Of a DNA stretch of 64,000 nt, positions 1-64,000 are shown piece after piece. The notes beneath the pieces are model-generated. The model saw nothing but the letters and a program-made list of their open reading frames with translations. It did no database searches and had not been told where the DNA came from. The position numbers and the translations under genes are program-made. The stretch spans positions 95,674 through 159,673 of the forward strand of contig JAJPKO010000045.1 of NCBI GenBank assembly GCA_021323655.1, written 5' to 3'. The stretch comes from Acidobacteriaceae bacterium (GTDB lineage Bacteria > Acidobacteriota > Terriglobia > Terriglobales > Acidobacteriaceae). Position 1 is the stretch's first letter; every line of letters starts with the position of its first letter.

Positions 1-246
1 CGTAGAAATCAGTCCACCAAAGCTGCTCGATGCGCCAAAGCCCACATCATCCAGAATGATCCAGACCACGTTGGGCGCTCCGGCAGGGGCCTTTACCGGA
101 TCGGGCCACCACTCTTTTGAATCGGCAAGGGTCCTTCCGACCACTCCCTGATAGGGTTGGGCTGTTTGTGCGTGCAATGCGGACCGTGTGCCCGTTGCAA
201 GAATAAGCGTTGCGGTCAACGCCGTTAAAACGCGTTTGTCTTTCAT
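1..246 (-). CDS. Arylsulfatase-type sulfatase, N-terminal part
   Basis: Only the first 82 codons lie in the window; the rest runs off the left edge. The protein begins with a hydrophobic export signal (MKDKRVLTALTATLILATG, cleavage near the following HAQ), then about 30 residues later shows APNVVWIILDDVGFG, the metal-binding DD strand that opens the sulfatase fold. The Cys/Ser that is converted to formylglycine would lie further on and is not visible. The sulfatase-maturase gene lies just upstream on the same strand, which supports a formylglycine sulfatase acting outside the cytoplasm on sulfated substrates. The substrate cannot be inferred from this fragment. Confidence 0.85.
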   Translation of the reverse strand, partial: MKDKRVLTALTATLILATGTRSALHAQTAQPYQGVVGRTLADSKEWWPDPVKAPAGAPNVVWIILDDVGFGASSSFGGLIST

Positions 247-290
247 GGTGCTCCTGTTGGTTGTAGGTGGGTTTGCAGTCAGCAGGAAAA

Positions 291-412
291 CTAGTGGACT
301 GTCGCAGTCAATTCGTTACTGTTCAGTGGAGGCGAGCGCCCCACGTCTCGGCTTCGAGAGGTGGGCTGGCAACACCTGTTCCGGTAACATCATGCCTGCG
401 ACAATCCACTAG
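291..412. mobile_element. MITE-like 122-bp inverted-repeat element
   Basis: CTAGTGGACTGTCGCAG (291-307) is repeated inverted at 396-412 as CTGCGACAATCCACTAG: 17 bp with one mismatch. The similarity continues imperfectly inward past a shared GTTAC block. The centre also folds (CTCG/CGAG with CCCAC/GTGGG around 340-367), so the whole unit could form one long hairpin. There is no coding capacity. It sits between the sulfatase and maturase genes, and its right end supplies the stop codon of the maturase gene. Size, ends and location fit a miniature inverted-repeat element moved by a transposase elsewhere. The CTAG ends may be the target sequence. A plain regulatory hairpin is the alternative. Confidence 0.5.
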
Positions 413-1656
413 CGGGTACAAGCAGAGAATGCAGCGGCCGCGGTCTCACGCTGTGCGCGTGCCCACTCCATCACCCGCGCGGGCGCGCGATGATGACGAA
501 GTTCATTGGCCATGAACTGCATATATGGATCAATGTGATGAAAAAAGTGCTTATATCCGGCGCAAAGATAATTCAGCCCGTATTCACCTGACGCCGTCTG
601 CGTAAAGCGATGCTTTGGGCATTCGCCATTGCAGGCAAAGCGTACATCGCACTTCTGGCAGTCAGAGGGCAGGGTCGTGGCTTTCGCCGAACCAAAGCGG
701 GCCTGCTGCGGCAGTGAGACCAGCGTGCCCATCGGCCTCTCCATAATGTTGCCCAGCCGGTTGTCCGGATAAACAAAGTGGTCGCAGGAATACACATCGC
801 CATTATGCTCAACCGCAAGCGCACGTCCACACTCAGGCGCAAACACGCAAAGCGACTGCGGCACGCCATACCAGGACTCAAGCGCAACATCAAAAATCTG
901 CACAAAGATGCGGCCCACATCCTGGACCACCCAGATGTCGAATATTTCCTGCAGAAAGCGCCCGAACTGCAGCGGCTCTACAGACCATTCAGACACTTCA
1001 GTCTTTTGCCGCGCGTATGGCTTCAGCAGCACCAGCCCATTCGCGTCAGGTTCGCTCGCAACCTGCTCCACAATAGGGATGAACTGCATGTACTTGCTGC
1101 CAATCTGCTTTAAAAAGCGGTACACCTCGCCCGCACGGTAGGAGTTGATGCGGTTGATGACCGTGAGTGTATTAAATTCAACGCCGTGTTTCTTCAGCAG
1201 ATCAAGGCCCTGCATTACACGCGCAAAAGTCGGCTGTCCGCCTTTGTCTACGCGGTAGGCGTCATGAATATCTTCCGGGCCATCTATGGAAAGGCCAATC
1301 AAAAACCGGTTGTGGGCAAAAAACTCGCCCCATTCGTCATCCAGCAGAGTGCCGTTTGTCTGGAAACCATTCTCGATGCTCTTACCATTCGCGTACTTTC
1401 TCTGTAGTTCGACTACGCGCTCAAAAAACTGCACGCCAAGAAGAGTAGGTTCGCCTCCCTGCCATGCGAAGTGGACCGTGTCACCTGGCTGTGTCTGGAT
1501 GTACTGGCGAATGTAATTTTCCAGCACTTCATCCTTCATGCGAAAGCCGCGGCCGCTATGAGGGTACAGGTTCTCTTTCTCAAGGTAATAGCAATAGGTG
1601 CAATCGAGGTTGCAGATGGGTCCGTGGGGCTTGGCCATGATGTGAAACGACTTCAT
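409..1656 (-). CDS. Anaerobic sulfatase-maturating enzyme (radical SAM, SPASM)
   Basis: This 415-residue radical SAM enzyme should convert an active-site Cys or Ser of sulfatases to formylglycine in the cytoplasm. The N-terminus reads HIMAKPHGPICNLDCTYCYY, with the CxxxCxxC that binds the SAM-cleaving cluster. The C-terminal third has the two auxiliary Fe-S cluster motifs (CVFAPECG, CDHF, and CQKCDVRFACNGECPKHRF). I start it at 1656 because a GGGAAG ribosome site lies six bases upstream and family members start near MKSFHIMAKP; an in-frame ATG 11 codons earlier lacks this. It precedes a sulfatase gene on the same strand, its probable client. The last codons and stop (TR-stop) lie in a MITE-like repeat, so the C-terminus may have been altered by insertion. 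Confidence 0.9.
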   Translation of the reverse strand: MKSFHIMAKPHGPICNLDCTYCYYLEKENLYPHSGRGFRMKDEVLENYIRQYIQTQPGDTVHFAWQGGEPTLLGVQFFERVVELQRKYANGKSIENGFQTNGTLLDDEWGEFFAHNRFLIGLSIDGPEDIHDAYRVDKGGQPTFARVMQGLDLLKKHGVEFNTLTVINRINSYRAGEVYRFLKQIGSKYMQFIPIVEQVASEPDANGLVLLKPYARQKTEVSEWSVEPLQFGRFLQEIFDIWVVQDVGRIFVQIFDVALESWYGVPQSLCVFAPECGRALAVEHNGDVYSCDHFVYPDNRLGNIMERPMGTLVSLPQQARFGSAKATTLPSDCQKCDVRFACNGECPKHRFTQTASGEYGLNYLCAGYKHFFHHIDPYMQFMANELRHHRAPARVMEWARAQRETAAAAFSACTR

Positions 1657-1971
1657 GCAGTCTTCCCTGGCTCCAGAAGAGTGTGGCAAATCATTTGCGG
1701 GATGGCAAAATCTGGGCAGGCGTTTCCGCGCCGTCCCATGTCTTCAGCAACAGACAGGACGACAACCACACAAGCGGAATTGGGTACGGCGCATCATGCT
1801 GGTTGGGTATTCCGATAATGCATGGAATGAAATTTCGTGTCAAGCCTCTGAATTTTTTCGCTGAATTCAGAAATCCGAGCTTCTGCGCAACCCCGCGCTC
1901 GACGCCAGGAACTATTTCGACTAGGGGGGAAGAGGGGCAGTGCAAGCGATCGGACGTGCTTCTCCGCGCTC
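1657..1971. other. Intergenic stretch without a supported gene
   Basis: This divergent region lies between the maturase and fmt. Open frames exist on both strands but have no ribosome site, no recognisable domain and unremarkable composition. It should hold the maturase promoter on the minus side. A possible 24-codon ORF starting with GTG at 1940, preceded by AGAGGGG, ends inside the fmt leader hairpin; I cannot support it further. Confidence 0.4.
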
Positions 1972-1980
1972 TGGTAAAAT
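1972..1980 (+). promoter_or_regulatory. Extended -10 promoter of fmt-rsmB
   Basis: TGGTAAAAT matches the extended -10 pattern TGnTAtAAT in five of six hexamer positions; no clear -35 is seen. Transcription would begin near 1986-1988, directly at the foot of the hairpin at 1990. Confidence 0.4.
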
Positions 1981-1989
1981 CCATCAAAG

Positions 1990-2012
1990 ACCCGCCATTT
2001 CGGCGGGTTTTT
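1990..2012 (+). terminator. fmt: Intrinsic-terminator-like hairpin in the fmt leader
   Basis: ACCCGCC (1990-1996) pairs with GGCGGGT (2002-2008) around a 5-nt loop and is followed by a run of five T. It has the form of a Rho-independent terminator on the plus strand, but no plus-strand gene lies upstream. It sits 28 bp before the fmt start, so it either ends an unseen short RNA or forms the 5' end of the fmt mRNA. Confidence 0.6.
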
Positions 2013-2039
2013 GATTCACCGGAGAGTTCCTGAAACCAA

Positions 2040-2975
2040 ATGCAGCTTGTCTTCTGCGGAACACCTCAATTCGCTGTTCCTACTCTCAAACTGCTCCACA
2101 ATGCAGGGCACGACATTCGCCTTGTTGTAACGCAGCCTGACCGTCCGCAGGGCCGCGGGATGAACCTGGTAGCCCCGCCCGTCAAGCAGGCTGCGATTGA
2201 GGCCGGACTTCCAGTCGTACAGCCGGAAAAGATCAGGACAAATGCTGAATTGCAACGGCAGTTGGAGGCCATTCAGCCGGAAGCCATCATCGTAGTTGCC
2301 TATGGACGCATCATTCCAAAGTGGATGCTTGACCTGCCGAAGCACGGCAACCTGAATCTGCACGCTTCGCTGCTGCCAAAATATCGCGGTGCGGCGCCGA
2401 TTCAATGGGCGATCGCCAACGGCGAGCCAGTGACCGGCGCAACGACAATGCGCATTGATGAGGGACTGGACACGGGCGATATTCTGCTGCAAAGGGAGCT
2501 GCCGATTGCTCCTGACCAAACAAGTGAAGATATCTCCCCGCTGCTTGCTGCCATGGGCGCAGACCTGATGGCCGAAACGCTTGAGGGGCTTGAAGCGGGA
2601 GCCATCGTTTCGCAAAAGCAGGACAATGCAAAGGCATCCCTTGCGCCGATCCTGAAGCGGGAAGATGGTCTGATTGATTTCAGCCGTACTGCGCTCGAGA
2701 TATACAACCGTTGGCGTGGCTTTCAGCCGTGGCCGGGCATTTACACGCAGTTTCGCGGCAAGAAGTTGGCTTTTCATCGCATGATGCCTCTGGATTTACG
2801 CGGCGAGGAAAGCAGACCCGGCCATATAGTTGTAGGACCTGATCGTCTTTTTGTGGATTGCGGCAGCAACACGCGGATGGAGTTGCTGGAAGTGCAGCTT
2901 GAAGGGAAGAAGCGAATGCCAGCGGCAGACTTTCTGCGCGGCCACCAACCCAGGAGTGGCGAAAAGCTGGGATGA
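2040..2975 (+). CDS. fmt: Methionyl-tRNA formyltransferase
   Basis: Transfers a formyl group from 10-formyl-THF to Met-tRNAi for initiation. The 311 residues match the family length. The N-terminal formyltransferase domain carries the catalytic stretch GNLNLHASLLPKYRGAAPI with Asn, His and the later DTGDILLQ Asp. The C-terminal OB-like domain begins around residue 205 (DGLIDFSRTALEIYNRWRGF). It starts at ATG 2040, with GGAGAG about 12 bases upstream. It overlaps rsmB by 4 bp (ATGA), a common translation-related pairing. def, often in the same operon, is not here. Confidence 0.96.
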   Translation: MQLVFCGTPQFAVPTLKLLHNAGHDIRLVVTQPDRPQGRGMNLVAPPVKQAAIEAGLPVVQPEKIRTNAELQRQLEAIQPEAIIVVAYGRIIPKWMLDLPKHGNLNLHASLLPKYRGAAPIQWAIANGEPVTGATTMRIDEGLDTGDILLQRELPIAPDQTSEDISPLLAAMGADLMAETLEGLEAGAIVSQKQDNAKASLAPILKREDGLIDFSRTALEIYNRWRGFQPWPGIYTQFRGKKLAFHRMMPLDLRGEESRPGHIVVGPDRLFVDCGSNTRMELLEVQLEGKKRMPAADFLRGHQPRSGEKLG

Positions 2976-4303
2976 AGAACGTTGCACCATCGCGGGCCGC
3001 GGCCTTTGAGATTCTGCTGGCCATCGAACTCGGCAACGGACGTAGCGATGATCTTTTGCGCAGCCCTGCCGTCAACCGGCTGGCAGAGGCAGACCGCAAT
3101 CTCGCTACAAACCTGGTGATGGGAACGCTGCGCTGGCAGATTGCGTTGGACGCTCGCATCGCGACGCTCCTGACGAAACCGAATGCACAAACGGACGCGG
3201 CCGTGTGTGTAGCACTCCGCCTGGGTGCATTCCAGTTGCTCTACCTGGACCGCATTCCTGCCTATGCTGCCATCGGCGAAAGCGTGGAGCTTGCCAAAAC
3301 AGCAGGGGGCCGCTTCGCTGCCGGAATGGTAAATGCAGTTCTGCGGAAGATTGCAGGGCAGGAAAAAGAAATAGTAACTAAACAAGTTGCAAATACTGCG
3401 GAGTTAGCATTGGCGTTTGCGCATCCGCGGTGGATGGTGGAACGGTGGACCGCTAATCTTGGCTTTGAGCACGCAAAGGCCATCTGTGCCTATGACCAAC
3501 AGCCCGCCCCGGTCTATGTGCGTACCTCTTCCCGGGTTGAAGAAGCAGCGTATGCAGGTATGGAGTTGGCGTCGGCCAACTTCCTGTCAGGCGTGCGGCG
3601 TGTGGTCAGCGGCAATGCCGATGCGATGAAACGGCTGCGCATTCAGGACGAGGGCTCGCAACTTGTTGCCGAACTGGCCGGGAAGGGGAGCAGGATTCTG
3701 GATGCCTGCGCCGCTCCGGGTGGGAAGACGGCGATACTCGCAGAACGCAATCCAGAGGCGGAGATCACCGCCTGCGACATCAGCAACAAACGGCTCCAGG
3801 AGATGCGGCGGATTTTCCAGACTGATCCCAACATGGCTCGTGTGAAATATGTAACTGTTGATGTGGCAAATTCGACGTGGAAGCCAGAATTCGACCTTGT
3901 GCTTTGCGATGCGCCCTGCAGCGGAACAGGCACGCTGGCGCGGAACCCGGAGATTCGTCATCGGCTTACGGAAGAAGGGCTGCACCGCCAGCATGTGCGG
4001 CAGGTAAATATCCTCTCTTCGCTCCTGCGTGCGGTCACAGACGGAGGGTGCCTGCTCTATTCCACCTGCTCACTTGAGCCGGAGGAGAATGAGTCTGTCA
4101 TAGAAGAATGCCTGGCGAGAAATCCTGATTTCAAGCCGCTTCCGTTAGAACGAGAAATCCACAGGCTGGATCAGGCTGGCATTCTGCAACCGGGGGCAGC
4201 GGAAGAGCTCACCAGAACTGCGATCATAAATGGATTTCTGCGGACTATTCCCGGTGTGCATAACTGCGACGGCTTCTTTGCGGCCCTGCTGATCAGGGAA
4301 TAA
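2972..4303 (+). CDS. rsmB: 16S rRNA (cytosine-967-C5)-methyltransferase RsmB
   Basis: A 443-residue RsmB/Sun-type methyltransferase. The N-terminal NusB-like RNA-binding domain (about 1-140) is followed by the SAM-binding Rossmann domain with LDACAAPGGKTAILAE, the acidic strand CDISNKRL, the active-site motif DAPCSGTGTLARNPE and the second catalytic Cys in STCSLEPEENE. Both Cys needed for m5C chemistry are present. The start overlaps the fmt stop, so the two are almost certainly cotranscribed. It ends 9 bp from the convergent PASTA gene, with no terminator visible between them. Confidence 0.95.
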   Translation: MKNVAPSRAAAFEILLAIELGNGRSDDLLRSPAVNRLAEADRNLATNLVMGTLRWQIALDARIATLLTKPNAQTDAAVCVALRLGAFQLLYLDRIPAYAAIGESVELAKTAGGRFAAGMVNAVLRKIAGQEKEIVTKQVANTAELALAFAHPRWMVERWTANLGFEHAKAICAYDQQPAPVYVRTSSRVEEAAYAGMELASANFLSGVRRVVSGNADAMKRLRIQDEGSQLVAELAGKGSRILDACAAPGGKTAILAERNPEAEITACDISNKRLQEMRRIFQTDPNMARVKYVTVDVANSTWKPEFDLVLCDAPCSGTGTLARNPEIRHRLTEEGLHRQHVRQVNILSSLLRAVTDGGCLLYSTCSLEPEENESVIEECLARNPDFKPLPLEREIHRLDQAGILQPGAAEELTRTAIINGFLRTIPGVHNCDGFFAALLIRE

Positions 4304-4312
4304 AGCCGGGTT

Positions 4313-5074
4313 TTAATGAATTACAGTAAGCTGTACTGGTGTATTCGCATCGACATAATGACCGGCAGGCGGGCTCTGTGCGATCACGCTCCCCGGAGGC
4401 AGTGGAGCAGAAGGCATCTGCGCCGATGACGCGCCAGGAACCGCCGGGACATTGGCAGGAACATCAATCTCGGGAGCAAGTTTGAGACCAGCACGGGTAA
4501 TCGCGGCAACGGCCGCTGCACCCATCTGTCCGGTAAGGTCTGGCATTACATAGCCATTCATGTCGTGCGGAGGGCCATCACTTAGCAGTAGGCCGAGACT
4601 TGGCCGCTCCAGGCCTTCAGCATTCGGCGTCGGGTTTTGCGCAATTACTGTTCCTTCCGGAGCGCCTGCAAACGGCATGCGCGCTACGTTGCCCAGGTCC
4701 AGCCCATCGCGGCGCATTTCAATGATGGCCGTGCGCTCCTGCTGGCCAATGACGTTGGGTATGGGGATGCGTTGTGGGCCGAGGCTTTGCGTGACCCGTA
4801 TGCGCCACTCGCGCCGAACTACAGTTCCGGGTGCGGGGGCCTGCGTGAGCACGCGCCCTTCTGGCATCTCAGCGCTGTAAAAGCGATTGTCCACGCTAAG
4901 GCTAAGATTAAGCGCTGCTGCCTTGTGCATTGCATCAGCCACGCTCAGGCCGCGGAAATCCGGAACTGAAACTTCGGCGCCGTGGATGGCAAAGTGCATG
5001 GTTGTGATTGCGGACACCATCGCTACCACACAAAGCAACAGCACCAGCAATGCCATGCGGAAGAAACGCGTCAT
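4313..5074 (-). CDS. Membrane-anchored PASTA-domain protein
   Basis: 253 residues: a short cytoplasmic N-terminus, one membrane segment (about 7-30, ALLVLLLCVVAMVSAI), then three PASTA repeats outside the membrane, each opening with a VPDFRG-, IPNVIG- or MPDLTG-like strand and closing with an xSxGP-like turn. PASTA repeats bind peptidoglycan fragments in Ser/Thr kinases and penicillin-binding proteins, but no kinase or transpeptidase domain is attached here. It could be a stand-alone cell-wall sensor or adaptor. Its ATG overlaps the OsmC stop by 4 bp, making it the last gene of the aroB-menG-CDF-OsmC group. Confidence 0.85.
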   Translation of the reverse strand: MTRFFRMALLVLLLCVVAMVSAITTMHFAIHGAEVSVPDFRGLSVADAMHKAAALNLSLSVDNRFYSAEMPEGRVLTQAPAPGTVVRREWRIRVTQSLGPQRIPIPNVIGQQERTAIIEMRRDGLDLGNVARMPFAGAPEGTVIAQNPTPNAEGLERPSLGLLLSDGPPHDMNGYVMPDLTGQMGAAAVAAITRAGLKLAPEIDVPANVPAVPGASSAQMPSAPLPPGSVIAQSPPAGHYVDANTPVQLTVIH

Positions 5075-5487
5075 GCGCGCGGCTCTCCATCACTGTACTC
5101 AATTACGAACTCGATGGTCGCGCTCTTCTCCAGCATCTTTGAGACGGAGCAGTGCTTGTTTTTAGAAAGTGCAACTGCGTCTTCTACTGCCTTGCGCGAC
5201 ACCTTTCCGCCGACTTTGTAGACAAGCTTGATATGTGTAAAGACCCGCGGAGGCTCTTCGGCCTGTTTCGCTTCTGCCGAGACGGTGAGGCTGGTAAACG
5301 GCTCCCGCTTTTTCTGCAAAATGCTCACTACGTCTACTGAAGTGCATCCGCAGAGTGCTGCGAGTACGGCCTCCATGGGACTGGGGCCCGAAGTGTGCGC
5401 CGCGTCGGCGTCAAAGTGGATGGTGTGACCGCTTTCGGAGCGGCCGTCGAACTGCATTCCCTGCTTCCATTCTGCGTTTGCGATCAT
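5071..5487 (-). CDS. OsmC/Ohr-family protein
   Basis: 138 residues with the OsmC fold pattern: N-terminal strands (WKQGMQFDGR), the helix with GPSPMEAVLAALCGCTSVDVVSIL carrying the first reactive Cys, and the second Cys in KNKHCSVSKMLEKSATIEF. These two Cys form the peroxidatic pair in organic hydroperoxide reductases. The family detoxifies hydroperoxides in the cytoplasm; this member resembles the YhfA/OsmC side more than Ohr. It lies 12 bp downstream of the CDF transporter gene and overlaps the PASTA gene. Its substrate is unproven. Confidence 0.88.
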   Translation of the reverse strand: MIANAEWKQGMQFDGRSESGHTIHFDADAAHTSGPSPMEAVLAALCGCTSVDVVSILQKKREPFTSLTVSAEAKQAEEPPRVFTHIKLVYKVGGKVSRKAVEDAVALSKNKHCSVSKMLEKSATIEFVIEYSDGEPRA

Positions 5488-5499
5488 GGTCTCTTTCTC

Positions 5500-6930
5500 T
5501 CAGTGGTGTTGATTATCAGATGCTGGTTCCGGATGGATTAAAACGCGATGAACTTCGGGGCATTCCATCTTAAAGCGGTCTTCGAGTTCAGTGATGACTT
5601 CATGCACACGCTGCATGTCCATGGCGTCGGGCAGAGTGCAATGGCATGAAACCTGGATCTTGTCCCCAATGCGCCCTACCACGACCTCATGAATATCCAT
5701 TATGTCAGGCAGAAGTGACGCGGCATGGCGCAGATGCTCTTCAATGGAGCGCTGGCTGGCGACGATCTCTGTATGTTCGATGGTGGCCGGTTCGCTTTCA
5801 ATGTGCGTAAGCACAGACTCGACTTGTGGCAGTTCGCGCCGGATCTGGTCTTCAATACGGCGGACAAATTTGTGCGCTTCCAGCAGAGCCATGTTTTCGG
5901 CGACCTCGATGTGCTGCTCCACGCGCAGTTTTCCTTCGATGGTCTGGATACTCACATCGTGCAGCAGGACATTATTGCGGGCAGCGATGGCGCGTACTTT
6001 ATCAAAAATGCTCTCCGCTACTGAGGGGCGCGGCACGGTGTGAATGACTACATCGGCACCAGGAAGCACGCGCTGCACGGCGGCAGTCGCATCTTTTACC
6101 AGTTGCTCTGAGTGCTGAAAAGTCATCTGCCGGGGTAGCGAGATTGTGAAGTCGGCAAAATAAGAATTGCCAGAGCGCCTCATTCGCGCGCGGTCAATGG
6201 CTAGAACACCATGCGTATGCCGCAGCTCATAGAGTACGCGGCGGCGCATTTCCGGCGGGATGGTGTCTACCAACTCAGCAACGGTACGCCGCGCCAGCTT
6301 CCACCCAAAGTAGAGAATCATCAATGAAACGCAGATGGCGGCAATAGCGTCGGCAAAGCGCAATTGCGGGATCCCAAGGTGCGTACCAAGCCATGCGGCA
6401 GTCAGGCCAACAAACACCGCTACGCTCGACCAGATGTCAGATCGAAAGTGCAGCGCGTCGGCCTCGAGCGCCTGGCTTCCATAACGATTGGCGACGGACA
6501 TCAGATGCTTTGAGCGCCAGTAATCCACCGCCATAGAAAGCGTCAGCACGGCAAGCGGCCAGAACGAATACCGGATCTCTACCGGATGAAAGAAGATGCG
6601 TTCGATGGCTTCGTAGGTGATCCAGAGACTTGACGCCAGCATGAGAAATGTCTCGACGAAGGCCGAAACGTTCTCAATCTTGCCGTGGCCATACGGATGA
6701 TTTTCATCCGCCGGCCGGTCGGAGGCGCGGATTGATAAAAACGTAAGCCCCGCGCCGGCAAGATCAATTCCGGAATGCGCTGCATCGGAGAGCATGCCGA
6801 GGCTCCCCGTCAGAATGCCCGTCACCAGCTTCAGCACGGTCATCAGGGTCGCCGCCATCACAGACACCACTGCGACCGAGCGCTTTTCTGCGCCCGCGCG
6901 ATGGCTGGCGTGTGCGGTTGCAGCCTGCAT
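5500..6930 (-). CDS. Cation diffusion facilitator with double cytosolic domain
   Basis: 476 residues. The N-terminal ~205 residues form the six-helix CDF transporter with metal-site motifs DAAHSGID in helix 2 and DALHFRSD in helix 5, and HPYGHGK after helix 2. Such proteins export Zn, Fe, Mn or similar divalent ions by proton exchange at the inner membrane. The C-terminal half is longer than usual: one ZT-dimer domain around 215-300 is followed by a second related stretch up to about 465 (VRVEQHIEV and IQVSCHCTL strands). The second domain could extend metal sensing. It lies 5 bp downstream of menG. Confidence 0.9.
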   Translation of the reverse strand: MQAATAHASHRAGAEKRSVAVVSVMAATLMTVLKLVTGILTGSLGMLSDAAHSGIDLAGAGLTFLSIRASDRPADENHPYGHGKIENVSAFVETFLMLASSLWITYEAIERIFFHPVEIRYSFWPLAVLTLSMAVDYWRSKHLMSVANRYGSQALEADALHFRSDIWSSVAVFVGLTAAWLGTHLGIPQLRFADAIAAICVSLMILYFGWKLARRTVAELVDTIPPEMRRRVLYELRHTHGVLAIDRARMRRSGNSYFADFTISLPRQMTFQHSEQLVKDATAAVQRVLPGADVVIHTVPRPSVAESIFDKVRAIAARNNVLLHDVSIQTIEGKLRVEQHIEVAENMALLEAHKFVRRIEDQIRRELPQVESVLTHIESEPATIEHTEIVASQRSIEEHLRHAASLLPDIMDIHEVVVGRIGDKIQVSCHCTLPDAMDMQRVHEVITELEDRFKMECPEVHRVLIHPEPASDNQHH

Positions 6931-6935
6931 CGTAC

Positions 6936-7676
6936 TTAGAGTTTCACACCACGGTAGAGGCCCGCAATGCCAAAGCTGTAAGGCTTCCAGGAAGCTTGCG
7001 TAAATCCGGTTTCCCGCATGAGGGCGAGCATTTCTGCCGGAGGAGGGAAGCGATGCACAGAGGCAGGAAGATAGGCATACGCCCCGGAAACACCCGAGAT
7101 GCGTGATCCAATCGCCGGAAGAATACGCCGGAAATAAAAAGCGTACAGTTTGCCCAGGACCCCATCAGGCTCGCTGAAATCAAGGATCCCAACTTGGCCG
7201 CCCGGCTTCAGCACGCGGTGAAACTCCTCGAGTCCTGCGCGATAATTCGCAAGATTGCGGAAGCCGAAGGCAGTGGTAATCAGGTCCAGCGAAGCGTCCG
7301 GCAGAGGCAGGTGCAGCGCATCGGCTTCCACCACCATCGCATTGTGGCCCGCGAGCTTGGTCTTGCCGCGCACCAGCATCTGGTGCGAAAAGTCTGCGGC
7401 AATCACGGGTTGCGCGTTCTGAGGACGCAGACGCAAGAGCGCCAGCGTCATGTCTCCTGTTCCGCAGCAGATGTCGAGAACAACGGCTTCCGGCCGTGCC
7501 AGAACATCACGAAACGCGCGCGCCATGCGTCGCCACCAGATGCGGTCAATATTGCAGGAAAGGATGTGGTTCAGCAGATCATAGCGTGGCGCAATGCTGT
7601 CAAACATCTCGCGCACAGCATGCGCTGCGCTGGACGCGTCCGTCGTTCCCGCTGGTTGCGCTCCCTGCGTCAGCAT
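6936..7676 (-). CDS. ubiE: Demethylmenaquinone/ubiquinone methyltransferase
   Basis: 246-residue class I SAM methyltransferase with the UbiE/MenG signatures: VREMFDSIAPRYDLLNHILS at the N-terminus, SAM motif VLDICCGTGDM, and FGFRNLANYRAGLEEFHRVLKPGG. It performs the C-methylation in menaquinone biosynthesis; menaquinone is the likely quinone in this lineage (menG). It starts at ATG 7676, which overlaps the aroB stop as TGATG, so translation is probably coupled. The upstream TTG in frame is not needed. Confidence 0.93.
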   Translation of the reverse strand: MLTQGAQPAGTTDASSAAHAVREMFDSIAPRYDLLNHILSCNIDRIWWRRMARAFRDVLARPEAVVLDICCGTGDMTLALLRLRPQNAQPVIAADFSHQMLVRGKTKLAGHNAMVVEADALHLPLPDASLDLITTAFGFRNLANYRAGLEEFHRVLKPGGQVGILDFSEPDGVLGKLYAFYFRRILPAIGSRISGVSGAYAYLPASVHRFPPPAEMLALMRETGFTQASWKPYSFGIAGLYRGVKL

Positions 7677-8758
7677 CAAATCCTCGCACTCTCGAGGACC
7701 CAGTTTGCCGCCTCCAGCAGTTCGGCATCGGTCACATCTTCAACCACTTTGGCATTGCCAATGCCGGCTGGAAGAATAAACCTTCGCACGCCTGTGCGGT
7801 TTTTCTTGTCATGGCCTGCGGCTTCCACCAGCTTTTCCGCACTGGTTTTAAAACGCGGCAATGCTTCCATCACATGAATAAGCCTGTTCATGCGTATCGC
7901 TTCTTCGGCGCTTACAGTTCTTCTTGTCTGGGCCAGATACAGAGCTCCAATCATGCCCCAGCCAACGGCCTCGCCATGTAGCAGCCTTCTGTAGCCGGTG
8001 ACAGCTTCAATCGCATGGCCAAGCGTGTGCCCAAAGTTCAGAATCATACGCAGTCCGGATTCGCGCTCATCCATGCCGACCACGTCCGCTTTCATGCGGA
8101 TGGAAGCTCCAATCACATGTTCCAGCGCTTCGGTTTCACGGCGCAGGATCGCTCCGGTGTTGCGCTCCATAAATTCGAAGAGTTCCGCGTCGCGAATGAT
8201 CCCGGCCTTGATGCTCTCAAACAGGCCCGCGCGCAGCTCACGGTCAGGCAGCGTTTGCAGCAGGTCAATATCGGCATAAACAGCCAACGGATGGTGGAAG
8301 CTGCCAATCAGGTTTTTCCCCGTTACCAGGTTTACCCCCGTCTTCCCGCCTACAGATGAATCCACCTGCGCCAGCAGCGTAGATGGAACCTGCACATAAT
8401 CAATGCCGCGCATGTAGATGGCTGCAAGAAACCCGCCTAGATCGCCAACAATGCCGCCGCCAAAAGCAATCAGCAGGGAACTGCGATCTGCGCCAACCGA
8501 AGAAAGCTCCGCCGCAAGCCGTTCTACCTGCGTGAGCCGTTTATGCCTCTCTCCCGGCGGAAGAAACAAGGTCATCGGCCGCTCGTCCTTAGGAAAGGAC
8601 GCAAGAAATTGCTTCGACCACAGACCCCATATCTCCGGCGAGGTCAGGACGAAGAAACGTCTTTGCTTCGGCAGTTTCTCGTACAGATTCGCGAGCAGCC
8701 CGCTGCCTACGTGAACGGGATACTCCGCAGAGACTGTTTTGACCTGGATCGTGCTCAC
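7676..8758 (-). CDS. aroB: 3-dehydroquinate synthase
   Basis: 360 residues; second step of the shikimate pathway, converting DAHP to 3-dehydroquinate with NAD and a metal. Visible motifs are the NAD-binding [15 protein letters not shown], the active-site segment [19 protein letters not shown], the zinc ligands in [16 protein letters not shown] and the Glu/Lys of KAGIIRD. I place the start at the GTG at 8758 (reading [18 protein letters not shown]); an in-frame TTG-type start 12 codons earlier would nearly collide with divergent nadB. It is first gene of a minus-strand group with menG; shikimate and quinone synthesis are metabolically linked. Confidence 0.95.
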
Positions 8759-8799
8759 TCTTCTTTCATCGTATCGCAGTCGTGATAGCCTCAAACGTT

Positions 8800-10347
8800 A
8801 TGGCAGATTTTGTTGTTGTGGGCGCAGGCATAGCTGGTCTGCGCGCCGCCATCGGCCTTGCGGAAGCTGGTCAGGTCCTGGTCATCACCAAAGAGCAGCT
8901 TGGCGAATCCAATACCCAATACGCGCAGGGCGGCATTGCTGTCGCGCTCGGCGGGCCAGAAGACGTCTCTCTGCATCTTGAAGACACCGTGAGCGCAGGC
9001 GATGGCCTCGTCCATCGCGAAGCTGCAAAGGTGCTGGTGGAAGAAGGTCCGCTCCGCGTGGAAGAGCTGCTGGCATGGGGCACCGGTTTCGATCGTGAAA
9101 ACGGAAAGCTGATGCTCACACGCGAAGGCGCGCACAGCCGCAACCGCATCCTGCACGCACACGGAGATGCAACCGGCGCCGAAATTGGCCGCTCACTTCT
9201 TGCCCATGCGCGCTCCACAAAAAATATCACTCTGCTCGAATGGACCATGTGCGTGGACCTGCTCGTGGAAGGCGGCGAAGTTCGCGGCCTTACAGTGCTC
9301 GATCGCAACGGCCACATTCGCACCATCTGGGCCCGTGCTGTTCTGCTGGCAAGCGGCGGAGCAGGCCAGGTGTATAGCGATACCACGAACCCCGCTGTGG
9401 CCACAGGCGACGGCATTGCCATGGCCTATCGCGCCGGAGCAGAAATCTCCGATATGGAGTTCTATCAGTTTCATCCAACCGCTCTCAGCTTGCCGGGCGT
9501 GCCGCGATTTTTGCTCTCCGAAGCATTGCGAGGCGAAGGTGCTTATCTGCGCAACGCAAACGGTGAGCGGTTCATGGAGCGGTACCATCCACTGCTTGAG
9601 CTTGCTCCGCGAGACGTAGTAGCCCGCGCCATCACGCGGGAGGGAATGGGCGCACATGGAGAAACGCTCCCCGTCTACCTCGACATGCGCCATGTGCAGG
9701 GCATGGACCTGCATCAGCGTTTCCCCGGCATCTCCGGATTTTTGTCAAAGCACGGGCTGGAGTTGGGCCGAGACCTTATTCCCGTGCGTCCCGCAGCCCA
9801 TTATTTAATGGGCGGTGTCCGCACGGATGTTGACGGCAGAGCATCACTGAAGCGGCTCTACGCTGCGGGTGAAGCTGCCTGCACTGGAGTCCACGGAGCA
9901 AACCGCCTGGCAAGCAATTCGCTGCTCGAAGGGCTGGTCTTCGGCGCGCGCGCGGCTGAGGCCATGCGCGAAGAACCAGAGGCCGCGGTATCTTCCACTT
10001 CAGATGCGCAGCTTGCTGGAAACTCAGCGCCTGCTTCAGACAATTTGTTGCGAAGCCTCCAGCAAATGATGTGGCAGAAGGCTGGTCTTCTGCGCGACGC
10101 AAAGGGACTCAACGCCGCCGCCGCTACTCTTGAGCAAATCAGAGCGCAGTTGCCGCCAGCGACAGATCGCGCCACACTGGAGCTCCGCAACCTTCACGCC
10201 GTAGCAGAGTTGATTGTCACATCGGCCCTGGCCCGCGAAGAAAGCCGCGGCGCGCACTACCGCAACGACTTCCCCAGAAAAGATGACGAACGCTTTCAGA
10301 AGCATTCGGTTATAAGCAGAGAGAATCGTCTCGTAAAGTTTGAGTAG
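8800..10347 (+). CDS. nadB: L-aspartate oxidase
   Basis: 515-residue flavoenzyme of the succinate dehydrogenase/fumarate reductase superfamily; oxidises L-Asp to iminoaspartate, the first step of NAD synthesis. The start MADFVVVGAGIAGLRAAI gives the FAD GxGxxG. Substrate and FAD motifs follow: SNTQYAQGGIAVAL, HSRNRILHAHGDATG, FHPTAL, and the C-terminal GVHGANRLASNSLLEGLV. A GTG six codons upstream (8782) is possible, but the ATG sits right before the dinucleotide fold. nadA and nadC are not adjacent. It converges on acs with 4 bp between stops. Confidence 0.95.
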   Translation: MADFVVVGAGIAGLRAAIGLAEAGQVLVITKEQLGESNTQYAQGGIAVALGGPEDVSLHLEDTVSAGDGLVHREAAKVLVEEGPLRVEELLAWGTGFDRENGKLMLTREGAHSRNRILHAHGDATGAEIGRSLLAHARSTKNITLLEWTMCVDLLVEGGEVRGLTVLDRNGHIRTIWARAVLLASGGAGQVYSDTTNPAVATGDGIAMAYRAGAEISDMEFYQFHPTALSLPGVPRFLLSEALRGEGAYLRNANGERFMERYHPLLELAPRDVVARAITREGMGAHGETLPVYLDMRHVQGMDLHQRFPGISGFLSKHGLELGRDLIPVRPAAHYLMGGVRTDVDGRASLKRLYAAGEAACTGVHGANRLASNSLLEGLVFGARAAEAMREEPEAAVSSTSDAQLAGNSAPASDNLLRSLQQMMWQKAGLLRDAKGLNAAAATLEQIRAQLPPATDRATLELRNLHAVAELIVTSALAREESRGAHYRNDFPRKDDERFQKHSVISRENRLVKFE

Positions 10348-10351
10348 AGCA

Positions 10352-12316
10352 CTACTCATCCTGTTCGCGCAGTTTGGCAATCACGCTGAAGTCTTCAAGC
10401 GTTGTCGTGTCGCCTTTAATTTCACCATTGGTCGCCAGCTCGCGCAGCAGGCGCCGCATAATCTTGCCTGAGCGGGTCTTGGGCAGCTGCTCTGTAAACC
10501 GGATATCATCCGGCTTGGCCAGCGCACCGATCTCCTTCGCCACCCATGCGCGCAGTTCTTCTTTCAATTCCTTCGACGGCTGATGTCCGCTTTCGAGCGT
10601 CACAAACGCGGCCACCGCCTGACCCTTCAATTCATCCGGGCGGCCTACAACGGCGGCTTCCGCCACCTTCGGATGCGCCACCAGCGCCGATTCAACCTCC
10701 ATCGTCCCCAGGCGGTGTCCGCTCACGTTCAGCACGTCATCCACGCGTCCCATCAGCCAGAAGCATCCGTCCTCATCTACGCGAGCGCCATCACCCGTAA
10801 AGTAAGAGCCTGGAATCTCCGACCAGTACGCCTTCACGTAGCGCTCAGGATCATTAAAGATGGTCCGCGCCATTGAGGGCCACGGCTGACGAATCACCAG
10901 CAGCCCGCCGTGGCCTGCCGGAACAGGCCCCCCTTTTTTTGTAACTACTTCAGGCACAATTCCAAAGAATGGACGCGTGGCTGAGCCGGGCTTCGCAGGT
11001 ACAGCGCCGGGAAAAGGCGCAATCATAATGCTGCCCGTCTCCGTCTGCCACCAGGTGTCTACAATCGGGCAGCGCCCTTTGCCAATCACCTCGCGATACC
11101 ATATCCACGCCTCAGGATTGATCGGCTCTCCCACTGTTCCAAGCAGGCGCAGGGAATCCAGCTTGTGTTTCTGCACATGCTCATCGCCCCATTTGATGAA
11201 GGCACGAATCGCCGTGGGCGCCGTGTAGAACACGGTCACCTTGTGGTCGTCAATGATCTTCCAGAAGCGGTCCTGGTCCGGAAAATTCGGCGCACCCTCA
11301 TACATCACCGTGGTCACGCCATTCTGCAGAATGCCGTACACAACATAAGAGTGCCCGGTGACCCAGCCAATATCCGCCGAGCACCAGTAGATATCATCCT
11401 CACGCAAATCAAAGATATATTTGCTGGTCAGGTAAGTCTGGACAGCATAGCCGCCCGTCGTGTGCACCAGGCCCTTCGGCTTTCCCGTCGTCCCTGAGGT
11501 GTACAGAATATAAAGCGGGTCTTCAGAATCAAGCTCTTCCGCTGGGCATTCCGGCGCAGCCTTCGCCATCAGATCATGCCACCAGTGGTCGCGCCCTTCC
11601 TGCATCTTCACTTCAGAACCCGAGCGCTTGTAAACCACCACATTCTTTACCGTCGGACACTGGGCCAGCGCTTCATCCACCGTAGCCTTCAGCCTCACTT
11701 CGCTTCCCCGCCGATACGCCGTGTCCTGCGTCAGAATGGCCGAACATTGCGCATCATTCACGCGGTCCACAATGGCATGCGCGGCAAATCCTCCAAAGAT
11801 GACTGAGTGAACAGCGCCAATGCGCGCGCACGCCAGAATGGCAATCGCCAGCTCTGGCGACATGCCCATATAAACAGCCACACGGTCGCCTTTTTTAATG
11901 CCAAGCCCTTTCAGCACATTGGCGAAGCGCTGGACTTCGGCAAGCAGATCCCCAAACGTGAGCTTGCGGACCTCGCCCGGCTCGCCTTCCCAAAGAATCG
12001 CAACTTTGTCCCGCTTACCGCTGAGCGCATGACGGTCCACGCAGTTGTAGCAGAGATTGATCTTCCCGCCCACAAACCATTTGGCCCAGGGCCGGTTCCA
12101 TTCGAGCACCTTCTCCCACGGCTTGAACCAGTGCAGCTCCTGCGCCGCATCCGCCCAGAAGCCCTCCGGATCTTCTACGGAGCGGCGGTAAAGCTGCTCA
12201 TATTCCGCAAGGCTTTTAATGTGGGCCTTTGCGGCAAACTCCGCAGGAGGAGGAAAAACGCGATGCTCGCGCAGGATGGATTCAAGGTGCGGATTCTGGC
12301 TTGTAGTGGACGCCAT
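10352..12316 (-). CDS. acs: Acetyl-CoA synthetase
   Basis: 654-residue AMP-forming ligase that activates acetate to acetyl-CoA. The sequence has the adenylation motif [19 protein letters not shown], the acetate-pocket WWQTETGS, and the C-terminal hinge and catalytic lysine region [16 protein letters not shown], whose Lys is the acetylation site in the family. Domain order and length match Acs exactly. It starts at ATG 12316. The pyruvate-oxidase-like gene at 48.2 kb could supply acetate, but the two are not linked in an operon. Confidence 0.97.
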
Positions 12317-12543
12317 TGCGTGCTGAATGACCTCGTAGAGGAAATTTTCTTTCCATCCACGTTAAAGGCTGTAAGCAACAGGTGGCAAGCTGCGCCATCT
12401 CACCCTGAAAACAAATGGTCATACAGAACTGGAGCGCTGAGGCGTACAATAGAAAAAGACCGGAACATCCTGCTCGCCTTGCAGCTTCCCTTTGCTCCAT
12501 ACGAGTGCCTCTTCCCAGCAACTCTCACCCAGTAAGGAGCTTT

Positions 12544-12759
12544 ATGCGTTCTGAACAAGTCCATCACGCGCTTGCACAAGGATATAACCGTTTTGAAATC
12601 TGCCGCCTTGTCTCAAAAGGAGTGAGGGCGACGCACAAGCCCGGTGCGCGCTTTGAGGATTCCATTGGCGATGTGCTGGAGCATCTGACTCCCGCCGCCC
12701 CGTGGCATGCTTCAGAGCAGCAGCCGACTCCGGTAAAGGCCATGGCACCTGCTGCCTGA
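12544..12759 (+). CDS. RNA polymerase omega-subunit-like small protein
   Basis: 71 residues preceded by a strong AAGGAG five bases before ATG. The core NRFEICRLVSKGVRATHKPGARFEDSIGDVLEHL resembles the NRF-x(3)-RLASKAxR-x(2)-HKP-x(5)-D-x(2)-NDVL pattern of omega subunits in acidobacteria, as I recall it. Omega helps fold beta' and assemble RNA polymerase. The gene stands alone between acs and a helicase gene, not next to gmk as rpoZ often is, so it may be a second, divergent omega-type paralogue. The last 15 residues are low complexity (Pro/Ala). Confidence 0.55.
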   Translation: MRSEQVHHALAQGYNRFEICRLVSKGVRATHKPGARFEDSIGDVLEHLTPAAPWHASEQQPTPVKAMAPAA

Positions 12760-12780
12760 ATGGTCTCCACAGCGGCGTAG

Positions 12781-12786
12781 TATAAT
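12781..12786 (+). promoter_or_regulatory. -10 box of the DEAD-box helicase gene
   Basis: A consensus TATAAT, 22 bases after the omega-like gene stop. No good -35 is visible at 16-18 bp. It would give a transcript with about 245 untranslated bases. Confidence 0.4.
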
Positions 12787-12791
12787 AAAAG

Positions 12792-13036
12792 CACGCTCAA
12801 TGATTTGGATGTGAGCCGTCTCGCCCTGGAAAGCTAGGCCGCCTTCTAAGTACCCGCCAAAACCTTCAGCGTATTTGAAGTAAGCGAAATACTGTGCGGC
12901 AGTGCCGATGCTGGCCCTTCACTTCAAGGCCCGCAACCCGTCATTCGGAACTCCCCTGCGTCATACTTGTCGTGTCCTGGAATGGAAGTCTTCCGGAACA
13001 CACCGCTGTTTCCAGTGATCGGAAACCTAAGGATAA
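12792..13036 (+). promoter_or_regulatory. Long structured 5' leader of the helicase gene
   Basis: About 245 bases without a convincing ORF. Several self-complementary arms can be seen, for example TTGAAGT near 12880 with ACTTCAA near 12920, and GGAAG/CTTCC near 12985. Long leaders before DEAD-box helicase genes are known from cold-shock-controlled mRNAs in other bacteria; here this is only inference from length and structure. Confidence 0.3.
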
Positions 13037-14155
13037 ATGAACCAATTTAACGATTTCAATCTTTCTCCGCTGATGAAAAAAACTCTCGCAGCGGCGAATT
13101 TTATTGTCCCGACGCCCGTGCAGGCCGGCGCCATTCCGCCAGCATTGGAAGGCCGTGACGTGCTGGCCACGGCCCAGACAGGTACAGGCAAGACCTTGGG
13201 CTTTCTCATTCCCATGCTCGAACGCCTGGAGAAGACTGCCGTTAAATCCATCCAGACCGTTGTGTTGTTGCCAACGCGCGAGCTGGCCATGCAGGTGCAG
13301 GCAACTTACAACAAACTCGGAGCAAGTCATCGCTCTGTTCTGGTCGTAGGCGGCCTTGCAGAAAGGCCCCAGCTCGACGCCATCCGGCGCGGTGCTTCCG
13401 TGCTCATTGCCACACCTGGGCGTCTGGAGGACTTCCTCAACCGACGTCTCCTAAAGCTGGACCATGTGCGGATGCTGGTCCTTGATGAAGTAGACCGCAT
13501 GTTGGACATGGGTTTCCGCCCAGCCATTCAAAGGATTGTTTCCGTATTGCCCCGCGAGCGCCAGACACTGTGTTACTCGGCCACCCTAGACAAGCAGGTC
13601 GAAGAGGTTGTGGGCCAGTATCTCAAGCAACCTGTTCGGGTCGAGATCGGCCACGTACTCAAACCCTCCGCAAACGTCAAGCTGCGTGCATTTGAAGTCC
13701 CGGTGGCCAAAAAACAGGTCCTGCTTGAGCATCTGTTGCAGTCAGAAGAGGGCAGTTTCCTCGTATTTGTAAAAACAAAGCACGGTGCCGACCGCGTGGC
13801 GCAGAAGCTGACACGCTCTGGCTGGGGAGCCACTCGAATCCATGGTGACCGCACGCAGGCTCAGCGCACCGCCGCCCTACGGAGCTTTTCTCAGGGACAG
13901 CACCGCGTCCTTGTTGCCACTGACGTCGCTGCTCGCGGCATTGACGTGGCCCACATTGCCCACGTCGTGAACTACGATCTGCCAAAGGTTGCCGAAGACT
14001 TCGTGCATCGCGTGGGCCGCACCGGACGCGCACAAAAACAGGGCATCGCCTCCACCTTCGCAGCACCCGAGGAAAAAAATGATCTCCGGCACCTCGAAAA
14101 GAAGCTCAGCATTCAGATGGAGCACTTTCGCGTAAAGGAAATAGTCGCCTGCTGA
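13037..14155 (+). CDS. DEAD-box ATP-dependent RNA helicase
   Basis: 372 residues: essentially the two RecA-like lobes with no long C-terminal extension. Motifs in order are the Q-motif region (FIVPTPVQAGAIPPAL), Walker A AQTGTGKT, PTRELA, TPGRL, motif II DEVD in place of DEAD, SAT, and lobe 2 with HGDRTQAQRT, ATDVAARGID and HRVGRTGR. DEVD variants are known in active family members. Such enzymes remodel rRNA and mRNA, often at low temperature. A long leader precedes it and a strong terminator follows the stop immediately, so it is a single-gene transcript. Confidence 0.92.
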   Translation: MNQFNDFNLSPLMKKTLAAANFIVPTPVQAGAIPPALEGRDVLATAQTGTGKTLGFLIPMLERLEKTAVKSIQTVVLLPTRELAMQVQATYNKLGASHRSVLVVGGLAERPQLDAIRRGASVLIATPGRLEDFLNRRLLKLDHVRMLVLDEVDRMLDMGFRPAIQRIVSVLPRERQTLCYSATLDKQVEEVVGQYLKQPVRVEIGHVLKPSANVKLRAFEVPVAKKQVLLEHLLQSEEGSFLVFVKTKHGADRVAQKLTRSGWGATRIHGDRTQAQRTAALRSFSQGQHRVLVATDVAARGIDVAHIAHVVNYDLPKVAEDFVHRVGRTGRAQKQGIASTFAAPEEKNDLRHLEKKLSIQMEHFRVKEIVAC

Positions 14156-14156
14156 T

Positions 14157-14193
14157 CCCCACATCTCGATACAGAGATGTGGGGAGTTTTTTG
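14157..14193 (+). terminator. Rho-independent terminator of the helicase gene
   Basis: CCCCACATCTC (14157-14167) and GAGATGTGGGG (14174-14184) form a perfect 11-bp stem with a 6-nt loop, followed by AGTTTTTTG. It lies one base after the helicase stop and 5 bp before the convergent galE stop. Confidence 0.95.
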
Positions 14194-14197
14194 TGGA

Positions 14198-15172
14198 CTA
14201 CGTCCGCTGATACCGCTCCTGGTGCCATTGCCAGGCCGTGGCAATAATTTTGTCCAGCGTGTCGAACTCCGGCTTCCAGCCCATCTCACGGCCAATTTTC
14301 TCTGAGCTGGCAATCAAGACGGCAGGGTCGCCGGGCCGCCGCTCCACTTCTTCCACCGGAATCGGGTGTCCCGTAACCCGGCGCGCCGATTCAATCACCT
14401 CACGGATCGAAAATCCCTGTCCGTTGCCGATGTTATAGATCAGGCGGTCGCGTTCCGATAGGGCCTGAAAGGCCAGCAGATGCGCCCGCGCCAGATCCCA
14501 TACGTGAATGTAATCCCGGATGCATGTGCCATCCGCCGTCGGATAATCCGTACCAAAGATCTTAATGCTCTTCCGTCGCCCCTGCGCCACATCCAGCACC
14601 AGCGGTATCAGATGCGATTCCGGCTCATGCGCCTCACCGCGGCCTTCAATCGCTCCCGCAACGTTAAAGTAGCGCAGGCTGGCATAGCGAAAGCCATGAA
14701 TGCGATTCAGCCATGTGAGCATCTGCTCCACCAGCAGCTTTGACTCGCCATAAGGATTCGTAGGCCGCAGAGGAGCATCTTCCGTGATGGGCGTAGACTC
14801 CGGCTCACCATAGACGGCAGCCGTAGAGGAAAACACCAGCTTCTTCACCCCTTTGTCCAGCATCGTCTCCAGCAGTGCGAGCGTTGATGCCGTATTGCTG
14901 CGGAAGTAGAGCTCCGGCCTCCTCATGCTTTCGCCGGCTTCGATTAGAGCGGCAAAGTGCATCACTCCGTCAAAGCCATGCGTATCAAACACTTCCCCCA
15001 GTCGCGCACGGTCCGCAATGTCCCCTTCCACAAAGGGAGCTCTGGAAGGCACAAGCGATCGATGTCCATGGCATAAATTGTCATATATGACGGGCTCGTG
15101 ACCTTTCTCGAGCAGCAGTTCGGCCACAGTTCCCCCTACGTATCCGGCACCACCGGTAATCAGGATCTTCAA
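14198..15172 (-). CDS. galE: UDP-glucose 4-epimerase
   Basis: 324-residue extended short-chain dehydrogenase that interconverts UDP-glucose and UDP-galactose for surface polysaccharides or galactose use. It starts ILITGGAGYVGG (NAD site), has the catalytic Ser/Thr region SSTAAVYGEPE and the YGESK form of YxxxK, and ends with GRRPGD-like VERRPGDPAVLIAS. The start codon is TTG at 15172 with AGGAGATAGGA just upstream; no ATG fits better. It is monocistronic, convergent with the helicase gene. Confidence 0.95.
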   Translation of the reverse strand: MKILITGGAGYVGGTVAELLLEKGHEPVIYDNLCHGHRSLVPSRAPFVEGDIADRARLGEVFDTHGFDGVMHFAALIEAGESMRRPELYFRSNTASTLALLETMLDKGVKKLVFSSTAAVYGEPESTPITEDAPLRPTNPYGESKLLVEQMLTWLNRIHGFRYASLRYFNVAGAIEGRGEAHEPESHLIPLVLDVAQGRRKSIKIFGTDYPTADGTCIRDYIHVWDLARAHLLAFQALSERDRLIYNIGNGQGFSIREVIESARRVTGHPIPVEEVERRPGDPAVLIASSEKIGREMGWKPEFDTLDKIIATAWQWHQERYQRT

Positions 15173-15616
15173 TCCTATCTCCTTGAAAATTCAGACTTAA
15201 GCAGCTGGAACGGGCTCAGCCGCCGCCCCTTCTCGCTCCCGCAAGCAGCTTAAAGTTTTTAAAGGCGCATCCAAACATGGACTGAAAGTAAAGATTACAC
15301 GGATGAGTACGATTTGCGGTAATCCTTACTAGCCTGATTCTATCTAATCAATTGAAACCGCGAGGGATCGACTTTTATATAGATTGCAATTTCGACTGTC
15401 ATACAGAATATGCGATAGTAATAAAAGCTGGTAGGCCGACACTGCTCATGAATTGCTATCTTTGGCAGTCGTTTTGCTATAACGAATCATGGGAATAGAG
15501 AAAAGAAGGCAAATTCTGTAAACCTTCCCGCCTTGGAACAGAGCAGTTTGTGAGTAGGGTACTTTGTTCTTGCGTCTATTTTTAACAGTAAGGTTTACTT
15601 TGGTCACTTTGAAGTT
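15173..15616. other. AT-richer divergent intergenic region between galE and the TonB gene
   Basis: 444 bp with lower GC than its surroundings and no supportable ORF. Several TATA-type boxes are present (for instance TATAAC near 15479), but I see no pair with a proper -35 spacing. It should contain the promoters of both flanking genes, which both point outward. Confidence 0.5.
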
Positions 15617-16693
15617 ATGGCGAGCAACGGCAACGATCCGCTGAACCGGGCGAATCTGGGTCTCCTGCCTGAAGAGAAGGGTCGCTTTGGGCCTTTTGGC
15701 ATCAGCACCGCGATCAATATCGTCGCGGGTGCAATACTTGTTCTGCTCACCATGGCGCAGGTCCACCGCGAGCAGCAGCATAAATATCAGACCACTGAGC
15801 TCATTTTTCCCGTCGAGCAGCCCAGGCCCTATATACCTCCTGCTCCCAGAATCAGAACCATTCCCCCTCCACCTAAAATTGAGCAGCCTAAGATCGTTCT
15901 GCCCAAACCGCAGCCAGAACCTCCCAAGCCAGCTCCCGTAAAGCTGCCTACGCCGGAAGCACCAAAGCTCGCTCCAGCACCGCCCAAGGCGGTAACCCCG
16001 CCTCCGCAGCCAAAGGTCGGACTCTTCAAGAGCGCCGTCCCTACTCGCGTCGCGAATAACAACACCGCCCCCAGTCCCAAAACGGGCGGCTTCGGCGACC
16101 CCATGGGAGTTACCCCTAATCCCAAAGCCAGCCGTCCGGCCACCATCGCTGCCGTCGGTGCGTTTGGAAACGCGCCAGGTCCCGCTACGGGAGCAGGCGC
16201 GGCCCGGCAAGGCTCGGTCCACGGAACCAGCTTCGGTTCGGGCGTGGCCAACGGCGTTCCCGGCGGAAAGGATCGTGGCACCGTCGCCTCGGCCGGTTTC
16301 AGCAACGGCGTTGTCGGCGGTACCGGCGCTCCCGGGAGCCATGGCACTGTAGCAACTGGAGGCTTCAATACCCCGGTCGGTACTGGCTCCGGAGAGCAGC
16401 ATGTGGCCCGGGTACAGGAACCGCAATCTACTCCCATCGTCATCGTCTCCAAGCCTTTGCCGCAGTACACTGCGGATGCAAGGCAACTGCGTATTCAGGG
16501 GGACGTTACCCTCGAGGTTCGATTCACTGCCTCGGGCAGAGTAGAGGTATTGCGCGTTGTCAACGGATTAGGTCATGGATTGGACCAGCAGGCCATCCTC
16601 GCCGCTGAAAAAATCCGTTTCAAACCGGCGACAAAAAATGGTGTTCCAGTTGATGAGGTAAGCCTCATCCGTATCACGTTTCAGTTGGCTTAA
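15617..16693 (+). CDS. TonB-family energy transducer, Pro- and Gly-rich
   Basis: 358 residues. One membrane segment (about 29-50, AINIVAGAILVLLTM) anchors it. A Pro-rich periplasmic span (about 70-145, many PPxPK units) is followed by a Gly/Ala/Asn-rich span (about 155-260), and the C-terminal TonB fold begins near residue 265 (TPIVIVSKPLPQYTADARQLRIQG) with the YP-like and GxV core. It would link inner-membrane proton force to outer-membrane receptors or act in protein-scaffold roles; acidobacteria carry many such paralogues. No exbB or exbD is adjacent. The Gly-rich linker is unusual in length. Confidence 0.85.
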   Translation: MASNGNDPLNRANLGLLPEEKGRFGPFGISTAINIVAGAILVLLTMAQVHREQQHKYQTTELIFPVEQPRPYIPPAPRIRTIPPPPKIEQPKIVLPKPQPEPPKPAPVKLPTPEAPKLAPAPPKAVTPPPQPKVGLFKSAVPTRVANNNTAPSPKTGGFGDPMGVTPNPKASRPATIAAVGAFGNAPGPATGAGAARQGSVHGTSFGSGVANGVPGGKDRGTVASAGFSNGVVGGTGAPGSHGTVATGGFNTPVGTGSGEQHVARVQEPQSTPIVIVSKPLPQYTADARQLRIQGDVTLEVRFTASGRVEVLRVVNGLGHGLDQQAILAAEKIRFKPATKNGVPVDEVSLIRITFQLA

Positions 16694-16816
16694 CAGATGG
16701 GGGTGTTCGTCTTGCGTAGCGGGTCTGACATTCATCACTTTTGTGCGGAGAAGGCCAACGCCGGCTCTCCCATCTTGCAATCCACTCAAAAATTCAGGCA
16801 TCTCAGGAGCAAGTCA

Positions 16817-18619
16817 ATGGTTTTTCGCAAGATTTGGATGACTGCGATGGCAGTCATGTTGACCGCATTTGCTGCGCAGGCAAAAACGCAGAAATTCGCC
16901 CCTCCGGTTCCTCTCACTCCTGAGCAGTCAGCGCTCATTCAGAAGTCCATCGCCCGGGAAAAGGTCACCGTAAAGGCCATCCAGCAACACACGCCGGTCG
17001 TGCAGACCTATATCCAGAACATGCGTCCCGACCCGCAGCTCTACTCTGTGCCCGATTCAGACCAATACATGCTCGGCCGCGTAGATTTCGGCAAGGCCTT
17101 CTATAACGAAGGGTATGAGCCTAAGGGTTCTCATCGCGGATTCTTCAAGGGCTCCGCGAACTTTCTCTCTGGCCTCACCAAGACCTTCGAACTCAGCTAT
17201 TCTCCCACCGGGTTCATGGACATGATGTTCCTTGACCCTGTCAGCTTCGATCAGCAGCACTACGACTTCTCCTATGTCCGCCGGGAGTTTCTCGGCAACA
17301 TTCGCACGGTCGTCTTTGATGTCCATCCCAAGAAGGGAACTGGCGCAGGCCGCTTCTTCGGGCGTATCTGGGTAGAAGACCAGGACGGAAACATCGTCCG
17401 CTTCAATGGGACCTACACCAACAGCAAAAATTCCGACGTCACCCGCTACTACCACTTCGATAGCTGGCGTCAGAATGTCCAGCCCGATGTCTGGTTGCCG
17501 GTCGCCATCTATGCCGAAGAGTCAGAAGGCGGCACAGGCAAAAAGCGCGCCGGATTCCGCGCCCAGACGCACTTCTGGGGCTACTCTCTCAAACTTCCGC
17601 AGCGTGAATCCGAAGCCGAATCCATGGTGGTCGAAAATGCTCAGGACCAAAGCGAAAACTCCCAGGACGTAGGCCCCCTCGGTGCCAAACGTCAGTGGGT
17701 CGCACAGGCCGAACAGAACGTGCTCGACCGTCTCGTTCAGGCCGGCCTCCTCGCCCCTCAAAGCGACTTTGATAAGGTACTGGAGCAGGTCACCAACAAC
17801 ATCATCATCGGTAATAAGCTCGATCTCCCCGGTGATATCCACTGCCGCGTCATCCTCACCTCTCCGCTCGAATCCCTCGCCGTCGGCAACACCATCCTTC
17901 TCAGCAAAGGATTGATTGATGTTCTGCCGACCGAAGAAGACCTGGCAGCCGTCATCAGCTTCCAGCTCGCTCACATCGTGCTGGGCCATCACATTGATAC
18001 GCGCTATGCCTTCAACGACCGCCTGCTCTTCCCTGATGAGGCCACCTTCCAGCGCATCAGCATGAACCACACCGTCGCCGACGATGAAGCCGCCGCCAAG
18101 AAGGCCGTCGAGCTGTTCGACAATTCCGTCTATCACGACAAGGCCGCCAGCGTCAGCCTCTTCTTCCAGCAGGTTGTTGGCAGAGAGAAAGCTTTGACTG
18201 CTCTGCTGACTCCGCGTCTCGGCGATCCTCTGCTCAAGGCCGATGGGACACCCTGGCTCTCTGCTTTCCTCAATCGCGGGCCTAAACTCAATATCCAGGA
18301 CATGAACCAGCAGCTCGCAGCTCTGCCTCTGGGCAGCCATCTGAAGATGGATCCGTGGGATGACAAGGTATATTCGCTCAATGTCAGGACAGAGCACATC
18401 CTGAACCCAAGTGACAAAATGCCTCTGGAGCTCACGCCGGTATACTTCCGCCTGCAGCGCTATCAGGCGCCCGCCGCCGCATCCAATGCGGCTCCGGTTA
18501 ACCAGCAGCAGCCTGCGGACAACAATGCTGCGCCGCCACAGCCTACGGACAATAACGCAGCGCCTCAACAACCCGCGGGCAACAACGCAGCTCCGCAGCC
18601 GCAGCAGAATCCGCAGTGA
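16817..18619 (+). CDS. M48-like protein with degenerate zinc site
   Basis: 600 residues starting at ATG 16817 after AGGAGC; a signal peptide ends near AQAKTQ. The first half has no family I recognise. The second half resembles M48 peptidases: residues about 370-420 read LAAVISFQLAHIVLGHHID, aligning with the LAGVLAHEIAHV-x-H signature. The catalytic HExxH is FQLAH here: His382 is Phe and Glu383 is Gln; only His386 remains. It is therefore unlikely to be a zinc protease of the usual kind. The C-terminus is a low-complexity tail of NNAAPxQP repeats. It lies between the TonB gene and a barrel gene and is likely exported. Confidence 0.7.
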   Translation: MVFRKIWMTAMAVMLTAFAAQAKTQKFAPPVPLTPEQSALIQKSIAREKVTVKAIQQHTPVVQTYIQNMRPDPQLYSVPDSDQYMLGRVDFGKAFYNEGYEPKGSHRGFFKGSANFLSGLTKTFELSYSPTGFMDMMFLDPVSFDQQHYDFSYVRREFLGNIRTVVFDVHPKKGTGAGRFFGRIWVEDQDGNIVRFNGTYTNSKNSDVTRYYHFDSWRQNVQPDVWLPVAIYAEESEGGTGKKRAGFRAQTHFWGYSLKLPQRESEAESMVVENAQDQSENSQDVGPLGAKRQWVAQAEQNVLDRLVQAGLLAPQSDFDKVLEQVTNNIIIGNKLDLPGDIHCRVILTSPLESLAVGNTILLSKGLIDVLPTEEDLAAVISFQLAHIVLGHHIDTRYAFNDRLLFPDEATFQRISMNHTVADDEAAAKKAVELFDNSVYHDKAASVSLFFQQVVGREKALTALLTPRLGDPLLKADGTPWLSAFLNRGPKLNIQDMNQQLAALPLGSHLKMDPWDDKVYSLNVRTEHILNPSDKMPLELTPVYFRLQRYQAPAAASNAAPVNQQQPADNNAAPPQPTDNNAAPQQPAGNNAAPQPQQNPQ

Positions 18620-18704
18620 GGGACTGAAGCAGAATATGCCACAACAACAAAAATCAACGAACTTTGTTTTGCTCCTTGGCAGATCACTCTTTAGGAGACA
18701 GCAC

Positions 18705-19271
18705 GTGTTCAAGAAACTTCTTGTTTTGACTCTCTTCTTTACGCCGCTTATTTCCGTGGCCCAGGTCGCTCCCTCAAACCGCGGAGGAGGCCTCTCCTTG
18801 TCAGCCGGCGCGGAATTCTCCAGCTTCGATCCTGACTGGGGAACGCAGCGGGTGGAAGGCATCACCGCGCTCTTTGATTTAGACCATCTCTTCCTGAATA
18901 GGCTGGGAGTGGAAGGTGAGGCACGCTGGCTGCACTTCAACAATTCACAGAAAATTTCGCAGAACCACTACCTTCTTGGCCCTCGCTACAGATTTGTCAG
19001 GTTCGGCAACTTCGATCTCTACGGCAAGTTCCTGCTCGGTGGCGGCTGGATGACCTATCCCGGCAACCTTGGCAGCGGCAGCTACTTTGCCTATACGCCT
19101 GGGATTATTCTGGATTACCGGCTCACGCGGCGCTGGACCGTCCGCGGCGACTATGAATACCAGTTCTGGCCTGCCGCTCCCGGCGACCAATTTACCAAAC
19201 CCTTCGGCAAAAAGAGCTCCGGTCTCAGCCCCAGCGGCTTCAGTGTAGGTGTTTCTTACCGTATCTTCTAA
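18705..19271 (+). CDS. Outer-membrane beta-barrel protein
   Basis: 188 residues from a GTG with TTAGGAGA nine bases upstream; an earlier ATG in frame lacks a ribosome site. FKKLLVLTLFFTPLISVAQ is a classical signal peptide. The mature part alternates polar and hydrophobic residues (LSLSAGAEFSSFDPD, YGKFLLGGGWMTY, RRWTVRGDYEYQFW) and ends SGFSVGVSYRIF, with the terminal aromatic required for barrel assembly. About eight strands, OmpA/OmpW-like in size. It follows the M48-like gene by 85 bp and may be cotranscribed. Function beyond membrane insertion is unknown. Confidence 0.8.
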   Translation: MFKKLLVLTLFFTPLISVAQVAPSNRGGGLSLSAGAEFSSFDPDWGTQRVEGITALFDLDHLFLNRLGVEGEARWLHFNNSQKISQNHYLLGPRYRFVRFGNFDLYGKFLLGGGWMTYPGNLGSGSYFAYTPGIILDYRLTRRWTVRGDYEYQFWPAAPGDQFTKPFGKKSSGLSPSGFSVGVSYRIF

Positions 19272-19379
19272 GCATCCGGGGCCGCGAAGCCAGCCCGCGG
19301 CCCCAGGTTTTATTCTCAAACGTCTGACCCTGGGCTGGAGTATCATCTTCCTAGCAGCAGCTGCTGTTTGAGTGTGTCC

Positions 19380-20582
19380 ATGTCCAAGGGTTTTAAGCGC
19401 GCCATCTTAGCAATTTCCGTACTTCTTGTTGCCATCGTCTTCATCGGTGGCTTTGGCATGAGTGGCGTGCGCGCTGGTACCCAGAGCGACGTTGCCTATC
19501 GCCAGATGGGCGTTTATGAAGAAGTCCTTCACAAAATTCAGAGCGACTATGTTGTTGAGCCCAACCTGAACAAGGTCACCACTGGCGCGCTCCACGGCCT
19601 TCTCGAGTCCCTCGACTCCGATTCCAGCTATCTCACTCCCGCCGAGTACACCACCTATAAAGCCCATGAGAGTGAGGGTGCAACAGCTCAGGTCGGCCTG
19701 AACGTTTCCAAGCGTGGCGGTTACGCCACCGTCGTCTCCGTTATGCCCGGCAGCCCAGCCGAACGCGAACAGATTCAGGATGGCGACATCATTATCGCCA
19801 TTGGAGACCAGCCCACGCGCGAAATGTCTCTGGCCATGATTCGCCTCCTTCTCGAAGGCAAGCCCGGCACTCAGGTCACCTTCTCGCTCGTCCGTCCCGG
19901 CCGCGGCAAGTATGAGCCAGACAAGATCACTCTCACCCGCACCAGTCTTCCAGCGCCCGCCATGGGGCAGCAGGAATACGAAAATTCCAGCATTCTCTAC
20001 CTCAAGCCCGTGGTGCTCACAAAAGAGCGTGTGGATGAGATTGATTCCCGCCTTCACGCTATGCAGAAAAATGGCAACAAGAAGGTCCTCCTCGACCTGC
20101 GCGATGTTGCCCAGGGAGACGAGCAGCAGGCCGTGCGCCTCGCCAATGCATTCCTGAAAACAGGCACCATCGCCATGCTCGAAGGCCAGAAAGTCAGCAA
20201 GCAGACCTTCTCCGCCGACCCATCTAAATTTGTCACCAGTGCGCCATTGGTTGTTCTCGTAAACCACGGAACGTCCGGCCCCGGCGAACTGGTTGCCGCC
20301 GCCGTATTGGACAACAAGCGCGGCGACGTCGTCGGTGACCGCACCTTCGGCGAGGGAAGCGTCCAGAAGACCATCGAGCTTCCCGATGGCGCCGCCCTCA
20401 TCCTCTCCGTCGCAAAATATGAATCCCCCTCAGGCAAGAAGATTCAGGATGAGGCCGTAACGCCAAACGTTCTCGTCGCTTCCGAACTCGACCTGCCAGA
20501 CGATTCAGGCCAGAAGCCCACGCAACACCCTGACGACCAACTCAATAAAGCATTGGACCTGCTCAAGCAGAAAAACGCATAA
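19380..20582 (+). CDS. S41-like PDZ protein lacking the Ser/Lys dyad
   Basis: 400 residues with the C-terminal-processing-protease layout: signal/anchor segment (about 8-30), helical region, PDZ domain (about 85-175, with GGYATVVSVMPGSPAEREQI and GDIIIAIGD) and an S41 core from about 200. The nucleophile motif GSASASE is GTSGPGEL here, so Gly300 occupies the Ser position, and TFGKGSVQ is TFGEGSVQ, so the catalytic Lys is Glu325. The 25-residue spacing of the dyad is kept, which makes the alignment secure. It is probably a non-catalytic scaffold or chaperone in the periplasm. TTG and GTG codons just upstream are alternative starts. Confidence 0.85.
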   Translation: MSKGFKRAILAISVLLVAIVFIGGFGMSGVRAGTQSDVAYRQMGVYEEVLHKIQSDYVVEPNLNKVTTGALHGLLESLDSDSSYLTPAEYTTYKAHESEGATAQVGLNVSKRGGYATVVSVMPGSPAEREQIQDGDIIIAIGDQPTREMSLAMIRLLLEGKPGTQVTFSLVRPGRGKYEPDKITLTRTSLPAPAMGQQEYENSSILYLKPVVLTKERVDEIDSRLHAMQKNGNKKVLLDLRDVAQGDEQQAVRLANAFLKTGTIAMLEGQKVSKQTFSADPSKFVTSAPLVVLVNHGTSGPGELVAAAVLDNKRGDVVGDRTFGEGSVQKTIELPDGAALILSVAKYESPSGKKIQDEAVTPNVLVASELDLPDDSGQKPTQHPDDQLNKALDLLKQKNA

Positions 20583-20613
20583 CGATTCGGCTTTTAATGA
20601 GGGGGCGCTATCC

Positions 20614-20653
20614 GTGGTCATCCTGAGCGGAGCGCGCAATGCGTAGTCGAAAG
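20614..20653 (+). repeat. Possible dispersed intergenic repeat (GTCATCCTGAGCGGAGC type)
   Basis: The stretch beginning GTGGTCATCCTGAGCGGAGC and ending TAGTCGAAAG has the look of a dispersed intergenic sequence that I associate with many bacterial genomes, including acidobacteria. It carries the short dyad GCGCGCAATGCG. I find only one copy in this window, so repetition is not shown here. Confidence 0.3.
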
Positions 20654-20878
20654 CCCTGCACAAACACAGTTGTGCGATGCTTGGCGTAAGTAAGGTCCTT
20701 TGCAGGATGGAGACAACCGCCGAATGCTGGTGACACAGCCTTTCCGAACCTGGGTGGGAGCTGAGGGAACGAAAGAGGATAAGCGCGCCAGAATCTCTGG
20801 CCAGAATTCACCCCAACCTCACCCCGCATCTCAGCTCTTGAGAACTCGTTAAACTATCCTTTGATCAACAGCACTCAG

Positions 20879-23065
20879 ATGACCCCCAGCCCTTTCCGCC
20901 CCGGTGCAGGACGCCGCAAAGTTGCCGGAGGTGTTGCGTTCACCATTTTGCTCATTCTCGCCGCTGCCGTGGGCTCCCTCAGCGGACTCATGCTCGTCTA
21001 CACCGTCAATCTTCCCCAGATTGACGACCTCATGCGCTATCGCCCCAACACCATCACTGAGCTCTACGACACGCACGGCCGCATCTTCGGTTCCTTCGCC
21101 CTCGAGCGCCGCATCCCCGTCAACTACGGTGATTTCTCCCCACTCCTGCGCGAGGCCGTCATCTCCATAGAAGACAAGAATTTTGAAAGCCATTGGGGTG
21201 TCAATATCTTCCGCGTGCTGGGAGCGGCTTATCACGATCTCACCTCCAAAACCCGCGCCCAGGGCGCCTCAACGCTCACCATGCAGCTCGCCCGCAATCT
21301 CTTTCTGAACAACGAGCGCACCTTTGGACGCAAATTACAGGAGGTCCTGCTCTCCATCCAGATCGAGCACGCCTTCACCAAGCAGCAGATATTCACCCTT
21401 TACGCCAACCAGATATACCTCGGTCACGGTGTCTATGGTTTTGAGGCCGGGGCCGAATACTATTTCAGCAAGCATGCCCGCGACCTCACCCTGCCTGAGG
21501 CGGCCCTTCTCGCCGGTCTTCCCAAAGGCCCGGTCGAATACTCGCCCATTCTGAACCCTGATAAGGCATTCCGCCGCCGCAACATGGTCATCAACGCCAT
21601 GCTCGAAGACGGCAAGATCACCGCCGCCCAGGCGAATGTCGCGCGCTCGACTCCGCTTGGGCTGCACATTCAGCCACCCCCCAACAGCATCGCCCCCTGG
21701 TTTGTCGAATCCGTGCGCCGCGAGCTGGAACAGAAACTCGGCCCCGACCAGGTCCACGAAGCCGGACTGAAGGTCTACACCACCCTCGATCTTGATCTGC
21801 AACAGGCGGCCAATCGCGCCGTGCTCGACGGCCTGGCCAACGATGAGCGCCAGCGCGGATGGCGCGGCCATCTCCTCAACGTGATTGCCGGCGGTGTGGG
21901 CATGGAGAGCTTCAAACATCCCGACTGGATCGTGCCACCGCAACCCGGTGGTTATGTCCACGCCCTCGTGACCGCCGTACTGCCTTATCAGGTTACCGCC
22001 CGCGTTGGCGACCATGACCTGCTCCTGGCACCCGAGGACTGGGTGTGGACAAAGTTCCGCACCGCCGACGCATTCCTTAAACCGGGAGACATCATCTACG
22101 TCCATCTCCGCCAGCCCGAGGAGAACATTCTCCGCGGCAGTCTCGAGCAGGACACTGGAGTCGAAGGGGCCCTTCTTGCCATGGACAACGTAACCGGCGA
22201 CGTTCTGGCCATGGTCGGTGGCCGTGACTTCTATATGTCGCAGTTCAACCGTGCCACTCAGGCCGAGCGCCAGACCGGGTCATCCTTCAAGCCCTACGTC
22301 TACACCGCAGCCGTGGAAGAAGGCGCACGGCCAGACGAGATGGTCCTTGACGCTCCCACCTCCTTCGGCAGCTATACGCCGCATAATTACGAAGGCAATT
22401 ACCTCGGCAACATCACCCTGCTCAAGGCTTTTGCCGACTCCCGCAACATCCCCGCCCTCAAGCTTGCCGAGCGGGTCGGCATCCGCAAAGTCATTGATGT
22501 CGCCCATCATTTCGGAATCACCACCAACATCCCCGCCTATCTGCCCATCGCTCTCGGGTCCGTCGAGATCACACTCGAGCAGCAGGTGGCCGCCTATTCC
22601 GTCTTTCCCAATGATGGGATCCGCATCTCCCCCCGCCTTGTCCGGCTCGTCACCACCGCCGACGGCGCCCCGCTGCTTGAAGACAAGCCTGCCGTCAGCG
22701 AAGCCACCAGCGCCCGTACCGCCCGGACCATGATGACCTTTCTGCGCGAAGTCACCCGCTCCGGCACCGCCGCCGCAGCCGCCTCTCTCAACCATCCCAT
22801 CGGAGGAAAAACCGGCACCACCAGTGATTTCACAGATGCATGGTTCATCGGCTTTTCACCGTCCACCACATGTGGCGTCTGGGTCGGGTATGACAACCGT
22901 CAGTCCCTCGGCGAAAAAGAAACGGGCGCCAGAGTTGCCCTCCCCATCTGGATAGATTTCATGCGCGCCGCCATCGCCGGAAAAAACGACGAGAATTTCC
23001 CCGGCGACACCCAACCGTTCCGGCCCCGTGGCCATCCCCCTTCTGCCGTCCGCGCCACACGCTGA
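20879..23065 (+). CDS. Bifunctional penicillin-binding protein 1A
   Basis: 728 residues; class A PBP that polymerises and cross-links peptidoglycan at the inner membrane. After one membrane segment (about 15-42) comes the GT51 glycosyltransferase with EDKNFESHWG (catalytic Glu) and QGASTLTMQLARN. The transpeptidase domain shows SxxK as GSSFKPY, SxN as DSRN and KTG as GKTGTT, all intact. It starts at ATG 20879; an upstream TTG is less likely. It follows the dead S41-like gene after about 300 bp, so it probably has its own promoter. Confidence 0.93.
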   Translation: MTPSPFRPGAGRRKVAGGVAFTILLILAAAVGSLSGLMLVYTVNLPQIDDLMRYRPNTITELYDTHGRIFGSFALERRIPVNYGDFSPLLREAVISIEDKNFESHWGVNIFRVLGAAYHDLTSKTRAQGASTLTMQLARNLFLNNERTFGRKLQEVLLSIQIEHAFTKQQIFTLYANQIYLGHGVYGFEAGAEYYFSKHARDLTLPEAALLAGLPKGPVEYSPILNPDKAFRRRNMVINAMLEDGKITAAQANVARSTPLGLHIQPPPNSIAPWFVESVRRELEQKLGPDQVHEAGLKVYTTLDLDLQQAANRAVLDGLANDERQRGWRGHLLNVIAGGVGMESFKHPDWIVPPQPGGYVHALVTAVLPYQVTARVGDHDLLLAPEDWVWTKFRTADAFLKPGDIIYVHLRQPEENILRGSLEQDTGVEGALLAMDNVTGDVLAMVGGRDFYMSQFNRATQAERQTGSSFKPYVYTAAVEEGARPDEMVLDAPTSFGSYTPHNYEGNYLGNITLLKAFADSRNIPALKLAERVGIRKVIDVAHHFGITTNIPAYLPIALGSVEITLEQQVAAYSVFPNDGIRISPRLVRLVTTADGAPLLEDKPAVSEATSARTARTMMTFLREVTRSGTAAAAASLNHPIGGKTGTTSDFTDAWFIGFSPSTTCGVWVGYDNRQSLGEKETGARVALPIWIDFMRAAIAGKNDENFPGDTQPFRPRGHPPSAVRATR

Positions 23066-23185
23066 GCGGAATACTCGTTGCAACATACAATGTCAGGTGC
23101 TCCGCATTCGCAGAGATGTGGGTTTGCAGAAAAAGCAGGCTGCCAGTATCCTGATCACTATCTCCTGCATCCATGAGAAAGGCTT

Positions 23186-23422
23186 ATGTCTCAGAAACGT
23201 GTCATTCTCTACGGCCAGCCGGGATGCCCTCCCTGCTCAGCGGCCAAACGCTTCCTTACTTCCCTCAAAGTCCCATTTGAATACAAAGATGTAACTGCCG
23301 ACCATTCCACCCTGAGCGAGCTGGCCAGGCTGAACAGCCGCTCAACACCTACCATCGTCGTGGGAGATGAAGTAATGATTGGCTTCGATCCTGGGCGGCT
23401 GGAGCAATTGCTGAAGAGCTAA
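23186..23422 (+). CDS. Glutaredoxin-like protein
   Basis: 78-residue single thioredoxin-fold domain with redox motif CPPC (Cys14, Cys17), the cis-Pro segment STPTIVV and a C-terminal GFDPGRLEQLL. This layout is the NrdH/glutaredoxin type that passes electrons to protein disulfides in the cytoplasm. It stands alone and converges on dapB with a 4-bp overlap of the stop ends. Its physiological reductant cannot be told from sequence. Confidence 0.88.
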   Translation: MSQKRVILYGQPGCPPCSAAKRFLTSLKVPFEYKDVTADHSTLSELARLNSRSTPTIVVGDEVMIGFDPGRLEQLLKS

Positions 23423-24099
23423 AGCTGGTTCGCAATTTCACTGAAGTCCCACACCCCTGTCTTTCCGGCAATCCACTCCGCAGCGCGCACCGCGCCTTCA
23501 GCAAAGGCGCGCCGCGAGAAGGACTCATGCTTCAGCTCGATCATTTCATTCTGCGACCTTGCTTCCACAACGTGAATGCCGGAAACATCGCCCTCACGCT
23601 TTGAGATGATCTCGACCTGCAACGAAGGACTGCACGCTTGCAGCGCCTGCTTCAGCGAGAGCGCCGTACCCGACGGGGCGTCCTTCTTCTGTGCGTGATG
23701 GGTCTCTGTGATGCGGAACTCGTAATGCGGCAGGGAAGCCGCCAGTTCCCGCGCCAGCCGAAGCACGGCCTGTACACCCAGCGAAAAATTCGTACCGTAA
23801 AGTAAGCCTGCGTTCTTCCGCGTCGCCAGCAAACGCATATCGTCCAGATGCTGGTACCATCCTGTGGTGCCGACCACCATCCGCGCTCCATTGGCCAGGC
23901 ACGCACGCATGTTCGCCACCGCGGCCTCCGGCGTAGTGAAGTCAATCACCGCGTCATAGCCAGCGAGAAACGGCGCCGTCAGCGCCATCGCATTGCGGTT
24001 CTCTTCTTCGCCCACTACCCGGACACTATGTCCGTGCTCAGCGGCCACATCGGCCACCACGCGCCCGGTCTTTCCGCGGCCCAGCACAAGAAAAAGCAT
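23419..24099 (-). CDS. dapB: 4-hydroxy-tetrahydrodipicolinate reductase
   Basis: 226 residues; reduces HTPA to tetrahydrodipicolinate in the lysine/diaminopimelate pathway. Motifs: nucleotide site FLVLGRGKTGR, DFTTPEA, GTTGW, and the catalytic THHAQKKDAPSGTAL with His-His and Lys. Slightly shorter than typical (240-270) but no motif is missing. It starts 2 bp after lysC, last of asd-lysC-dapB. Confidence 0.94.
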   Translation of the reverse strand: MLFLVLGRGKTGRVVADVAAEHGHSVRVVGEEENRNAMALTAPFLAGYDAVIDFTTPEAAVANMRACLANGARMVVGTTGWYQHLDDMRLLATRKNAGLLYGTNFSLGVQAVLRLARELAASLPHYEFRITETHHAQKKDAPSGTALSLKQALQACSPSLQVEIISKREGDVSGIHVVEARSQNEMIELKHESFSRRAFAEGAVRAAEWIAGKTGVWDFSEIANQL

Positions 24100-24101
24100 G
24101 G

Positions 24102-25571
24102 CTACCTCGCAGTTGCTGCTGTTGCGCTCTTCCGCGCTTCTACGTCGAAGATTTCCGGATCAGGGTCTTCAAAGAACTCAGCGTGGAGCGAGCGCACCGC
24201 CTCTTCCGCATCATCTTCCTCGATCATGAAGCTCATGTTGATCTCCGAAGCGCCCTGTGAAATCATGCGAATGTTCACATGACGAATGGCCCCGAAGACC
24301 CGCGCTGCAATCCCATTTTGCCCGCGAATGTTCTCGCCTACCATGCAGACCAGCGCCTTGCGGCCTTCATATTTCACGTCCGCCAGCCTGCTCAGGTCGG
24401 CCGCGATCTCAGGGATTTTCTCCGTTGTATCCACCGTCAGCGAAACGCTGACCTCTGACGTCGAAACCAGGTCTACCGGCGTGCGATGCTTGTCGAAAAC
24501 ATCAAAGATCGCCTTCAGATAACCATGCGTCATCAGCATGCGGCTCGCCACCACATCTATAATAGTGACCTTCTTCTTCACCGCAATGGACTTGAACGGA
24601 CTCTGGCATTTAGGGGCCAGCGAGATGATGCGCGTGCCCTCATTCTCAGGATTGCGCGAATTGAGCACCAGCACTGGAATGTTCTTCTGTACCGCTGGAA
24701 GAATGGTGGCCGGATGCAGCACTTTCGCGCCAAAGTAAGCCAGCTCGGCGGCCTCTTCAAAGCTGATGGTCTTCACTCGCAGCGCATCCGGGCACACGCG
24801 CGGATCGGCCGTCATGATGCCGTTTACGTCCGTCCAGATTTCAATGGCCTCGGCATGGATTCCGCCACCCACCAGCGCTGCCGTAAAGTCCGATCCGCCG
24901 CGCCCGAGCGTTGTGGTCACGCCCTTCTCGGTTGAGCCGATAAACCCGCCCATCACCACCGTCTTGCCAGCATAGGCGTGTGGAAGAACGTACTCTCTCA
25001 ACCGCTCTTCAATCAGCGCATCCTGGGGAATGGCTTTGCCATGCTGCGCATCGGTAATAATGCAGCTGCGCGCATCCACATGCACGCCATCCAGCCCGCG
25101 CTGGGCAAATGCTTCGGCAATCATGCGGCTTGAAAGCCGTTCGCCGTACGAAACAATCATGTCGCTGATGCGCGGCGTCAGTTCGCCAACTGCGGAAAGC
25201 CCGCGCAGGATCTCATCCAGCGCGTCAAACTCTGCATCAATCCACGCCTGCGCCGGAGCAAATTCCGGGCCGGTGAAGTCGCTGCAATCCTGTCCCGCTT
25301 TGCCTTCGGCCTGTGAAGTGAGCCGGCAGGTCACTTCCTTGTGTCGGCTCCGCAACCGCGCTGTAATGGCGAGCGCGCCATTGCGATCCCCGCGCGCAGC
25401 CGCGTTGGCAGCAGCCAGCAACTGGTCTGTGACTTTCGCCATCGCGCTGACGACGACAATCGGCTGAAGACCCTGATTGCGCCGCATCGCAACAATGGTC
25501 GAGGTCCGGTGAATGGCAACGGCATCCTCAACTGAGGTCCCGCCAAACTTCATCACGACAAGCTTTTTCAT
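24102..25571 (-). CDS. lysC: Aspartate kinase
   Basis: 489 residues; phosphorylates aspartate at the entry to lysine, threonine and methionine synthesis. N-terminal kinase domain with VMKFGGTSVEDA, the GERLSSRM segment and GRGGSDFTAAL; C-terminal tandem ACT domains (about 330-480) that normally bind the inhibitory amino acid. The long insertion around 60-110 resembles the larger LysC class. Start ATG overlaps the asd stop by 4 bp. Confidence 0.95.
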   Translation of the reverse strand: MKKLVVMKFGGTSVEDAVAIHRTSTIVAMRRNQGLQPIVVVSAMAKVTDQLLAAANAAARGDRNGALAITARLRSRHKEVTCRLTSQAEGKAGQDCSDFTGPEFAPAQAWIDAEFDALDEILRGLSAVGELTPRISDMIVSYGERLSSRMIAEAFAQRGLDGVHVDARSCIITDAQHGKAIPQDALIEERLREYVLPHAYAGKTVVMGGFIGSTEKGVTTTLGRGGSDFTAALVGGGIHAEAIEIWTDVNGIMTADPRVCPDALRVKTISFEEAAELAYFGAKVLHPATILPAVQKNIPVLVLNSRNPENEGTRIISLAPKCQSPFKSIAVKKKVTIIDVVASRMLMTHGYLKAIFDVFDKHRTPVDLVSTSEVSVSLTVDTTEKIPEIAADLSRLADVKYEGRKALVCMVGENIRGQNGIAARVFGAIRHVNIRMISQGASEINMSFMIEEDDAEEAVRSLHAEFFEDPDPEIFDVEARKSATAATAR

Positions 25572-26632
25572 GCCGCGACCGCCACAGGTTCAAGTTTGCC
25601 CAGCTTTACCAGAAGCTCCGCATTCAACAGCGCCGCTCCCGCCGCTCCGCGAATCGTATTGTGCGAGAGCACGGTAAACTTCCAGTCAAACAGAGTACAT
25701 GGGCGCAGGCGGCCAACCACAGCAGCCATGCCATTGCCTCTCATACGGTCCAGCCTGGGTTGCGGACGGTCATCCGCCGCCACAAACTCTACCGGTTGTG
25801 CGGGTGCGGTCGGCAACTCCTGCCCTGCCAGCGGGCGGAACTCACTCCATACTGCCAGAATCTGCTCGCGTGTGGCCGGCTTGCGCAGCTTGATGCTGAC
25901 GCTCTCCGTATGTCCATCCTCTACGGCCACGCGGTTGCAATGGGCTGAAATCTTCGCATCCAGCGGCTGTATGCGCGCGCCGTTCAGTGCGCCCAACAGC
26001 TTCAGCGTCTCCTCCTGCATCTTTTCTTCTTCGCTCTTGATGTAGGGAACGACGTTGCCAAGAATATCGAGCGATGCCACACCCGGATAGCCGGCGCCGC
26101 TCACCGCCTGCATCGTACTCACAAAAATGGATTCAATGCCAAAGTGCTCTTCCAGCGGCTTCAGCGCCAGCGCCAGCCCAATGGCTGAGCAGTTCGGATT
26201 GGTCACAATATATCCGCCAGACTGCTTGCGCCAGCTCTGGCTCTCCAGCAGCGGCAGGTGGTCGCCGTTGACTTCGGGAATGACGAGAGGCACATCTTCC
26301 TGCATGCGGAAAGCGCTGGAGTTGGATATGACCGCGCATCCCGCGGTGGCAAACTTCGGCTCCAGCTCGCGGGCAATGTCAGAGTCGAGCGCGGCAAAAA
26401 TGATCTTTGGAGCGCCTTCCGGCGTCGCAGGAGAAACCTGCATCTCCGCAATCTTCGCAGGAATGGCGGTGTCGAGCTTCCACTTTACAGCGTCGCCATA
26501 ACGCTTGCCAGAGGACTTGTCGCTGGCCGCAAGCCAGGTAATCTCAAACCATGGATGGCGCTCAAGAAGCTGAATAAATCGCTGGCCGACCATTCCAGTC
26601 GCGCCCAGAATGCCAATCTGATGCCGCTGCAT
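25568..26632 (-). CDS. asd: Aspartate-semialdehyde dehydrogenase
   Basis: 354 residues; reduces aspartyl phosphate to the semialdehyde. The N-terminus IGILGATGMVGQRFIQLLE binds NADP; the catalytic Cys lies in NPNCSAIG. The overall pattern (LAASDKSSGKRYGDAVKW, MQAVSGAGYPG) is that of the archaeal/fungal branch of the family rather than the E. coli type. I start it at 26632 because AGAGG lies five bases upstream; the frame is open 36 codons further without a signal. First gene of the asd-lysC-dapB operon. Confidence 0.94.
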   Translation of the reverse strand: MQRHQIGILGATGMVGQRFIQLLERHPWFEITWLAASDKSSGKRYGDAVKWKLDTAIPAKIAEMQVSPATPEGAPKIIFAALDSDIARELEPKFATAGCAVISNSSAFRMQEDVPLVIPEVNGDHLPLLESQSWRKQSGGYIVTNPNCSAIGLALALKPLEEHFGIESIFVSTMQAVSGAGYPGVASLDILGNVVPYIKSEEEKMQEETLKLLGALNGARIQPLDAKISAHCNRVAVEDGHTESVSIKLRKPATREQILAVWSEFRPLAGQELPTAPAQPVEFVAADDRPQPRLDRMRGNGMAAVVGRLRPCTLFDWKFTVLSHNTIRGAAGAALLNAELLVKLGKLEPVAVAA

Positions 26633-26787
26633 GTGCCTCTTTCCATTCAGCGATGGTGTACACCGCTGCCCATGTCTCTTCGAAGGGCTGGACTGTTCGC
26701 TGTACTGAATAGTGTAAACGCTAGTGGCGCAACCATGCACACCAATTGGAGAGGAACGCTACAAATTCCGGGAACGAAATTCGCTTC

Positions 26788-27549
26788 CTACTTCGCAGCG
26801 AACGTAAAGTCCTGCTTCGCCGTCTGCTTTGCGCCTACCGTCACAGTGGCCGTCTGCTGCCCCAGCACTTCATGGTCAGCAACCACTGTATACGTGCCCG
26901 GTGGCAACCCTTTGATCTCGAAGTGTCCTTCTGCATCGCTGACCGCATAGAAGGGATGGTCCACAACATTGATGAATGCCTGCATCCACGGATGATTATT
27001 GCAGCGGACCGGGATCATCAGCTCCGGCTTTTTGAAGACACGCGTTTCCGGCGCGCCATTCGGCCCCTGCGAGATGTCTGTCGCCTGATTGGAGTCCACC
27101 GTGGGCAGCATGTGGACGTTATGCATCGTCGGATCGCTGTTGGTAAAGCGCACCGGTTGGCCCACCATCGCTCCAATCACGTGTGGCGCATAGCGGCAGC
27201 CCTTCTGGTCCATGACCACAGGTATGGCCGGAGCAGCGTAGACCTTGTTCCCCAGCCCGTCCTTTACATAGATAAAGACATTCCCCAGCCCGCCATCCTT
27301 GCCCACATACTGCTCGCTGTAATTTGCAGGAGAAAGACTGCACACCGGGTCCTGCGCCATATCAATCAGCACAGGCGCAGGCATCTTCCCAGAGAAATGG
27401 ATTGTGCCCGAGATCGTACCCGCCGTGTTCCAGTCAATCTGCGTGTATTGTGCAGCCTGCTCGCCGCTTCCGGCTGACGGCTTCCTGCAACCGGCAGCCA
27501 GAAGGAAAACACTACAAACAACCGAAACAGCAAAAACAGACCGTCTCAT
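26788..27549 (-). CDS. Cupredoxin-like lipoprotein with carboxypeptidase-regulatory domain
   Basis: 253 residues. LLAAGC at 17-22 is a lipobox, so the protein should be lipid-anchored. Residues about 125-205 look like a plastocyanin-type fold: a VRFTNSDPTMHNVHML strand with His, then later PVRCNNHPWM giving Cys, His and Met, the usual type-1 copper ligand set. Residues about 215-253 form a small beta-sandwich (GHFEIKGLPPGTYTVVADHE) of the carboxypeptidase-regulatory kind. It may carry electrons or bind copper at the membrane. It is 155 bp upstream of asd on the same strand; a functional link is not evident. Confidence 0.75.
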   Translation of the reverse strand: MRRSVFAVSVVCSVFLLAAGCRKPSAGSGEQAAQYTQIDWNTAGTISGTIHFSGKMPAPVLIDMAQDPVCSLSPANYSEQYVGKDGGLGNVFIYVKDGLGNKVYAAPAIPVVMDQKGCRYAPHVIGAMVGQPVRFTNSDPTMHNVHMLPTVDSNQATDISQGPNGAPETRVFKKPELMIPVRCNNHPWMQAFINVVDHPFYAVSDAEGHFEIKGLPPGTYTVVADHEVLGQQTATVTVGAKQTAKQDFTFAAK

Positions 27550-27575
27550 AGCTTCTCCAGAAAATATCAGGGTGC

Positions 27576-27600
27576 CCCAGGTCTCCTCAGGAGACCTGGG
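27576..27600 (-). terminator. Hairpin downstream of isocitrate dehydrogenase gene
   Basis: CCCAGGTCTCC and GGAGACCTGGG form a perfect 11-bp stem with a 3-nt loop directly after the isocitrate dehydrogenase stop. The T-run on the minus strand is weak (ATATTTT about ten bases later), so termination may be partial. Confidence 0.6.
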
Positions 27601-27605
27601 AGTTT

Positions 27606-28616
27606 CTACAGCGCAGCAATCACCGCATCCGCAAATGCTTTGGTTCCTGCAGTTCCACCCACATCGCGCGTGAGCGACTTCTTCTCTTCATAGACCTTCT
27701 CCAGCGCAGTCTGAATCCTGTCCGCCGCGGCGCTTTCATCCATGTGCCGCAGCATCAAAACTGCCGACTGCAGCAGCGCTGTCGGATTGGCGATGTCCTT
27801 GCCGGCAATGTCCGGTGCCGAGCCATGGACCGCCTCAAAGATGGCCGCCTCAGCCCCCAGATTCGCGCCAGGAACCAGCCCGAGTCCGCCCACAAAGGCC
27901 GCGCACAGGTCGCTGACGATGTCGCCGTACAGGTTCTCGAGCAGCAGCACATCGTACTGGTAAGGATTCAGCACCAACTGCATGCAGGTGTTGTCAATAA
28001 TGTGCTCGCCATAAGTGATTTCCGGAAAGCCCTTACCCACTTCGCGCGCGCATTTCAAAAAGAGGCCATCGGACATCTTCATAATGTTGGCCTTGTGAAT
28101 AGCGTGGATCTTCTTGCGTCCATGCTTGCGTGCGTACTCAAAGGCAAATTTCGCGATCCGCGTCGAGCCCTTTTCGGTAATCACCTTCAGCGACTCAACC
28201 ACGCCTGGAACGACTTCGTGCTCCAACCCGACATACTCACCTTCTGTGTTTTCTCGAATAATAATGAGGTCTACATTGGGGTAGCGGGTCTCAAGGCCAG
28301 GAAGGTTCTTGATGGGCCGGAAATTCGCGTACAGCTCGAACTTCTTGCGCAGAGTGACGTTGATCGAAGAAAAACCGCCGCCAACCGGAGTCGTTACCGG
28401 GCCCTTCAGCGCCAGCTTGTTGCGTTCAATGGATTCATAAAGCTCCTTCGGAATGTACTCCTTGTACTTCTCAAAAGCTTTGGCTCCCGCTGCAAAACGT
28501 TCCCAGTCGAACTTCACGCCCGTGGCTTCCAGAATGCGGACCACCGCATCCGTCACCTCCGGGCCAATTCCGTCACCGGGAATCAGCGTTACTTTGTGTG
28601 TTTTGGTATTGGTCAT
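27606..28616 (-). CDS. NAD-dependent isocitrate dehydrogenase (beta-decarboxylating family)
   Basis: 336 residues of the isocitrate/isopropylmalate dehydrogenase family. It begins TLIPGDGIGPEVTDAV, has the substrate loop VGGGFSSINVTLRKKFELYANFRPIK, ENTEGEYVG, the Lys/Asp set HKANIMKMSDGLFL and YGDIVSDL, and GSAPDIAGKDIANPTALLQSA. The IKNLPG and SSINVTLR stretches fit isocitrate rather than isopropylmalate as substrate, and its size fits the NAD-linked homo-oligomeric type. It should feed the TCA cycle. Confidence 0.88.
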   Translation of the reverse strand: MTNTKTHKVTLIPGDGIGPEVTDAVVRILEATGVKFDWERFAAGAKAFEKYKEYIPKELYESIERNKLALKGPVTTPVGGGFSSINVTLRKKFELYANFRPIKNLPGLETRYPNVDLIIIRENTEGEYVGLEHEVVPGVVESLKVITEKGSTRIAKFAFEYARKHGRKKIHAIHKANIMKMSDGLFLKCAREVGKGFPEITYGEHIIDNTCMQLVLNPYQYDVLLLENLYGDIVSDLCAAFVGGLGLVPGANLGAEAAIFEAVHGSAPDIAGKDIANPTALLQSAVLMLRHMDESAAADRIQTALEKVYEEKKSLTRDVGGTAGTKAFADAVIAAL

Positions 28617-28715
28617 AACTTTTTGTTCGCGCCCGTTCGTGCGCTGTAGCGAAAGAGCAGGAAGCTAAAGCCATATAACGAATGCCCTGATACGCCACAG
28701 GCGTGCTAACGTTGT

Positions 28716-29198
28716 TCAGCTGCTTTTCCCTTTCTTCCCCGTTTCCTTCCCGCTCAGCAGCTGCTCCAGCTCTTCCTTAAACTCGCGTACGTCCTTAAAG
28801 TCCCGGTAAACACTGGCAAACCTGATATACGCCACCGTGTCCAGCGTCTTCAGGCGGTCCATCAGCAGCGTGCCAATTTCGGCAGTGGTTCGTTCGCGCT
28901 CAGGCGAATCCATCAGGAAGCTCTCAGCCTCGTCCACCAGCGCCTCCAGCTTGCTGGCTGAAACCGGACGCTTCTCACACGCGTGCAGCAGGCCGCTCAG
29001 CACCTTCTGCCGCTCAAACCGTTCCCGGCGGCCGTCCTTTTTCACCACCATGTAGGGAATTTCGTCTATGCGTTCATAGGTGGTAAAGCGCTTGTTGCAG
29101 CGCTCGCACTCGCGGCGGCGGCGGATCGAATCTGCCTCTTTGCTTTCGCGCGAGTCCACCACCCGGTCTTGCGTAAACCCGCAGTAAGGACACTTCAT
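28716..29198 (-). CDS. nrdR: Transcriptional repressor NrdR
   Basis: 160 residues. N-terminal zinc ribbon with CPYCG and CERCNKRFTTYER, then an ATP-cone domain (about 46-136, MVVKKDGRRERFERQKVLSGL). NrdR senses dATP/ATP and represses ribonucleotide reductase operons by binding NrdR boxes. The C-terminus extends past the ATP-cone with a charged tail. No ribonucleotide reductase gene lies in this window. Confidence 0.95.
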   Translation of the reverse strand: MKCPYCGFTQDRVVDSRESKEADSIRRRRECERCNKRFTTYERIDEIPYMVVKKDGRRERFERQKVLSGLLHACEKRPVSASKLEALVDEAESFLMDSPERERTTAEIGTLLMDRLKTLDTVAYIRFASVYRDFKDVREFKEELEQLLSGKETGKKGKSS

Positions 29199-29304
29199 CT
29201 TGTCTGTTCTTCTCTCATTCTAACAAGGAGATGGCCCTGACCCTGCGCCTGCCGCTTTTACCTTCTCCCACAACCTGCTAGCATCAAATATTCCGTACAA
29301 ATAG

Positions 29305-30963
29305 ATGGACGCAAAGCTGCAAATCATTCCGCTGGGTGGATTAGGCGAGTTCGGTATGAACTGTCTCGCCATCCGCTATAAAGACGACATCATCGTCATT
29401 GACGCCGGGCTTATGTTCCCTGAGTCCGAACTCCTCGGCGTGGACATCGTCGTCCCCGACATCACTTACCTCGTTGAAAACCGCGAGCACGTGCGCGCCA
29501 TCATTCTCACGCACGGCCATGAGGACCACATCGGCGGCCTGCCCTGGATCCTCTCCGAACTCAACGTCCCCGTCTATGGCACCGAGTTCACGCTCGCCTA
29601 CGTAGAAGGCAAGCTCGAAGAGCACAAGCTGCTGGACCAGACTGAGCTGATTGAGATCATCCCCGGCCGGAAGTTTTCTCTCGGGCCTTTCACCGTGGAC
29701 CCCATCCGCGTTACTCACAGCCTGGTGGATTGCGTTTCTCTGGCCATTGAATCTCCCGTGGGCGTTATTGTCCATACTGGCGACTTCAAAATTGACCTCT
29801 CGCCGCCAGACGGCAAGCCCTTTGACCTGCACAAATTCGCCGAATACGGCAAGCGCGGTGTGCTCGCACTCCTGCAGGATTCAACCAATGTAGACCGTCC
29901 CGGCTATACTCCCAGCGAATGGGCCGTCAAGCCGCGTCTCGACGAGCTGTTTTCCCGCACCCAAAAGAAGCTCTTCTTCAGTTGCTTCTCCTCTTCCATC
30001 TACCGCATCCGAATCGCCGTAGACCTGGCCTGGAGACATGGCCGCAAAGTCGCCATTGTCGGCCGCTCCATGATCGAATCGGCAGAGATTGCGCAGGACC
30101 TCGGCTATCTCGATGTGCCTCCGGGCGTCCTCATCAACCCCGGCCAGATCAACGACTACGCGCCGGAAGAGGTGATGATTCTCATCAGCGGGACCCAGGG
30201 CGAGCCCATGAGCGCCCTCAGTCGCGCCGCCGTGGACAACCATAAGCACGCGCGCATCCAGCCCGGAGACACCGTCGTCCTCAGCTCGCGTGTTATCCCC
30301 GGCAATGAGAAGAGCATCTTTCGCGTCATTGACCACCTCTACCGCCGCGACGCCCACGTCATCTTCGACGACGGCGCATCCGGCCTCATCCACGTCAGCG
30401 GACACGCCAGCCAGGAAGAGCAGCGGCTCATGATCAACCTGCTGCGGCCCAAATTCTTTGTCCCCGTACACGGCGACTACCGCCACCTGAAGAAGCACGC
30501 CGAACTGGCCCAGAACATGGGTGTCGTGGACCTCGCCCTGGCCATTGAGAACGGCGACATTCTCGAGCTCGCCCCAGATGATGCGCGCATCAACGGCAAA
30601 GTCACAGCCGGGCGCGTCTGCATTGACTCAGGTTCCACCGCAGATGTGGTAGAAGACCTCGTTATCCGTGACCGCCGTCACCTCAGCGAAGACGGCATCG
30701 TCCTGCCCATTCTCACCATCAACAAGCTCAGCGGCAAAGTCGAGCACCTGCCGGAGATCGTGAGCCGCGGCTTCGTCGGCGGCGACCCGGAACTGCTCGA
30801 AGCCGCCCGTAATGTCGTAACCCAGACGCTTGAAAACTCAAGCGCAGAAGAAAAGGCCGACTACGGCGTCATCAAGGAAAAAATTCGTATTGATCTGAAG
30901 CGCTACATACAGAAGAACACCAGCCGCAGGCCGCTGATCATGCCTGTGATTCTGGAAATTTAA
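29305..30963 (+). CDS. rnj: Ribonuclease J
   Basis: 552 residues; metallo-beta-lactamase/beta-CASP nuclease with endonuclease and 5'-3' exonuclease activity in RNA decay and maturation. The motif HGHEDHIGGLPWIL gives the zinc ligands, GDFKIDLSP follows, the beta-CASP domain carries CFSSSIYRI and GTQGEPMSAL, and the C-terminal domain starts around 450. All catalytic residues appear intact. Divergent from nrdR with about 105 bp between starts. Confidence 0.95.
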   Translation: MDAKLQIIPLGGLGEFGMNCLAIRYKDDIIVIDAGLMFPESELLGVDIVVPDITYLVENREHVRAIILTHGHEDHIGGLPWILSELNVPVYGTEFTLAYVEGKLEEHKLLDQTELIEIIPGRKFSLGPFTVDPIRVTHSLVDCVSLAIESPVGVIVHTGDFKIDLSPPDGKPFDLHKFAEYGKRGVLALLQDSTNVDRPGYTPSEWAVKPRLDELFSRTQKKLFFSCFSSSIYRIRIAVDLAWRHGRKVAIVGRSMIESAEIAQDLGYLDVPPGVLINPGQINDYAPEEVMILISGTQGEPMSALSRAAVDNHKHARIQPGDTVVLSSRVIPGNEKSIFRVIDHLYRRDAHVIFDDGASGLIHVSGHASQEEQRLMINLLRPKFFVPVHGDYRHLKKHAELAQNMGVVDLALAIENGDILELAPDDARINGKVTAGRVCIDSGSTADVVEDLVIRDRRHLSEDGIVLPILTINKLSGKVEHLPEIVSRGFVGGDPELLEAARNVVTQTLENSSAEEKADYGVIKEKIRIDLKRYIQKNTSRRPLIMPVILEI

Positions 30964-31025
30964 GAGAACACCTGAGTTGGTATCAGGGCCTGTGCAAAGC
31001 CGCTGATAAGCAGCGGTGAGCGCCA

Positions 31026-32234
31026 TCACCAGTCCGTCAGCGTTCCATCCAGTTTTCGCGCAATCGGCAAGTAGGCCCGTTGGTATGGATAGGTCGCCGC
31101 GAGTTTTTCATCCAGCTCAACTCCCAGCCCCGGAGCATCTCCGGGATACATATACCCCGCCTGAAAACGATATTGGTGTGGAAACACCGCATCCGTTTCT
31201 GCTGAGTGCGGCATGTGCTCCTGAATGCCAAAGTTGTGGACCGCAATCCCGAAATGCAGGGCTGCCGCCATAGTTACCGGAGACATGTCCGTGGCCCCGT
31301 GGCATCCTGTGCGCACGTGGTAGAGCGCCGCAAAATCCGCCACCTTTTTCAGGTGTGTCAGGCCTCCACCATGCACAACCGACATGCGAATGTAATCCAG
31401 CCACTGATGGCGGATGAGGTCATGCGCATCCCAGACGGTATTGAAGACCTCCCCGGTTGCTATCGGAGTTGTTGTATGTTCGCGAACGATCTTGAATCCT
31501 TCCTGTAGCTCCGCTGGAACAGGATCTTCCAGCCAGAAAAGACGAAACGGCTCCAGCTCCTTGCCCAGTCGCGCGGCTTCAATCGGTGTCAACCGGTGAT
31601 GAACATCGTGCAGCAGGTGAACGTCCTCTCCGACCGCGGCCCGCAGCTTTTCAAACAATTTCGGGGTGTGGCGCAGATACAGTTCCGACGACCACCTGCT
31701 CTCGGAGGGTAATCCACGCTCCGCCGGTTCATAAGGCTGTGCGCCTTTGGGCACACCATAAGTAGAGGTAAGCCCGGGAATGCCGCTTTGCGCGCGCACT
31801 GCTAGATAGCCCATCTCCATGTGCCGCTGCACATCGGCAATCGCCTCATCGGTCGAAGGGCCATGCGCATGCGCGTAAACGAGGACCCCTTCGCGGCTTT
31901 TCCCCCCAAGGAGGTTATAGACAGGTGTATGGAGCGCTTTGCCTTTGATGTCCCAAAGTGCAACATCCACAGCGGCAATCGCGGCCATCGTGACCGGGCC
32001 CCGCCGCCAGTACACGCCGCGATACAGATATTGCCAGATGTCTTCTGTCTGGAACGGATCGCGACCGAGAATGCAGGGAATGACGTGCTCCGTCAGATAG
32101 CTCACCACAGCCAGTTCGCGGCCATTCAGGGTCGCATCGCCCAGCCCGTAAATGCCTTCGTCTGTTTCGATTTTTAGAGTGACGAAGTTGCGTCCCGGCG
32201 AGCAGACATTCACATAAGCATTGGTAATTTTCAT
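31026..32234 (-). CDS. ManD/RspA-type sugar-acid dehydratase (enolase superfamily)
   Basis: 402 residues. Enolase-superfamily barrel of the D-mannonate dehydratase branch: [41 protein letters not shown], metal ligands in [21 protein letters not shown] and ATGEVFNT, and the C-terminal [20 protein letters not shown] and [15 protein letters not shown]. Members dehydrate mannonate or gluconate to 2-keto-3-deoxygluconate, some with low efficiency. The start at 32234 is chosen because family members begin [10 protein letters not shown]; a frame 14 codons longer exists. No uronate pathway neighbours are visible, so the substrate is open. Confidence 0.8.
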
Positions 32235-32456
32235 CCGGCGGAGGGCCTCCTTTATAGACGTGTCAGGTTTTTTCAACCGTTGTTAATCCGAACTGGCCCA
32301 CGTTCCTCGAATTTGCCAGCAAGTACTGGAAACAGTAAGCAATGGATCCGGGTAGTTCCTCTTTCATCAATCCACAAGAGGCAAATCAGCTTTCGCGGAT
32401 CATGCAAGGCCCGTTATCATAGAAGAAACTTCCTTGAGGAGGAACTCATCATCCCC

Positions 32457-32666
32457 ATGCCTACTCCGAAAGCTGAGAAGACCACAAAACCCCGGAAGGC
32501 CCCGGCAAAGAAGAAAGTTGCTGCCCAGGAGCCGACCGTCATCCGTCCTTCCCATGAACAGATCGCCCATCGCGCCCATCAACTCTGGATCGAGCGTGGC
32601 CGCGACCACGGCAAGCACGAAGAAGACTGGTTCCGCGCCGAACAGGAACTCATGAAGGCCTCATGA
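32457..32666 (+). CDS. DUF2934 small basic protein
   Basis: 69 residues. A Lys/Pro/Ala-rich N-terminal third (TPKAEKTTKPRKAPAKKK) precedes the DUF2934 core PSHEQIAHRAHQLWIERGRD followed by HGKHEEDWFRAEQEL. Function is unknown; the family is common in acidobacteria. A very strong GAGGAGG lies 14 bases before ATG, a longer gap than usual, so initiation might occur at a non-ATG codon nearer the site. A hairpin terminator follows. Confidence 0.7.
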   Translation: MPTPKAEKTTKPRKAPAKKKVAAQEPTVIRPSHEQIAHRAHQLWIERGRDHGKHEEDWFRAEQELMKAS

Positions 32667-32693
32667 TCCAGATATCATCTTAGTTTTCTACGC

Positions 32694-32720
32694 AGCGCTG
32701 CCATTGCAGCGCTTTCTTGT
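32694..32720 (+). terminator. Terminator after the DUF2934 gene
   Basis: AGCGCTGC (32694-32701) and GCAGCGCT (32706-32713) pair with a CATT loop, followed by TTCTTGTGT. Placed 28 bp after the stop. Confidence 0.65.
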
Positions 32721-32751
32721 GTAACGGAAGGACAGGATTTGTCCTGAATTC

Positions 32752-32973
32752 CTACTTGGCCGGAGAAAATGGTTCAGCTTTGGTTGAACCATCGCGCTGC
32801 TTCATCAGAATCTGCACCTTGCCTTCGGCCTTGTCGAGATAGTCTTTGCACTCTGTGGAAAGATGGGTGCCTTCCTCGAACAATTTAATGGATTCTTCGA
32901 GAGGGAGGTCGCCGCGTTCCAGTTGCTCCACGATCTTTTCCAGACGCTTGAGTGATTCTTCAAATCCTGGCAA
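32752..32973 (-). CDS. xseB: Exodeoxyribonuclease VII small subunit
   Basis: 73 residues: PGFEESLKRLEKIVEQLERG with LPLEESIKLFEEG is the conserved helical pair of XseB, which binds the large subunit XseA to degrade single-stranded DNA. The start is a TTG at 32973 with a perfect AAGGAG six bases upstream; no ATG is near the conserved start. The gene overlaps the end of the methyltransferase/MTHFR gene by 14 bp. xseA is not in the window. The C-terminal tail QRDGSTKAEPFSPAK is variable in the family. Confidence 0.88.
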   Translation of the reverse strand: MPGFEESLKRLEKIVEQLERGDLPLEESIKLFEEGTHLSTECKDYLDKAEGKVQILMKQRDGSTKAEPFSPAK

Positions 32974-34870
32974 TGCTTGCTCCTTCCACGGGCTCTTTTT
33001 CAGAACGCAGGACGCTCGCCAGCACATCGGCCGCTGAGGCATAGCGTCCAAAGGGCGCGCTCACCTGCACGCCTTGCACCATGGCGCGTGCGGCTTCAAG
33101 CATCTCCTGCGCAATGCGGATACCTTCGGCCCGTGCTGCTTCCGGGGTCTGCGCCGCCTGCATCCGCAGCATGACCGCGTCCGGCACAGAGACGCGCAGA
33201 TCATTCTTCATAAATTCGGCATTACGCAGGCTCGTCAACGGCCAGATGCCCGCGATGACCGGGATACGGAAGCCCTCAATCCGCTTGAGGAATGCCTCTA
33301 AAACGCGTAGATCGAAGACGGGTTGCGTGATGGCGTACTCCGCGCCTGCCTCGACCTTATAGGCAAAGCGCCGGACTTCATTATCAATGTCAGGAACGCC
33401 GGGATTCGCGGCGCAGGCAATGGTGAATCCGGTAGATGCGCCGATTGGGTTGCCCCCGATGTCGAGACCGTGGTTCAGCCGGTTGACGATATTCACCAGG
33501 CCAATCGCGTCCACGTCAAAAACCGCTGTGGCGTCAGGATAATTGCCCAGCTTTGGCGGATCTCCGGTGAGGCAGAGAATGTTTTTCAGGCCAATGGATG
33601 CCGCACCAAGCAGATCACTCTGGATGCTCAGGACGTTGCGATCGCGACAGGTGTAATGCAGGATGGTTTCAATGCCGACCTTCTGCTGGATCTGAATGCA
33701 GAGGCTCTGCGCGCTCATACGGGCCGAGGCGCGCGGAGAGTCGGGCACATTGATGACGTCTATACCCAGGCCCGCCAGCAGAGAAGCACCGGCCAGTTCC
33801 TTTGAGCAGTCAATACCTTTGGGCGGAACAATCTCGACCATCGTGACAAACTTGCCTTCGTGCACAAGTCTGCCGAGACGCGAGCGCTCAGCAATCGGCG
33901 CTGGCGGAGTTTCCGTCACAATTGGAGTGCGTGAAGTGTGCGTGGGCGCCGTCTTCTGCGCATCCACTGCGCGCATGGCCGACTTCATGGCGCGAATGTG
34001 GTTCGGGGTGGTACCGCAACAGCCTCCGATGAACTGCGCTCCGGCCTTGAGGAACTTGCGCGCAAAGCTGGCCATGTATTCCGGCGAGCATAAATAAATG
34101 TTGCGGCCATCCACGGCGCGCGGCATTCCAGCATTCGGCATGACTACCAGCGGCAAACTGCTTTCTGAGGCCATGCACTCAATCGCGGTAAGCACAGTCG
34201 CCGGCCCGGTGCTGCAATTCACGCCAATGGCGTCCGCGCCCCAGGCGGTAAGTCTGGCCGCAGCTACTTCCGCGCTCGCGCCATCCAGACAATGCGCTTC
34301 TTCATCCACGGTGACCAGCGCAAAGACGGGCAAATCAGGCGCGGCTTCGCGGGCGGCAAGAATGGCCTGCTCGGCCTCGTTCAGGGCCGGCATGGTTTCA
34401 ATCACAATGAAGTCGGCCCCGACGCCGGGACCCCCGGCCGCGAGGGCGCGAATCTGTTCAGCGAAGGCGGCGCGGGCTTCGTCCAGAGAGGTCTTGCCCA
34501 GCGGTTCCAGATGAATGCCCAGCGGCCCGACTGAGCCTGCAACCCAGGCTGTTCCGGCCTGTTTGTCTTTGAGCTGCTCTACGGCCTGACGGGCGACGCG
34601 GACACCAGCCTGATTGATCGCAGCAACCTGGTCCTGAAGACCGTAGCGCGTCAGCCGGAAGCGGTTTGCGCCGAAGGTATTCGTTTCGATGATCTCAGCC
34701 CCATACTGGAGGTATTCATCGTGGATGGATCGCACAAGCTCGGGCTGCGAGAGGTTCAGCTCGTCATAGCAGCGGTTGATGAAGACACCGCGGGCGTAGA
34801 GCATGGTGCCCATTGCGCCATCGAAGAGGACGGTTCGGTCCTGAAATATCTCCTGTAAACGGCCTGGCAT
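32960..34870 (-). CDS. Homocysteine S-methyltransferase / methylenetetrahydrofolate reductase fusion
   Basis: 636 residues in two parts. Residues about 1-300 are a homocysteine methyltransferase domain (ILFDGAMGTML-like start, ETNTFGANRFRL, GVNCSTGP, and the zinc site GGCCGTTPNHI). Residues about 330-620 are an MTHFR barrel (VTMVEIVPPKGIDCSKEL, LTGDPPKLGNYPDATAVFDVDAIGL, YAITQPVFDL). This is the YitJ-type layout that makes methyl-THF and may methylate homocysteine. A flavin and NADH requirement is expected from the family. AGGAA precedes ATG 34870 by five bases. Followed by overlapping xseB. Confidence 0.92.
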   Translation of the reverse strand: MPGRLQEIFQDRTVLFDGAMGTMLYARGVFINRCYDELNLSQPELVRSIHDEYLQYGAEIIETNTFGANRFRLTRYGLQDQVAAINQAGVRVARQAVEQLKDKQAGTAWVAGSVGPLGIHLEPLGKTSLDEARAAFAEQIRALAAGGPGVGADFIVIETMPALNEAEQAILAAREAAPDLPVFALVTVDEEAHCLDGASAEVAAARLTAWGADAIGVNCSTGPATVLTAIECMASESSLPLVVMPNAGMPRAVDGRNIYLCSPEYMASFARKFLKAGAQFIGGCCGTTPNHIRAMKSAMRAVDAQKTAPTHTSRTPIVTETPPAPIAERSRLGRLVHEGKFVTMVEIVPPKGIDCSKELAGASLLAGLGIDVINVPDSPRASARMSAQSLCIQIQQKVGIETILHYTCRDRNVLSIQSDLLGAASIGLKNILCLTGDPPKLGNYPDATAVFDVDAIGLVNIVNRLNHGLDIGGNPIGASTGFTIACAANPGVPDIDNEVRRFAYKVEAGAEYAITQPVFDLRVLEAFLKRIEGFRIPVIAGIWPLTSLRNAEFMKNDLRVSVPDAVMLRMQAAQTPEAARAEGIRIAQEMLEAARAMVQGVQVSAPFGRYASAADVLASVLRSEKEPVEGASIARI

Positions 34871-34923
34871 CGGGTTCCTGTAAAGTCATGCTAAGACACT
34901 CGCTTAAGGAAAGCCAGCGAGCA

Positions 34924-35634
34924 TTATGCGTTATGTTTCCAAAGCGCGACGCCGCCGAGAAGGCCATCTTCATTCGGCACCACCAGCACGTTTTCGCCCA
35001 ACGGGATACGGATGAGCTTGGCGTTGCCGCCGCCGATATAGAGATAGTCCCAGTTAAAGGTGTGCGCAGTCTGCTCGATGGCTTTTGCCAGCAGCTTGTT
35101 CCATTTCTTGGGCCCGTGCTTCTTCAGGCCCCGTTTGCCCAGATAGTCTTCGTAAGTGTTGCCCTTCATCCAGGGATGATGGCCGAGTTCGAGCCCCGGG
35201 CAAAGATTGCCATCAGTATAAATGGCGGAGCCGAGGCCGGTCCCCAGCGTCAGGATCATCTCGACGCCTTCGCCGCGAATGGCGGCATAACCCTGCACTG
35301 CGGCATCGTTGGCAACACGGACGGGCTTCTTCCAGCGCTTTTCCAGTTCGGCCTGAAGGTTGAATCCAACCCATTTGGGGCTGAGATTGGCTGCCGTATA
35401 CAGCACGCCGCGCTTTACCACTCCGGGAAAACCGGCGGAGACGCGGTCAAAGGCAGGCGCCTTTTTCTTCAATTGTTCCAGCGCGGCGATCACTTTGGCC
35501 GGTGTCGGATCTGCTGGAGTAGGGATGCGCAGACGCTCCGTGAGTGGATGCCCTTTTTCGTCGAGCACCATTATTTTTAAGCCTGTTCCGCCAATGTCAA
35601 TGCAAAGAGTGTGCGGTGTCTTCTTCTCGTGCAT
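34924..35634 (-). CDS. ppgK: Polyphosphate glucokinase-type ROK kinase
   Basis: 236 residues. ROK-fold kinase with the phosphate loop LCIDIGGTGLKIMVLDEKG, the catalytic Asp in VRVANDAAVQGYA and the second phosphate loop LTLGTGLGSAIYTDGNL followed by ELGHHPW. The short length and the LGTGLGSA/ELGHH pattern match polyphosphate-dependent glucokinases rather than the CGCGxxGC-containing ROK kinases; that zinc motif is absent. It phosphorylates glucose with polyphosphate or ATP. It follows the P-loop kinase gene by 19 bp on the same strand. Confidence 0.82.
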   Translation of the reverse strand: MHEKKTPHTLCIDIGGTGLKIMVLDEKGHPLTERLRIPTPADPTPAKVIAALEQLKKKAPAFDRVSAGFPGVVKRGVLYTAANLSPKWVGFNLQAELEKRWKKPVRVANDAAVQGYAAIRGEGVEMILTLGTGLGSAIYTDGNLCPGLELGHHPWMKGNTYEDYLGKRGLKKHGPKKWNKLLAKAIEQTAHTFNWDYLYIGGGNAKLIRIPLGENVLVVPNEDGLLGGVALWKHNA

Positions 35635-35653
35635 ACGAATGGAATATACATCC

Positions 35654-36208
35654 TCAGGAAGGGATGTATGCTAGTGCGCGGGGCAGAAGGTCTTCGATTC
35701 CGGTTGAAGTGTCGAGATCGAGCTTTGGGTGGTGGATGGGTTCGAAGGAAGCTTTTACGCGGCGGTAAAGGGCCATGTCCCGGTTACGGGCCGGATGGTC
35801 TGTGTTCGGTGCCTGCAAACGGGCTTCCGCAACTCCGTCGGAACAGGTGAGGTGGAGGATGCGCCACTGCGCTCCCGCGCGAGAGGCCGCAGAGAGCACC
35901 TCATCTATGTGGGTAGTTCGGCTGAAGGTGCGTCCATCGAGAAAGATGTACCGTGCACGGTGATGCTGAGAGAGATATGTGGCGGCTTCAAGGATGGCCT
36001 TCATGCAGAGGGCGTCCTGCTCCGCTGAGTAGTCGGTCATTGTGCCGGGAAAGAGTGCTTCGCGCACTCGATCTTTATCGAGGATGGCGGAAGGTCCGAG
36101 CGCGGCGGAGAGCCTGCGGGCGAGGGTACTTTTGCCGGTTCCAGGAGCTCCTGCAAGCAGGATCCAGGTGACAGGAGGCCCCCCGGACTTTGTGTCTAAA
36201 GTCTTCAT
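35654..36208 (-). CDS. Zeta-toxin/shikimate-kinase-like P-loop kinase
   Basis: 184 residues. Walker A ILLAGAPGTGKSTLARRL near the N-terminus, LDKDRVREALFPG after it, a FLDGRTFSRT strand and a lid region with RLQAPNTDHPARNRD. This is the AAA_33-type family of small-molecule or nucleoside kinases; the substrate is not predictable. The start at 36208 has AAGGTG upstream; 14 extra codons in frame are possible. It precedes ppgK by 19 bp, so the two are probably one operon, which may hint at a sugar-related role. Confidence 0.75.
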   Translation of the reverse strand: MKTLDTKSGGPPVTWILLAGAPGTGKSTLARRLSAALGPSAILDKDRVREALFPGTMTDYSAEQDALCMKAILEAATYLSQHHRARYIFLDGRTFSRTTHIDEVLSAASRAGAQWRILHLTCSDGVAEARLQAPNTDHPARNRDMALYRRVKASFEPIHHPKLDLDTSTGIEDLLPRALAYIPS

Positions 36209-36250
36209 AACAGGCACCTTACGATATACCGTCTTACGAGCATGAGACAC

Positions 36251-36596
36251 CCGGTTGGTCCCGGTTTCTCAGCTTTGGGCTCGCGGTTCCCAGCGGGAAT
36301 TTTTTCAGCCAAATGCCCCATTCCAGTATAGCGAATGCAGGGGTGGTTTCCGGCATATTGTCGTTTAAACGATTATATTTAACCCGTGAATGTCGAAAGT
36401 GGATTGCTCTGGATGCCCTCCACCGTAAGGGATTCGTGGAGCAGGCGTCAGAGGATCGCTCTGCCTGTGGAGAAGTTGTCAAGTTCGCTATTGCGCAGGA
36501 ACTAAGAGATGGGTCGCCCGTAGTTGCAGACAGAACCCCGACCGAATCTTCGAGTCGGCCCTGTTCAATGGCGCAACCACGGCAGACTTTAACGGT
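36251..36596. other. Intergenic stretch with an orphan plus-strand terminator
   Basis: No complete gene is seen. TTCCC/GGGAA at 36287-36299 followed by six T has terminator form on the plus strand, but no plus-strand gene lies upstream. From about 36430 the frame of the next gene is open without a start codon or ribosome site, which suggests lost coding sequence. Confidence 0.4.
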
Positions 36597-37133
36597 GTGA
36601 GGGTGCTGGTCATTGAACCGTTTGCCCGCGAGAAGGAGCAGATGCGGGATACGCGATGGATGGCGATCCTGGACGGGCGCGTTCTGGCATTTGGCAATCC
36701 GGTGATGGTCAAGACTGCGATAGGACGATACCAGGCGAAGCGGCAGCCAGACGAGGAACTGGCGCGGAGAGTGGCCGAACTGCATGGAGGCGTCGGCTCC
36801 TGGAACATTCTGCAGATGCCACAGGAGATGATGGTGAAGCATGTAGAGCCAACCATGCAGAATGCCTTATGGGTGCATCTGCTGGCGCATGCGAATGCGT
36901 TGACCTTTGGCGTCCATTCCGGTGAGCGGACGCGCATCTATCTGGACGTGGAAACCGGCAGCGTACAGGAAGCCAATGCCACGGCGGCCATGCTGCAACC
37001 TGAGCAGCTGCTGCGGGTGGGCCTCACCCGGAAATGCGGAATGCGGGTGGAGGACGTGAAAGTAGAGGGAAGCTGGGTGCAGGCGGAGATTTCTGATTCC
37101 GGGAAGGATAAATGTGGTCTGCTGGGCCGGTGA
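36597..37133 (+). CDS. Uncharacterised protein, apparently missing its N-terminal half
   Basis: 178 residues if started at GTG 36597, for which no ribosome site is seen; ATG 36645 has GAAGGAG immediately before it. The reading frame is open upstream to 36429 and encodes RIFESALFNGATTADFNGVRV, which continues smoothly into the ORF, so the true protein probably began further left and was truncated or frameshifted. The composition (RWMAILDGRVLAFGNPVMVKTAIGRY, GVHSGERTRIYLDVETGS) reminds me of a paralogous exported-protein family in acidobacteria, but I cannot name a domain. Treat as a partial or broken gene. Confidence 0.45.
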   Translation: MRVLVIEPFAREKEQMRDTRWMAILDGRVLAFGNPVMVKTAIGRYQAKRQPDEELARRVAELHGGVGSWNILQMPQEMMVKHVEPTMQNALWVHLLAHANALTFGVHSGERTRIYLDVETGSVQEANATAAMLQPEQLLRVGLTRKCGMRVEDVKVEGSWVQAEISDSGKDKCGLLGR

Positions 37134-37256
37134 TTTTTAAGGCAGCGCAGGGCGCATTTGATTCCATGAAGTTGGAGCGGCCCTTGGGCTGCCGCGTTCC
37201 GGCAGAAGCTGACAAAAAGGAGCATACTATCGTCTATAGAGACAGGAGTGTGCTCT

Positions 37257-38450
37257 ATGCCCAAGGCGACTCTCAATAGCATGGTTCCGCGGTTGTTGGT
37301 GGCGGCCAGTCTGGCCATCGCGCCGGTAGTTTTCGCGCAAAGCGGACAACAGGGAACTCCACAGGCGCAGACCCAGCAGCAGGGGCCCGGCCCGCAGCAA
37401 CAGCCTGGGACCACACCTCCGACCCTGCCTCCCGGCCAGACGGGCGAGCAGGCCAACGCACAGAAAGACACCCGGACGCAGACACCTCCACCAGCACAGG
37501 AGCCGAAGGAAGTCCACGTAAAGAAGGGAAGCATTGACGATGTGAACGCGGTGGGAACGCGCAACATTGGCGGCCGGGGCGTCGGCAACTGGTACTCGAC
37601 CGAGTCCGAGATCAAGATGGGCAAGTCGGCGGCCGATGAGATTGAGAAGAGCACAAAGATGGTCACCGACCCGGTGGTGACGGAGTATATCAACCGCATC
37701 GGGCAGAACATTGTGCGCAATTCCGACTGCAAAGTGCCATTCACGATCAAGGTGATTGACACGGACGAGATCAACGCCATGGCGCTGCCGGGCGGCTTCT
37801 TCTATGTGAATTCAGGGCTGATTCTGGCGGCGGATGAAGAGGCGGAACTGGCCGGAGTGATGGCGCACGAAATTGCGCACGTCTGCGCGCACCACGCTGC
37901 GCGCGAGCAGACGCGCATGAACTATGCCCAGCTGGGTACGATTCCCGTGATTATGATGACGGGGTACACGTGGACCGGATACGGCATTTATGAAGCCATC
38001 AACTTTGCCGTGCCGATGACCTTCCTGATGTTCTCGCGCGAATTTGAGTCACAGGCCGATTACCTGGGCGTGCAGTATATGTATAAGTCCGGTTATGACC
38101 CTCAGGCCTTTGTGACCTTCTTTGAGAAGATACAGAACCTGGAAAAGCACAAGCCGGGAGCGGTGGCGAAGGCCTTCTCGACCCACCCGCAGACGCCGGA
38201 ACGCATCCAGCACACGCAGGAAGAGATTGCCAGGATTTTGCCGGCAAAGGACGAATACCTGGTAACCACTTCAGAGTTTGATGATGTGAAGGCGCGTCTG
38301 GCAAGGATTGAAAACCGCCGCAAGCTGATGGACAACAAGACCGGAAAGCCCACACTGCGCCGCGCGAGCACAGACCCGAATGCCGGGCAGAACCCGGGAC
38401 AGAGCGGGGATGATCGTCCTACGCTGCATCGGCGAGACGATAATAATTGA
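37257..38450 (+). CDS. M48-family metalloprotease, exported
   Basis: 397 residues. A signal peptide (to about 27, VVFAQ) is followed by a Gln/Pro-rich linker (30-85) and an M48 domain with intact HEIAH in LAGVMAHEIAHVCAHHAAR, the third-ligand Glu in SREFESQADYLGVQYM, and a conserved STHPQTPERI. This is the BepA/LoiP layout, a periplasmic protease that trims or clears outer-membrane proteins. AGGAG lies eight bases before ATG 37257. It contrasts with the degenerate M48-like protein at 16.8 kb. The C-terminal 50 residues are charged and probably disordered. Confidence 0.9.
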   Translation: MPKATLNSMVPRLLVAASLAIAPVVFAQSGQQGTPQAQTQQQGPGPQQQPGTTPPTLPPGQTGEQANAQKDTRTQTPPPAQEPKEVHVKKGSIDDVNAVGTRNIGGRGVGNWYSTESEIKMGKSAADEIEKSTKMVTDPVVTEYINRIGQNIVRNSDCKVPFTIKVIDTDEINAMALPGGFFYVNSGLILAADEEAELAGVMAHEIAHVCAHHAAREQTRMNYAQLGTIPVIMMTGYTWTGYGIYEAINFAVPMTFLMFSREFESQADYLGVQYMYKSGYDPQAFVTFFEKIQNLEKHKPGAVAKAFSTHPQTPERIQHTQEEIARILPAKDEYLVTTSEFDDVKARLARIENRRKLMDNKTGKPTLRRASTDPNAGQNPGQSGDDRPTLHRRDDNN

Positions 38451-38752
38451 GGCTGTAGTTCAGCTTTTCGTCTGAAGCAACTATGTTCGCCAGGGAAAGA
38501 GAAACTCTATAGCTCTTGCGCCGCGTTTGCTCCCAGTCCGATGCCCAGCTTTTCACTTGCCCGCTCCGTGTACCAGTCTGCCTGCTCCAGAATGTCTTGG
38601 ATGGCAGCTTTGCTGAATTCCAGGGCAATTGGTTAATCCAAAGATCTTTTACGCGGAATGGAAACCGGCCCATGTCGCCGGATTTCTTCAAGCGGTGAGG
38701 GAAACAGTTTTTGAAGAGATACCTTCCAGCAGGTGGATTTTATTCTGCGCAC
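38451..38752. other. Intergenic stretch holding a decayed toxin gene
   Basis: 302 bp between convergent genes. Apart from the ParE-like fragment listed separately I see no gene; a 90-codon minus-strand frame here has no ribosome site and no recognisable domain. Confidence 0.4.
38507..38632 (-). pseudogene. ParE/RelE-type toxin remnant
   Basis: The minus strand reads IALEFSKAAIQDILEQADWY followed by TERASEKLG, then a stop at 38507. This matches the N-terminal helix region of ParE-like toxins (typically EAAIRDILEQADWYEEQSG). There is no start codon upstream (a TAA lies two codons before) and the rest of the toxin is missing. A relic of a toxin-antitoxin pair is the simplest reading; no antitoxin is recognisable. 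Confidence 0.45.
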
Positions 38753-40591
38753 TTATTGAGGTGAAGTTGCCGGGGTTGTGTCCAGCAGGCGGCGCAGCTC
38801 GGCTGTGAGGGTCTGCGGCGGGACCGGCTTGTAGAGGAATTTTGTCTGCGGGTCGTTGGAGAGGTCTTTGGGGTCGGCGTCAATGTGTCCGCTGACCAGC
38901 ATGGCTTTCAGGTCCGGGCGAAGCTGGCGAAGTTGGGCGATGAGCTCCTGTCCGCCGAGACGGGGCATGATGGCGTCGCTGACCACCGCGTCAATACAGG
39001 GCAGCAGCTCGCGCGCTAGGGCGAGGCCATTGACCCCGTCGCTGGCTTCAATCACCTTGTATCCGCAGCTTTTGAGGGTATGGGCCAGCAGGTAACGGAT
39101 GTTCGGGTCGTCTTCGATGAGCAGAATCGTTTCCTTGCCTGCAAAATAGCTGTCGTTTGATGGCGCAGGCGCTTCCATGGCCGGGGTTTCCTGGACGAGC
39201 GGGAGGCTTATGGTAAAGATCGAACCCTGGTCTTCCGCCGACTGCACGGTAATGCTGCCGCCGGCTTCGCGGACGATGCCGTAGACAATGGCCAGACCGA
39301 GGCCGGTCCCCTTGCCCGGGTCTTTGGTGGTGAAGAAAGGTTCAAAGATGTGCTCGCGCACCTCGGCGGACATGCCGCATCCGGTGTCATGCACAGAGAT
39401 GTAGGCCTTCTGATGGGCTGCCCACGCGGCGATGGTGAGCCTGCCGCCTCTGGGCATGGCGTCACGTGCATTCACGGCCAGATTCAGCAGCACCTGACTG
39501 AAGCGGTGCGGGTCCATCTCGATGGCTGCTTCTTCGGATTCGATCCGGACTTCGAGATGGATGCTATCGCCGGTCAGGCGGCGGAGCATGACTTCATCTT
39601 CCCGAAGAAGATCGGCGACGCGAACGACACGCGGCTGGCTGACCTGCTTTCGGCTGAAGGCGAGCAATTGTTGCGTGAGGCGCGCGGCGCGCTCTCCCGC
39701 GCGCAGAATCTCAGCGGACATATGGCCGAGGCGGGCGTTTTCTTTCAGTTCCTGCTGAAGAATTCCGGCATAACCGTTCATGACCGAAAGAATGTTGTTG
39801 AAGTCATGTGCGATGCCGCCAGCAAGGCGGCCGATGGCTTCCATCTTCTGCGCGTGGCGGAACTGCTCTTCGAGGGCGCGCCGTTCGGTCACGTCGTGCA
39901 GCAGAACGATGACACCGCAGACATTTCCTTCAGCGTCGAAGTCAGGCGTGTAGGACGCCTCAATGTTCCGCTTTCTGCCATGCACAAGGATGGTCTTCTC
40001 AAAGGTGGAAGAATGGCCCTCCAGGGCGAGAGACCAGGAACGACGGACGTTCGCTTCATACTGGGCGCCATCGCCCCGCTGCACGAAGAACTCAAAGTTG
40101 TGCCGCACAATCTCATCGCGTGAGATATTGAACCATTCCTCAAAGGCACGGTTGGCGCTGCGGCAGTTCCCGTGCGCGTCCATGTAGAGCAGAGCGACGG
40201 GGAGGCGGTCGGTCAGGGCGCGCAGGCCTGCTTCACTGATGTGCAGGGCCTCGGTTGCTCGCACAGAATCGGTGACATCAAAGACCGTGACAGCGCGCGC
40301 CGGGCGGGAGTTGAATTCGACATTATGGGACGTGATGCGCACCAGATGCTCGGAGCCGTCCTTGTAACGATGGGGCCAGGGTCCGCTGGACTGGAGGCTC
40401 CGTCCCTGCCGGGCAAGGGCAAGGACAGCTTCGTGGGTCTCTGGCGGGCGGATGTCCAGAATGTTCATGCTCAGGAACTCTTCTCGAGACCATCCATAAG
40501 TTTGGATGGCGGCCTCGTTCACGTCCAGAAACCGGAGGGTTTCCATGTCGTAAATCCACATGGGATTGGGGTTTTCGTGAAAGAGATCCAA
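38753..40591 (-). CDS. PAS-PAS hybrid histidine kinase with receiver domain
   Basis: 612 residues, no membrane segment. Two PAS domains (about 1-115 and 125-235), HisKA with the phospho-accepting His in [17 protein letters not shown], HATPase with [20 protein letters not shown] and [13 protein letters not shown], and a C-terminal receiver (about 490-605) with LLIEDDPN, the phospho-acceptor Asp in [12 protein letters not shown] and Lys in YKPV. A cytoplasmic sensor that may pass phosphate inside itself; no partner regulator is adjacent. The start is TTG at 40591 with AGAGG upstream; the frame continues open further, so a longer N-terminus is possible. It lies 87 bp after the MFS transporter gene. 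Confidence 0.85.
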
Positions 40592-40678
40592 CCAGGCGCC
40601 TCTTGTGAACCAGATGTTTTCGACTCTATCACGCGGGCTCAGGGATGGGGAACCGCCTTCCCTGAGCCGGAAGCGGCG

Positions 40679-42007
40679 TTACTCGATGCCGAGGCGGTGT
40701 TGCATCTGTTCGAGAGTGTGGCCTTTCGTCTCCGGATAAATAAACAGCACCACAAAGAATTGCAGGACCATCATCGCGGCGAAAAAGACGAAGGGTGTTC
40801 CGGAGGAGTGTTTTGCCAGGACCGGAAAAGTGAGGGAGATGAGGGCGTTCATGATCCAGTGCGAAGAGCTGCCGAGGCTCTGTCCTTTGGAGCGGACGCG
40901 ATTGGGGAAGACCTCACTGATATAGACCCAGATGACCGCGCCCTGAGAGATGGCGAAGAAGAAAATGTAGGCCACCAGGAACCAGACGAGATAGTCCTGG
41001 TGCTGGTTGCGGAAGAAGATGGCTGACACGCCGGCGAGGCAAAGTGCTGTTCCGACGGAACCGATGAGCAGCAGCGTCTTGCGGCCCAGCTTGTCAATGA
41101 CGGTCATGGCCAGCAGCGTGGCGACAAGGTTCATGGCGCCGACGAGGACAGCCTGAAGGTCTCCGGAGACAGCGCTGAAACCGCCCGCCCGGAAAATGTC
41201 ATTCATGTAATAGAGGATGGCGTTGATTCCGGAGAGCTGGTTGAACATGCCGATGGAGACGGCAAGAAAGATGGGCAGCCGGTACTTATACTGGAAGAGC
41301 GGCTCCGAGCGCTCACTGCGTTCGAGATGAATCGAATCCACGATTTCGCGCAGCTCGGCTTCTGAGTCGGGCGAACCCATGAGCTGTAGCACCTGGCGCG
41401 CCTCATCAATGCGGTTCTGCGTGGTTAGCCAGCGGGGGCTGCGCGGGATTCCATATAGCATGATGAGAAACAGCACAGCAGGCGCAGCGGCGACGCCAAG
41501 CTCCCATCGCCATTGCAGCGCACCCAGGCCAAGGCGCGCGATCAGGTAATTGCTGGCGTAGGCCAGCAGGATACCGATGACAATGTTGATCTGGAAGAGG
41601 CCGACGAGGCGGCCGCGCCATTTGGCAGGAGCGAGTTCTGCGATGTAGACCGGGCCAAGCACGGAGGAACCGCCGATGCCAAGTCCACCAATGAAGCGGA
41701 AGGCGATGAGCGCGGGCCAGTTCCAGGCGAAAGCGCACCCCAGGGCGGAGACGACATACAGCACGGCCATGATGCGCAGCGTTTCGCGGCTGCCGATTTT
41801 CTGGCCAATGGCCCCGGCAGACATGGCCCCGATGACGGTCCCGAACAGCGCGATGGAAACTGTAATTCCGAGCGCAAAGGCCGAGAGGTGGAAGACCTCA
41901 GTGAGCTGATGGGTTGTACCTGCGATGACGGCGGTGTCAAAGCCGAAGAGAAGTCCGCCGAGTGCGCCTACGATGGTGCTCTTAAAGAGATAGAAATTGA
42001 TTCTCAT
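40679..42007 (-). CDS. Sugar porter, major facilitator superfamily
   Basis: 442 residues, twelve membrane helices. Sugar-porter signatures: GGLLFGFDTAVIAGT in helix 1, R-x-G-x-x-x-R-type loop at PAKWRGRLVGL, IPRSPRWL, the QQxSGIN-like motif as NQLSGINAILYYM, and PETKGHTLEQM at the C-terminus. It imports a hexose or related sugar by proton symport. It follows the ROK kinase by 41 bp, giving an uptake-plus-phosphorylation pair under the LacI regulator upstream. Confidence 0.93.
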   Translation of the reverse strand: MRINFYLFKSTIVGALGGLLFGFDTAVIAGTTHQLTEVFHLSAFALGITVSIALFGTVIGAMSAGAIGQKIGSRETLRIMAVLYVVSALGCAFAWNWPALIAFRFIGGLGIGGSSVLGPVYIAELAPAKWRGRLVGLFQINIVIGILLAYASNYLIARLGLGALQWRWELGVAAAPAVLFLIMLYGIPRSPRWLTTQNRIDEARQVLQLMGSPDSEAELREIVDSIHLERSERSEPLFQYKYRLPIFLAVSIGMFNQLSGINAILYYMNDIFRAGGFSAVSGDLQAVLVGAMNLVATLLAMTVIDKLGRKTLLLIGSVGTALCLAGVSAIFFRNQHQDYLVWFLVAYIFFFAISQGAVIWVYISEVFPNRVRSKGQSLGSSSHWIMNALISLTFPVLAKHSSGTPFVFFAAMMVLQFFVVLFIYPETKGHTLEQMQHRLGIE

Positions 42008-42048
42008 GCTCGCATGCTTTCAACAACCGCTCTGCCGCTTAAGGAAAA

Positions 42049-43080
42049 TCAGGAGGACAAGGCGGTACCGTGCTTTTCAGTTTTTGCCGTATAGGGGAGA
42101 ATGCAGGCGCCCAGCAGTCCTGAATCTGCGCCGAGCTCCGCTGCCACAATACGCGTGCCGTGGTTTGCGCCGCCGTTCAAAACGTGACTGCCCGGCTCGG
42201 TGAGGCGATACACATAACTGCGATGACGTACTTCGGCGAAGAGAGCGGGAGAGAAGAGGTCCCAGGCGTTGGCCAGGCCTCCGCCGACTACATATAAAGG
42301 CAGGTTCAGCGTATTGATGAGATCAGCAATGCCGATGCCGAGCGCGCGACCTACATCGCCAAAAATTTGCTTTGCGCCTTCATCGCCCTTTTCGGCCAGG
42401 TCAGAAAGCTCGCGCGGCGTAAATTCCGGATTGCGTTTTGCCAATGCTGCAATGCCGGGTGCATTGCCTGATTCGGCGGCCTCGAGGGCGATGCGGCGGA
42501 CCGCGGTGGCAGAGGCAAACATTTCCAGGCATCCATTGCTTCCGCATCCGCAGGATGGGCCATCAGGGTAGATGGTGACGTGGCCGGCCTCGCCCGCCAT
42601 GCCATTGACGCCATGCCAGATTTTTCCGTGCAGGATAATGCCATTGCCGATGCCGGTGCCCAGCGTCAGCATGCAGAGGGAATCGAGCCCCAGAGTGCGG
42701 CCGCTGCCCAGAACACATTCGGCCAGCGCGGCAACGTTGGCATCACTTTCCACGATGACAGGCATGCTGAGGGCGGTTTCAATCTCTTCACGCAGACCGA
42801 ATCCGTCCCATCCCGGCAGGTTGGGAGGGCTGTGCAGACGGCCTGCGGGCAGCTCAAGCGGGCCCGGAGTGCCGATGCCGATTCCGGTCAGCTCAAATTG
42901 CGGGGACCATGTTTGGAGCAGCTTGCCGATGCCGCTGCAGATGTCTTCGACAACAGCATGGCGTCCAGCGGCCAGACGCGTGGGAAGAAGGATGGTCTCC
43001 AGAAGTCCAGAGGCGCGGGTGTAGGCCGCAATGCGGAGGTTCGTGCCACCTAAATCCACACCAATCGAGAAAGAACTCAT
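42049..43080 (-). CDS. ROK-family glucokinase
   Basis: 343 residues. Phosphate loop IGVDLGGTNLRIAAY, catalytic Asp in VIVESDANVAALAE, second loop LTLGTGIGNGIIL, the His of GEAGHVTIYPDG and the ROK zinc motif CGCGSNGCLEMFAS. It should phosphorylate glucose or a similar hexose with ATP. It is first gene after a LacI-type operator/promoter and precedes the sugar transporter, so its substrate is probably the transported sugar. Confidence 0.92.
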   Translation of the reverse strand: MSSFSIGVDLGGTNLRIAAYTRASGLLETILLPTRLAAGRHAVVEDICSGIGKLLQTWSPQFELTGIGIGTPGPLELPAGRLHSPPNLPGWDGFGLREEIETALSMPVIVESDANVAALAECVLGSGRTLGLDSLCMLTLGTGIGNGIILHGKIWHGVNGMAGEAGHVTIYPDGPSCGCGSNGCLEMFASATAVRRIALEAAESGNAPGIAALAKRNPEFTPRELSDLAEKGDEGAKQIFGDVGRALGIGIADLINTLNLPLYVVGGGLANAWDLFSPALFAEVRHRSYVYRLTEPGSHVLNGGANHGTRIVAAELGADSGLLGACILPYTAKTEKHGTALSS

Positions 43081-43194
43081 ATATTGTAAAAGCCCTAATC
43101 AAACAGACGGCAAATTTGTCATTGTGCCGCGAACAGCAATCGAAAATAAAACAAAAGGATTGCAAGGAGCAGCACCGGAGAGCAGCCTTTTTGC

Positions 43195-43223
43195 AATATA
43201 CACGAAAAAGCAGGAGGTGGAAA
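43195..43223 (-). promoter_or_regulatory. Promoter of the ROK kinase-sugar porter operon
   Basis: On the minus strand TTTCCA (43218-43223) and TATATT (43195-43200) stand 17 bp apart. The -35 lies inside the LacI-type palindrome. Transcription would start near 43188, leaving about 108 untranslated bases before the kinase ATG. Confidence 0.6.
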
Positions 43224-43231
43224 CGATTCCA
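43218..43231. promoter_or_regulatory. LacI/GalR-family operator
   Basis: TGGAAACGATTCCA matches the family half-site pattern TGnAAnCGnTTnCA at every fixed position. It lies between the LacI-type gene and the kinase gene and overlaps the -35 box, the expected position for repression. Confidence 0.75.
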
Positions 43232-43290
43232 TGTGCAGGGCAAAATGGACAGGGCCAAGTGCATGTTCGGGTCTCGGCCTCCCACTTCCT

Positions 43291-44346
43291 TTATCCGTTT
43301 TGCTCCTGGGTGGGGTTGCAGCCGCAGGAGTGGCGCAGCACCAGCCGGGTTTCCAGCTTGACCTGCTCCTGCCGCTTTTTCCCGGAAAGATGCTTGCCCT
43401 TCTTGGCGGGCAGAAGCTGCTCAAAGAGAATCTCCGCGGCGATGCGCCCCAGGTCCTCAATCGGCTGCTGGATCACGCTGATAGAAGGACGGAGTGTGGC
43501 TGCCAGTTCGAAATCATCAAAGCCTAGAAGCGCAATGGTTTTGGGGATGGCGACCTTCAGCTTCTGCAGCGTCTCAAAGGCATAAATGGTAGTGCTGTTT
43601 TTCAGTGTGAAGATGGCCTCAGGCGGCTGCGATGTGGCCAGATGACTCTCAATGGCATATTCAGCCGATTTATAGTCCTTCACCGACATATCAATAATGA
43701 CAGGCAGACCGTGCTCTTCCACGGCATGGCGGTATCCGCGCAGGCGTTCGCGCAGAGTGTAAAGGGTAGGTTCGCCGCCCAGGCAAAGGATGCGCTTGTA
43801 TCCATGACTGACGAGGTGTTCGGTGGCAAGACGCGCGCCGTTATAGTTGTCTGTGACCACGCTGGGAACGCCGGTTTTCGGCACCGGACGGTCAAAGGTG
43901 ACGACAGGTGTGGCGATGCGCCCCAGATATTCAGCCAGGGCCTCGCTCTGGTAATTGGCCGGAGCCAGCAGAAGCCCGTCCGTGCGGTGGCGCATCAGCA
44001 CGTTCAGGTTTTCCATCTCTACGTGCGGATCATTATTGGTGACCGTGACGATCAGCAGCGAATCATGGGCGCGTGCAATTTCCTGCGCGGCTTCGGCACA
44101 ACTGGAAAAGAACGGGTCCGCAATGCTGGGCACGACAAGGCCAATGGTCTTTGTGCGCTCGCCTTTCAGAATGCGCGCCGCCTGATTGGGCATGTATCCA
44201 AGCTGTTCAATGACAGCATGGACGCGCTTGAGGGTGTGGGGGCTGACGCGATGTCCACCATTGATGACGCGGGAGACGGTGGTGGTGCCTACTCCGGCTT
44301 TACGCGCTACATCAGCGAGCGTTGGGTGCGAGCCTGGTTTGATCAT
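43291..44346 (-). CDS. LacI-family transcriptional regulator
   Basis: 351 residues. N-terminal helix-turn-helix and hinge helix (PTLADVARKAGVGTTTVSRV, later PNQAARILKG) followed by a periplasmic-binding-type effector domain (IGLVVPSIADPFFSSCAEAA; DGLLLAPAN; IALLGFDDFELAATLRPSISVI). The C-terminus ends in HSCGC. It likely represses the downstream kinase and transporter genes through the palindrome at 43218 and is relieved by a sugar or sugar phosphate. An ATG 9 codons earlier is possible; neither start has a strong ribosome site. Confidence 0.92.
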   Translation of the reverse strand: MIKPGSHPTLADVARKAGVGTTTVSRVINGGHRVSPHTLKRVHAVIEQLGYMPNQAARILKGERTKTIGLVVPSIADPFFSSCAEAAQEIARAHDSLLIVTVTNNDPHVEMENLNVLMRHRTDGLLLAPANYQSEALAEYLGRIATPVVTFDRPVPKTGVPSVVTDNYNGARLATEHLVSHGYKRILCLGGEPTLYTLRERLRGYRHAVEEHGLPVIIDMSVKDYKSAEYAIESHLATSQPPEAIFTLKNSTTIYAFETLQKLKVAIPKTIALLGFDDFELAATLRPSISVIQQPIEDLGRIAAEILFEQLLPAKKGKHLSGKKRQEQVKLETRLVLRHSCGCNPTQEQNG

Positions 44347-44435
44347 CGTACGGTCATATTTACAGCTTTGCATCAGTATTCAGACATGAGGAACGCCTGT
44401 CAATTCGGGTGGACAGCAGGGAGTATGATTCCAGC

Positions 44436-45485
44436 ATGCGTAAGCACTTCCTTCTTTCGTGCAGTTTTCTGCTTTGCATGACAGCTGTAGCTCAGGCGCC
44501 GCACAAATGGGCCGTGGTGCTGCATGGAGGCGCTGGCGTCATCGAGCGCAAAAACATGGACCCGAAGACGGAGGCGGCGTATCGCGCCAGCATCCATGCC
44601 GCGCTTGAAAAAGCGGCGGACACGCTCGACAAGGGCGGCTCGGCGCTCGATGCAGTCGAGGCCGCGATCCGCATGATGGAAGATGATCCGCTGTTTAATG
44701 CGGGGCGCGGAGCAGTCTTTACTGCCACCGGTAAAAATGAGCTGGATGCCGCCATCATGGATGGTTCTAACCTGAAGGCCGGGGCCGTGGCCGGAGTGAC
44801 GCGCACGCGGCATCCCATTTCGCTGGCCCGCGCTGTGATGGAGAAGTCGCTGCACGTCATGCTGGTCGGAACCGGCGCGGACGAATTTGCTGCTTCGCAC
44901 GGACTGGAAATGGTGGACCCGGGCTTCTTTTTCACTGAGCGGCGCTGGCAGGGCCTGGTAAAGGAGCTGCAGCGGGAAGGGAAGCCCATACCGCCGCGGC
45001 CTGCGGGTGCTCCGCCCGCTCCGGGAAAGCCTGTGGCGGAGATTGGGCCTCCGGATGCGCATAAGTTCGGAACAGTAGGCGTAGTTGCTCTGGACAAGCA
45101 AGGCAACATTGCTGCCGGAACCAGCACCGGAGGACTGACGGCAAAGATGTGGGGACGCGTCGGAGACTCGCCAATTATCGGGGCAGGAACGTATGCGGAC
45201 AACCGCTCCTGCGCTGTCTCCGGTACGGGGACAGGCGAATACTTTATCCGCCTTACCGTGGCGCGGACCATCTGCGCTCTGGTGCAATACAAGGGTGTGG
45301 GGCTTCAGGCCGCTGCGGACGAGGTCATCCAGCATCAGCTTACTGAGATGAAGGGCGATGGCGGCGTGATCGCCATTGATACAAAGGGCGATATGGTCTG
45401 GAGCTTCAACACCCCGGGCATGTATCGCGCGCGTGTTGCAGAAGGCGGCAAGCCTGAAATTGAAATGTACCGGGATCAGCCCTGA
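44436..45485 (+). CDS. Isoaspartyl peptidase / L-asparaginase, exported
   Basis: 349 residues starting with a signal peptide (HFLLSCSFLLCMTAVAQAP). Ntn-hydrolase of the plant-type asparaginase family: WAVVLHGGAGVIERKN, the AIRMMEDDPLFNAGRGAVFT loop, and the self-cleavage site KFGTVGVVALD, where Thr becomes the nucleophile of the beta chain, followed by GNIAAGTSTGGLTAKMWGRVGDSPIIGAGTYA. It hydrolyses isoaspartyl dipeptides or asparagine in the periplasm. Divergent from the LacI-type gene; stop overlaps convergent recQ by 10 bp. Insertion of PRPAGAPPAPGKP before the cleavage site is typical of the precursor linker. Confidence 0.92.
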   Translation: MRKHFLLSCSFLLCMTAVAQAPHKWAVVLHGGAGVIERKNMDPKTEAAYRASIHAALEKAADTLDKGGSALDAVEAAIRMMEDDPLFNAGRGAVFTATGKNELDAAIMDGSNLKAGAVAGVTRTRHPISLARAVMEKSLHVMLVGTGADEFAASHGLEMVDPGFFFTERRWQGLVKELQREGKPIPPRPAGAPPAPGKPVAEIGPPDAHKFGTVGVVALDKQGNIAAGTSTGGLTAKMWGRVGDSPIIGAGTYADNRSCAVSGTGTGEYFIRLTVARTICALVQYKGVGLQAAADEVIQHQLTEMKGDGGVIAIDTKGDMVWSFNTPGMYRARVAEGGKPEIEMYRDQP

Positions 45486-47509
45486 GTCTGTGTCATTGCT
45501 TCAGAGCAGATGGCGCGGACCGCTTCTCCAAATTTCGCAATTTTTGCGCTGCCCATTCCGTGGATGGCGCGCAGGTCTTCTTCTGTGCGCGGGCGCTCCA
45601 CGGCAATGGCGCGCAGTGTGCGGTCAGAGAAAATACAGAAGGCCGGCCGGCCCAGCTTGCCTGCTTCCTCGCGCCGCCACGCGCGTAATCTTTCTTCGAG
45701 CGCGGCTGCTTCCGGAGACAGCGGCGCTTCCAGCTCTGGCCCTTTGCGCTTGCGCTCCTTCGGCGCTGCCAGCCGCACAGGCTCTTGGCCAGTATCGCGG
45801 ACGAAGACCGTGACGGTATCGCTGCCGCGCAGCTCTGCACCTTCTGACGTAAGGACGGCCTTGCGATAGGTGATGCTGCGGCCATCTTTCTCAAAGCTGG
45901 CCTCTTCCAGATCCAGCAGTCCGGCGCCGCTCATTGCACCCAGAAGTTCTTCGAAGCGGTCACGGGAAAATCCATTGCATTGGCACACTTCCTGATGGAG
46001 CTTCCCGGTGGACTTCGGGCCCGTCTGGAGTTCGTCGATGATGGCGAACATCATTTCGCGCTCTCTGGAACTCAGCGGCCTGAATTTCTGCGCAATGGCG
46101 CGCTCCGGCGAGCAGACATCGCATTGTCCGCAGGCGCGCCGTCCATCATCGTCATCGCCAAAGTGGCGCACCAGCTGGGCCATGCGGCACTGGTACGATT
46201 CGGCATAGCGAAGCACGCGGTCAAGCTGCGCCATGCGCTGGTTCGCCTGCGAGATATAGCTTTGCCGCCAGATCTTGTCCCCGCGGGCCACGTTCCCGTC
46301 AAAGTCCACGAATGCGCCGCCGTGGGTCATCAGCTTGTCCAGCGCCGTATCGAAGATTTCGCCATAGAGCTTGTCCTTCAGCTCTTCAGCCAGCTCAGTT
46401 CTGTGGCGTGGTCTGGCTTCCAGCTTGTTGAAGATGAGATCAAGCTCGTCCACCGGAGGATAATCGCGCTCATAAAAGAAATCGTGCGTGCGGCGGTCCG
46501 CGTATGAGTGCATCAGAATGGTGCGGCTGGGCTTGCCGTCACGTCCCGCACGGCCTATCTCCTGGTAGTAGCCTTCCAGGCTGGAAGGCAATGCGGTGTG
46601 GATGACGGTGCGGATGTCTGGTTTGTCAATGCCCATGCCAAAGGCGATCGTGGCCACCACGACTTCGAGTTTTCCGGCGAGGAATTCGCGCTGCACGCGC
46701 CCGCGGTGTTCCGGTTCAAGCCCGGCATGATAAGGCGCGGTGGAGAAGTTCGCAGACAGCTCCTGTGCAAGCCAGACCGACTCCTTGCGCGTGGGCGCAT
46801 AGATGATGGCAGGGCGGCGCTCCTGCGGCTTCAGAAGATTGAGCGAAAGCAGGGCGCGTTTTGGGCGGGACACTTCCACGACCTCAATCGCCAGATTGTG
46901 GCGGCGAAAGCCATGAATGAAGCGGACAGGATGATCGAGCCCCAGCTGCGTCAGAATGTCCTTCTGCACGACCGGCGTGGCCGTGGCCGTCAGGGCCATG
47001 ACAGGTGCAGGACGCAAGGCAGGCAGGTATTTGCCGAGCAGGCGGTAGTCGGGGCGAAAGTCGTGCCCCCATTGGGAGATGCAGTGCGCCTCATCAATGG
47101 CAATGAGAGACAGCCGGCGCTTTGCCAGCATCTCAGGGAATCCGGGGACACGCAGGCGTTCCGGGGCAATAAAGAGAAAATGCAGCTGGCCGTTCAGATA
47201 TTCGCGGCAGGCCAGGCGCGATGTTTCGCGGTCAAGCCCGGAATGAATGCGTGCCGCCTTCAGCCCGAGAGCGTTAAGTTTTGCCGACTGGTCTTCCATC
47301 AGCGCGATCAGAGGGCTGATGACGAGCGCCGTTCCGCCGCGCGCAATGGCGGGAAGCTGGTAACAGAGTGACTTGCCTGCTCCGGTAGGCATCACCAGCA
47401 AAACGTCGCTGCCTTCGACCGCGGCGCGGCACACCGCCTCCTGATTTGCGCGAAAGGCGGAAAAGCCGAAGGTGTGCTGAAGGACCTCAATGAGTTGCGC
47501 CGGAGGCAT
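45476..47509 (-). CDS. recQ: ATP-dependent DNA helicase RecQ
   Basis: 677 residues. Motifs: FGFSAFRANQEAV, Walker A MPTGAGKSLCYQLPA, DEAHCISQWGHDFRPDYR, YAPTRKES, ATIAFGMGIDKPDIRTVIH, QEIGRAGRDG. The RecQ zinc-binding subdomain has CGQCDVC, winged-helix follows, and an HRDC domain ends the protein (RRWRREEAGKLGRPAFCIFSD-like). It unwinds DNA in recombination and repair. Gene start is 20 bp from the divergent HIT gene. Confidence 0.95.
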   Translation of the reverse strand: MPPAQLIEVLQHTFGFSAFRANQEAVCRAAVEGSDVLLVMPTGAGKSLCYQLPAIARGGTALVISPLIALMEDQSAKLNALGLKAARIHSGLDRETSRLACREYLNGQLHFLFIAPERLRVPGFPEMLAKRRLSLIAIDEAHCISQWGHDFRPDYRLLGKYLPALRPAPVMALTATATPVVQKDILTQLGLDHPVRFIHGFRRHNLAIEVVEVSRPKRALLSLNLLKPQERRPAIIYAPTRKESVWLAQELSANFSTAPYHAGLEPEHRGRVQREFLAGKLEVVVATIAFGMGIDKPDIRTVIHTALPSSLEGYYQEIGRAGRDGKPSRTILMHSYADRRTHDFFYERDYPPVDELDLIFNKLEARPRHRTELAEELKDKLYGEIFDTALDKLMTHGGAFVDFDGNVARGDKIWRQSYISQANQRMAQLDRVLRYAESYQCRMAQLVRHFGDDDDGRRACGQCDVCSPERAIAQKFRPLSSREREMMFAIIDELQTGPKSTGKLHQEVCQCNGFSRDRFEELLGAMSGAGLLDLEEASFEKDGRSITYRKAVLTSEGAELRGSDTVTVFVRDTGQEPVRLAAPKERKRKGPELEAPLSPEAAALEERLRAWRREEAGKLGRPAFCIFSDRTLRAIAVERPRTEEDLRAIHGMGSAKIAKFGEAVRAICSEAMTQTQG

Positions 47510-47529
47510 GCCTTCAGTATAGGTAGCCT

Positions 47530-48105
47530 ATGGACCATCTGTGGACACCGTGGCGATATACATATGTGACTACGGCTGAGAAAGCAAAACGGCAGGGCGT
47601 ACCCCTGGAGCTTTCTGCCTGGCCGGGCGAGACAGACTGCGTTTTCTGCAACATGCTGGAGGCGGTGAAGTATGCCGAGTCACACGGAATGTCCACGGAA
47701 GAAGCAGAGAAGGCCGCACTCATCGTGCATCGCGGCAGGAACATCTTCATCTGCCTGAACCGCTATCCCTATACGTCAGGACACGTGATGGTGCTGCCTT
47801 ACGCGCATGAAAGTTCATTGGCTGCGCTCTCGGCAGATGTGGCCCATGAATTGATGGATGCAGCGCAGCATCTTGAGCAGGTGCTGGAAGAGGTTTATCG
47901 TCCAGATGGAATCAATATGGGGCTGAATCTGGGCAAGGCGGCCGGGGCCGGAGTTGCGGGCCATCTGCACCTGCATGTCCTTCCGCGCTGGGTGGGCGAT
48001 ACCAACTTCATGACCGTCACAGCAGAGACACGGGTGTTGCCCGAAGACCTGGAGACAACATGGAAGCGCATTCGTGAAACAGTCGTGAAAAAGTTCTGGC
48101 CATAA
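47530..48105 (+). CDS. HIT-family nucleotide-binding hydrolase
   Basis: 191 residues. Histidine triad HLHLHVLPRW near residue 148 gives the nucleophile, with LNRYPYTSGHVMVLPYAHES and an N-terminal CVFCNM zinc-type pair. The form with WTPWRYTYV at the start resembles AP4A phosphorylase/FHIT-like hydrolases. It likely cleaves dinucleoside polyphosphates or nucleoside phosphoramidates. Confidence 0.9.
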   Translation: MDHLWTPWRYTYVTTAEKAKRQGVPLELSAWPGETDCVFCNMLEAVKYAESHGMSTEEAEKAALIVHRGRNIFICLNRYPYTSGHVMVLPYAHESSLAALSADVAHELMDAAQHLEQVLEEVYRPDGINMGLNLGKAAGAGVAGHLHLHVLPRWVGDTNFMTVTAETRVLPEDLETTWKRIRETVVKKFWP

Positions 48106-48193
48106 TCTTCCTCACATCTCTTTCGCGCAAACGAGAAAACTCCATCCACTCCGGCCAGCGTCCTACTTAGGCAGAGCATGGAGAGGAGGGCCT

Positions 48194-49936
48194 ATGCCCA
48201 ACGCATCCGATGTGCTGGTCGAGCGCCTGTTGGACTGGGGAGTGGACACGATTTTTGGATTGCCGGGCGACGGCATCAATGGCGTTTTTGAAGCACTGCG
48301 TAAGCAAAAAGAGAGGGTCCGTTTTATTCATGTGCGGCATGAGGAATCTGCCGCATTTATGGCCTGCGCATATGCGAAATTCACCGGGCGCTTGGGTGTC
48401 TGCATTGCGACCTCCGGCCCGGGCGGCATTCATCTGCTGAACGGCTTATATGACGCGAAAATGGACCACGCCCCAGTGCTTGCCATTACCGGATTGCAGC
48501 ATAGTGACCTGATCGGGACCTTCACCCAGCAGGATGTCGCGCTCGACAAGCTTTACCAGGACGTAGCTATCTATAACGAGCGCGTGATGAATGGCGCGCA
48601 CATGGAAAGCGTGGCCGATCTTGCGGTGCGTTCCGCGCTCACGCAGCGTGGTGTCGCGCACATAACGATTCCCGTAGACGTGCAGGTGCAGGAGATAAAG
48701 AAGGGCCGCTCGCCGCGCAATCCTTCCCACCACACAACTACGTGCGCTGCCTATGAGATGCACGCCCCTCCGCAAGTGGACATTGAACATGCGGCAGACA
48801 TACTCAATCGCGGGCAGAAGATTGCAATTCTCGCAGGGCAGGGCGCGCTCCACGCTACATCTGAGCTGGAAGAAGCAGCAGAGGTCCTGGGTGCGCCAAT
48901 CATCAAAGCATTGCTCGGCAAGGCTGCAGTACCGGACGACAGCCCCTACACAACCGGCGGTATTGGCCTGCTGGGAACTGAGCCATCGCAGGATGCACTC
49001 GAGGAATGCGACACCCTCTTCATGATCGGGACTTCCTTCCCGTACATTGAGTTTCTGCCCGAGCCAGGTTCCATCAAATGCGTCCAGATTGACATTGATC
49101 CGCAGCGCATCAGCCTGCGTCATCCTGCGGATGTCGGCTTGGTGGGCGATGCGAAGACCTGCCTCCGCGCGCTCATCCCGCTGCTGAAGAAGCACGATAA
49201 GGGCTTTCTTGAAAAAGCGCAGAAGGCCAAAGCCGAATGGCAGAAGCTGATGGAAGAGCGCGGCACCCGCGACGACAGGCCCATGAAACCGCAGGTGGTT
49301 GGATGGGAGCTGGGCAAGCGTATTCCGCCGAATGCAATTGTGACCTCCGATTCCGGGACCATCACCACATGGTGGGCGCGCTACGTTCCGGCGTTGCGCG
49401 GCCAGAAGCACAGTTGCTCAGGCAATCTGGCGACCATGGCCTGTGGTCTTCCATATGCGATTGCCGCGGCGGTAGCGTACCCTGACCGTCCTGTCTACTG
49501 CATGATTGGCGACGGCGGCCTGAGCATGCTGATGGGCGAGTTGATTACCATTGCCGCCTACAAGCTCAACATAAAAATCATCGTCATTAAGAACGACACG
49601 CTGGGGCAGATCAAGTGGGAGCAGATGGTCTTTCTCGGCAATCCGGAATACGCATGCGATTTGTACCCGGCAGACTTCACCGCGATTGCGCGCGGATGTG
49701 GCCTGGATGCTGTCCGCGTGGATGACGCCAAAACATGTGGGCAGCAACTGGATGCGCTGGCGCGTTCTGGGGCCATGCTGGTCGAGGCAGTGGTAGACCC
49801 ATACACTCCGCCGATGCCACCAAAGATCAAGCCATCACAGGCAGCGAAGTTTGCTGAAGCGCTGCTGCGCGGCGAGCCGAACCGCGGCAAGATTGCCCTC
49901 ACCAATTTGCATGACACCGTAAGAGAGCTGGTCTGA
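48194..49936 (+). CDS. Pyruvate oxidase/PoxB-like thiamine-diphosphate enzyme
   Basis: 580 residues in three domains: N-terminal pyrimidine-binding (LPGDGINGVFEALR, the catalytic Glu in RHEESAAFMA), central FAD-type (about 190-340), and C-terminal TPP-binding with GDGGLSMLMGELITIAAY followed by NDTLGQIKWEQ as the GDG-x(n)-N motif. The pattern is that of pyruvate oxidase or quinone-linked pyruvate dehydrogenase, giving acetate (or acetyl phosphate) and CO2. A C-terminal lipid-binding tail like E. coli PoxB cannot be confirmed. GGAGGG lies upstream. It overlaps the next gene by one base (TGATG), heading the oxidation cluster. Confidence 0.85.
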   Translation: MPNASDVLVERLLDWGVDTIFGLPGDGINGVFEALRKQKERVRFIHVRHEESAAFMACAYAKFTGRLGVCIATSGPGGIHLLNGLYDAKMDHAPVLAITGLQHSDLIGTFTQQDVALDKLYQDVAIYNERVMNGAHMESVADLAVRSALTQRGVAHITIPVDVQVQEIKKGRSPRNPSHHTTTCAAYEMHAPPQVDIEHAADILNRGQKIAILAGQGALHATSELEEAAEVLGAPIIKALLGKAAVPDDSPYTTGGIGLLGTEPSQDALEECDTLFMIGTSFPYIEFLPEPGSIKCVQIDIDPQRISLRHPADVGLVGDAKTCLRALIPLLKKHDKGFLEKAQKAKAEWQKLMEERGTRDDRPMKPQVVGWELGKRIPPNAIVTSDSGTITTWWARYVPALRGQKHSCSGNLATMACGLPYAIAAAVAYPDRPVYCMIGDGGLSMLMGELITIAAYKLNIKIIVIKNDTLGQIKWEQMVFLGNPEYACDLYPADFTAIARGCGLDAVRVDDAKTCGQQLDALARSGAMLVEAVVDPYTPPMPPKIKPSQAAKFAEALLRGEPNRGKIALTNLHDTVRELV

Positions 49937-51033
49937 TGCGAAGACAGGAAGCCACGATACGCGATGTAAAAGTCAGCGCATTTACTGTCCCTACTGAAAC
50001 TCCGGAAGCGGACGGCACGCTTTCATGGCATGAGACGACGCTGATTGTTACGGAAGTGGCCGCCGCTGACCGGACTGGTCTTGGCTATACGTATGGGCAT
50101 AAGAGTACAGGCAGCGTAGCGGAAGCACTCGCCGAACGCTGCCTGAAGGGCGAATCGGCCTTTGATGTTCCAGGGCTGCACGCTTCCATGCGCCGACAGG
50201 TGCGCAACGATGGATCGCGCGGCATCTCTGCGATGGCCATCTCCGCACTCGACGTGGCGCTCTGGGACCTGAAAGCGAAGCTGCTGGGATGCAGCGTCTC
50301 CGCCCTGCTGGGCAAAGCCAGCGGCACTGTTGAGGTATACGGGAGTGGCGGTTTTACCTCCTACTCAGATGAACAACTCAGAAGACAACTCAGTGGGTGG
50401 GTCGCAAGCGGCATCCACGGCGTCAAGATGAAGGTTGGCAGCGAGCCGCAGGCCGACCCGGAGAGGGTCAAGGTCGCGCGCAAAGCCATTGGGCCCGGGC
50501 CGGAGCTTTACGTTGACGCGAATGGCGCGTATAGCGCGACGCAGGCGCTCCAGCTAGCAGATACTTTCGCCGAACAGAATGTGGTCTGGTTTGAAGAGCC
50601 GGTGAGCAGCGACTGTCCCGAAGAACTGCACCTGGTTCGCGAACGACTGCCGCATGGAATGCAACTGGCCGCAGGCGAATACGGCTACGACGGGCTGTAC
50701 TTCCGCAAGCTGCTGCAGGCTACGGCGGTGGACGTACTCCAGGCCGATGCAACGCGCTGCGGCGGCTACACGGGCTTCCTGGAAGCGGCAGCGATTGCAC
50801 GGGGCCATGGCATTCCGCTCTCGGCACACTGCGCTCCCACGCTGCACATGCATGTGGCCTGTGCGGTCCCCGGCCTCCGCAATATCGAATATTTCTTTGA
50901 TCACGCACGCATCGAGCAGATGTTCTTCGATGGATTTACTCCGCCACGAATGGGAATGCTTGCGCCAGACGATTCGCGTCCGGGGTTGGGGCTCATGCTG
51001 AAAAAACAGGATGCCATGAAGTTCGCCGCTTAG
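49936..51033 (+). CDS. Enolase-superfamily (mandelate racemase-type) enzyme
   Basis: 365 residues. KMKVG gives the KxK acid/base pair, metal ligands come from YVDANGAYS, WFEEPVSSD and AAGEYGYDG, and LQADATRCGG and SAHCAPTLHMHV give the Asp-His dyad. This is the mandelate-racemase subgroup, which abstracts a proton alpha to a carboxylate; members dehydrate or racemise sugar acids. Translationally coupled to the TPP-enzyme gene, and followed by gluconate-dehydrogenase-like genes, so a sugar-acid substrate is plausible. It is distinct from the ManD-type gene at 31 kb. Confidence 0.85.
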   Translation: MRRQEATIRDVKVSAFTVPTETPEADGTLSWHETTLIVTEVAAADRTGLGYTYGHKSTGSVAEALAERCLKGESAFDVPGLHASMRRQVRNDGSRGISAMAISALDVALWDLKAKLLGCSVSALLGKASGTVEVYGSGGFTSYSDEQLRRQLSGWVASGIHGVKMKVGSEPQADPERVKVARKAIGPGPELYVDANGAYSATQALQLADTFAEQNVVWFEEPVSSDCPEELHLVRERLPHGMQLAAGEYGYDGLYFRKLLQATAVDVLQADATRCGGYTGFLEAAAIARGHGIPLSAHCAPTLHMHVACAVPGLRNIEYFFDHARIEQMFFDGFTPPRMGMLAPDDSRPGLGLMLKKQDAMKFAA

Positions 51034-51060
51034 CTTTCTGTAACCGTTGAAGTGACAAAT

Positions 51061-51445
51061 ATGGTCTATGACCTCAGCCAGCCTGTGTTTAACAATGTTC
51101 CGCAGTGGCCGCGCTTTCGGCCCACATCGGTCACCACGCCCCATCTCACCGCTACAGAATCGGCAAACGTCGAGCGGATCACGCTGATGACGCACACGGG
51201 GACGCACATAGATGCGCCTTATCACTTCTTTCCTGAGTATTGGTGGCTTCAACGATGAAAAGAAGGAGACTGAAGCGCATGAAGTGCTTCTCGGAGCAAA
51301 GAAGTTGATCATCGAAGACATCTCCATTCCCGATGCGCTGCTCGATGGTGCGCCGCGCCACTTTGCCGCCTTCCCCATTCTCGTTGCAGGTGCGAGTGGC
51401 GCATGGGCACGCGCCGTCGCATGGGACCATGGGGAGATGAGCTGA
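51061..51445 (+). pseudogene. Cyclase-family (kynurenine formamidase-like) gene with internal deletion
   Basis: The first 60 codons encode the family's N-terminus with the metal motif HTGTHIDAPYHFFPE. At about 51236 the frame breaks (stop at 51258), and the +1 frame continues IGGFNDEKKETEAHEVLLGA and later DGAPRHFAAFPILVAGASGAW to a stop at 51445, which is the C-terminal end of the same family. Roughly half of the usual ~220 residues are missing between the two. So one deletion, out of frame, has broken the gene. GTG at 51052 is an alternative start. Its stop overlaps the next gene as TGATG, showing that coupling existed before decay. Confidence 0.75.
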
Positions 51446-52392
51446 TGACACGCGCATTCGATCTGAATCTTGCCCTGCAAAAGACGGCGCGAAATGCCTT
51501 GCCCGCTCCCGTCGGCAGCTTTGCCTCAGCCGCATTGCAGCGCGTGCGTGAGGGAAGGTTCCAGCGCAGCCTGTGTCTCATTGTCGCCGGCACCAGCATT
51601 GCCAGCGGGCTTGAGGTTGGCTACGAACACTACAAGGGCAGCTATAGCAATCCCGTGATGTACACGCCCGTCGTGCTGAGCGGCGTGCTAACGGTCGCAG
51701 GATCCGCTGGCTTTTTCAGCCGCACCATGGCAAAAACATTTCTGCGTTACACCAGCGTGGTTACGCTTGCCGACGGCGTCATCGGTTTCTTCTTCCATGT
51801 TCGCGGCATCGCACGCAAGCCGGGGGGCTGGCGTCTTCCGGTCACGAACATCATCATGGGGCCGCCCATCTTTGCCCCGCTGCTCTTTGGCACCAGCGCT
51901 TATCTTGGCCTGATTGCTTCACATCTGCGGCGGGAAGAAGACGCTTCCGGGCCTGATTTGTCTCTGTTTCAACGCGGCCACTGGGCCGGGCTGGGCTACG
52001 GGCGCTTTCAAAAGCATCTGAGCGCTGTCACCTGCGCATGGACCTTCTTCAGCGGGTTTGAGGCGCTCTACTCGCACTACAAAACAAATTTTCATTACCA
52101 GGCGCAGTGGCTACCAGTGCTGCTTACGCCTGTGATCATGGGCACTGCCATTGCGGGCATCTTCAGCCGCCGCGCTGCAAATACGCTGCTTCCGGCCACA
52201 TCCGCCCTGGCCTTGGCCAATGGCGCAGTTGGCTTTTATTACCACGCGCGCGGAGTCACGCGGCGTCCCGGTGGAATCAGGAAGCCGCTCTACAACATCC
52301 TTTATGGTCCGCCTGTTTTTGCTCCGCTGCTTTTTGCTGCATGTGGATTTCTCGGCGTAATGGCGGGCCTGCTGCGGAGGGAACGCAAATGA
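51445..52392 (+). CDS. Membrane protein made of two tandem copies of one domain
   Basis: 315 residues. Residues 38-163 and 187-312 are the same domain with an exact 149-residue offset and no gaps. Shared positions: RFQ at 38/187, Glu57/206, His62/211 in a (Y/S)xHYK segment, FFxSR near 90/239, FxxHxRG with His118/267, RxPGG, and GPPxFAPLLF at 139/288. Each copy has about three to four membrane helices. The paired Glu and His residues near membrane faces could bind a cofactor or ion, but no family is recognised. It couples to the gluconate 2-dehydrogenase subunit 3-like gene, so it may be the membrane partner of the GMC oxidoreductase. Confidence 0.75.
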   Translation: MTRAFDLNLALQKTARNALPAPVGSFASAALQRVREGRFQRSLCLIVAGTSIASGLEVGYEHYKGSYSNPVMYTPVVLSGVLTVAGSAGFFSRTMAKTFLRYTSVVTLADGVIGFFFHVRGIARKPGGWRLPVTNIIMGPPIFAPLLFGTSAYLGLIASHLRREEDASGPDLSLFQRGHWAGLGYGRFQKHLSAVTCAWTFFSGFEALYSHYKTNFHYQAQWLPVLLTPVIMGTAIAGIFSRRAANTLLPATSALALANGAVGFYYHARGVTRRPGGIRKPLYNILYGPPVFAPLLFAACGFLGVMAGLLRRERK

Positions 52393-53138
52393 AATCGCTG
52401 CCTTACGATCCGCTCACGGGCAGGCCCATCGAGGACCTGGAGCAGCCCGGATATTACCCCGGTCACAAAACACTGGAGCAGAAGAACTACTGGGACGAAG
52501 CCACGCGCCAAACGGTGCTCGCCCGTGTCGTGGAGGCGCAGCCCGTTCGTTTCTTTTCCGCCGAAGAGGCGCGCATCATGGGAGCCATTGCTGCCCGGTT
52601 GGTTCCTCAGGATGACCGCAGAGAGCAGCGTCGCATTCCCATTGTTCCCGCGATAGACAAGCGTCTGTACAGGAATGAGCTGAACGGCTTCCGTTATGAA
52701 GATATGCCTCCCGATCAGGAGGCCTACCATCTCGGCCTGAAGGCCATCAATGAAATGGCACAGAAGAAATTTCACGCGCCATTGATTGAATTGACCATCC
52801 ACCAGCAGGAACTGGTCCTGAAGTCGCTGCACAATGACAAGCCAGACCCGGAACACGAAGTCTGGAAGCGTATGCCGGTGCATCGCTTCTGGACCATGAT
52901 GATGGAGGATTGCGTGACCATCTACTACTCGCATCCATGGGCGTGGGACGAGATCGGTTTCGGCGGCCCTGCCTACCCGCGGGCATACACTCGCCTCGAG
53001 AACGGACTGCCCGAGCCGTGGGAGGTAGACGAGCAGCGCTATGAATGGAGTGATCCAGTGGATTCACTCTCCGGCCTCGACCTGAAAAGCAAAGAGCTGC
53101 CACGGGTCCACGCCGCCGGGCACGGAGGCATCCACTGA
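52389..53138 (+). CDS. Gluconate 2-dehydrogenase subunit 3-like protein
   Basis: 249 residues. The central part RFFSAEEARIMGAIAARLVP followed by PAIDKRL, then FHAPLIELTIHQQELVLKSL and RFWTMMMEDCVTIYYSHPWAWDEIGFGGPAYPRAY, is the gluconate_2-dh3 family, the small helper subunit of membrane-bound GMC-type dehydrogenases. No Tat or Sec signal is visible. The ATG overlaps the membrane-protein stop by 4 bp, and its own stop overlaps the GMC start. It would support folding or electron transfer of the GMC subunit. Confidence 0.85.
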   Translation: MKSLPYDPLTGRPIEDLEQPGYYPGHKTLEQKNYWDEATRQTVLARVVEAQPVRFFSAEEARIMGAIAARLVPQDDRREQRRIPIVPAIDKRLYRNELNGFRYEDMPPDQEAYHLGLKAINEMAQKKFHAPLIELTIHQQELVLKSLHNDKPDPEHEVWKRMPVHRFWTMMMEDCVTIYYSHPWAWDEIGFGGPAYPRAYTRLENGLPEPWEVDEQRYEWSDPVDSLSGLDLKSKELPRVHAAGHGGIH

Positions 53139-54897
53139 TGCCTCCTCTGTTTGGACCATTTCGTTCGCCGAAAGATGAAAAGGTCCACCTCGGGCCGATG
53201 CAGAAGATTGGTCCGCCCCGGCGGCGCTTTGCTGATCATGAAACGGTGGATTACTGCATCGTCGGCATCGGCTCCGCAGGCGGCGTACTGATTCAGCGGC
53301 TCGCTCGCGCCGGATTCAAAGTGGTTGGCCTCGAAGCCGGTCCGTTCTGGGACTCCGAGCGCGACTGGGTGAGTGATGAGCGCGGTTCACACGAGTTGTA
53401 CTGGAACGACCTGCGCATCATTGGCGGCAAAGACCCGCTTGCTCTCGGCGCGAACAACAGCGGCAAAGGCGTAGGCGGCGGCTCGGTACACTGGGCCGCA
53501 TTCACACCGCGCTTTCATCCGTCCGATTTTCGCGTGTATACGCAGGATGGCGTTGGCGCGGACTGGCCCATGTCCTACTGGGACCTGAAGCCCTACTACG
53601 AACTGCTGGAGCGCGAGATGCCTGTGGCCGGGCCAGCATGGTTTCCCTGGGGCGATCCGCATGGGCATCCGTATGGGCCGCATCCGCTGGGCGGTATCGG
53701 CGACGTTCTCGTGCGCGGTTGCACCAGGCTCGGCATTCGCACGGTGGCTGGCGGTCCGGTGGCGATCCTCTCCGCTTCGCACGGCAACCGGCCTCACTGC
53801 ATCTATCGCGGGTTCTGTCTGCAAGGCTGCAAGGTAGGCGCAAAGGCCAGTACGCTCATCACCCATGTGCCCGATGCACTGGCGCATGGGGCAGATGTCC
53901 GTGCGCACTCCATGGCCTCGCGCATTACGCTCCGCGCCGATGGCCGCGTAAACGGAGTAGAGTACATAGACCGCGAAGGCCGGCAGCAGTTTGTGCGCGC
54001 GCGGGCGGTCATTGTGGCAGGCTATGCGATTGAAACGCCGCGCCTGCTCTTCAATTCAGCCTGTCCGGGCCACTGGCAGGGGCTGGCCAACAGCAGCGGA
54101 ACACTGGGCCGCTATCTGATGGCGCAGGCCGGAAACGTGGTTGCGGGCTGGTTCCCTGAACTGATTCGCATGTACAAATCACCGCCAGCCCACGCCCTGA
54201 GCGAAGATTTCTACGAAACCGACCCAGGCGCGGATTTGCGCGAGGCTTCGCCATTCAAACGGTTTCACCTGAGCCGATTTCATTCGCCAGGCATATGATG
54301 GCCGCCGCCGGAGCCTGGGGCTGGGGCATGCGCCGCATCATGATGGACTACAACCACTGGGCCACACTCGGCGTGCTGGGTGAAATTCTGCCCTGGCCGG
54401 ACAATCGCGTAGAGCTGGCCGACGAGAAAGACCAATACGGTCTGCCAGTGGCCAAAGTCACCTTCAACCTGCATGAGAACGATAAAAAACTGATTGAGTT
54501 CGGAAAAAACAAAGTGGCCGAAGTGCTGTGGGCCGCCGGTGCCGAGCACGTCGTACAGGAGCCGCGCTATGCACACCTGGTGGGTGCCGCGCGCATGGGC
54601 AAAGACCCGGAAACGTCGGTCGTGGACAAGTTTGGCCGCGCGCATGATGTTCCTAATCTGTTTGTATGCGACGGCAGCATTCTGCCCACGCAGGGATCGG
54701 CAAACCCCGGGCTCACGATTCAGGCGCTGGCGGCCCGCACTGCCGATTACCTGATCGCACAGGGCGAGCGCATCTTCTTCACCAATGACCGTCCGCAGGA
54801 AGAGCCAAAGATTCGCTACGACCTCAGCCCGCCGTTCACAAGGTTCAAGGGCAATCCCAGGATTGCCTGGACCGGCTTCCCAGGTGCCCGCAAATAA
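53138..54897 (+). pseudogene. GMC-family oxidoreductase, broken by a one-base frameshift
   Basis: Two frames together encode one GMC flavoprotein of about 585 residues. The first (53138-54298) holds the FAD fold IVGIGSAGGVLIQRLARAGF, GGGSVHWAAFTPR and CIYRGFCLQGCKVGAKAS. Near 54224 the coding sense moves to the next frame: RGFARGFAIQTVSPEPISFA runs straight into MMAAAGAWGWGMRRIMMDYN and the C-terminal GMC domain (RYAHLVGAARMG, CDGSILPTQGSANPGLTIQALAA). Loss of one C in the CCC run at 54223-54225 explains it. Restored, the enzyme would oxidise a sugar or sugar acid with subunit 3. Sequencing error is the main alternative. Confidence 0.85.
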
Positions 54898-55181
54898 AAG
54901 TATTTGTTTGAACGAGAATTGTCTGCCTTCTTGCTGTTGCTTTTGCTCTCCTGAGCTGTAAGCCATGTGTTTGGAAGACTTTGCATTCATAAGTAAGGGG
55001 GCACTGTACCAGGGGCGCTGCCTGAGTGCCGGGTTCTCCCCCATTCATGCACCTCTCCCGAATGCAACCAGGATTCAGGTCCGGTGGTCACGATGCTTGA
55101 ATAGACACCCGGACCCTAATGCGCTGAAGACTTTAAGAAAAATACGGGGAGGGTCGGACCCGCATCCAACCAGAGAAGGCC
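54898..55181 (+). promoter_or_regulatory. Structured leader region before the DoxX gene
   Basis: 284 bp without a large ORF. Two long-range stems are visible: GGCACT/AGTGCC with an inner CAGG/CCTG near 55003-55033, and GGTCCGG/CCGGACC near 55078-55115. Neither is followed by a T-run. The stretch also contains a short Cys-rich ORF at 54908. A ribosome site AGAGAAGG precedes the DoxX ATG. Confidence 0.3.
54908..54961 (+). CDS. Candidate Cys-rich mini-ORF upstream of DoxX
   Basis: From TTG 54908 the frame reads MNENCLPSCCCFCSPEL and stops: 5 Cys in 17 residues. There is no ribosome site, and no terminator follows. It lies in a T/C/G-rich low-complexity run, where TGC and TGT codons come easily, so chance is a serious alternative. 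I list it only because a much clearer Cys leader lies 700 bp downstream. Confidence 0.2.
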   Translation: MNENCLPSCCCFCSPEL

Positions 55182-55571
55182 ATGACTTTCGACCTTTCAC
55201 CATACGTGGATTGGAGTCTTCTTCTGCTGCGCATCATGGTGGGCATCGTCTTCGTTACCAGCGGATACGGGCACCTGAAGGCGCCGAAGCAGCGCGCGGA
55301 AAGCATCGGCCTGAGCGTCGGCTTTACCATATTTCTTGGCCTGGCTGAGCTGCTCGGCGGCATCGCCATCATCGTTGGCTTCCTGACGCAGTGGGCCGCC
55401 ATCGGACTGGTTCTGATTATGCTCGGCGCGATTTACATGAAGATCGTGAAGTGGAAGACGGGCTTCTGGGGAGAGAAGTCCTCCGGCTGGCACTACGAGC
55501 TGATGTTTATTGTGATGAACCTGGTCATCCTGTGTACAGGCGGCGGATACTTCAGTCTGATGCGCCGCTGA
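55182..55571 (+). CDS. DoxX-family membrane protein
   Basis: 129 residues with four membrane helices: LLLLRIMVGIVFVTSGYGHL, FTIFLGLAELLGGIAIIVGF, AAIGLVLIMLGAIYMKIVKW and a last one from LMFIVMNLVILCTGGGYF. The DoxX family includes quinol oxidase subunits and thiol-linked oxidation-stress membrane complexes; single DoxX genes often sit next to redox genes. Here it directly precedes the Cys-attenuated peroxiredoxin unit and follows the GMC cluster. Its exact role is unknown. Confidence 0.85.
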   Translation: MTFDLSPYVDWSLLLLRIMVGIVFVTSGYGHLKAPKQRAESIGLSVGFTIFLGLAELLGGIAIIVGFLTQWAAIGLVLIMLGAIYMKIVKWKTGFWGEKSSGWHYELMFIVMNLVILCTGGGYFSLMRR

Positions 55572-55580
55572 CTTCTGCAT

Positions 55581-55610
55581 TTGACACATTCCAGACCAAC
55601 CGTCTATTCT
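55581..55610 (+). promoter_or_regulatory. Promoter of the Cys leader-peroxiredoxin unit
   Basis: A consensus -35 TTGACA (55581-55586) and TATTCT (55605-55610), 18 bp apart. Transcription would begin near 55617, only about six bases before the leader ATG, so the leader ORF would be translated from a (nearly) leaderless mRNA. Confidence 0.7.
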
Positions 55611-55622
55611 GAAACTCAAGTT

Positions 55623-55700
55623 ATGGAACGCCTCGCTCCTACCTGCATGTGCCTCTGCTGCTGCTGCTGTTGCTGCTGCACCGTGCGGGTGTGTTCCTAG
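55623..55700 (+). CDS. Polycysteine leader peptide (attenuator)
   Basis: 25 codons: MERLAPTCMCL, then eight Cys in a row, then TVRVCS and TAG. Eleven of 25 residues are Cys, mostly TGC codons. There is no ribosome site, in keeping with the transcription start a few bases upstream. The stop is 29 bp before the terminator stem. Translation of the Cys run would depend on charged tRNA-Cys, so ribosomes would stall there when cysteine or Cys-tRNA is short. Polycysteine short ORFs acting as Cys-responsive attenuators are known from mycobacteria; I know of none described for this lineage. The peptide itself probably has no other function. Confidence 0.8.
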   Translation: MERLAPTCMCLCCCCCCCCTVRVCS

Positions 55701-55738
55701 AGCGAAGCTGGTAAGACCAGGCTCAAACGCCACCCGCA
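55684..55738 (+). promoter_or_regulatory. Antiterminator pairing of the Cys attenuator
   Basis: TGCGGGTG (55684-55691), the codons just after the Cys run, is a perfect reverse complement of CACCCGCA (55731-55738), which contains the 5' arm of the terminator. The two folds exclude each other. A ribosome stalled early in the Cys run leaves 55684-55691 free to pair; one that reaches the stop at 55698 covers it. A separate hairpin CTGGT/ACCAG (55708-55720) lies between the arms. Confidence 0.7.
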
Positions 55739-55763
55739 GAGAACCTGCTGAGGTGGTTTTTTT
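55730..55763 (+). terminator. Attenuator terminator upstream of the peroxiredoxin gene
   Basis: CCACC (55730-55734) pairs with GGTGG (55752-55756) and GCAG (55736-55739) with CTGC (55745-55748), separated by a small internal loop, followed by seven T (55757-55763). It lies between the leader peptide and the peroxiredoxin start, so it acts inside the transcription unit. Confidence 0.85.
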
Positions 55764-55793
55764 ATTTCACAGGAAGGATTGGGAAAAATCATC

Positions 55794-56450
55794 ATGTCAC
55801 TTCGCATCAATGACCTTGCACCAGACTTTACAGCCGAGACGACCCAGGGCACCATCCACTTCCATGAGTGGATTGGCGACAACTGGGCCATCTTCTTCTC
55901 CCATCCCAAGGACTTCACGCCTGTCTGCACTACTGAGCTCGGCGCTGTAGCCAGTCTTCAGAATGAATTTGAAAAGCGCGGCGTCAAGGTGCTTGGCCTC
56001 AGCGTGGATTCCGTCGAGGACCACAAGAAGTGGGCCAAGGACATTGAAGATGTTGGCGGGCACCCGGTGAAATATCCCATCGTCGGAGACCCTGAGCTGA
56101 AGATCGCAAAGCTGTATGGAATGCTGGCCTCCGATGCGGGCAACACCTCGGTCGGCCGCACCCCTGCGGACAATGCTCCCGTTCGCACGGTCTTCGTCAT
56201 CGGGCCAGACAAGCGCATCAAGCTGACGCTGTCTTATCCCATGGCGACGGGGCGCAACTTTGATGAGATTCTGCGCGTGATTGATGCTCTCCAGCTCACC
56301 ACAAAGCACAAGGTCTCGACCCCGGCAAACTGGAAGCAGGGCGAAGACATCATCATCAGCGGCGCTGTGTCCAATGAGGAAGCCAACAAGCTCTTCCCCG
56401 GCTACAAAACGGTGAAGCCCTACCTGCGCACGGCCGCACAGCCGCAGTAA
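55794..56450 (+). CDS. 1-Cys (Prx6-type) peroxiredoxin
   Basis: 218 residues. The peroxidatic Cys45 sits in HPKDFTPVCTTELG; it is the only Cys in the protein. Prx6-type features follow: GLSVDSVEDHKKW, GDPELKIAKLYGML, RTVFVIGPDKRIKLTLSYPM and the C-terminal PANWKQGEDIIISGAV dimer arm. It reduces H2O2 or organic peroxides in the cytoplasm using an outside thiol reductant. The ATG at 55794 has GGGA nine bases upstream; a TTG five codons earlier is less likely. It is controlled by the Cys-run attenuator and followed by tRNA-Cys. Confidence 0.92.
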   Translation: MSLRINDLAPDFTAETTQGTIHFHEWIGDNWAIFFSHPKDFTPVCTTELGAVASLQNEFEKRGVKVLGLSVDSVEDHKKWAKDIEDVGGHPVKYPIVGDPELKIAKLYGMLASDAGNTSVGRTPADNAPVRTVFVIGPDKRIKLTLSYPMATGRNFDEILRVIDALQLTTKHKVSTPANWKQGEDIIISGAVSNEEANKLFPGYKTVKPYLRTAAQPQ

Positions 56451-56461
56451 TCATTCATGCT

Positions 56462-56483
56462 CCGCCGCAGGCCCCTGCGGCGG
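56462..56483 (+). other. GC-rich hairpin between peroxiredoxin and tRNA-Cys genes
   Basis: CCGCCGCAGG and CCTGCGGCGG are perfect complements around a tiny loop, 11 bases after the peroxiredoxin stop. No T-run follows, so it should not terminate transcription; it may protect the mRNA 3' end or mark a processing site in a joint mRNA-tRNA transcript. Confidence 0.6.
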
Positions 56484-56491
56484 CCCCATGA

Positions 56492-56567
56492 GCACCGGTG
56501 GCGAAGTGGCTAACGCGCTGGTCTGCAAAACCAGTATTCGCGGGTTCAATTCCCGCCCGGTGCTCCA
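56492..56567 (+). tRNA. tRNA-Cys (GCA)
   Basis: Acceptor arms GCACCGG and CCGGTGC pair fully, with a U discriminator (typical of tRNA-Cys) and encoded CCA at 56565-56567. The anticodon stem CTGGT/ACCAG encloses loop CTGCAAA, giving anticodon GCA. The T arm GCGGG-TTCAATT-CCCGC is standard. Only 41 bp after the peroxiredoxin stop, with no promoter recognised between them. Confidence 0.96.
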
Positions 56568-56667
56568 ATAGTTCCCGAAGCCCATCTTTGCCCCGGAACA
56601 TTGCGCACACTGCGCGTCCGCGCTTTTTCCAACTGACCCTGAAGTATTACTTCTGAGCTGGTCTCCC

Positions 56668-56701
56668 AAAGGCCGAAAGCCAACAGCTTTCGGCCTTTTT
56701 T
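56668..56701 (+). terminator. Terminator after tRNA-Cys
   Basis: AAAGGCCGAAAGC (56668-56680) and GCTTTCGGCCTTT form a 13-bp stem with loop CAACA, followed by further T. It ends the peroxiredoxin/tRNA-Cys transcript and lies 13 bp before the convergent plsX stop. Confidence 0.93.
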
Positions 56702-56713
56702 GTCCTGTATGAA

Positions 56714-57760
56714 TTACTGGAGAGGCAAGCCAACGCCATCCACCCGGGACGGGGCCGCAGGACGCTGCGTGAATTCTCGCTCGATGTGCTCGTTAATGCC
56801 TGCCTGAGCGGATTCCGCAGTGACGCGAATGCCGTTGTAGATAGCCCGTTCATTGGATGAGCCGTGTCCGATGATGCAGACGCCGCGAACGCCAAGCAGC
56901 GGAGCGCCGCCGTATTCCGATGGGTCCAGCCGCTTCTTAAAGGCATTAAATGCCTTGCGGGAGAGCAGCGCCCCAACCTGTGCAGTAACGGTGGTGGTCA
57001 GCGATTGCTTCAGCATGTCGCGAACAAGCTTGGTGAGGCCTTCAGAGGTCTTCAGCGCGACGTTGCCAACAAAGCCATCGCAAACGATCACGTCTGCGTT
57101 GCCGTTGTAAATGTCGCGGCCTTCCACGTTGCCGATGAAGTTGAAAGGGAGCTGCTTCAGCAACGGAAAGGTCTCAGCCGTCAGCTCATTGCCTTTGCCT
57201 TCTTCTTCGCCAATGGAAAGCAGGCCCACGCGCGGGCGCTGAATCTTAAGCACGCTGCGGGCGTAGAGTTCGCCCATGACGGCGAATTGCTCCAGGTTCT
57301 GGGGCTTGCAGTCCACGTTTGCACCCACGTCGAGCAGTACGCAGGGCGAACCCGCCGTTGTAGGCATGACCATCGCGAGGGCAGGGCGGTCCACTCCCGG
57401 AAGTGCTCCAAGGACCATCTTGGCGGTAGCCATCGCGGCGCCTGTATTTCCGGCAGTAAAAAAGCCCGCGACCTTTTTTTCACGGACCAGACGCAGGCCC
57501 ACGCGCATGGAGCTGTCGCGCTTGGTGCGGACGGCATGTGCGGCCTTTTCGTCCATGCCGATACGTTCGCTGGCGTGGACGACCTCAATCGGGAGGCGCT
57601 CTCCGCCCAGATAGTCGTTGAGTATTGGACGCAGCTTTTCCTGCGGCCCGACCAGGTACACGCGCACAGGCAGGGTACGGCAGGCAAGGATTGCGCCCCG
57701 AATCTCCGGCTCGGGTGCTTTGTCAGCACCCATGGCATCGAGAGCGATATGGGTCAGCAT
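56714..57760 (-). CDS. plsX: Phosphate acyltransferase PlsX
   Basis: 348 residues; makes acyl phosphate from acyl-ACP for phospholipid synthesis. [49 protein letters not shown] and the C-terminal [20 protein letters not shown] are diagnostic. It follows rpmF by 12 bp in the standard yceD-rpmF-plsX order. fabH is not next to it here; the tRNA-Cys unit intervenes on the other strand. Confidence 0.96.
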
Positions 57761-57772
57761 CGTGGCTGGGAA

Positions 57773-57958
57773 CTAGCTGGCTTCCTTTACTTCAAGCACT
57801 TCGCGGCCCTTGTAAGTGCCGCACTTCGGACAGGCACGATGAGGCAGCTTGCGCTCGTGGCAGTTCGGGCACTCGGAGAGACCAGAAGCAGTCAGCGCAT
57901 CGTGGGCGCGGCGTTTTGCGGTGCGGGCCTTGGAGTGGCGCCGCTTTGGATTCGGCAT
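57773..57958 (-). CDS. rpmF: 50S ribosomal protein L32
   Basis: 61 residues: PNPKRRHSKARTAKRRAHDA, then the zinc knuckle CPNCHERKLPHRACPKCG with all four Cys, so this is the zinc-binding (C+) form. Standard position between yceD and plsX. Confidence 0.97.
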   Translation of the reverse strand: MPNPKRRHSKARTAKRRAHDALTASGLSECPNCHERKLPHRACPKCGTYKGREVLEVKEAS

Positions 57959-58001
57959 GGCAAATTCCTTTCAATCCGGGCGGCATGAGCGCCCTCAATT
58001 A

Positions 58002-58553
58002 CTACGGCTTGATCCGGCTGCGTAAATCCGAGAGGGCCGACCATCTTGGATCGGCTGGTGCCGTGTCACAGGCACAGATCCCGGCATTCAGATTCTGGCC
58101 GCAGCGCGGGCAAAGTCCCTTACAGTCCTGGCGGCAAAGCGTTCTGGCGGGAAGGGACAAAAGCACCTGCTCCCGCACTACGTCTTCCAGCACAAGGCCG
58201 CTCTTTTGATAATAACCGATTTCCGTCTCTGATGCGCTGATGGAATGGTCATCGGAGGCATCTTCCACGCCAAGCGGACGGAAGATCAGGTCGAAATCGC
58301 CCGCCAGAGCGTGCTCCACCGGTTCAAGACAGCGCGCGCAGGGCACTTTGACTTTTCCCGCATAGCTGGCCTGTACGCGAATGTCCTCAACAACCTCGCG
58401 CGGCCCGCGGCGCTCTTCAAGAAGGTCGGCGCGGCCGGAGACGTGGAGCGGGCCATCCTGTTCGATTTCTGGGCCATAGTCCACGCTTTTAGGCAGGATA
58501 TCGAGATCAAATTCGAGTGGTTCCCGTTCAAGTTCGAGCAGGGTGATGAGCAT
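58002..58553 (-). CDS. YceD/DUF177-family protein
   Basis: 183 residues. Contains VPCARCLEPVEHALAGDFDL and the C-terminal CRQDCKGLCPRCGQNLNAG, the two Cys pairs of the DUF177 family, whose members are linked to 23S rRNA accumulation. The start at 58553 has AGAGG six bases upstream; longer frames would run into the thiE gene. It is 43 bp before rpmF. Confidence 0.88.
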   Translation of the reverse strand: MLITLLELEREPLEFDLDILPKSVDYGPEIEQDGPLHVSGRADLLEERRGPREVVEDIRVQASYAGKVKVPCARCLEPVEHALAGDFDLIFRPLGVEDASDDHSISASETEIGYYQKSGLVLEDVVREQVLLSLPARTLCRQDCKGLCPRCGQNLNAGICACDTAPADPRWSALSDLRSRIKP

Positions 58554-58585
58554 GGCCGGCCTCTTTGCGGTAGGATGGTCCTGTT

Positions 58586-59203
58586 TCAGTATATCGGTTT
58601 GAGTTGCCTCCATTCGCCAGAGGCGAAGAGGCGGATCGCTGCAATTCCAGAAGCCCCGGCCTCGATGCATTCCCCCGCATTTTGTCCAGTGACTCCTCCC
58701 AGGGCAAAGACCGGCATGGAAGCGGCGGCACGGCAGGCCTGCGCCAGCATTTTCAGGCCTTGTCCGGGAATCCGATCTTCTGCTGTCTGCTTCTCAAACA
58801 CCGGGGCAAACAATGCCAGTGTTGCGCCAGCCTCGCGCGCCCGCTCCATCTCCATGGTGCTATGGCAGGAGATGCTGATAACAGGCGGCCTTCCGGTACC
58901 TGCCCATGTCCTGCGAACGTGTTCCAGAGCATTCGCAGCCAATCCCGAGGGCAGATGCACGCCATCGCACTGGCATGACAAGGCCATTCCTGCAGGGCCG
59001 TTCAGCAGAACGCGTGTGTGGCCGCCCGCCTGGCGCACCACGCATACAATCTCGCGGGTCAGGGAAGCCAGTTCATCCGGGGCAAGGTCTTTCTCGCGCA
59101 CCTGGATGTAATCCACTCCCCCTGCCGCCCATGCCGCCACGCAGGCAAGCAAGGCCTCTCGGTCCGGGAAAATTCGCCGATGGGTGATGGCATAGAGCTG
59201 CAT
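58586..59203 (-). CDS. Thiamine phosphate synthase/TenI-family protein
   Basis: 205 residues of TIM-barrel fold: QLYAITHRRIFPDRE, GVDYIQVREKDLAPDEL, VLLNGPAGMA, CDGVHLPSG, SISCHSTMEMERAREAGATL, FALGGVTGQNAGECIEAGASG. ThiE joins the two thiamine moieties; TenI relatives aromatise the thiazole. GVHLPSG in place of the ThiE GVHLGQxD form leans toward TenI, so I leave the symbol blank. Starts at 59203; divergent from sthA and 32 bp before the YceD gene on its own strand. Confidence 0.8.
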   Translation of the reverse strand: MQLYAITHRRIFPDREALLACVAAWAAGGVDYIQVREKDLAPDELASLTREIVCVVRQAGGHTRVLLNGPAGMALSCQCDGVHLPSGLAANALEHVRRTWAGTGRPPVISISCHSTMEMERAREAGATLALFAPVFEKQTAEDRIPGQGLKMLAQACRAAASMPVFALGGVTGQNAGECIEAGASGIAAIRLFASGEWRQLKPIY

Positions 59204-59332
59204 CCTATTTCGAGTGTAGGGCTTTTCCCGGAAAGGGAGGCGGCGCGTAGATTTACCGAATCTCAAACAGGACGTTTGCACAAACTTACCGCAAGCGGGT
59301 TTACAGTAAAGAGTTACACTCGCGAACGTTTC

Positions 59333-60727
59333 ATGGATAATTACGATCTTCTCGTCATCGGCTCAGGGCCTTCAGGACAGCGCGCCGCCGTCTCGGCAGT
59401 CAAGCGAGGCAAGCGCGTCGCGCTGGTGGAGATGCGCAGTGTTGTCGGCGGCGTCTGCATCAACACGGGTACCATCCCCAGCAAAACCATGCGCGAGGCG
59501 GTGCTGCATCTTTCCGGATACAACTACCGCTCCATTTACGGGATGAATTACCGCGTCAAGGAGAAGATCACCATGTCTGATCTTGCCTTCCGCGTGCAGC
59601 ATGTCATCAAGACCGAGATTGATGTGACCGAGGCGCAGCTCTCGCGCAACGGGGTCGAAGTCCTGAACGGAATCGCCAGTTTTGTAGACCCGCACACGCT
59701 GCGGATTGAGGGGCCTCGTAGCTCGGGTACTTATAAGGCAGAAAACATCATCATTGCTGTCGGTACCAAGCCGGCCAGCTCGCCCAAAGTCCCCATCAAT
59801 GGCAAGACAATCGTCAACAGTGACCAGGTGCTGGAATTGGCAGAGTTGCCGAAGACACTCATTGTGGTCGGTGGCGGCGTGATCGGCGTCGAATATACCT
59901 GCATGTTCGCTGCGCTCGGCGTGCGCGTGACGCTGATTGAAAAGCGTCCGCGCCTGCTTGAATTTGCAGATCAGGAGATTGTCGAGGCCCTCAGCTATCA
60001 CCTGCGGGACAGCCGTGTGACCATGCGCCTGGCCGAAGAAGTAGAAAGCGTGGAAGAGCTGCCCGACGGCACCGTTGTCGCCAATCTTGAGAGCAAGAAG
60101 CGCATCTCCGGCGATGCGCTGCTCTACGCAGTCGGACGTCAGGGCAATGTGGACGAGCTGAACCTTGCAGCGGCCGGAATCGAGGCGGACAAGCGCGGGC
60201 GCATCCCGGTAGACAAGGATTTTCGCACCAGGGTCCCGAACATCTTTGCCGTGGGAGACGTGATCGGCTTTCCCAGCCTGGCATCGGTCTCCATGGAGCA
60301 GGGGCGCATCGCAGTGGCGCGTGTTTACGGCGATGAGCACGAGCAATCGAATCCCAGCTTCTATCCCTACGGCATTTATACAATTCCGGAAATCTCCTTC
60401 ATCGGCAAGACAGAGGAGCAGCTGACCGAAGAGGATGTTCCATATGAAGTAGGGGTCGCGTACTATCGTGAGATTGCACGCGGGCAGATTCGCGGAGACA
60501 CAACCGGCCGCCTGAAGCTGATCTTTCACCGCGAGACACGGGAAATTCTTGGCATCCACATCATCGGTGAAGGCGCCGCGGAGCTGGTGCACATCGGCCA
60601 GGCTGTCATGACGTTGAATGGCAAGGTAGACTACTTCATTGATACGGTCTTCAACTATCCCACGCTGGCTGAGTGTTACAAGGCAGCTGCCTTTAACGGC
60701 ATCAACCGGCTGGCGCGTTTTGAATGA
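59333..60727 (+). CDS. sthA: Soluble pyridine nucleotide transhydrogenase (Si-specific)
   Basis: 464 residues, flavoprotein disulfide-reductase fold: LLVIGSGPSGQRAAVSAVKRG, GGVCINTGTIPSKTMREAV, VVGGGVIGVEYTCMFAALG, the FAD segment NIFAVGDVIGFPSLA and a dimer domain. As in SthA, the second redox Cys is replaced (CINTGT in place of CxxxxC), so no disulfide is formed and the enzyme exchanges hydride between NADPH and NAD. It is followed 15 bp later by the ROK gene. Confidence 0.92.
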   Translation: MDNYDLLVIGSGPSGQRAAVSAVKRGKRVALVEMRSVVGGVCINTGTIPSKTMREAVLHLSGYNYRSIYGMNYRVKEKITMSDLAFRVQHVIKTEIDVTEAQLSRNGVEVLNGIASFVDPHTLRIEGPRSSGTYKAENIIIAVGTKPASSPKVPINGKTIVNSDQVLELAELPKTLIVVGGGVIGVEYTCMFAALGVRVTLIEKRPRLLEFADQEIVEALSYHLRDSRVTMRLAEEVESVEELPDGTVVANLESKKRISGDALLYAVGRQGNVDELNLAAAGIEADKRGRIPVDKDFRTRVPNIFAVGDVIGFPSLASVSMEQGRIAVARVYGDEHEQSNPSFYPYGIYTIPEISFIGKTEEQLTEEDVPYEVGVAYYREIARGQIRGDTTGRLKLIFHRETREILGIHIIGEGAAELVHIGQAVMTLNGKVDYFIDTVFNYPTLAECYKAAAFNGINRLARFE

Positions 60728-60742
60728 GGAGAAGGGGCGAGC

Positions 60743-61645
60743 ATGGCAAGATGCATCGGCGTTGTCATGACGGAGGCCATCCGGGCCGGAAATGTAGATG
60801 ACCACAAGATCACCGGGTCCCTGCGCAGATTTCCGGAAAACATGGATGAATCGAATGGGCTGATCGAAGTCCCTACCGATGCACTGTGCGAAAGCATCTG
60901 CGATGAAATTCAGGCGCTGGTTCCCGAAGGCGGGCAGGTGGAAGCCATTGGGGTCGCCATGCCGGGAATCATCCGGAACGGAGTGGTGGAAGACTCACCC
61001 AATCTTCCGCAGCTCAAGGGGGCGCGCGTTGCTGATTCAGTCCAGGCTGGGCTGAAGGCGCGCGGGATTGAAAATCGTGTCAGTGTCTTCAATGACGCTG
61101 ATGCCGTTGCAGCCGGGCTGGCTGCGACTCGCGGACAGCTTGACCGCCTGATTCGCGTGTGGACCATCGGCAATGGCATTGGATTCGGCCGCTACCCCTA
61201 CGCAGAAGGACCGTGGGAGGGTGGCCATACCGTTGTCACCCTTGACCCGAAAGAAAATTATTGCGGCTGCGGCGGACGCGGCCACCTCGAAGGCATTATG
61301 GGCCATCGTGCGATGCGGCTGCGCTTCCTCGACATGGAGCCGGACGAGGTCTTTGCCTCCGCGAAAAAAGGCGACAAGCGCTGTGTTGAGTTTGTCGAGC
61401 GGTATCATCGCGGACTGGCTGCCGCTACGGCCACACTGATCCATATTGAAGGCCCCGGCAAGTTTTTCTTCACCGGACGCGACATTCAGCGCCTGGATAT
61501 CACCCTGCTCAAGCAGTACCTCTATGAGATGGTGAAGATGAGCCCGCTCCAGAACTACACGCTGGAGATTCTGCCGGAAGATCCCTCCCTTGCCGTGATT
61601 GGAGCAGCGGTTGCGGCCGAGCAGGCACAAGGTTCCTCCCGGTGA
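60743..61645 (+). CDS. ROK-family protein with altered ATP loop
   Basis: 300 residues. It has the ROK zinc motif CGCGGRGHLEGIMG, VSVFNDADAVAAGLA with the catalytic Asp, IGNGIGFGRYPY for the second phosphate loop and EGGHTVVTLDP. The first phosphate loop is not a GVDIGGT but RCIGVVMTEAIRAG, so ATP binding may be weak or changed. It may be a non-kinase or altered-specificity member. Likely cotranscribed with sthA. Confidence 0.78.
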   Translation: MARCIGVVMTEAIRAGNVDDHKITGSLRRFPENMDESNGLIEVPTDALCESICDEIQALVPEGGQVEAIGVAMPGIIRNGVVEDSPNLPQLKGARVADSVQAGLKARGIENRVSVFNDADAVAAGLAATRGQLDRLIRVWTIGNGIGFGRYPYAEGPWEGGHTVVTLDPKENYCGCGGRGHLEGIMGHRAMRLRFLDMEPDEVFASAKKGDKRCVEFVERYHRGLAAATATLIHIEGPGKFFFTGRDIQRLDITLLKQYLYEMVKMSPLQNYTLEILPEDPSLAVIGAAVAAEQAQGSSR

Positions 61646-61686
61646 AATCCTGCATCTTTGATGAAATCTGCTAAGTGAAAACAGCT

Positions 61687-62667
61687 ATGGTCCGTTATGG
61701 AATCCTCGGCTTCGGCCATCACGCCATCAAGCGTCTGATGCCCGCCTTCTCTGGAGCGCACATTACCGGCCTTTGGCGCCGCGACCGGGTCAAGGCCCAG
61801 GCCAACGCACGCGAGTATCACATTCCCCATGTCTTCGATACTCCAGAAGAGCTTTGCGCTTCTTCTGAGGTGGACGCCGTCTTCATCGCCACGCCCGATG
61901 CGTTGCATTTACCGCATGTTCTTCTGGCGGCACAACATGGCAAGCACGTTTTATGTGAAAAGCCCCTCGCCATGAACGCGGTCGAAGTCGAGCAGATGCT
62001 TTTCGCCACGCGTGCTGCGGGAGTTCACTTCGGAGTCGCGCAAAACATGCGTTACAACGCAAGTGTACAGCTCATTTACAAATGGATTGCTGAAGGCCGG
62101 ATCGGTGCTCCCGTGTTGGCGCACTCTCAATTCTGTTACGAAGCTGAACGCAGTCCGCGCGCCTGGATTTACGACCCAAAACTCGCCCTCGGCGGCCCCA
62201 TTGGCGATGTAGCCATCCACTGTCTTGATGCGCTGCGGTTTGTGCTCTCAACCGATGTGGTCAGCGTCAGCACTCTGGCACGCAAGGATGCGAAGTCCGG
62301 AGAAGTAGAGTCCTCCGGGGTCCTGGCCCTGGCTTTCGGAAATGGTGCGATGGGCTCTGTCTCTGTCACTACACGCGCCGCCTATCGCAGCCTGATGGAA
62401 GTCTCCGGAGAAACAGGCATCATTGTCTGCGAGAATGCCCTGACGGTGGAACATCCGGTAGATGTCGTGCTTTACCGTGAAGGAAAAGTTGCCGCCCACC
62501 AGCGCGTCTCCAATGCCGGCGCTTATCGCCGCATGCTCGATGGCTTCTCCGCCGCAATTGAAGGACGCGGCGAATACCTGGCTACCGGAGAAGATGGTCT
62601 CCATAACCAGCGCGTCCTCGATGCCGCCTATCAAAGCTGGCGCACCGGACACGCACAGGTCCTGTAG
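61687..62667 (+). CDS. Gfo/Idh/MocA-family oxidoreductase
   Basis: 326 residues. N-terminal NAD(P) Rossmann domain (YGILGFGHHAIKRLMP, VDAVFIATPDALHLP, HGKHVLCEKPLAMNAVEVEQML with the EKP Lys) and a C-terminal alpha/beta domain with GGPIGDVAIHCLDALRF, His as probable proton donor. Oxidises or reduces a sugar or cyclitol. GTG at 61675 is an alternative start. It follows the ROK gene by about 40 bp, so a sugar role fits. Confidence 0.9.
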   Translation: MVRYGILGFGHHAIKRLMPAFSGAHITGLWRRDRVKAQANAREYHIPHVFDTPEELCASSEVDAVFIATPDALHLPHVLLAAQHGKHVLCEKPLAMNAVEVEQMLFATRAAGVHFGVAQNMRYNASVQLIYKWIAEGRIGAPVLAHSQFCYEAERSPRAWIYDPKLALGGPIGDVAIHCLDALRFVLSTDVVSVSTLARKDAKSGEVESSGVLALAFGNGAMGSVSVTTRAAYRSLMEVSGETGIIVCENALTVEHPVDVVLYREGKVAAHQRVSNAGAYRRMLDGFSAAIEGRGEYLATGEDGLHNQRVLDAAYQSWRTGHAQVL

Positions 62668-62684
62668 CGAATGCTCACGACAGG

Positions 62685-62713
62685 TTGACCAAACAGACAC
62701 CAGCTTTTACTAT
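62685..62713 (+). promoter_or_regulatory. Promoter of tRNA-Gln
   Basis: TTGACC (62685-62690) and TACTAT (62708-62713), 17 bp apart, 30 bp before the tRNA. Confidence 0.5.
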
Positions 62714-62743
62714 AGGAAAGACCAGCCTGGAGTTTTCTCGTAC

Positions 62744-62817
62744 TGCCCCCTCGTTCAATGGTAGGACAGCTGACTCTGGATCAGCATATCGGGGTTCGAA
62801 TCCCTGGGGGGCAGCCA
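62744..62817 (+). tRNA. tRNA-Gln (CTG)
   Basis: TGCCCCC/GGGGGCA acceptor stem with encoded CCA at 62815-62817; anticodon stem GCTGA/TCAGC around CTCTGGA gives anticodon CTG; T arm TCGGGGTTCGAATCCCTGG-like. The 3' half is the probable attachment site of the element whose integrase follows. Confidence 0.95.
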
Positions 62818-62891
62818 ACTGATTCTAAAACAGTTAGAGCGATACCCGCTTTTCCCGAAAAACCCGGATATGACGTAAAACATGACATAGC

Positions 62892-63914
62892 TCAGCAATT
62901 TCCTTGTTGGGCTCGCATTGCATTGCGTTCGTTGACCAGCTCTGCCAGGCCCTTCATCGCAGGATGCAGATACCGCTGCGTCGTGGTGACGCTGCGATGC
63001 CCCAGCATCTTGCCGACGAGAACAATGTTGCCGGTTCGGTCGAGCATGTCGGTTGCGAACGAGTGGCGCGCAGAGTAGAGCACCACGCCTTTCGGAATCT
63101 TGGCTTCTTTGCGAACCGCGGAGAAATGCTTTGCAACTGAGAAATAGCTGATGTGTGTTTTCTTCTTGCGATTCGATGGAAACACCCACGGCGACTTGGT
63201 TACAGCCTGCCGCGCGCGAAGCAGTTCCCGCACCCGGTCGCTGAGCGGCACGTAACGCTTCGCGTTCTCCGTTTTGCCGTCGGGCACAAAGATCAGGTTC
63301 TTGTTCCAGAGCACATTTTCCCATCGCATCAGAATCACCTCATCGGGTCGCAAGCCCGCGTCGTGCGAGATTAGAAAAACATCCCGAAGCGGTTGGGGAG
63401 CCTTTTCGAGGAATCGCTTTTCCATCTCCGCGTCAAATACTGCTGTGCGTTCCACCTCCTTGCGCAAGCGAATGCGCGGTTTGCGGTCAATGAACTCCCA
63501 GTCGAGCGCCAGGGAAAGCATACGGCGGAGAGTCCGAAGACCGCAGTTGGCGTTGGCTCCCGAAGCCGGGAAGCTGAGCAATTCGGCCTGGCTGCCCTTG
63601 ATCTGGTCCATTCGCCAATCCCTTGCCGGCGTCTCCGAGAGCAGACGCCAGCCTGTCTCGTAGTATCGTTTGGTGTCCGCGTCCAGAGAGCTTTCCCGGA
63701 TGAACGGCAGGAACTTCTTCTCAGCAAATTCAAACAGCAGAGCCGGACGCTTGCGTGTCGGATTCTGCTTCTGCTGTGCCTGCCGATAGAACGTCATCGC
63801 AACTTCCATGGCGGCGGACTTCTTGGTCTGTTTGGTACTTTTCCGAATGCGCCGGCCGTCTACGACGAAATCGGCGGTCCAGAACTGACTATCTCCTTGG
63901 CGGTACAACTCCAT
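62892..63914 (-). CDS. Tyrosine recombinase (integrase)
   Basis: 340 residues. N-terminal AP2/SAM-like binding part (to about 160), then the catalytic domain with Arg in HDAGLRPDEVILMRW, Lys in VPDGKTENAKRYVPL, HSFAT of SARHSFATDML (His-x-x-Arg variant with ARH preceding) and the nucleophile Tyr in TTTQRYLHP. ATG 63914 has GGAGG upstream. The gene points toward the tRNA-Gln 3' end, as expected for site-specific integration into a tRNA. It follows, on the same strand, an excisionase-like ORF whose end is at 63917. Confidence 0.92.
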   Translation of the reverse strand: MELYRQGDSQFWTADFVVDGRRIRKSTKQTKKSAAMEVAMTFYRQAQQKQNPTRKRPALLFEFAEKKFLPFIRESSLDADTKRYYETGWRLLSETPARDWRMDQIKGSQAELLSFPASGANANCGLRTLRRMLSLALDWEFIDRKPRIRLRKEVERTAVFDAEMEKRFLEKAPQPLRDVFLISHDAGLRPDEVILMRWENVLWNKNLIFVPDGKTENAKRYVPLSDRVRELLRARQAVTKSPWVFPSNRKKKTHISYFSVAKHFSAVRKEAKIPKGVVLYSARHSFATDMLDRTGNIVLVGKMLGHRSVTTTQRYLHPAMKGLAELVNERNAMRAQQGNC

Positions 63915-63916
63915 CG

Positions 63917-64000
63917 TCAATCCTCCAATGCAGCCCGCACAGAGGGGACGTGGCGACCCTGACGCATGAACTCATCAAGATCATCTGGATTGTACCGAAC
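63917..64000 (-). CDS. Excisionase/helix-turn-helix protein, C-terminal end
   Basis: 27 codons at the right edge: VRYNPDDLDEFMRQGRHVPS then VRAALED and stop. The VRYNPDDLDEF form is typical of the C-terminal end of MerR-like/excisionase-family DNA-binding proteins. It precedes the integrase by 2 bp on the same strand, so it is probably the element's excision or control protein. Confidence 0.6.
   Translation of the reverse strand, partial: VRYNPDDLDEFMRQGRHVPSVRAALED

What the first reader, a model, noticed from the sequence alone, without database searches (positions are those of the whole stretch)
55581..55794. Polycysteine leader peptide with terminator/antiterminator switch before a peroxiredoxin gene
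Seen in the sequence: promoter TTGACA-18-TATTCT, a 25-codon ORF with 11 Cys including eight in a row, a 34-nt intrinsic terminator and an 8-bp perfect alternative pairing (55684-55691 with 55731-55738) that destroys the terminator stem. The geometry fits ribosome-mediated attenuation: stalling in the first half of the Cys run leaves the antiterminator free, while reaching the stop codon covers it. Inference: shortage of Cys-tRNA (starvation or oxidation of cysteine) switches on a 1-Cys peroxiredoxin, a cysteine-based oxidative-stress switch. Polycysteine leaders are known in mycobacteria; a terminator-based version for a peroxiredoxin in this lineage is, to my knowledge, undescribed.
Basis: partly seen in the sequence, partly recalled or inferred. 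Interest (0 to 1): 0.95.

Follow-up and report, generated by a model that had tools for sequence, protein, structure and literature searches.

The report
Cysteine switch governs its own tRNA
Acidobacteria carry a tiny gene with a run of cysteine codons and a predicted transcription stop signal in front of an antioxidant-enzyme gene and a gene for the cysteine-carrying tRNA, an arrangement that would likely let the cell make more of both when cysteine-loaded tRNA runs short.

Summary
The layout is conserved: Cys-rich leader in 106 of 134 distinct upstream regions (controls 0-1), promoter in 91 of 94, covarying antiterminator, tRNA-Cys behind 90 of those 106. A covariance model found the same element elsewhere: in 19 of 40 fetched places it stands directly before tRNA-Cys with no separate ORF between; others precede sulfur genes. 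Best reading: ribosome-mediated transcription attenuation that senses Cys-tRNA and controls, besides sulfur genes, a tRNA-Cys gene itself. The oxidative-stress reading is weaker: Prx looks like one member of a cysteine-supply regulon. There are no expression data; the response to cysteine is inferred, and a second, unattenuated tRNA-Cys exists. Listings of ten paper searches showed no precedent for leader-peptide attenuation of a tRNA gene.

The parts
55581..55610 (+). Promoter TTGACA-18-TATTCT (predicted start of RNA about 55617, so a 5' UTR of only a few nt)
   Evidence: TTGACN-17/18-TANNNT upstream of the Cys run in 91 of 94 loci (window included), 0 of 94 between terminator and prx
55623..55700 (+). 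Leader ORF, 25 codons, 11 Cys (regulatory codons)
   Evidence: Cys-rich leader in 106 of 134 distinct upstreams
55684..55695 (+). Region 2: 5' strand of the antiterminator, inside the leader after the Cys run
55700..55724 (+). Spacer hairpin GAGC..CTGGT/ACCAGGCTC inside the antiterminator
   Evidence: window fold only; covariation not tested
55726..55738 (+). Region 3: 3' strand of the antiterminator; 55731-55738 overlaps the terminator 5' arm
55730..55763 (+). Intrinsic terminator (stem-loop 55730-55756, T7 55757-55763)
55794..56450 (+). 1-Cys peroxiredoxin (AhpC-TSA + 1-cysPrx_C), 218 aa with a single Cys at 45
56492..56567 (+). tRNA-Cys (GCA), attenuator-linked type B
56668..56701 (+). Intrinsic terminator behind the tRNA

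Best explanation
A poly-cysteine leader with predicted antiterminator and terminator hairpins stands in front of a peroxiredoxin gene and a tRNA-Cys gene, likely one operon, and is predicted to work as a ribosome-mediated transcription attenuator that senses charged tRNA-Cys. Steps: RNA polymerase starts at 55581-55610 and a ribosome translates the leader. With enough Cys-tRNA it runs to the stop codon, covers region 2, and the terminator forms before prx. When Cys-tRNA is short it would stall in the first half of the Cys run, leaving region 2 free to pair with region 3, so that transcription reads through prx and the tRNA-Cys gene. Shown: the parts, their order, their conservation and covariation. 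Inferred: translation, stalling, read-through, co-transcription and the physiological signal. In relatives the same element directly precedes tRNA-Cys or sulfur genes, so the operon is most likely one member of a cysteine-supply regulon in which transcription of a tRNA gene depends on that tRNA's charging.
For: Leader: at least 4 Cys in 8 residues in 106 of 134 distinct upstreams (Prx at least 71% identical, window included), against 1 of 134 reverse complements, 1 of 268 stretches inside prx, 0 of 134 shuffles, 0 of 50 distant homologues. Promoter 91 of 94, permuted-hexamer control mean 0.1. Antiterminator on 87 aligned leaders: 77.0% of cells paired against 72.9% shuffled and at most 50.4% for slid partners; 48 double-change cells against 25.8, 0 of 500 shuffles reaching. 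Terminator 87.5% paired. RNA-level selection inside the peptide: in 34 leaders with an R-V-x end, Arg is CGG in 31 and Val GTG in 32, against shares of 10% and 39% in the prx genes of the same loci. tRNA-Cys follows prx in 90 of the 106 led loci and in 7 of the 28 others; the promoter pattern occurs in 0 of 96 prx-tRNA gaps. Same element straight before tRNA-Cys in 19 of 40 other fetched places, no ORF of 70 or more codons ending between; promoter pattern in 0 of 20 such gaps, one of them too short to hold it. Sulfur genes behind it: sulfate ABC transporter, SsuA-like, cysH above NCBIfam cut-offs; cysteine synthase-like and sulfite/nitrite reductase-like below them. Cys-rich leader before cysD in 28 of 30 loci at the 3-in-8 cut-off, 22 at 4-in-8 (no control run there). 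Window model (assumed footprint 11 nt ahead of the A-site codon): stall at first or middle codon of the run leaves about 0.06 terminator and 8.2 antiterminator pairs; ribosome at the stop codon gives 9.2 and 0.35.
Against: No expression, ribosome or 3'-end data. The occlusion model separates the states in the window but only modestly overall: terminator more than halved in 25 of 88 native against 52 of 440 region-2-shuffled cases, and 4 or more nascent antiterminator pairs in 85 of 88 native against 70 of 88 shuffled. In one search the number of pairs with a double change, 5, was reached by 74 of 500 shuffles. The helix-swap control is weak because the terminator arm hardly varies: 16.6 native against 15.5 swapped and 13.6 shuffled, native above its swap mean in 48 of 94, above all 30 shuffles in 14 of 94. 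A second tRNA-Cys outside the operon exists in 9 of 9 genomes that I picked, so the attenuated gene is not the only source. L050 and perhaps L175 have tRNA-Cys without a clear leader. Weak promoter-like sites exist: 55766-55795 in the window and 9-of-12 sites in 2 of 96 prx-tRNA gaps; 5 of those gaps hold a TTTTT. More tRNA does not by itself cure a lack of cysteine. Why Prx belongs is unexplained.
Confidence: 0.85

Rival explanations
1. The poly-Cys nascent peptide itself is the sensor: oxidation of its thiols or metal binding stalls the ribosome, so peroxide or copper/zinc would switch on Prx.
For: Prx is the first gene in the window; many thiols in one nascent chain; peptide-sensing uORFs for metals are known (recalled, no call).
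Against: Outside the Cys codons the peptide varies and its conserved end is conserved as RNA; the number of Cys per leader ranges from 3 to 11 in 94 loci and runs are interrupted by Arg or Met; the element also precedes tRNA-Cys alone and sulfur genes.
Confidence: 0.06
2. Cys-codon attenuator whose purpose is oxidative defence: loss of cysteine under oxidative stress induces Prx; tRNA-Cys is a passenger.
For: Prx is the first gene in many of the operons; in L217, L222 and L227 a second peroxiredoxin follows the first (L217 scanned).
Against: tRNA-Cys alone follows the same element in 19 of 40 other fetched places; in some relatives without the tRNA a cysteine synthase-like gene follows prx (L135, L146, L190, L032).
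Confidence: 0.1
3. The hairpin is a constitutive partial terminator or an ordinary end of the upstream DoxX gene, and the Cys run is a chance product of a TGC repeat.
For: TGC repeats occur: 14 further matches of five in-frame TGY in the host genome besides the 4 of the window run, most inside long other frames.
Against: A conserved promoter lies between DoxX and the leader, the Cys codons mix TGC and TGT, and searches show conservation beyond controls.
Confidence: 0.02

Closest known systems
uORFC-8-2 motif (cysS attenuator of Rhodobacterales; PMC8632094, section 20 read whole; other sections seen as passages or headings)
   Same: Upstream ORF with Cys codons, terminator, proposed to respond to uncharged tRNA-Cys; target raises Cys-tRNA supply.
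   Different: Two tandem Cys codons, target cysS, another phylum, no tRNA gene; homology not tested.
Polycysteine leaderless short ORFs of mycobacteria (Canestrari 2020, not held; known here from passages of PMC9094748 and PMC13236596 that cite it; Actinobacterial Cys leaders in PMC1262725, passages)
   Same: Runs of Cys codons before cysteine/sulfur genes, cysteine-responsive; the predicted 5' UTR in the window is very short too.
   Different: PMC1262725 reports no conserved terminator hairpin in Mycobacterium, PMC13236596 calls it translation attenuation; here an intrinsic terminator with covarying antiterminator, and targets include tRNA-Cys and Prx.
Classical amino-acid biosynthetic attenuators (trp, his, pheA; recalled)
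   Same: Order promoter, leader with regulatory codons, 1:2 / 2:3 / 3:4 pairings.
   Different: Target is a tRNA gene, alone or behind Prx.
T-box (recalled)
   Same: Senses charging of a tRNA before a terminator.
   Different: T-box RNA binds tRNA directly, without a leader peptide; Rfam gave no such match here.
PBC-28-3 motif upstream of AhpC-like genes (PMC8632094)
   Same: Cis element before a peroxiredoxin.
   Different: Long covarying stem with pyrimidine loop next to the start codon; the text describes no uORF or terminator.

Membership tests
Ribosome-mediated transcription attenuator | Promoter just upstream of a short leader ORF | tested here: met
   Promoter pattern 91 of 94; translation of the leader not shown, and no clear Shine-Dalgarno before the window leader
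Ribosome-mediated transcription attenuator | Clustered codons of one amino acid in the leader | tested here: met
Ribosome-mediated transcription attenuator | Intrinsic terminator before the first gene | tested here: met
Ribosome-mediated transcription attenuator | Mutually exclusive antiterminator overlapping the leader end, supported by covariation | tested here: met
Ribosome-mediated transcription attenuator | Protector pairing 1:2 when the leader is untranslated | tested here: inconclusive
   Present in the window fold; duplex stronger than shuffled mean in 71 of 91, no covariation test
Ribosome-mediated transcription attenuator | Read-through rises when the cognate charged tRNA is limiting | not testable with these tools
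   needs experiment
uORFC-8-2 | Located before cysS, two tandem Cys codons | tested here: not met
   Target is prx and tRNA-Cys, eight Cys in a row
Mycobacterial polycysteine sORF | Leaderless mRNA | tested here: inconclusive
   Predicted 5' UTR a few nt in the window, but the promoter-to-Cys-run distance is bimodal, about 30 and 95 nt
Mycobacterial polycysteine sORF | No intrinsic terminator (as PMC1262725 reports) | tested here: not met
T-box / riboswitch families of Rfam | Match to a covariance model | tested here: not met
   In 55000-56700 only the tRNA and a sub-threshold match on its antisense, at E up to 1

The most novel reading that the evidence does not exclude
A tRNA gene under leader-peptide attenuation by its own amino acid: the ribosome's wait for Cys-tRNA directly opens transcription of tRNA-Cys, a closed feedback loop on tRNA dosage, built from a chassis that Acidobacteria re-use for sulfate uptake and reduction, cysteine synthase, peroxiredoxin and even tRNA-Sec.
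Probability: 0.7. Interest if true: 0.9.

Novelty: new variant of a known kind. Interest (0 to 1): 0.82.

Why it matters
Leader-peptide attenuation is textbook for biosynthesis and synthetase operons; here the controlled product would be the tRNA whose charging is sensed. [quoted passage not shown] It also ties a 1-Cys peroxiredoxin to cysteine supply, and gives a ready genetic test (19 loci where tRNA-Cys is the direct target).

Tried and rejected
Other poly-Cys sites in the host genome: the five-TGY pattern gave 18 matches, 4 of them the window run; for the other 14 I inspected the reading frames only. Most lie in long other frames; two short frames (L126, L133) were not followed up. Model R1 then found two further host elements, one with a Cys-rich leader before cysD, one with an Ile/Thr leader before ilvA. 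I first thought from a strict pattern that the attenuated tRNA-Cys was the only one in some genomes; a laxer pattern showed a second type in 9 of 9 genomes, so that idea was dropped. Selenocysteine calls behind prx in some relatives were checked as cloverleaves and look like real tRNA-Sec genes. Nascent-fold statistics were kept although the shuffled control weakens them.

Selection told: prx loci are 30 given, 80 (many outside Acidobacteria) and 100 that I took from the capped listing. The 94 loci are those with both a Cys-rich leader and a hairpin of -8.5 kcal/mol or better, so they are pre-selected. Six of them had a wrong automatic hairpin call (L020, L047, L170, L172, L197, L209) and one repeated another row, leaving 87 in A1. 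The 40 places were chosen by me from the best-listed R1 matches because they did not coincide with listed prx places; they are not a random sample, and at E up to 0.01 many of the 367 of 397 positive genomes rest on weak, unchecked matches.

Full report
What is there. Promoter TTGACA-18-TATTCT begins ten bases past the stop codon of a DoxX-family gene. The leader (55623-55700) reads MERLAPTCMCLCCCCCCCCTVRVCS. Region 2 (TGCGGGTG, extended to 55684-55695) pairs with region 3 (55726-55738, one base bulged), which overlaps the 5' arm of the terminator 55730-55756; a spacer hairpin (55700-55724) lies between. The full leader fold also shows the 5' half of the leader paired with region 2, the third state expected for a classical attenuator. 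The gene behind is a 218-residue peroxiredoxin with AhpC-TSA and 1-Cys Prx C-terminal domains and a single cysteine. Forty-one bases after its stop codon comes a tRNA-Cys with anticodon GCA, and a terminator follows at 56668. The promoter scan gave no site between prx and the tRNA; its only other site, 55766-55795, overlaps the prx start and is weaker.

Conservation. The Prx was found in 220 of 397 genomes of the order at E <= 1e-60 and in 80 named loci, among them Silvibacterium, Edaphobacter, Granulicella and Terriglobus at the top and many Proteobacteria further down; that the host belongs to the Acidobacteriaceae is inferred from these names. From 210 loci, 190 have distinct upstream sequence. 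Of 134 distinct upstreams with Prx at least 71% identical (two non-acidobacterial loci, L054 and L055, excluded; window included), 106 carry a short ORF with at least four Cys in eight residues, 118 with at least three. The controls give 1 and 7 of 134 (reverse complement), 1 and 10 of 268 (inside prx), 0 and 4 of 134 (shuffled), 0 and 3 of 50 (distant homologues). Some misses are technical: L159 is interrupted by N, and L194 has a C-R-C leader below the cut-off. tRNA-Cys follows within 260 nt in 90 of the 106 and in 7 of the 28 others.

The switch. Terminators mostly have the form CCCACCC...GGGTGGG-TTTT. On 87 aligned leaders the antiterminator is supported by covariation, for example C-G in 32 and T-A in 16 rows at columns 45/144, and by whole-helix replacements: L009 TGGCTGG/CCAGCCA, L021 TATGCCGG/CCGGCATA, L042 GCAGGTG/CACCTGC. 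One of the five measures, the number of pairs with a double change, is not beyond its control (74 of 500). The peptide end is conserved as nucleotides: CGG 31 of 34 and GTG 32 of 34. A simple occlusion model of the window flips between states as the ribosome moves from the first half of the Cys run to the stop codon; at the last codon of the run the terminator already forms. Across loci the same model is only moderately better than its shuffled control, and the swap control is weak.

The regulon. A covariance model built from these leaders finds the window as the best host match (2.9e-19). In 397 genomes of the order it gives many strong places. Of 40 places that I chose and fetched, 19 have leader and terminator directly followed by tRNA-Cys, 93-261 nt after the leader stop, with no ORF of 70 or more codons ending between; in L280, L291 and L295 a longer frame runs across the tRNA (L273, L274, L278, L280, L281, L284, L286, L287, L288, L291, L292, L293, L295, L297, L298, L299, L302, L309, L312). 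L294 has the tRNA but no leader by the criterion. Six have a peroxiredoxin and then tRNA-Cys (L276, L277, L282, L289, L296, L305; L276 and L282 scanned, the others by eye), one Prx then tRNA-Sec (L283), three a NirA/sulfite-nitrite reductase family protein below the curated cut-offs (L300, L304, L311; in L311 a siroheme-synthase-like gene follows), one an SsuA-like binding protein (L308). The rest are Prx alone (L275, L303, L307, by eye), other or unclear genes (L279, L290, L301, L306, L310) or a contig end (L285). In L287 and L291 a sulfate-binding protein of an ABC transporter follows the tRNA, in L287 with CysT behind it. In the prx set, four relatives without tRNA-Cys carry a cysteine synthase-like gene behind prx (L135, L146, L190, L032; best NCBIfam matches cysM/cysKM, below the cut-offs, three of them cut by the locus end) and one a ThiS-family carrier (L184). 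The host's cysD has its own Cys-rich leader, with a hairpin seen by eye; of 30 cysD loci examined 28 have such a leader at three Cys in eight, 22 at four (no control was run on this set). In a sample of 247 genomes of the phylum the model hit 18 at E <= 1e-6; 17 are in the host's family and one, near the threshold, in another class, where a leader with seven Cys in a row and a hairpin precede cysH.

Two tRNA-Cys genes. The host has a second tRNA-Cys in a Gly-Cys cluster, 53 of 76 aligned positions identical to the attenuated one. Nine of nine genomes that I picked have both types by pattern, six of the places confirmed by ARAGORN. Hence the attenuated type B looks like an extra, adjustable dose. 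In 20 loci with leader or terminator close to the tRNA (the 19 and L294) no promoter of the strict pattern lies between terminator and tRNA, one gap being too short to hold it, whereas 17 have it upstream of the leader in the counted stretch and 19 in the slightly longer printed one. In prx operons 0 of 96 gaps have the strict pattern, 2 have a 9-of-12 site and 5 a TTTTT. Read-through is therefore the likely route to type B tRNA, though promoters of another kind cannot be excluded.

Interpretation. The common denominator of the targets is production of Cys-tRNA: sulfate uptake and reduction, cysteine synthase, tRNA-Cys. The Prx in the window has one Cys in 218 residues, so it can be made when cysteine is short (in the 134 loci 62 have one, 70 two, 2 three); why it belongs is open, but its pairing with cysteine synthase in sister operons suggests a role near cysteine or sulfide chemistry (inference). 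Literature: the listings of ten searches showed no report of leader-peptide attenuation of a tRNA gene or of this Acidobacterial element; I read titles and abstract beginnings there, passages of five papers and one section of one of them, and the library lacks most subscription papers, so absence is not proof. The mechanism class is known, its target is new to my knowledge; hence 'new variant of a known kind'.

Noticed in passing
L237 (host contig C17, minus strand), about 120-215 nt before cysD: Second host Cys-rich leader, MVFAPCTLACRMDCRCCCSTSASRQGCGRCK, and a hairpin (by eye) before cysD; Cys-rich leaders before cysD in 28 of 30 loci at three Cys in eight, 22 at four.
   Followed up: partly
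L236 about 1414-1518 (host contig C60): Leader MEYLTERRVANTFAPQNSICTNIIRITFEQHAGA with Ile and Thr codons plus a similar CCACCCGC hairpin before a threonine ammonia-lyase gene (ilvA): the same chassis with other codons.
   Followed up: partly
L201, L218, L233, L283: Peroxiredoxin followed by a tRNA-Sec gene (UCA; 97-98 nt in the first three); L283 has a clear poly-Cys leader, the others weaker ones. Selenocysteine tRNA may be under the same cysteine control.
   Followed up: partly
L045, L176, L202 downstream of prx: Degenerate or truncated tRNA remnants behind prx, by eye, while leader and terminator persist.
   Followed up: no
L384: Leader with seven Cys in a row and a hairpin before cysH in another class of the phylum.
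   Followed up: partly
L279, L306, L310: Model matches with Cys-rich leaders before TonB-receptor-like genes (by eye) and a membrane protein without NCBIfam match at E 1e-30 (L310).
   Followed up: no
window 53138-54897: GMC oxidoreductase N- and C-terminal domains lie in two ORFs overlapping by four bases: split gene or frame break.
   Followed up: no
window 56492-56565, minus strand: Rfam Plastid-ycf2 match below its gathering score on the antisense of the tRNA; taken as spurious.
   Followed up: no
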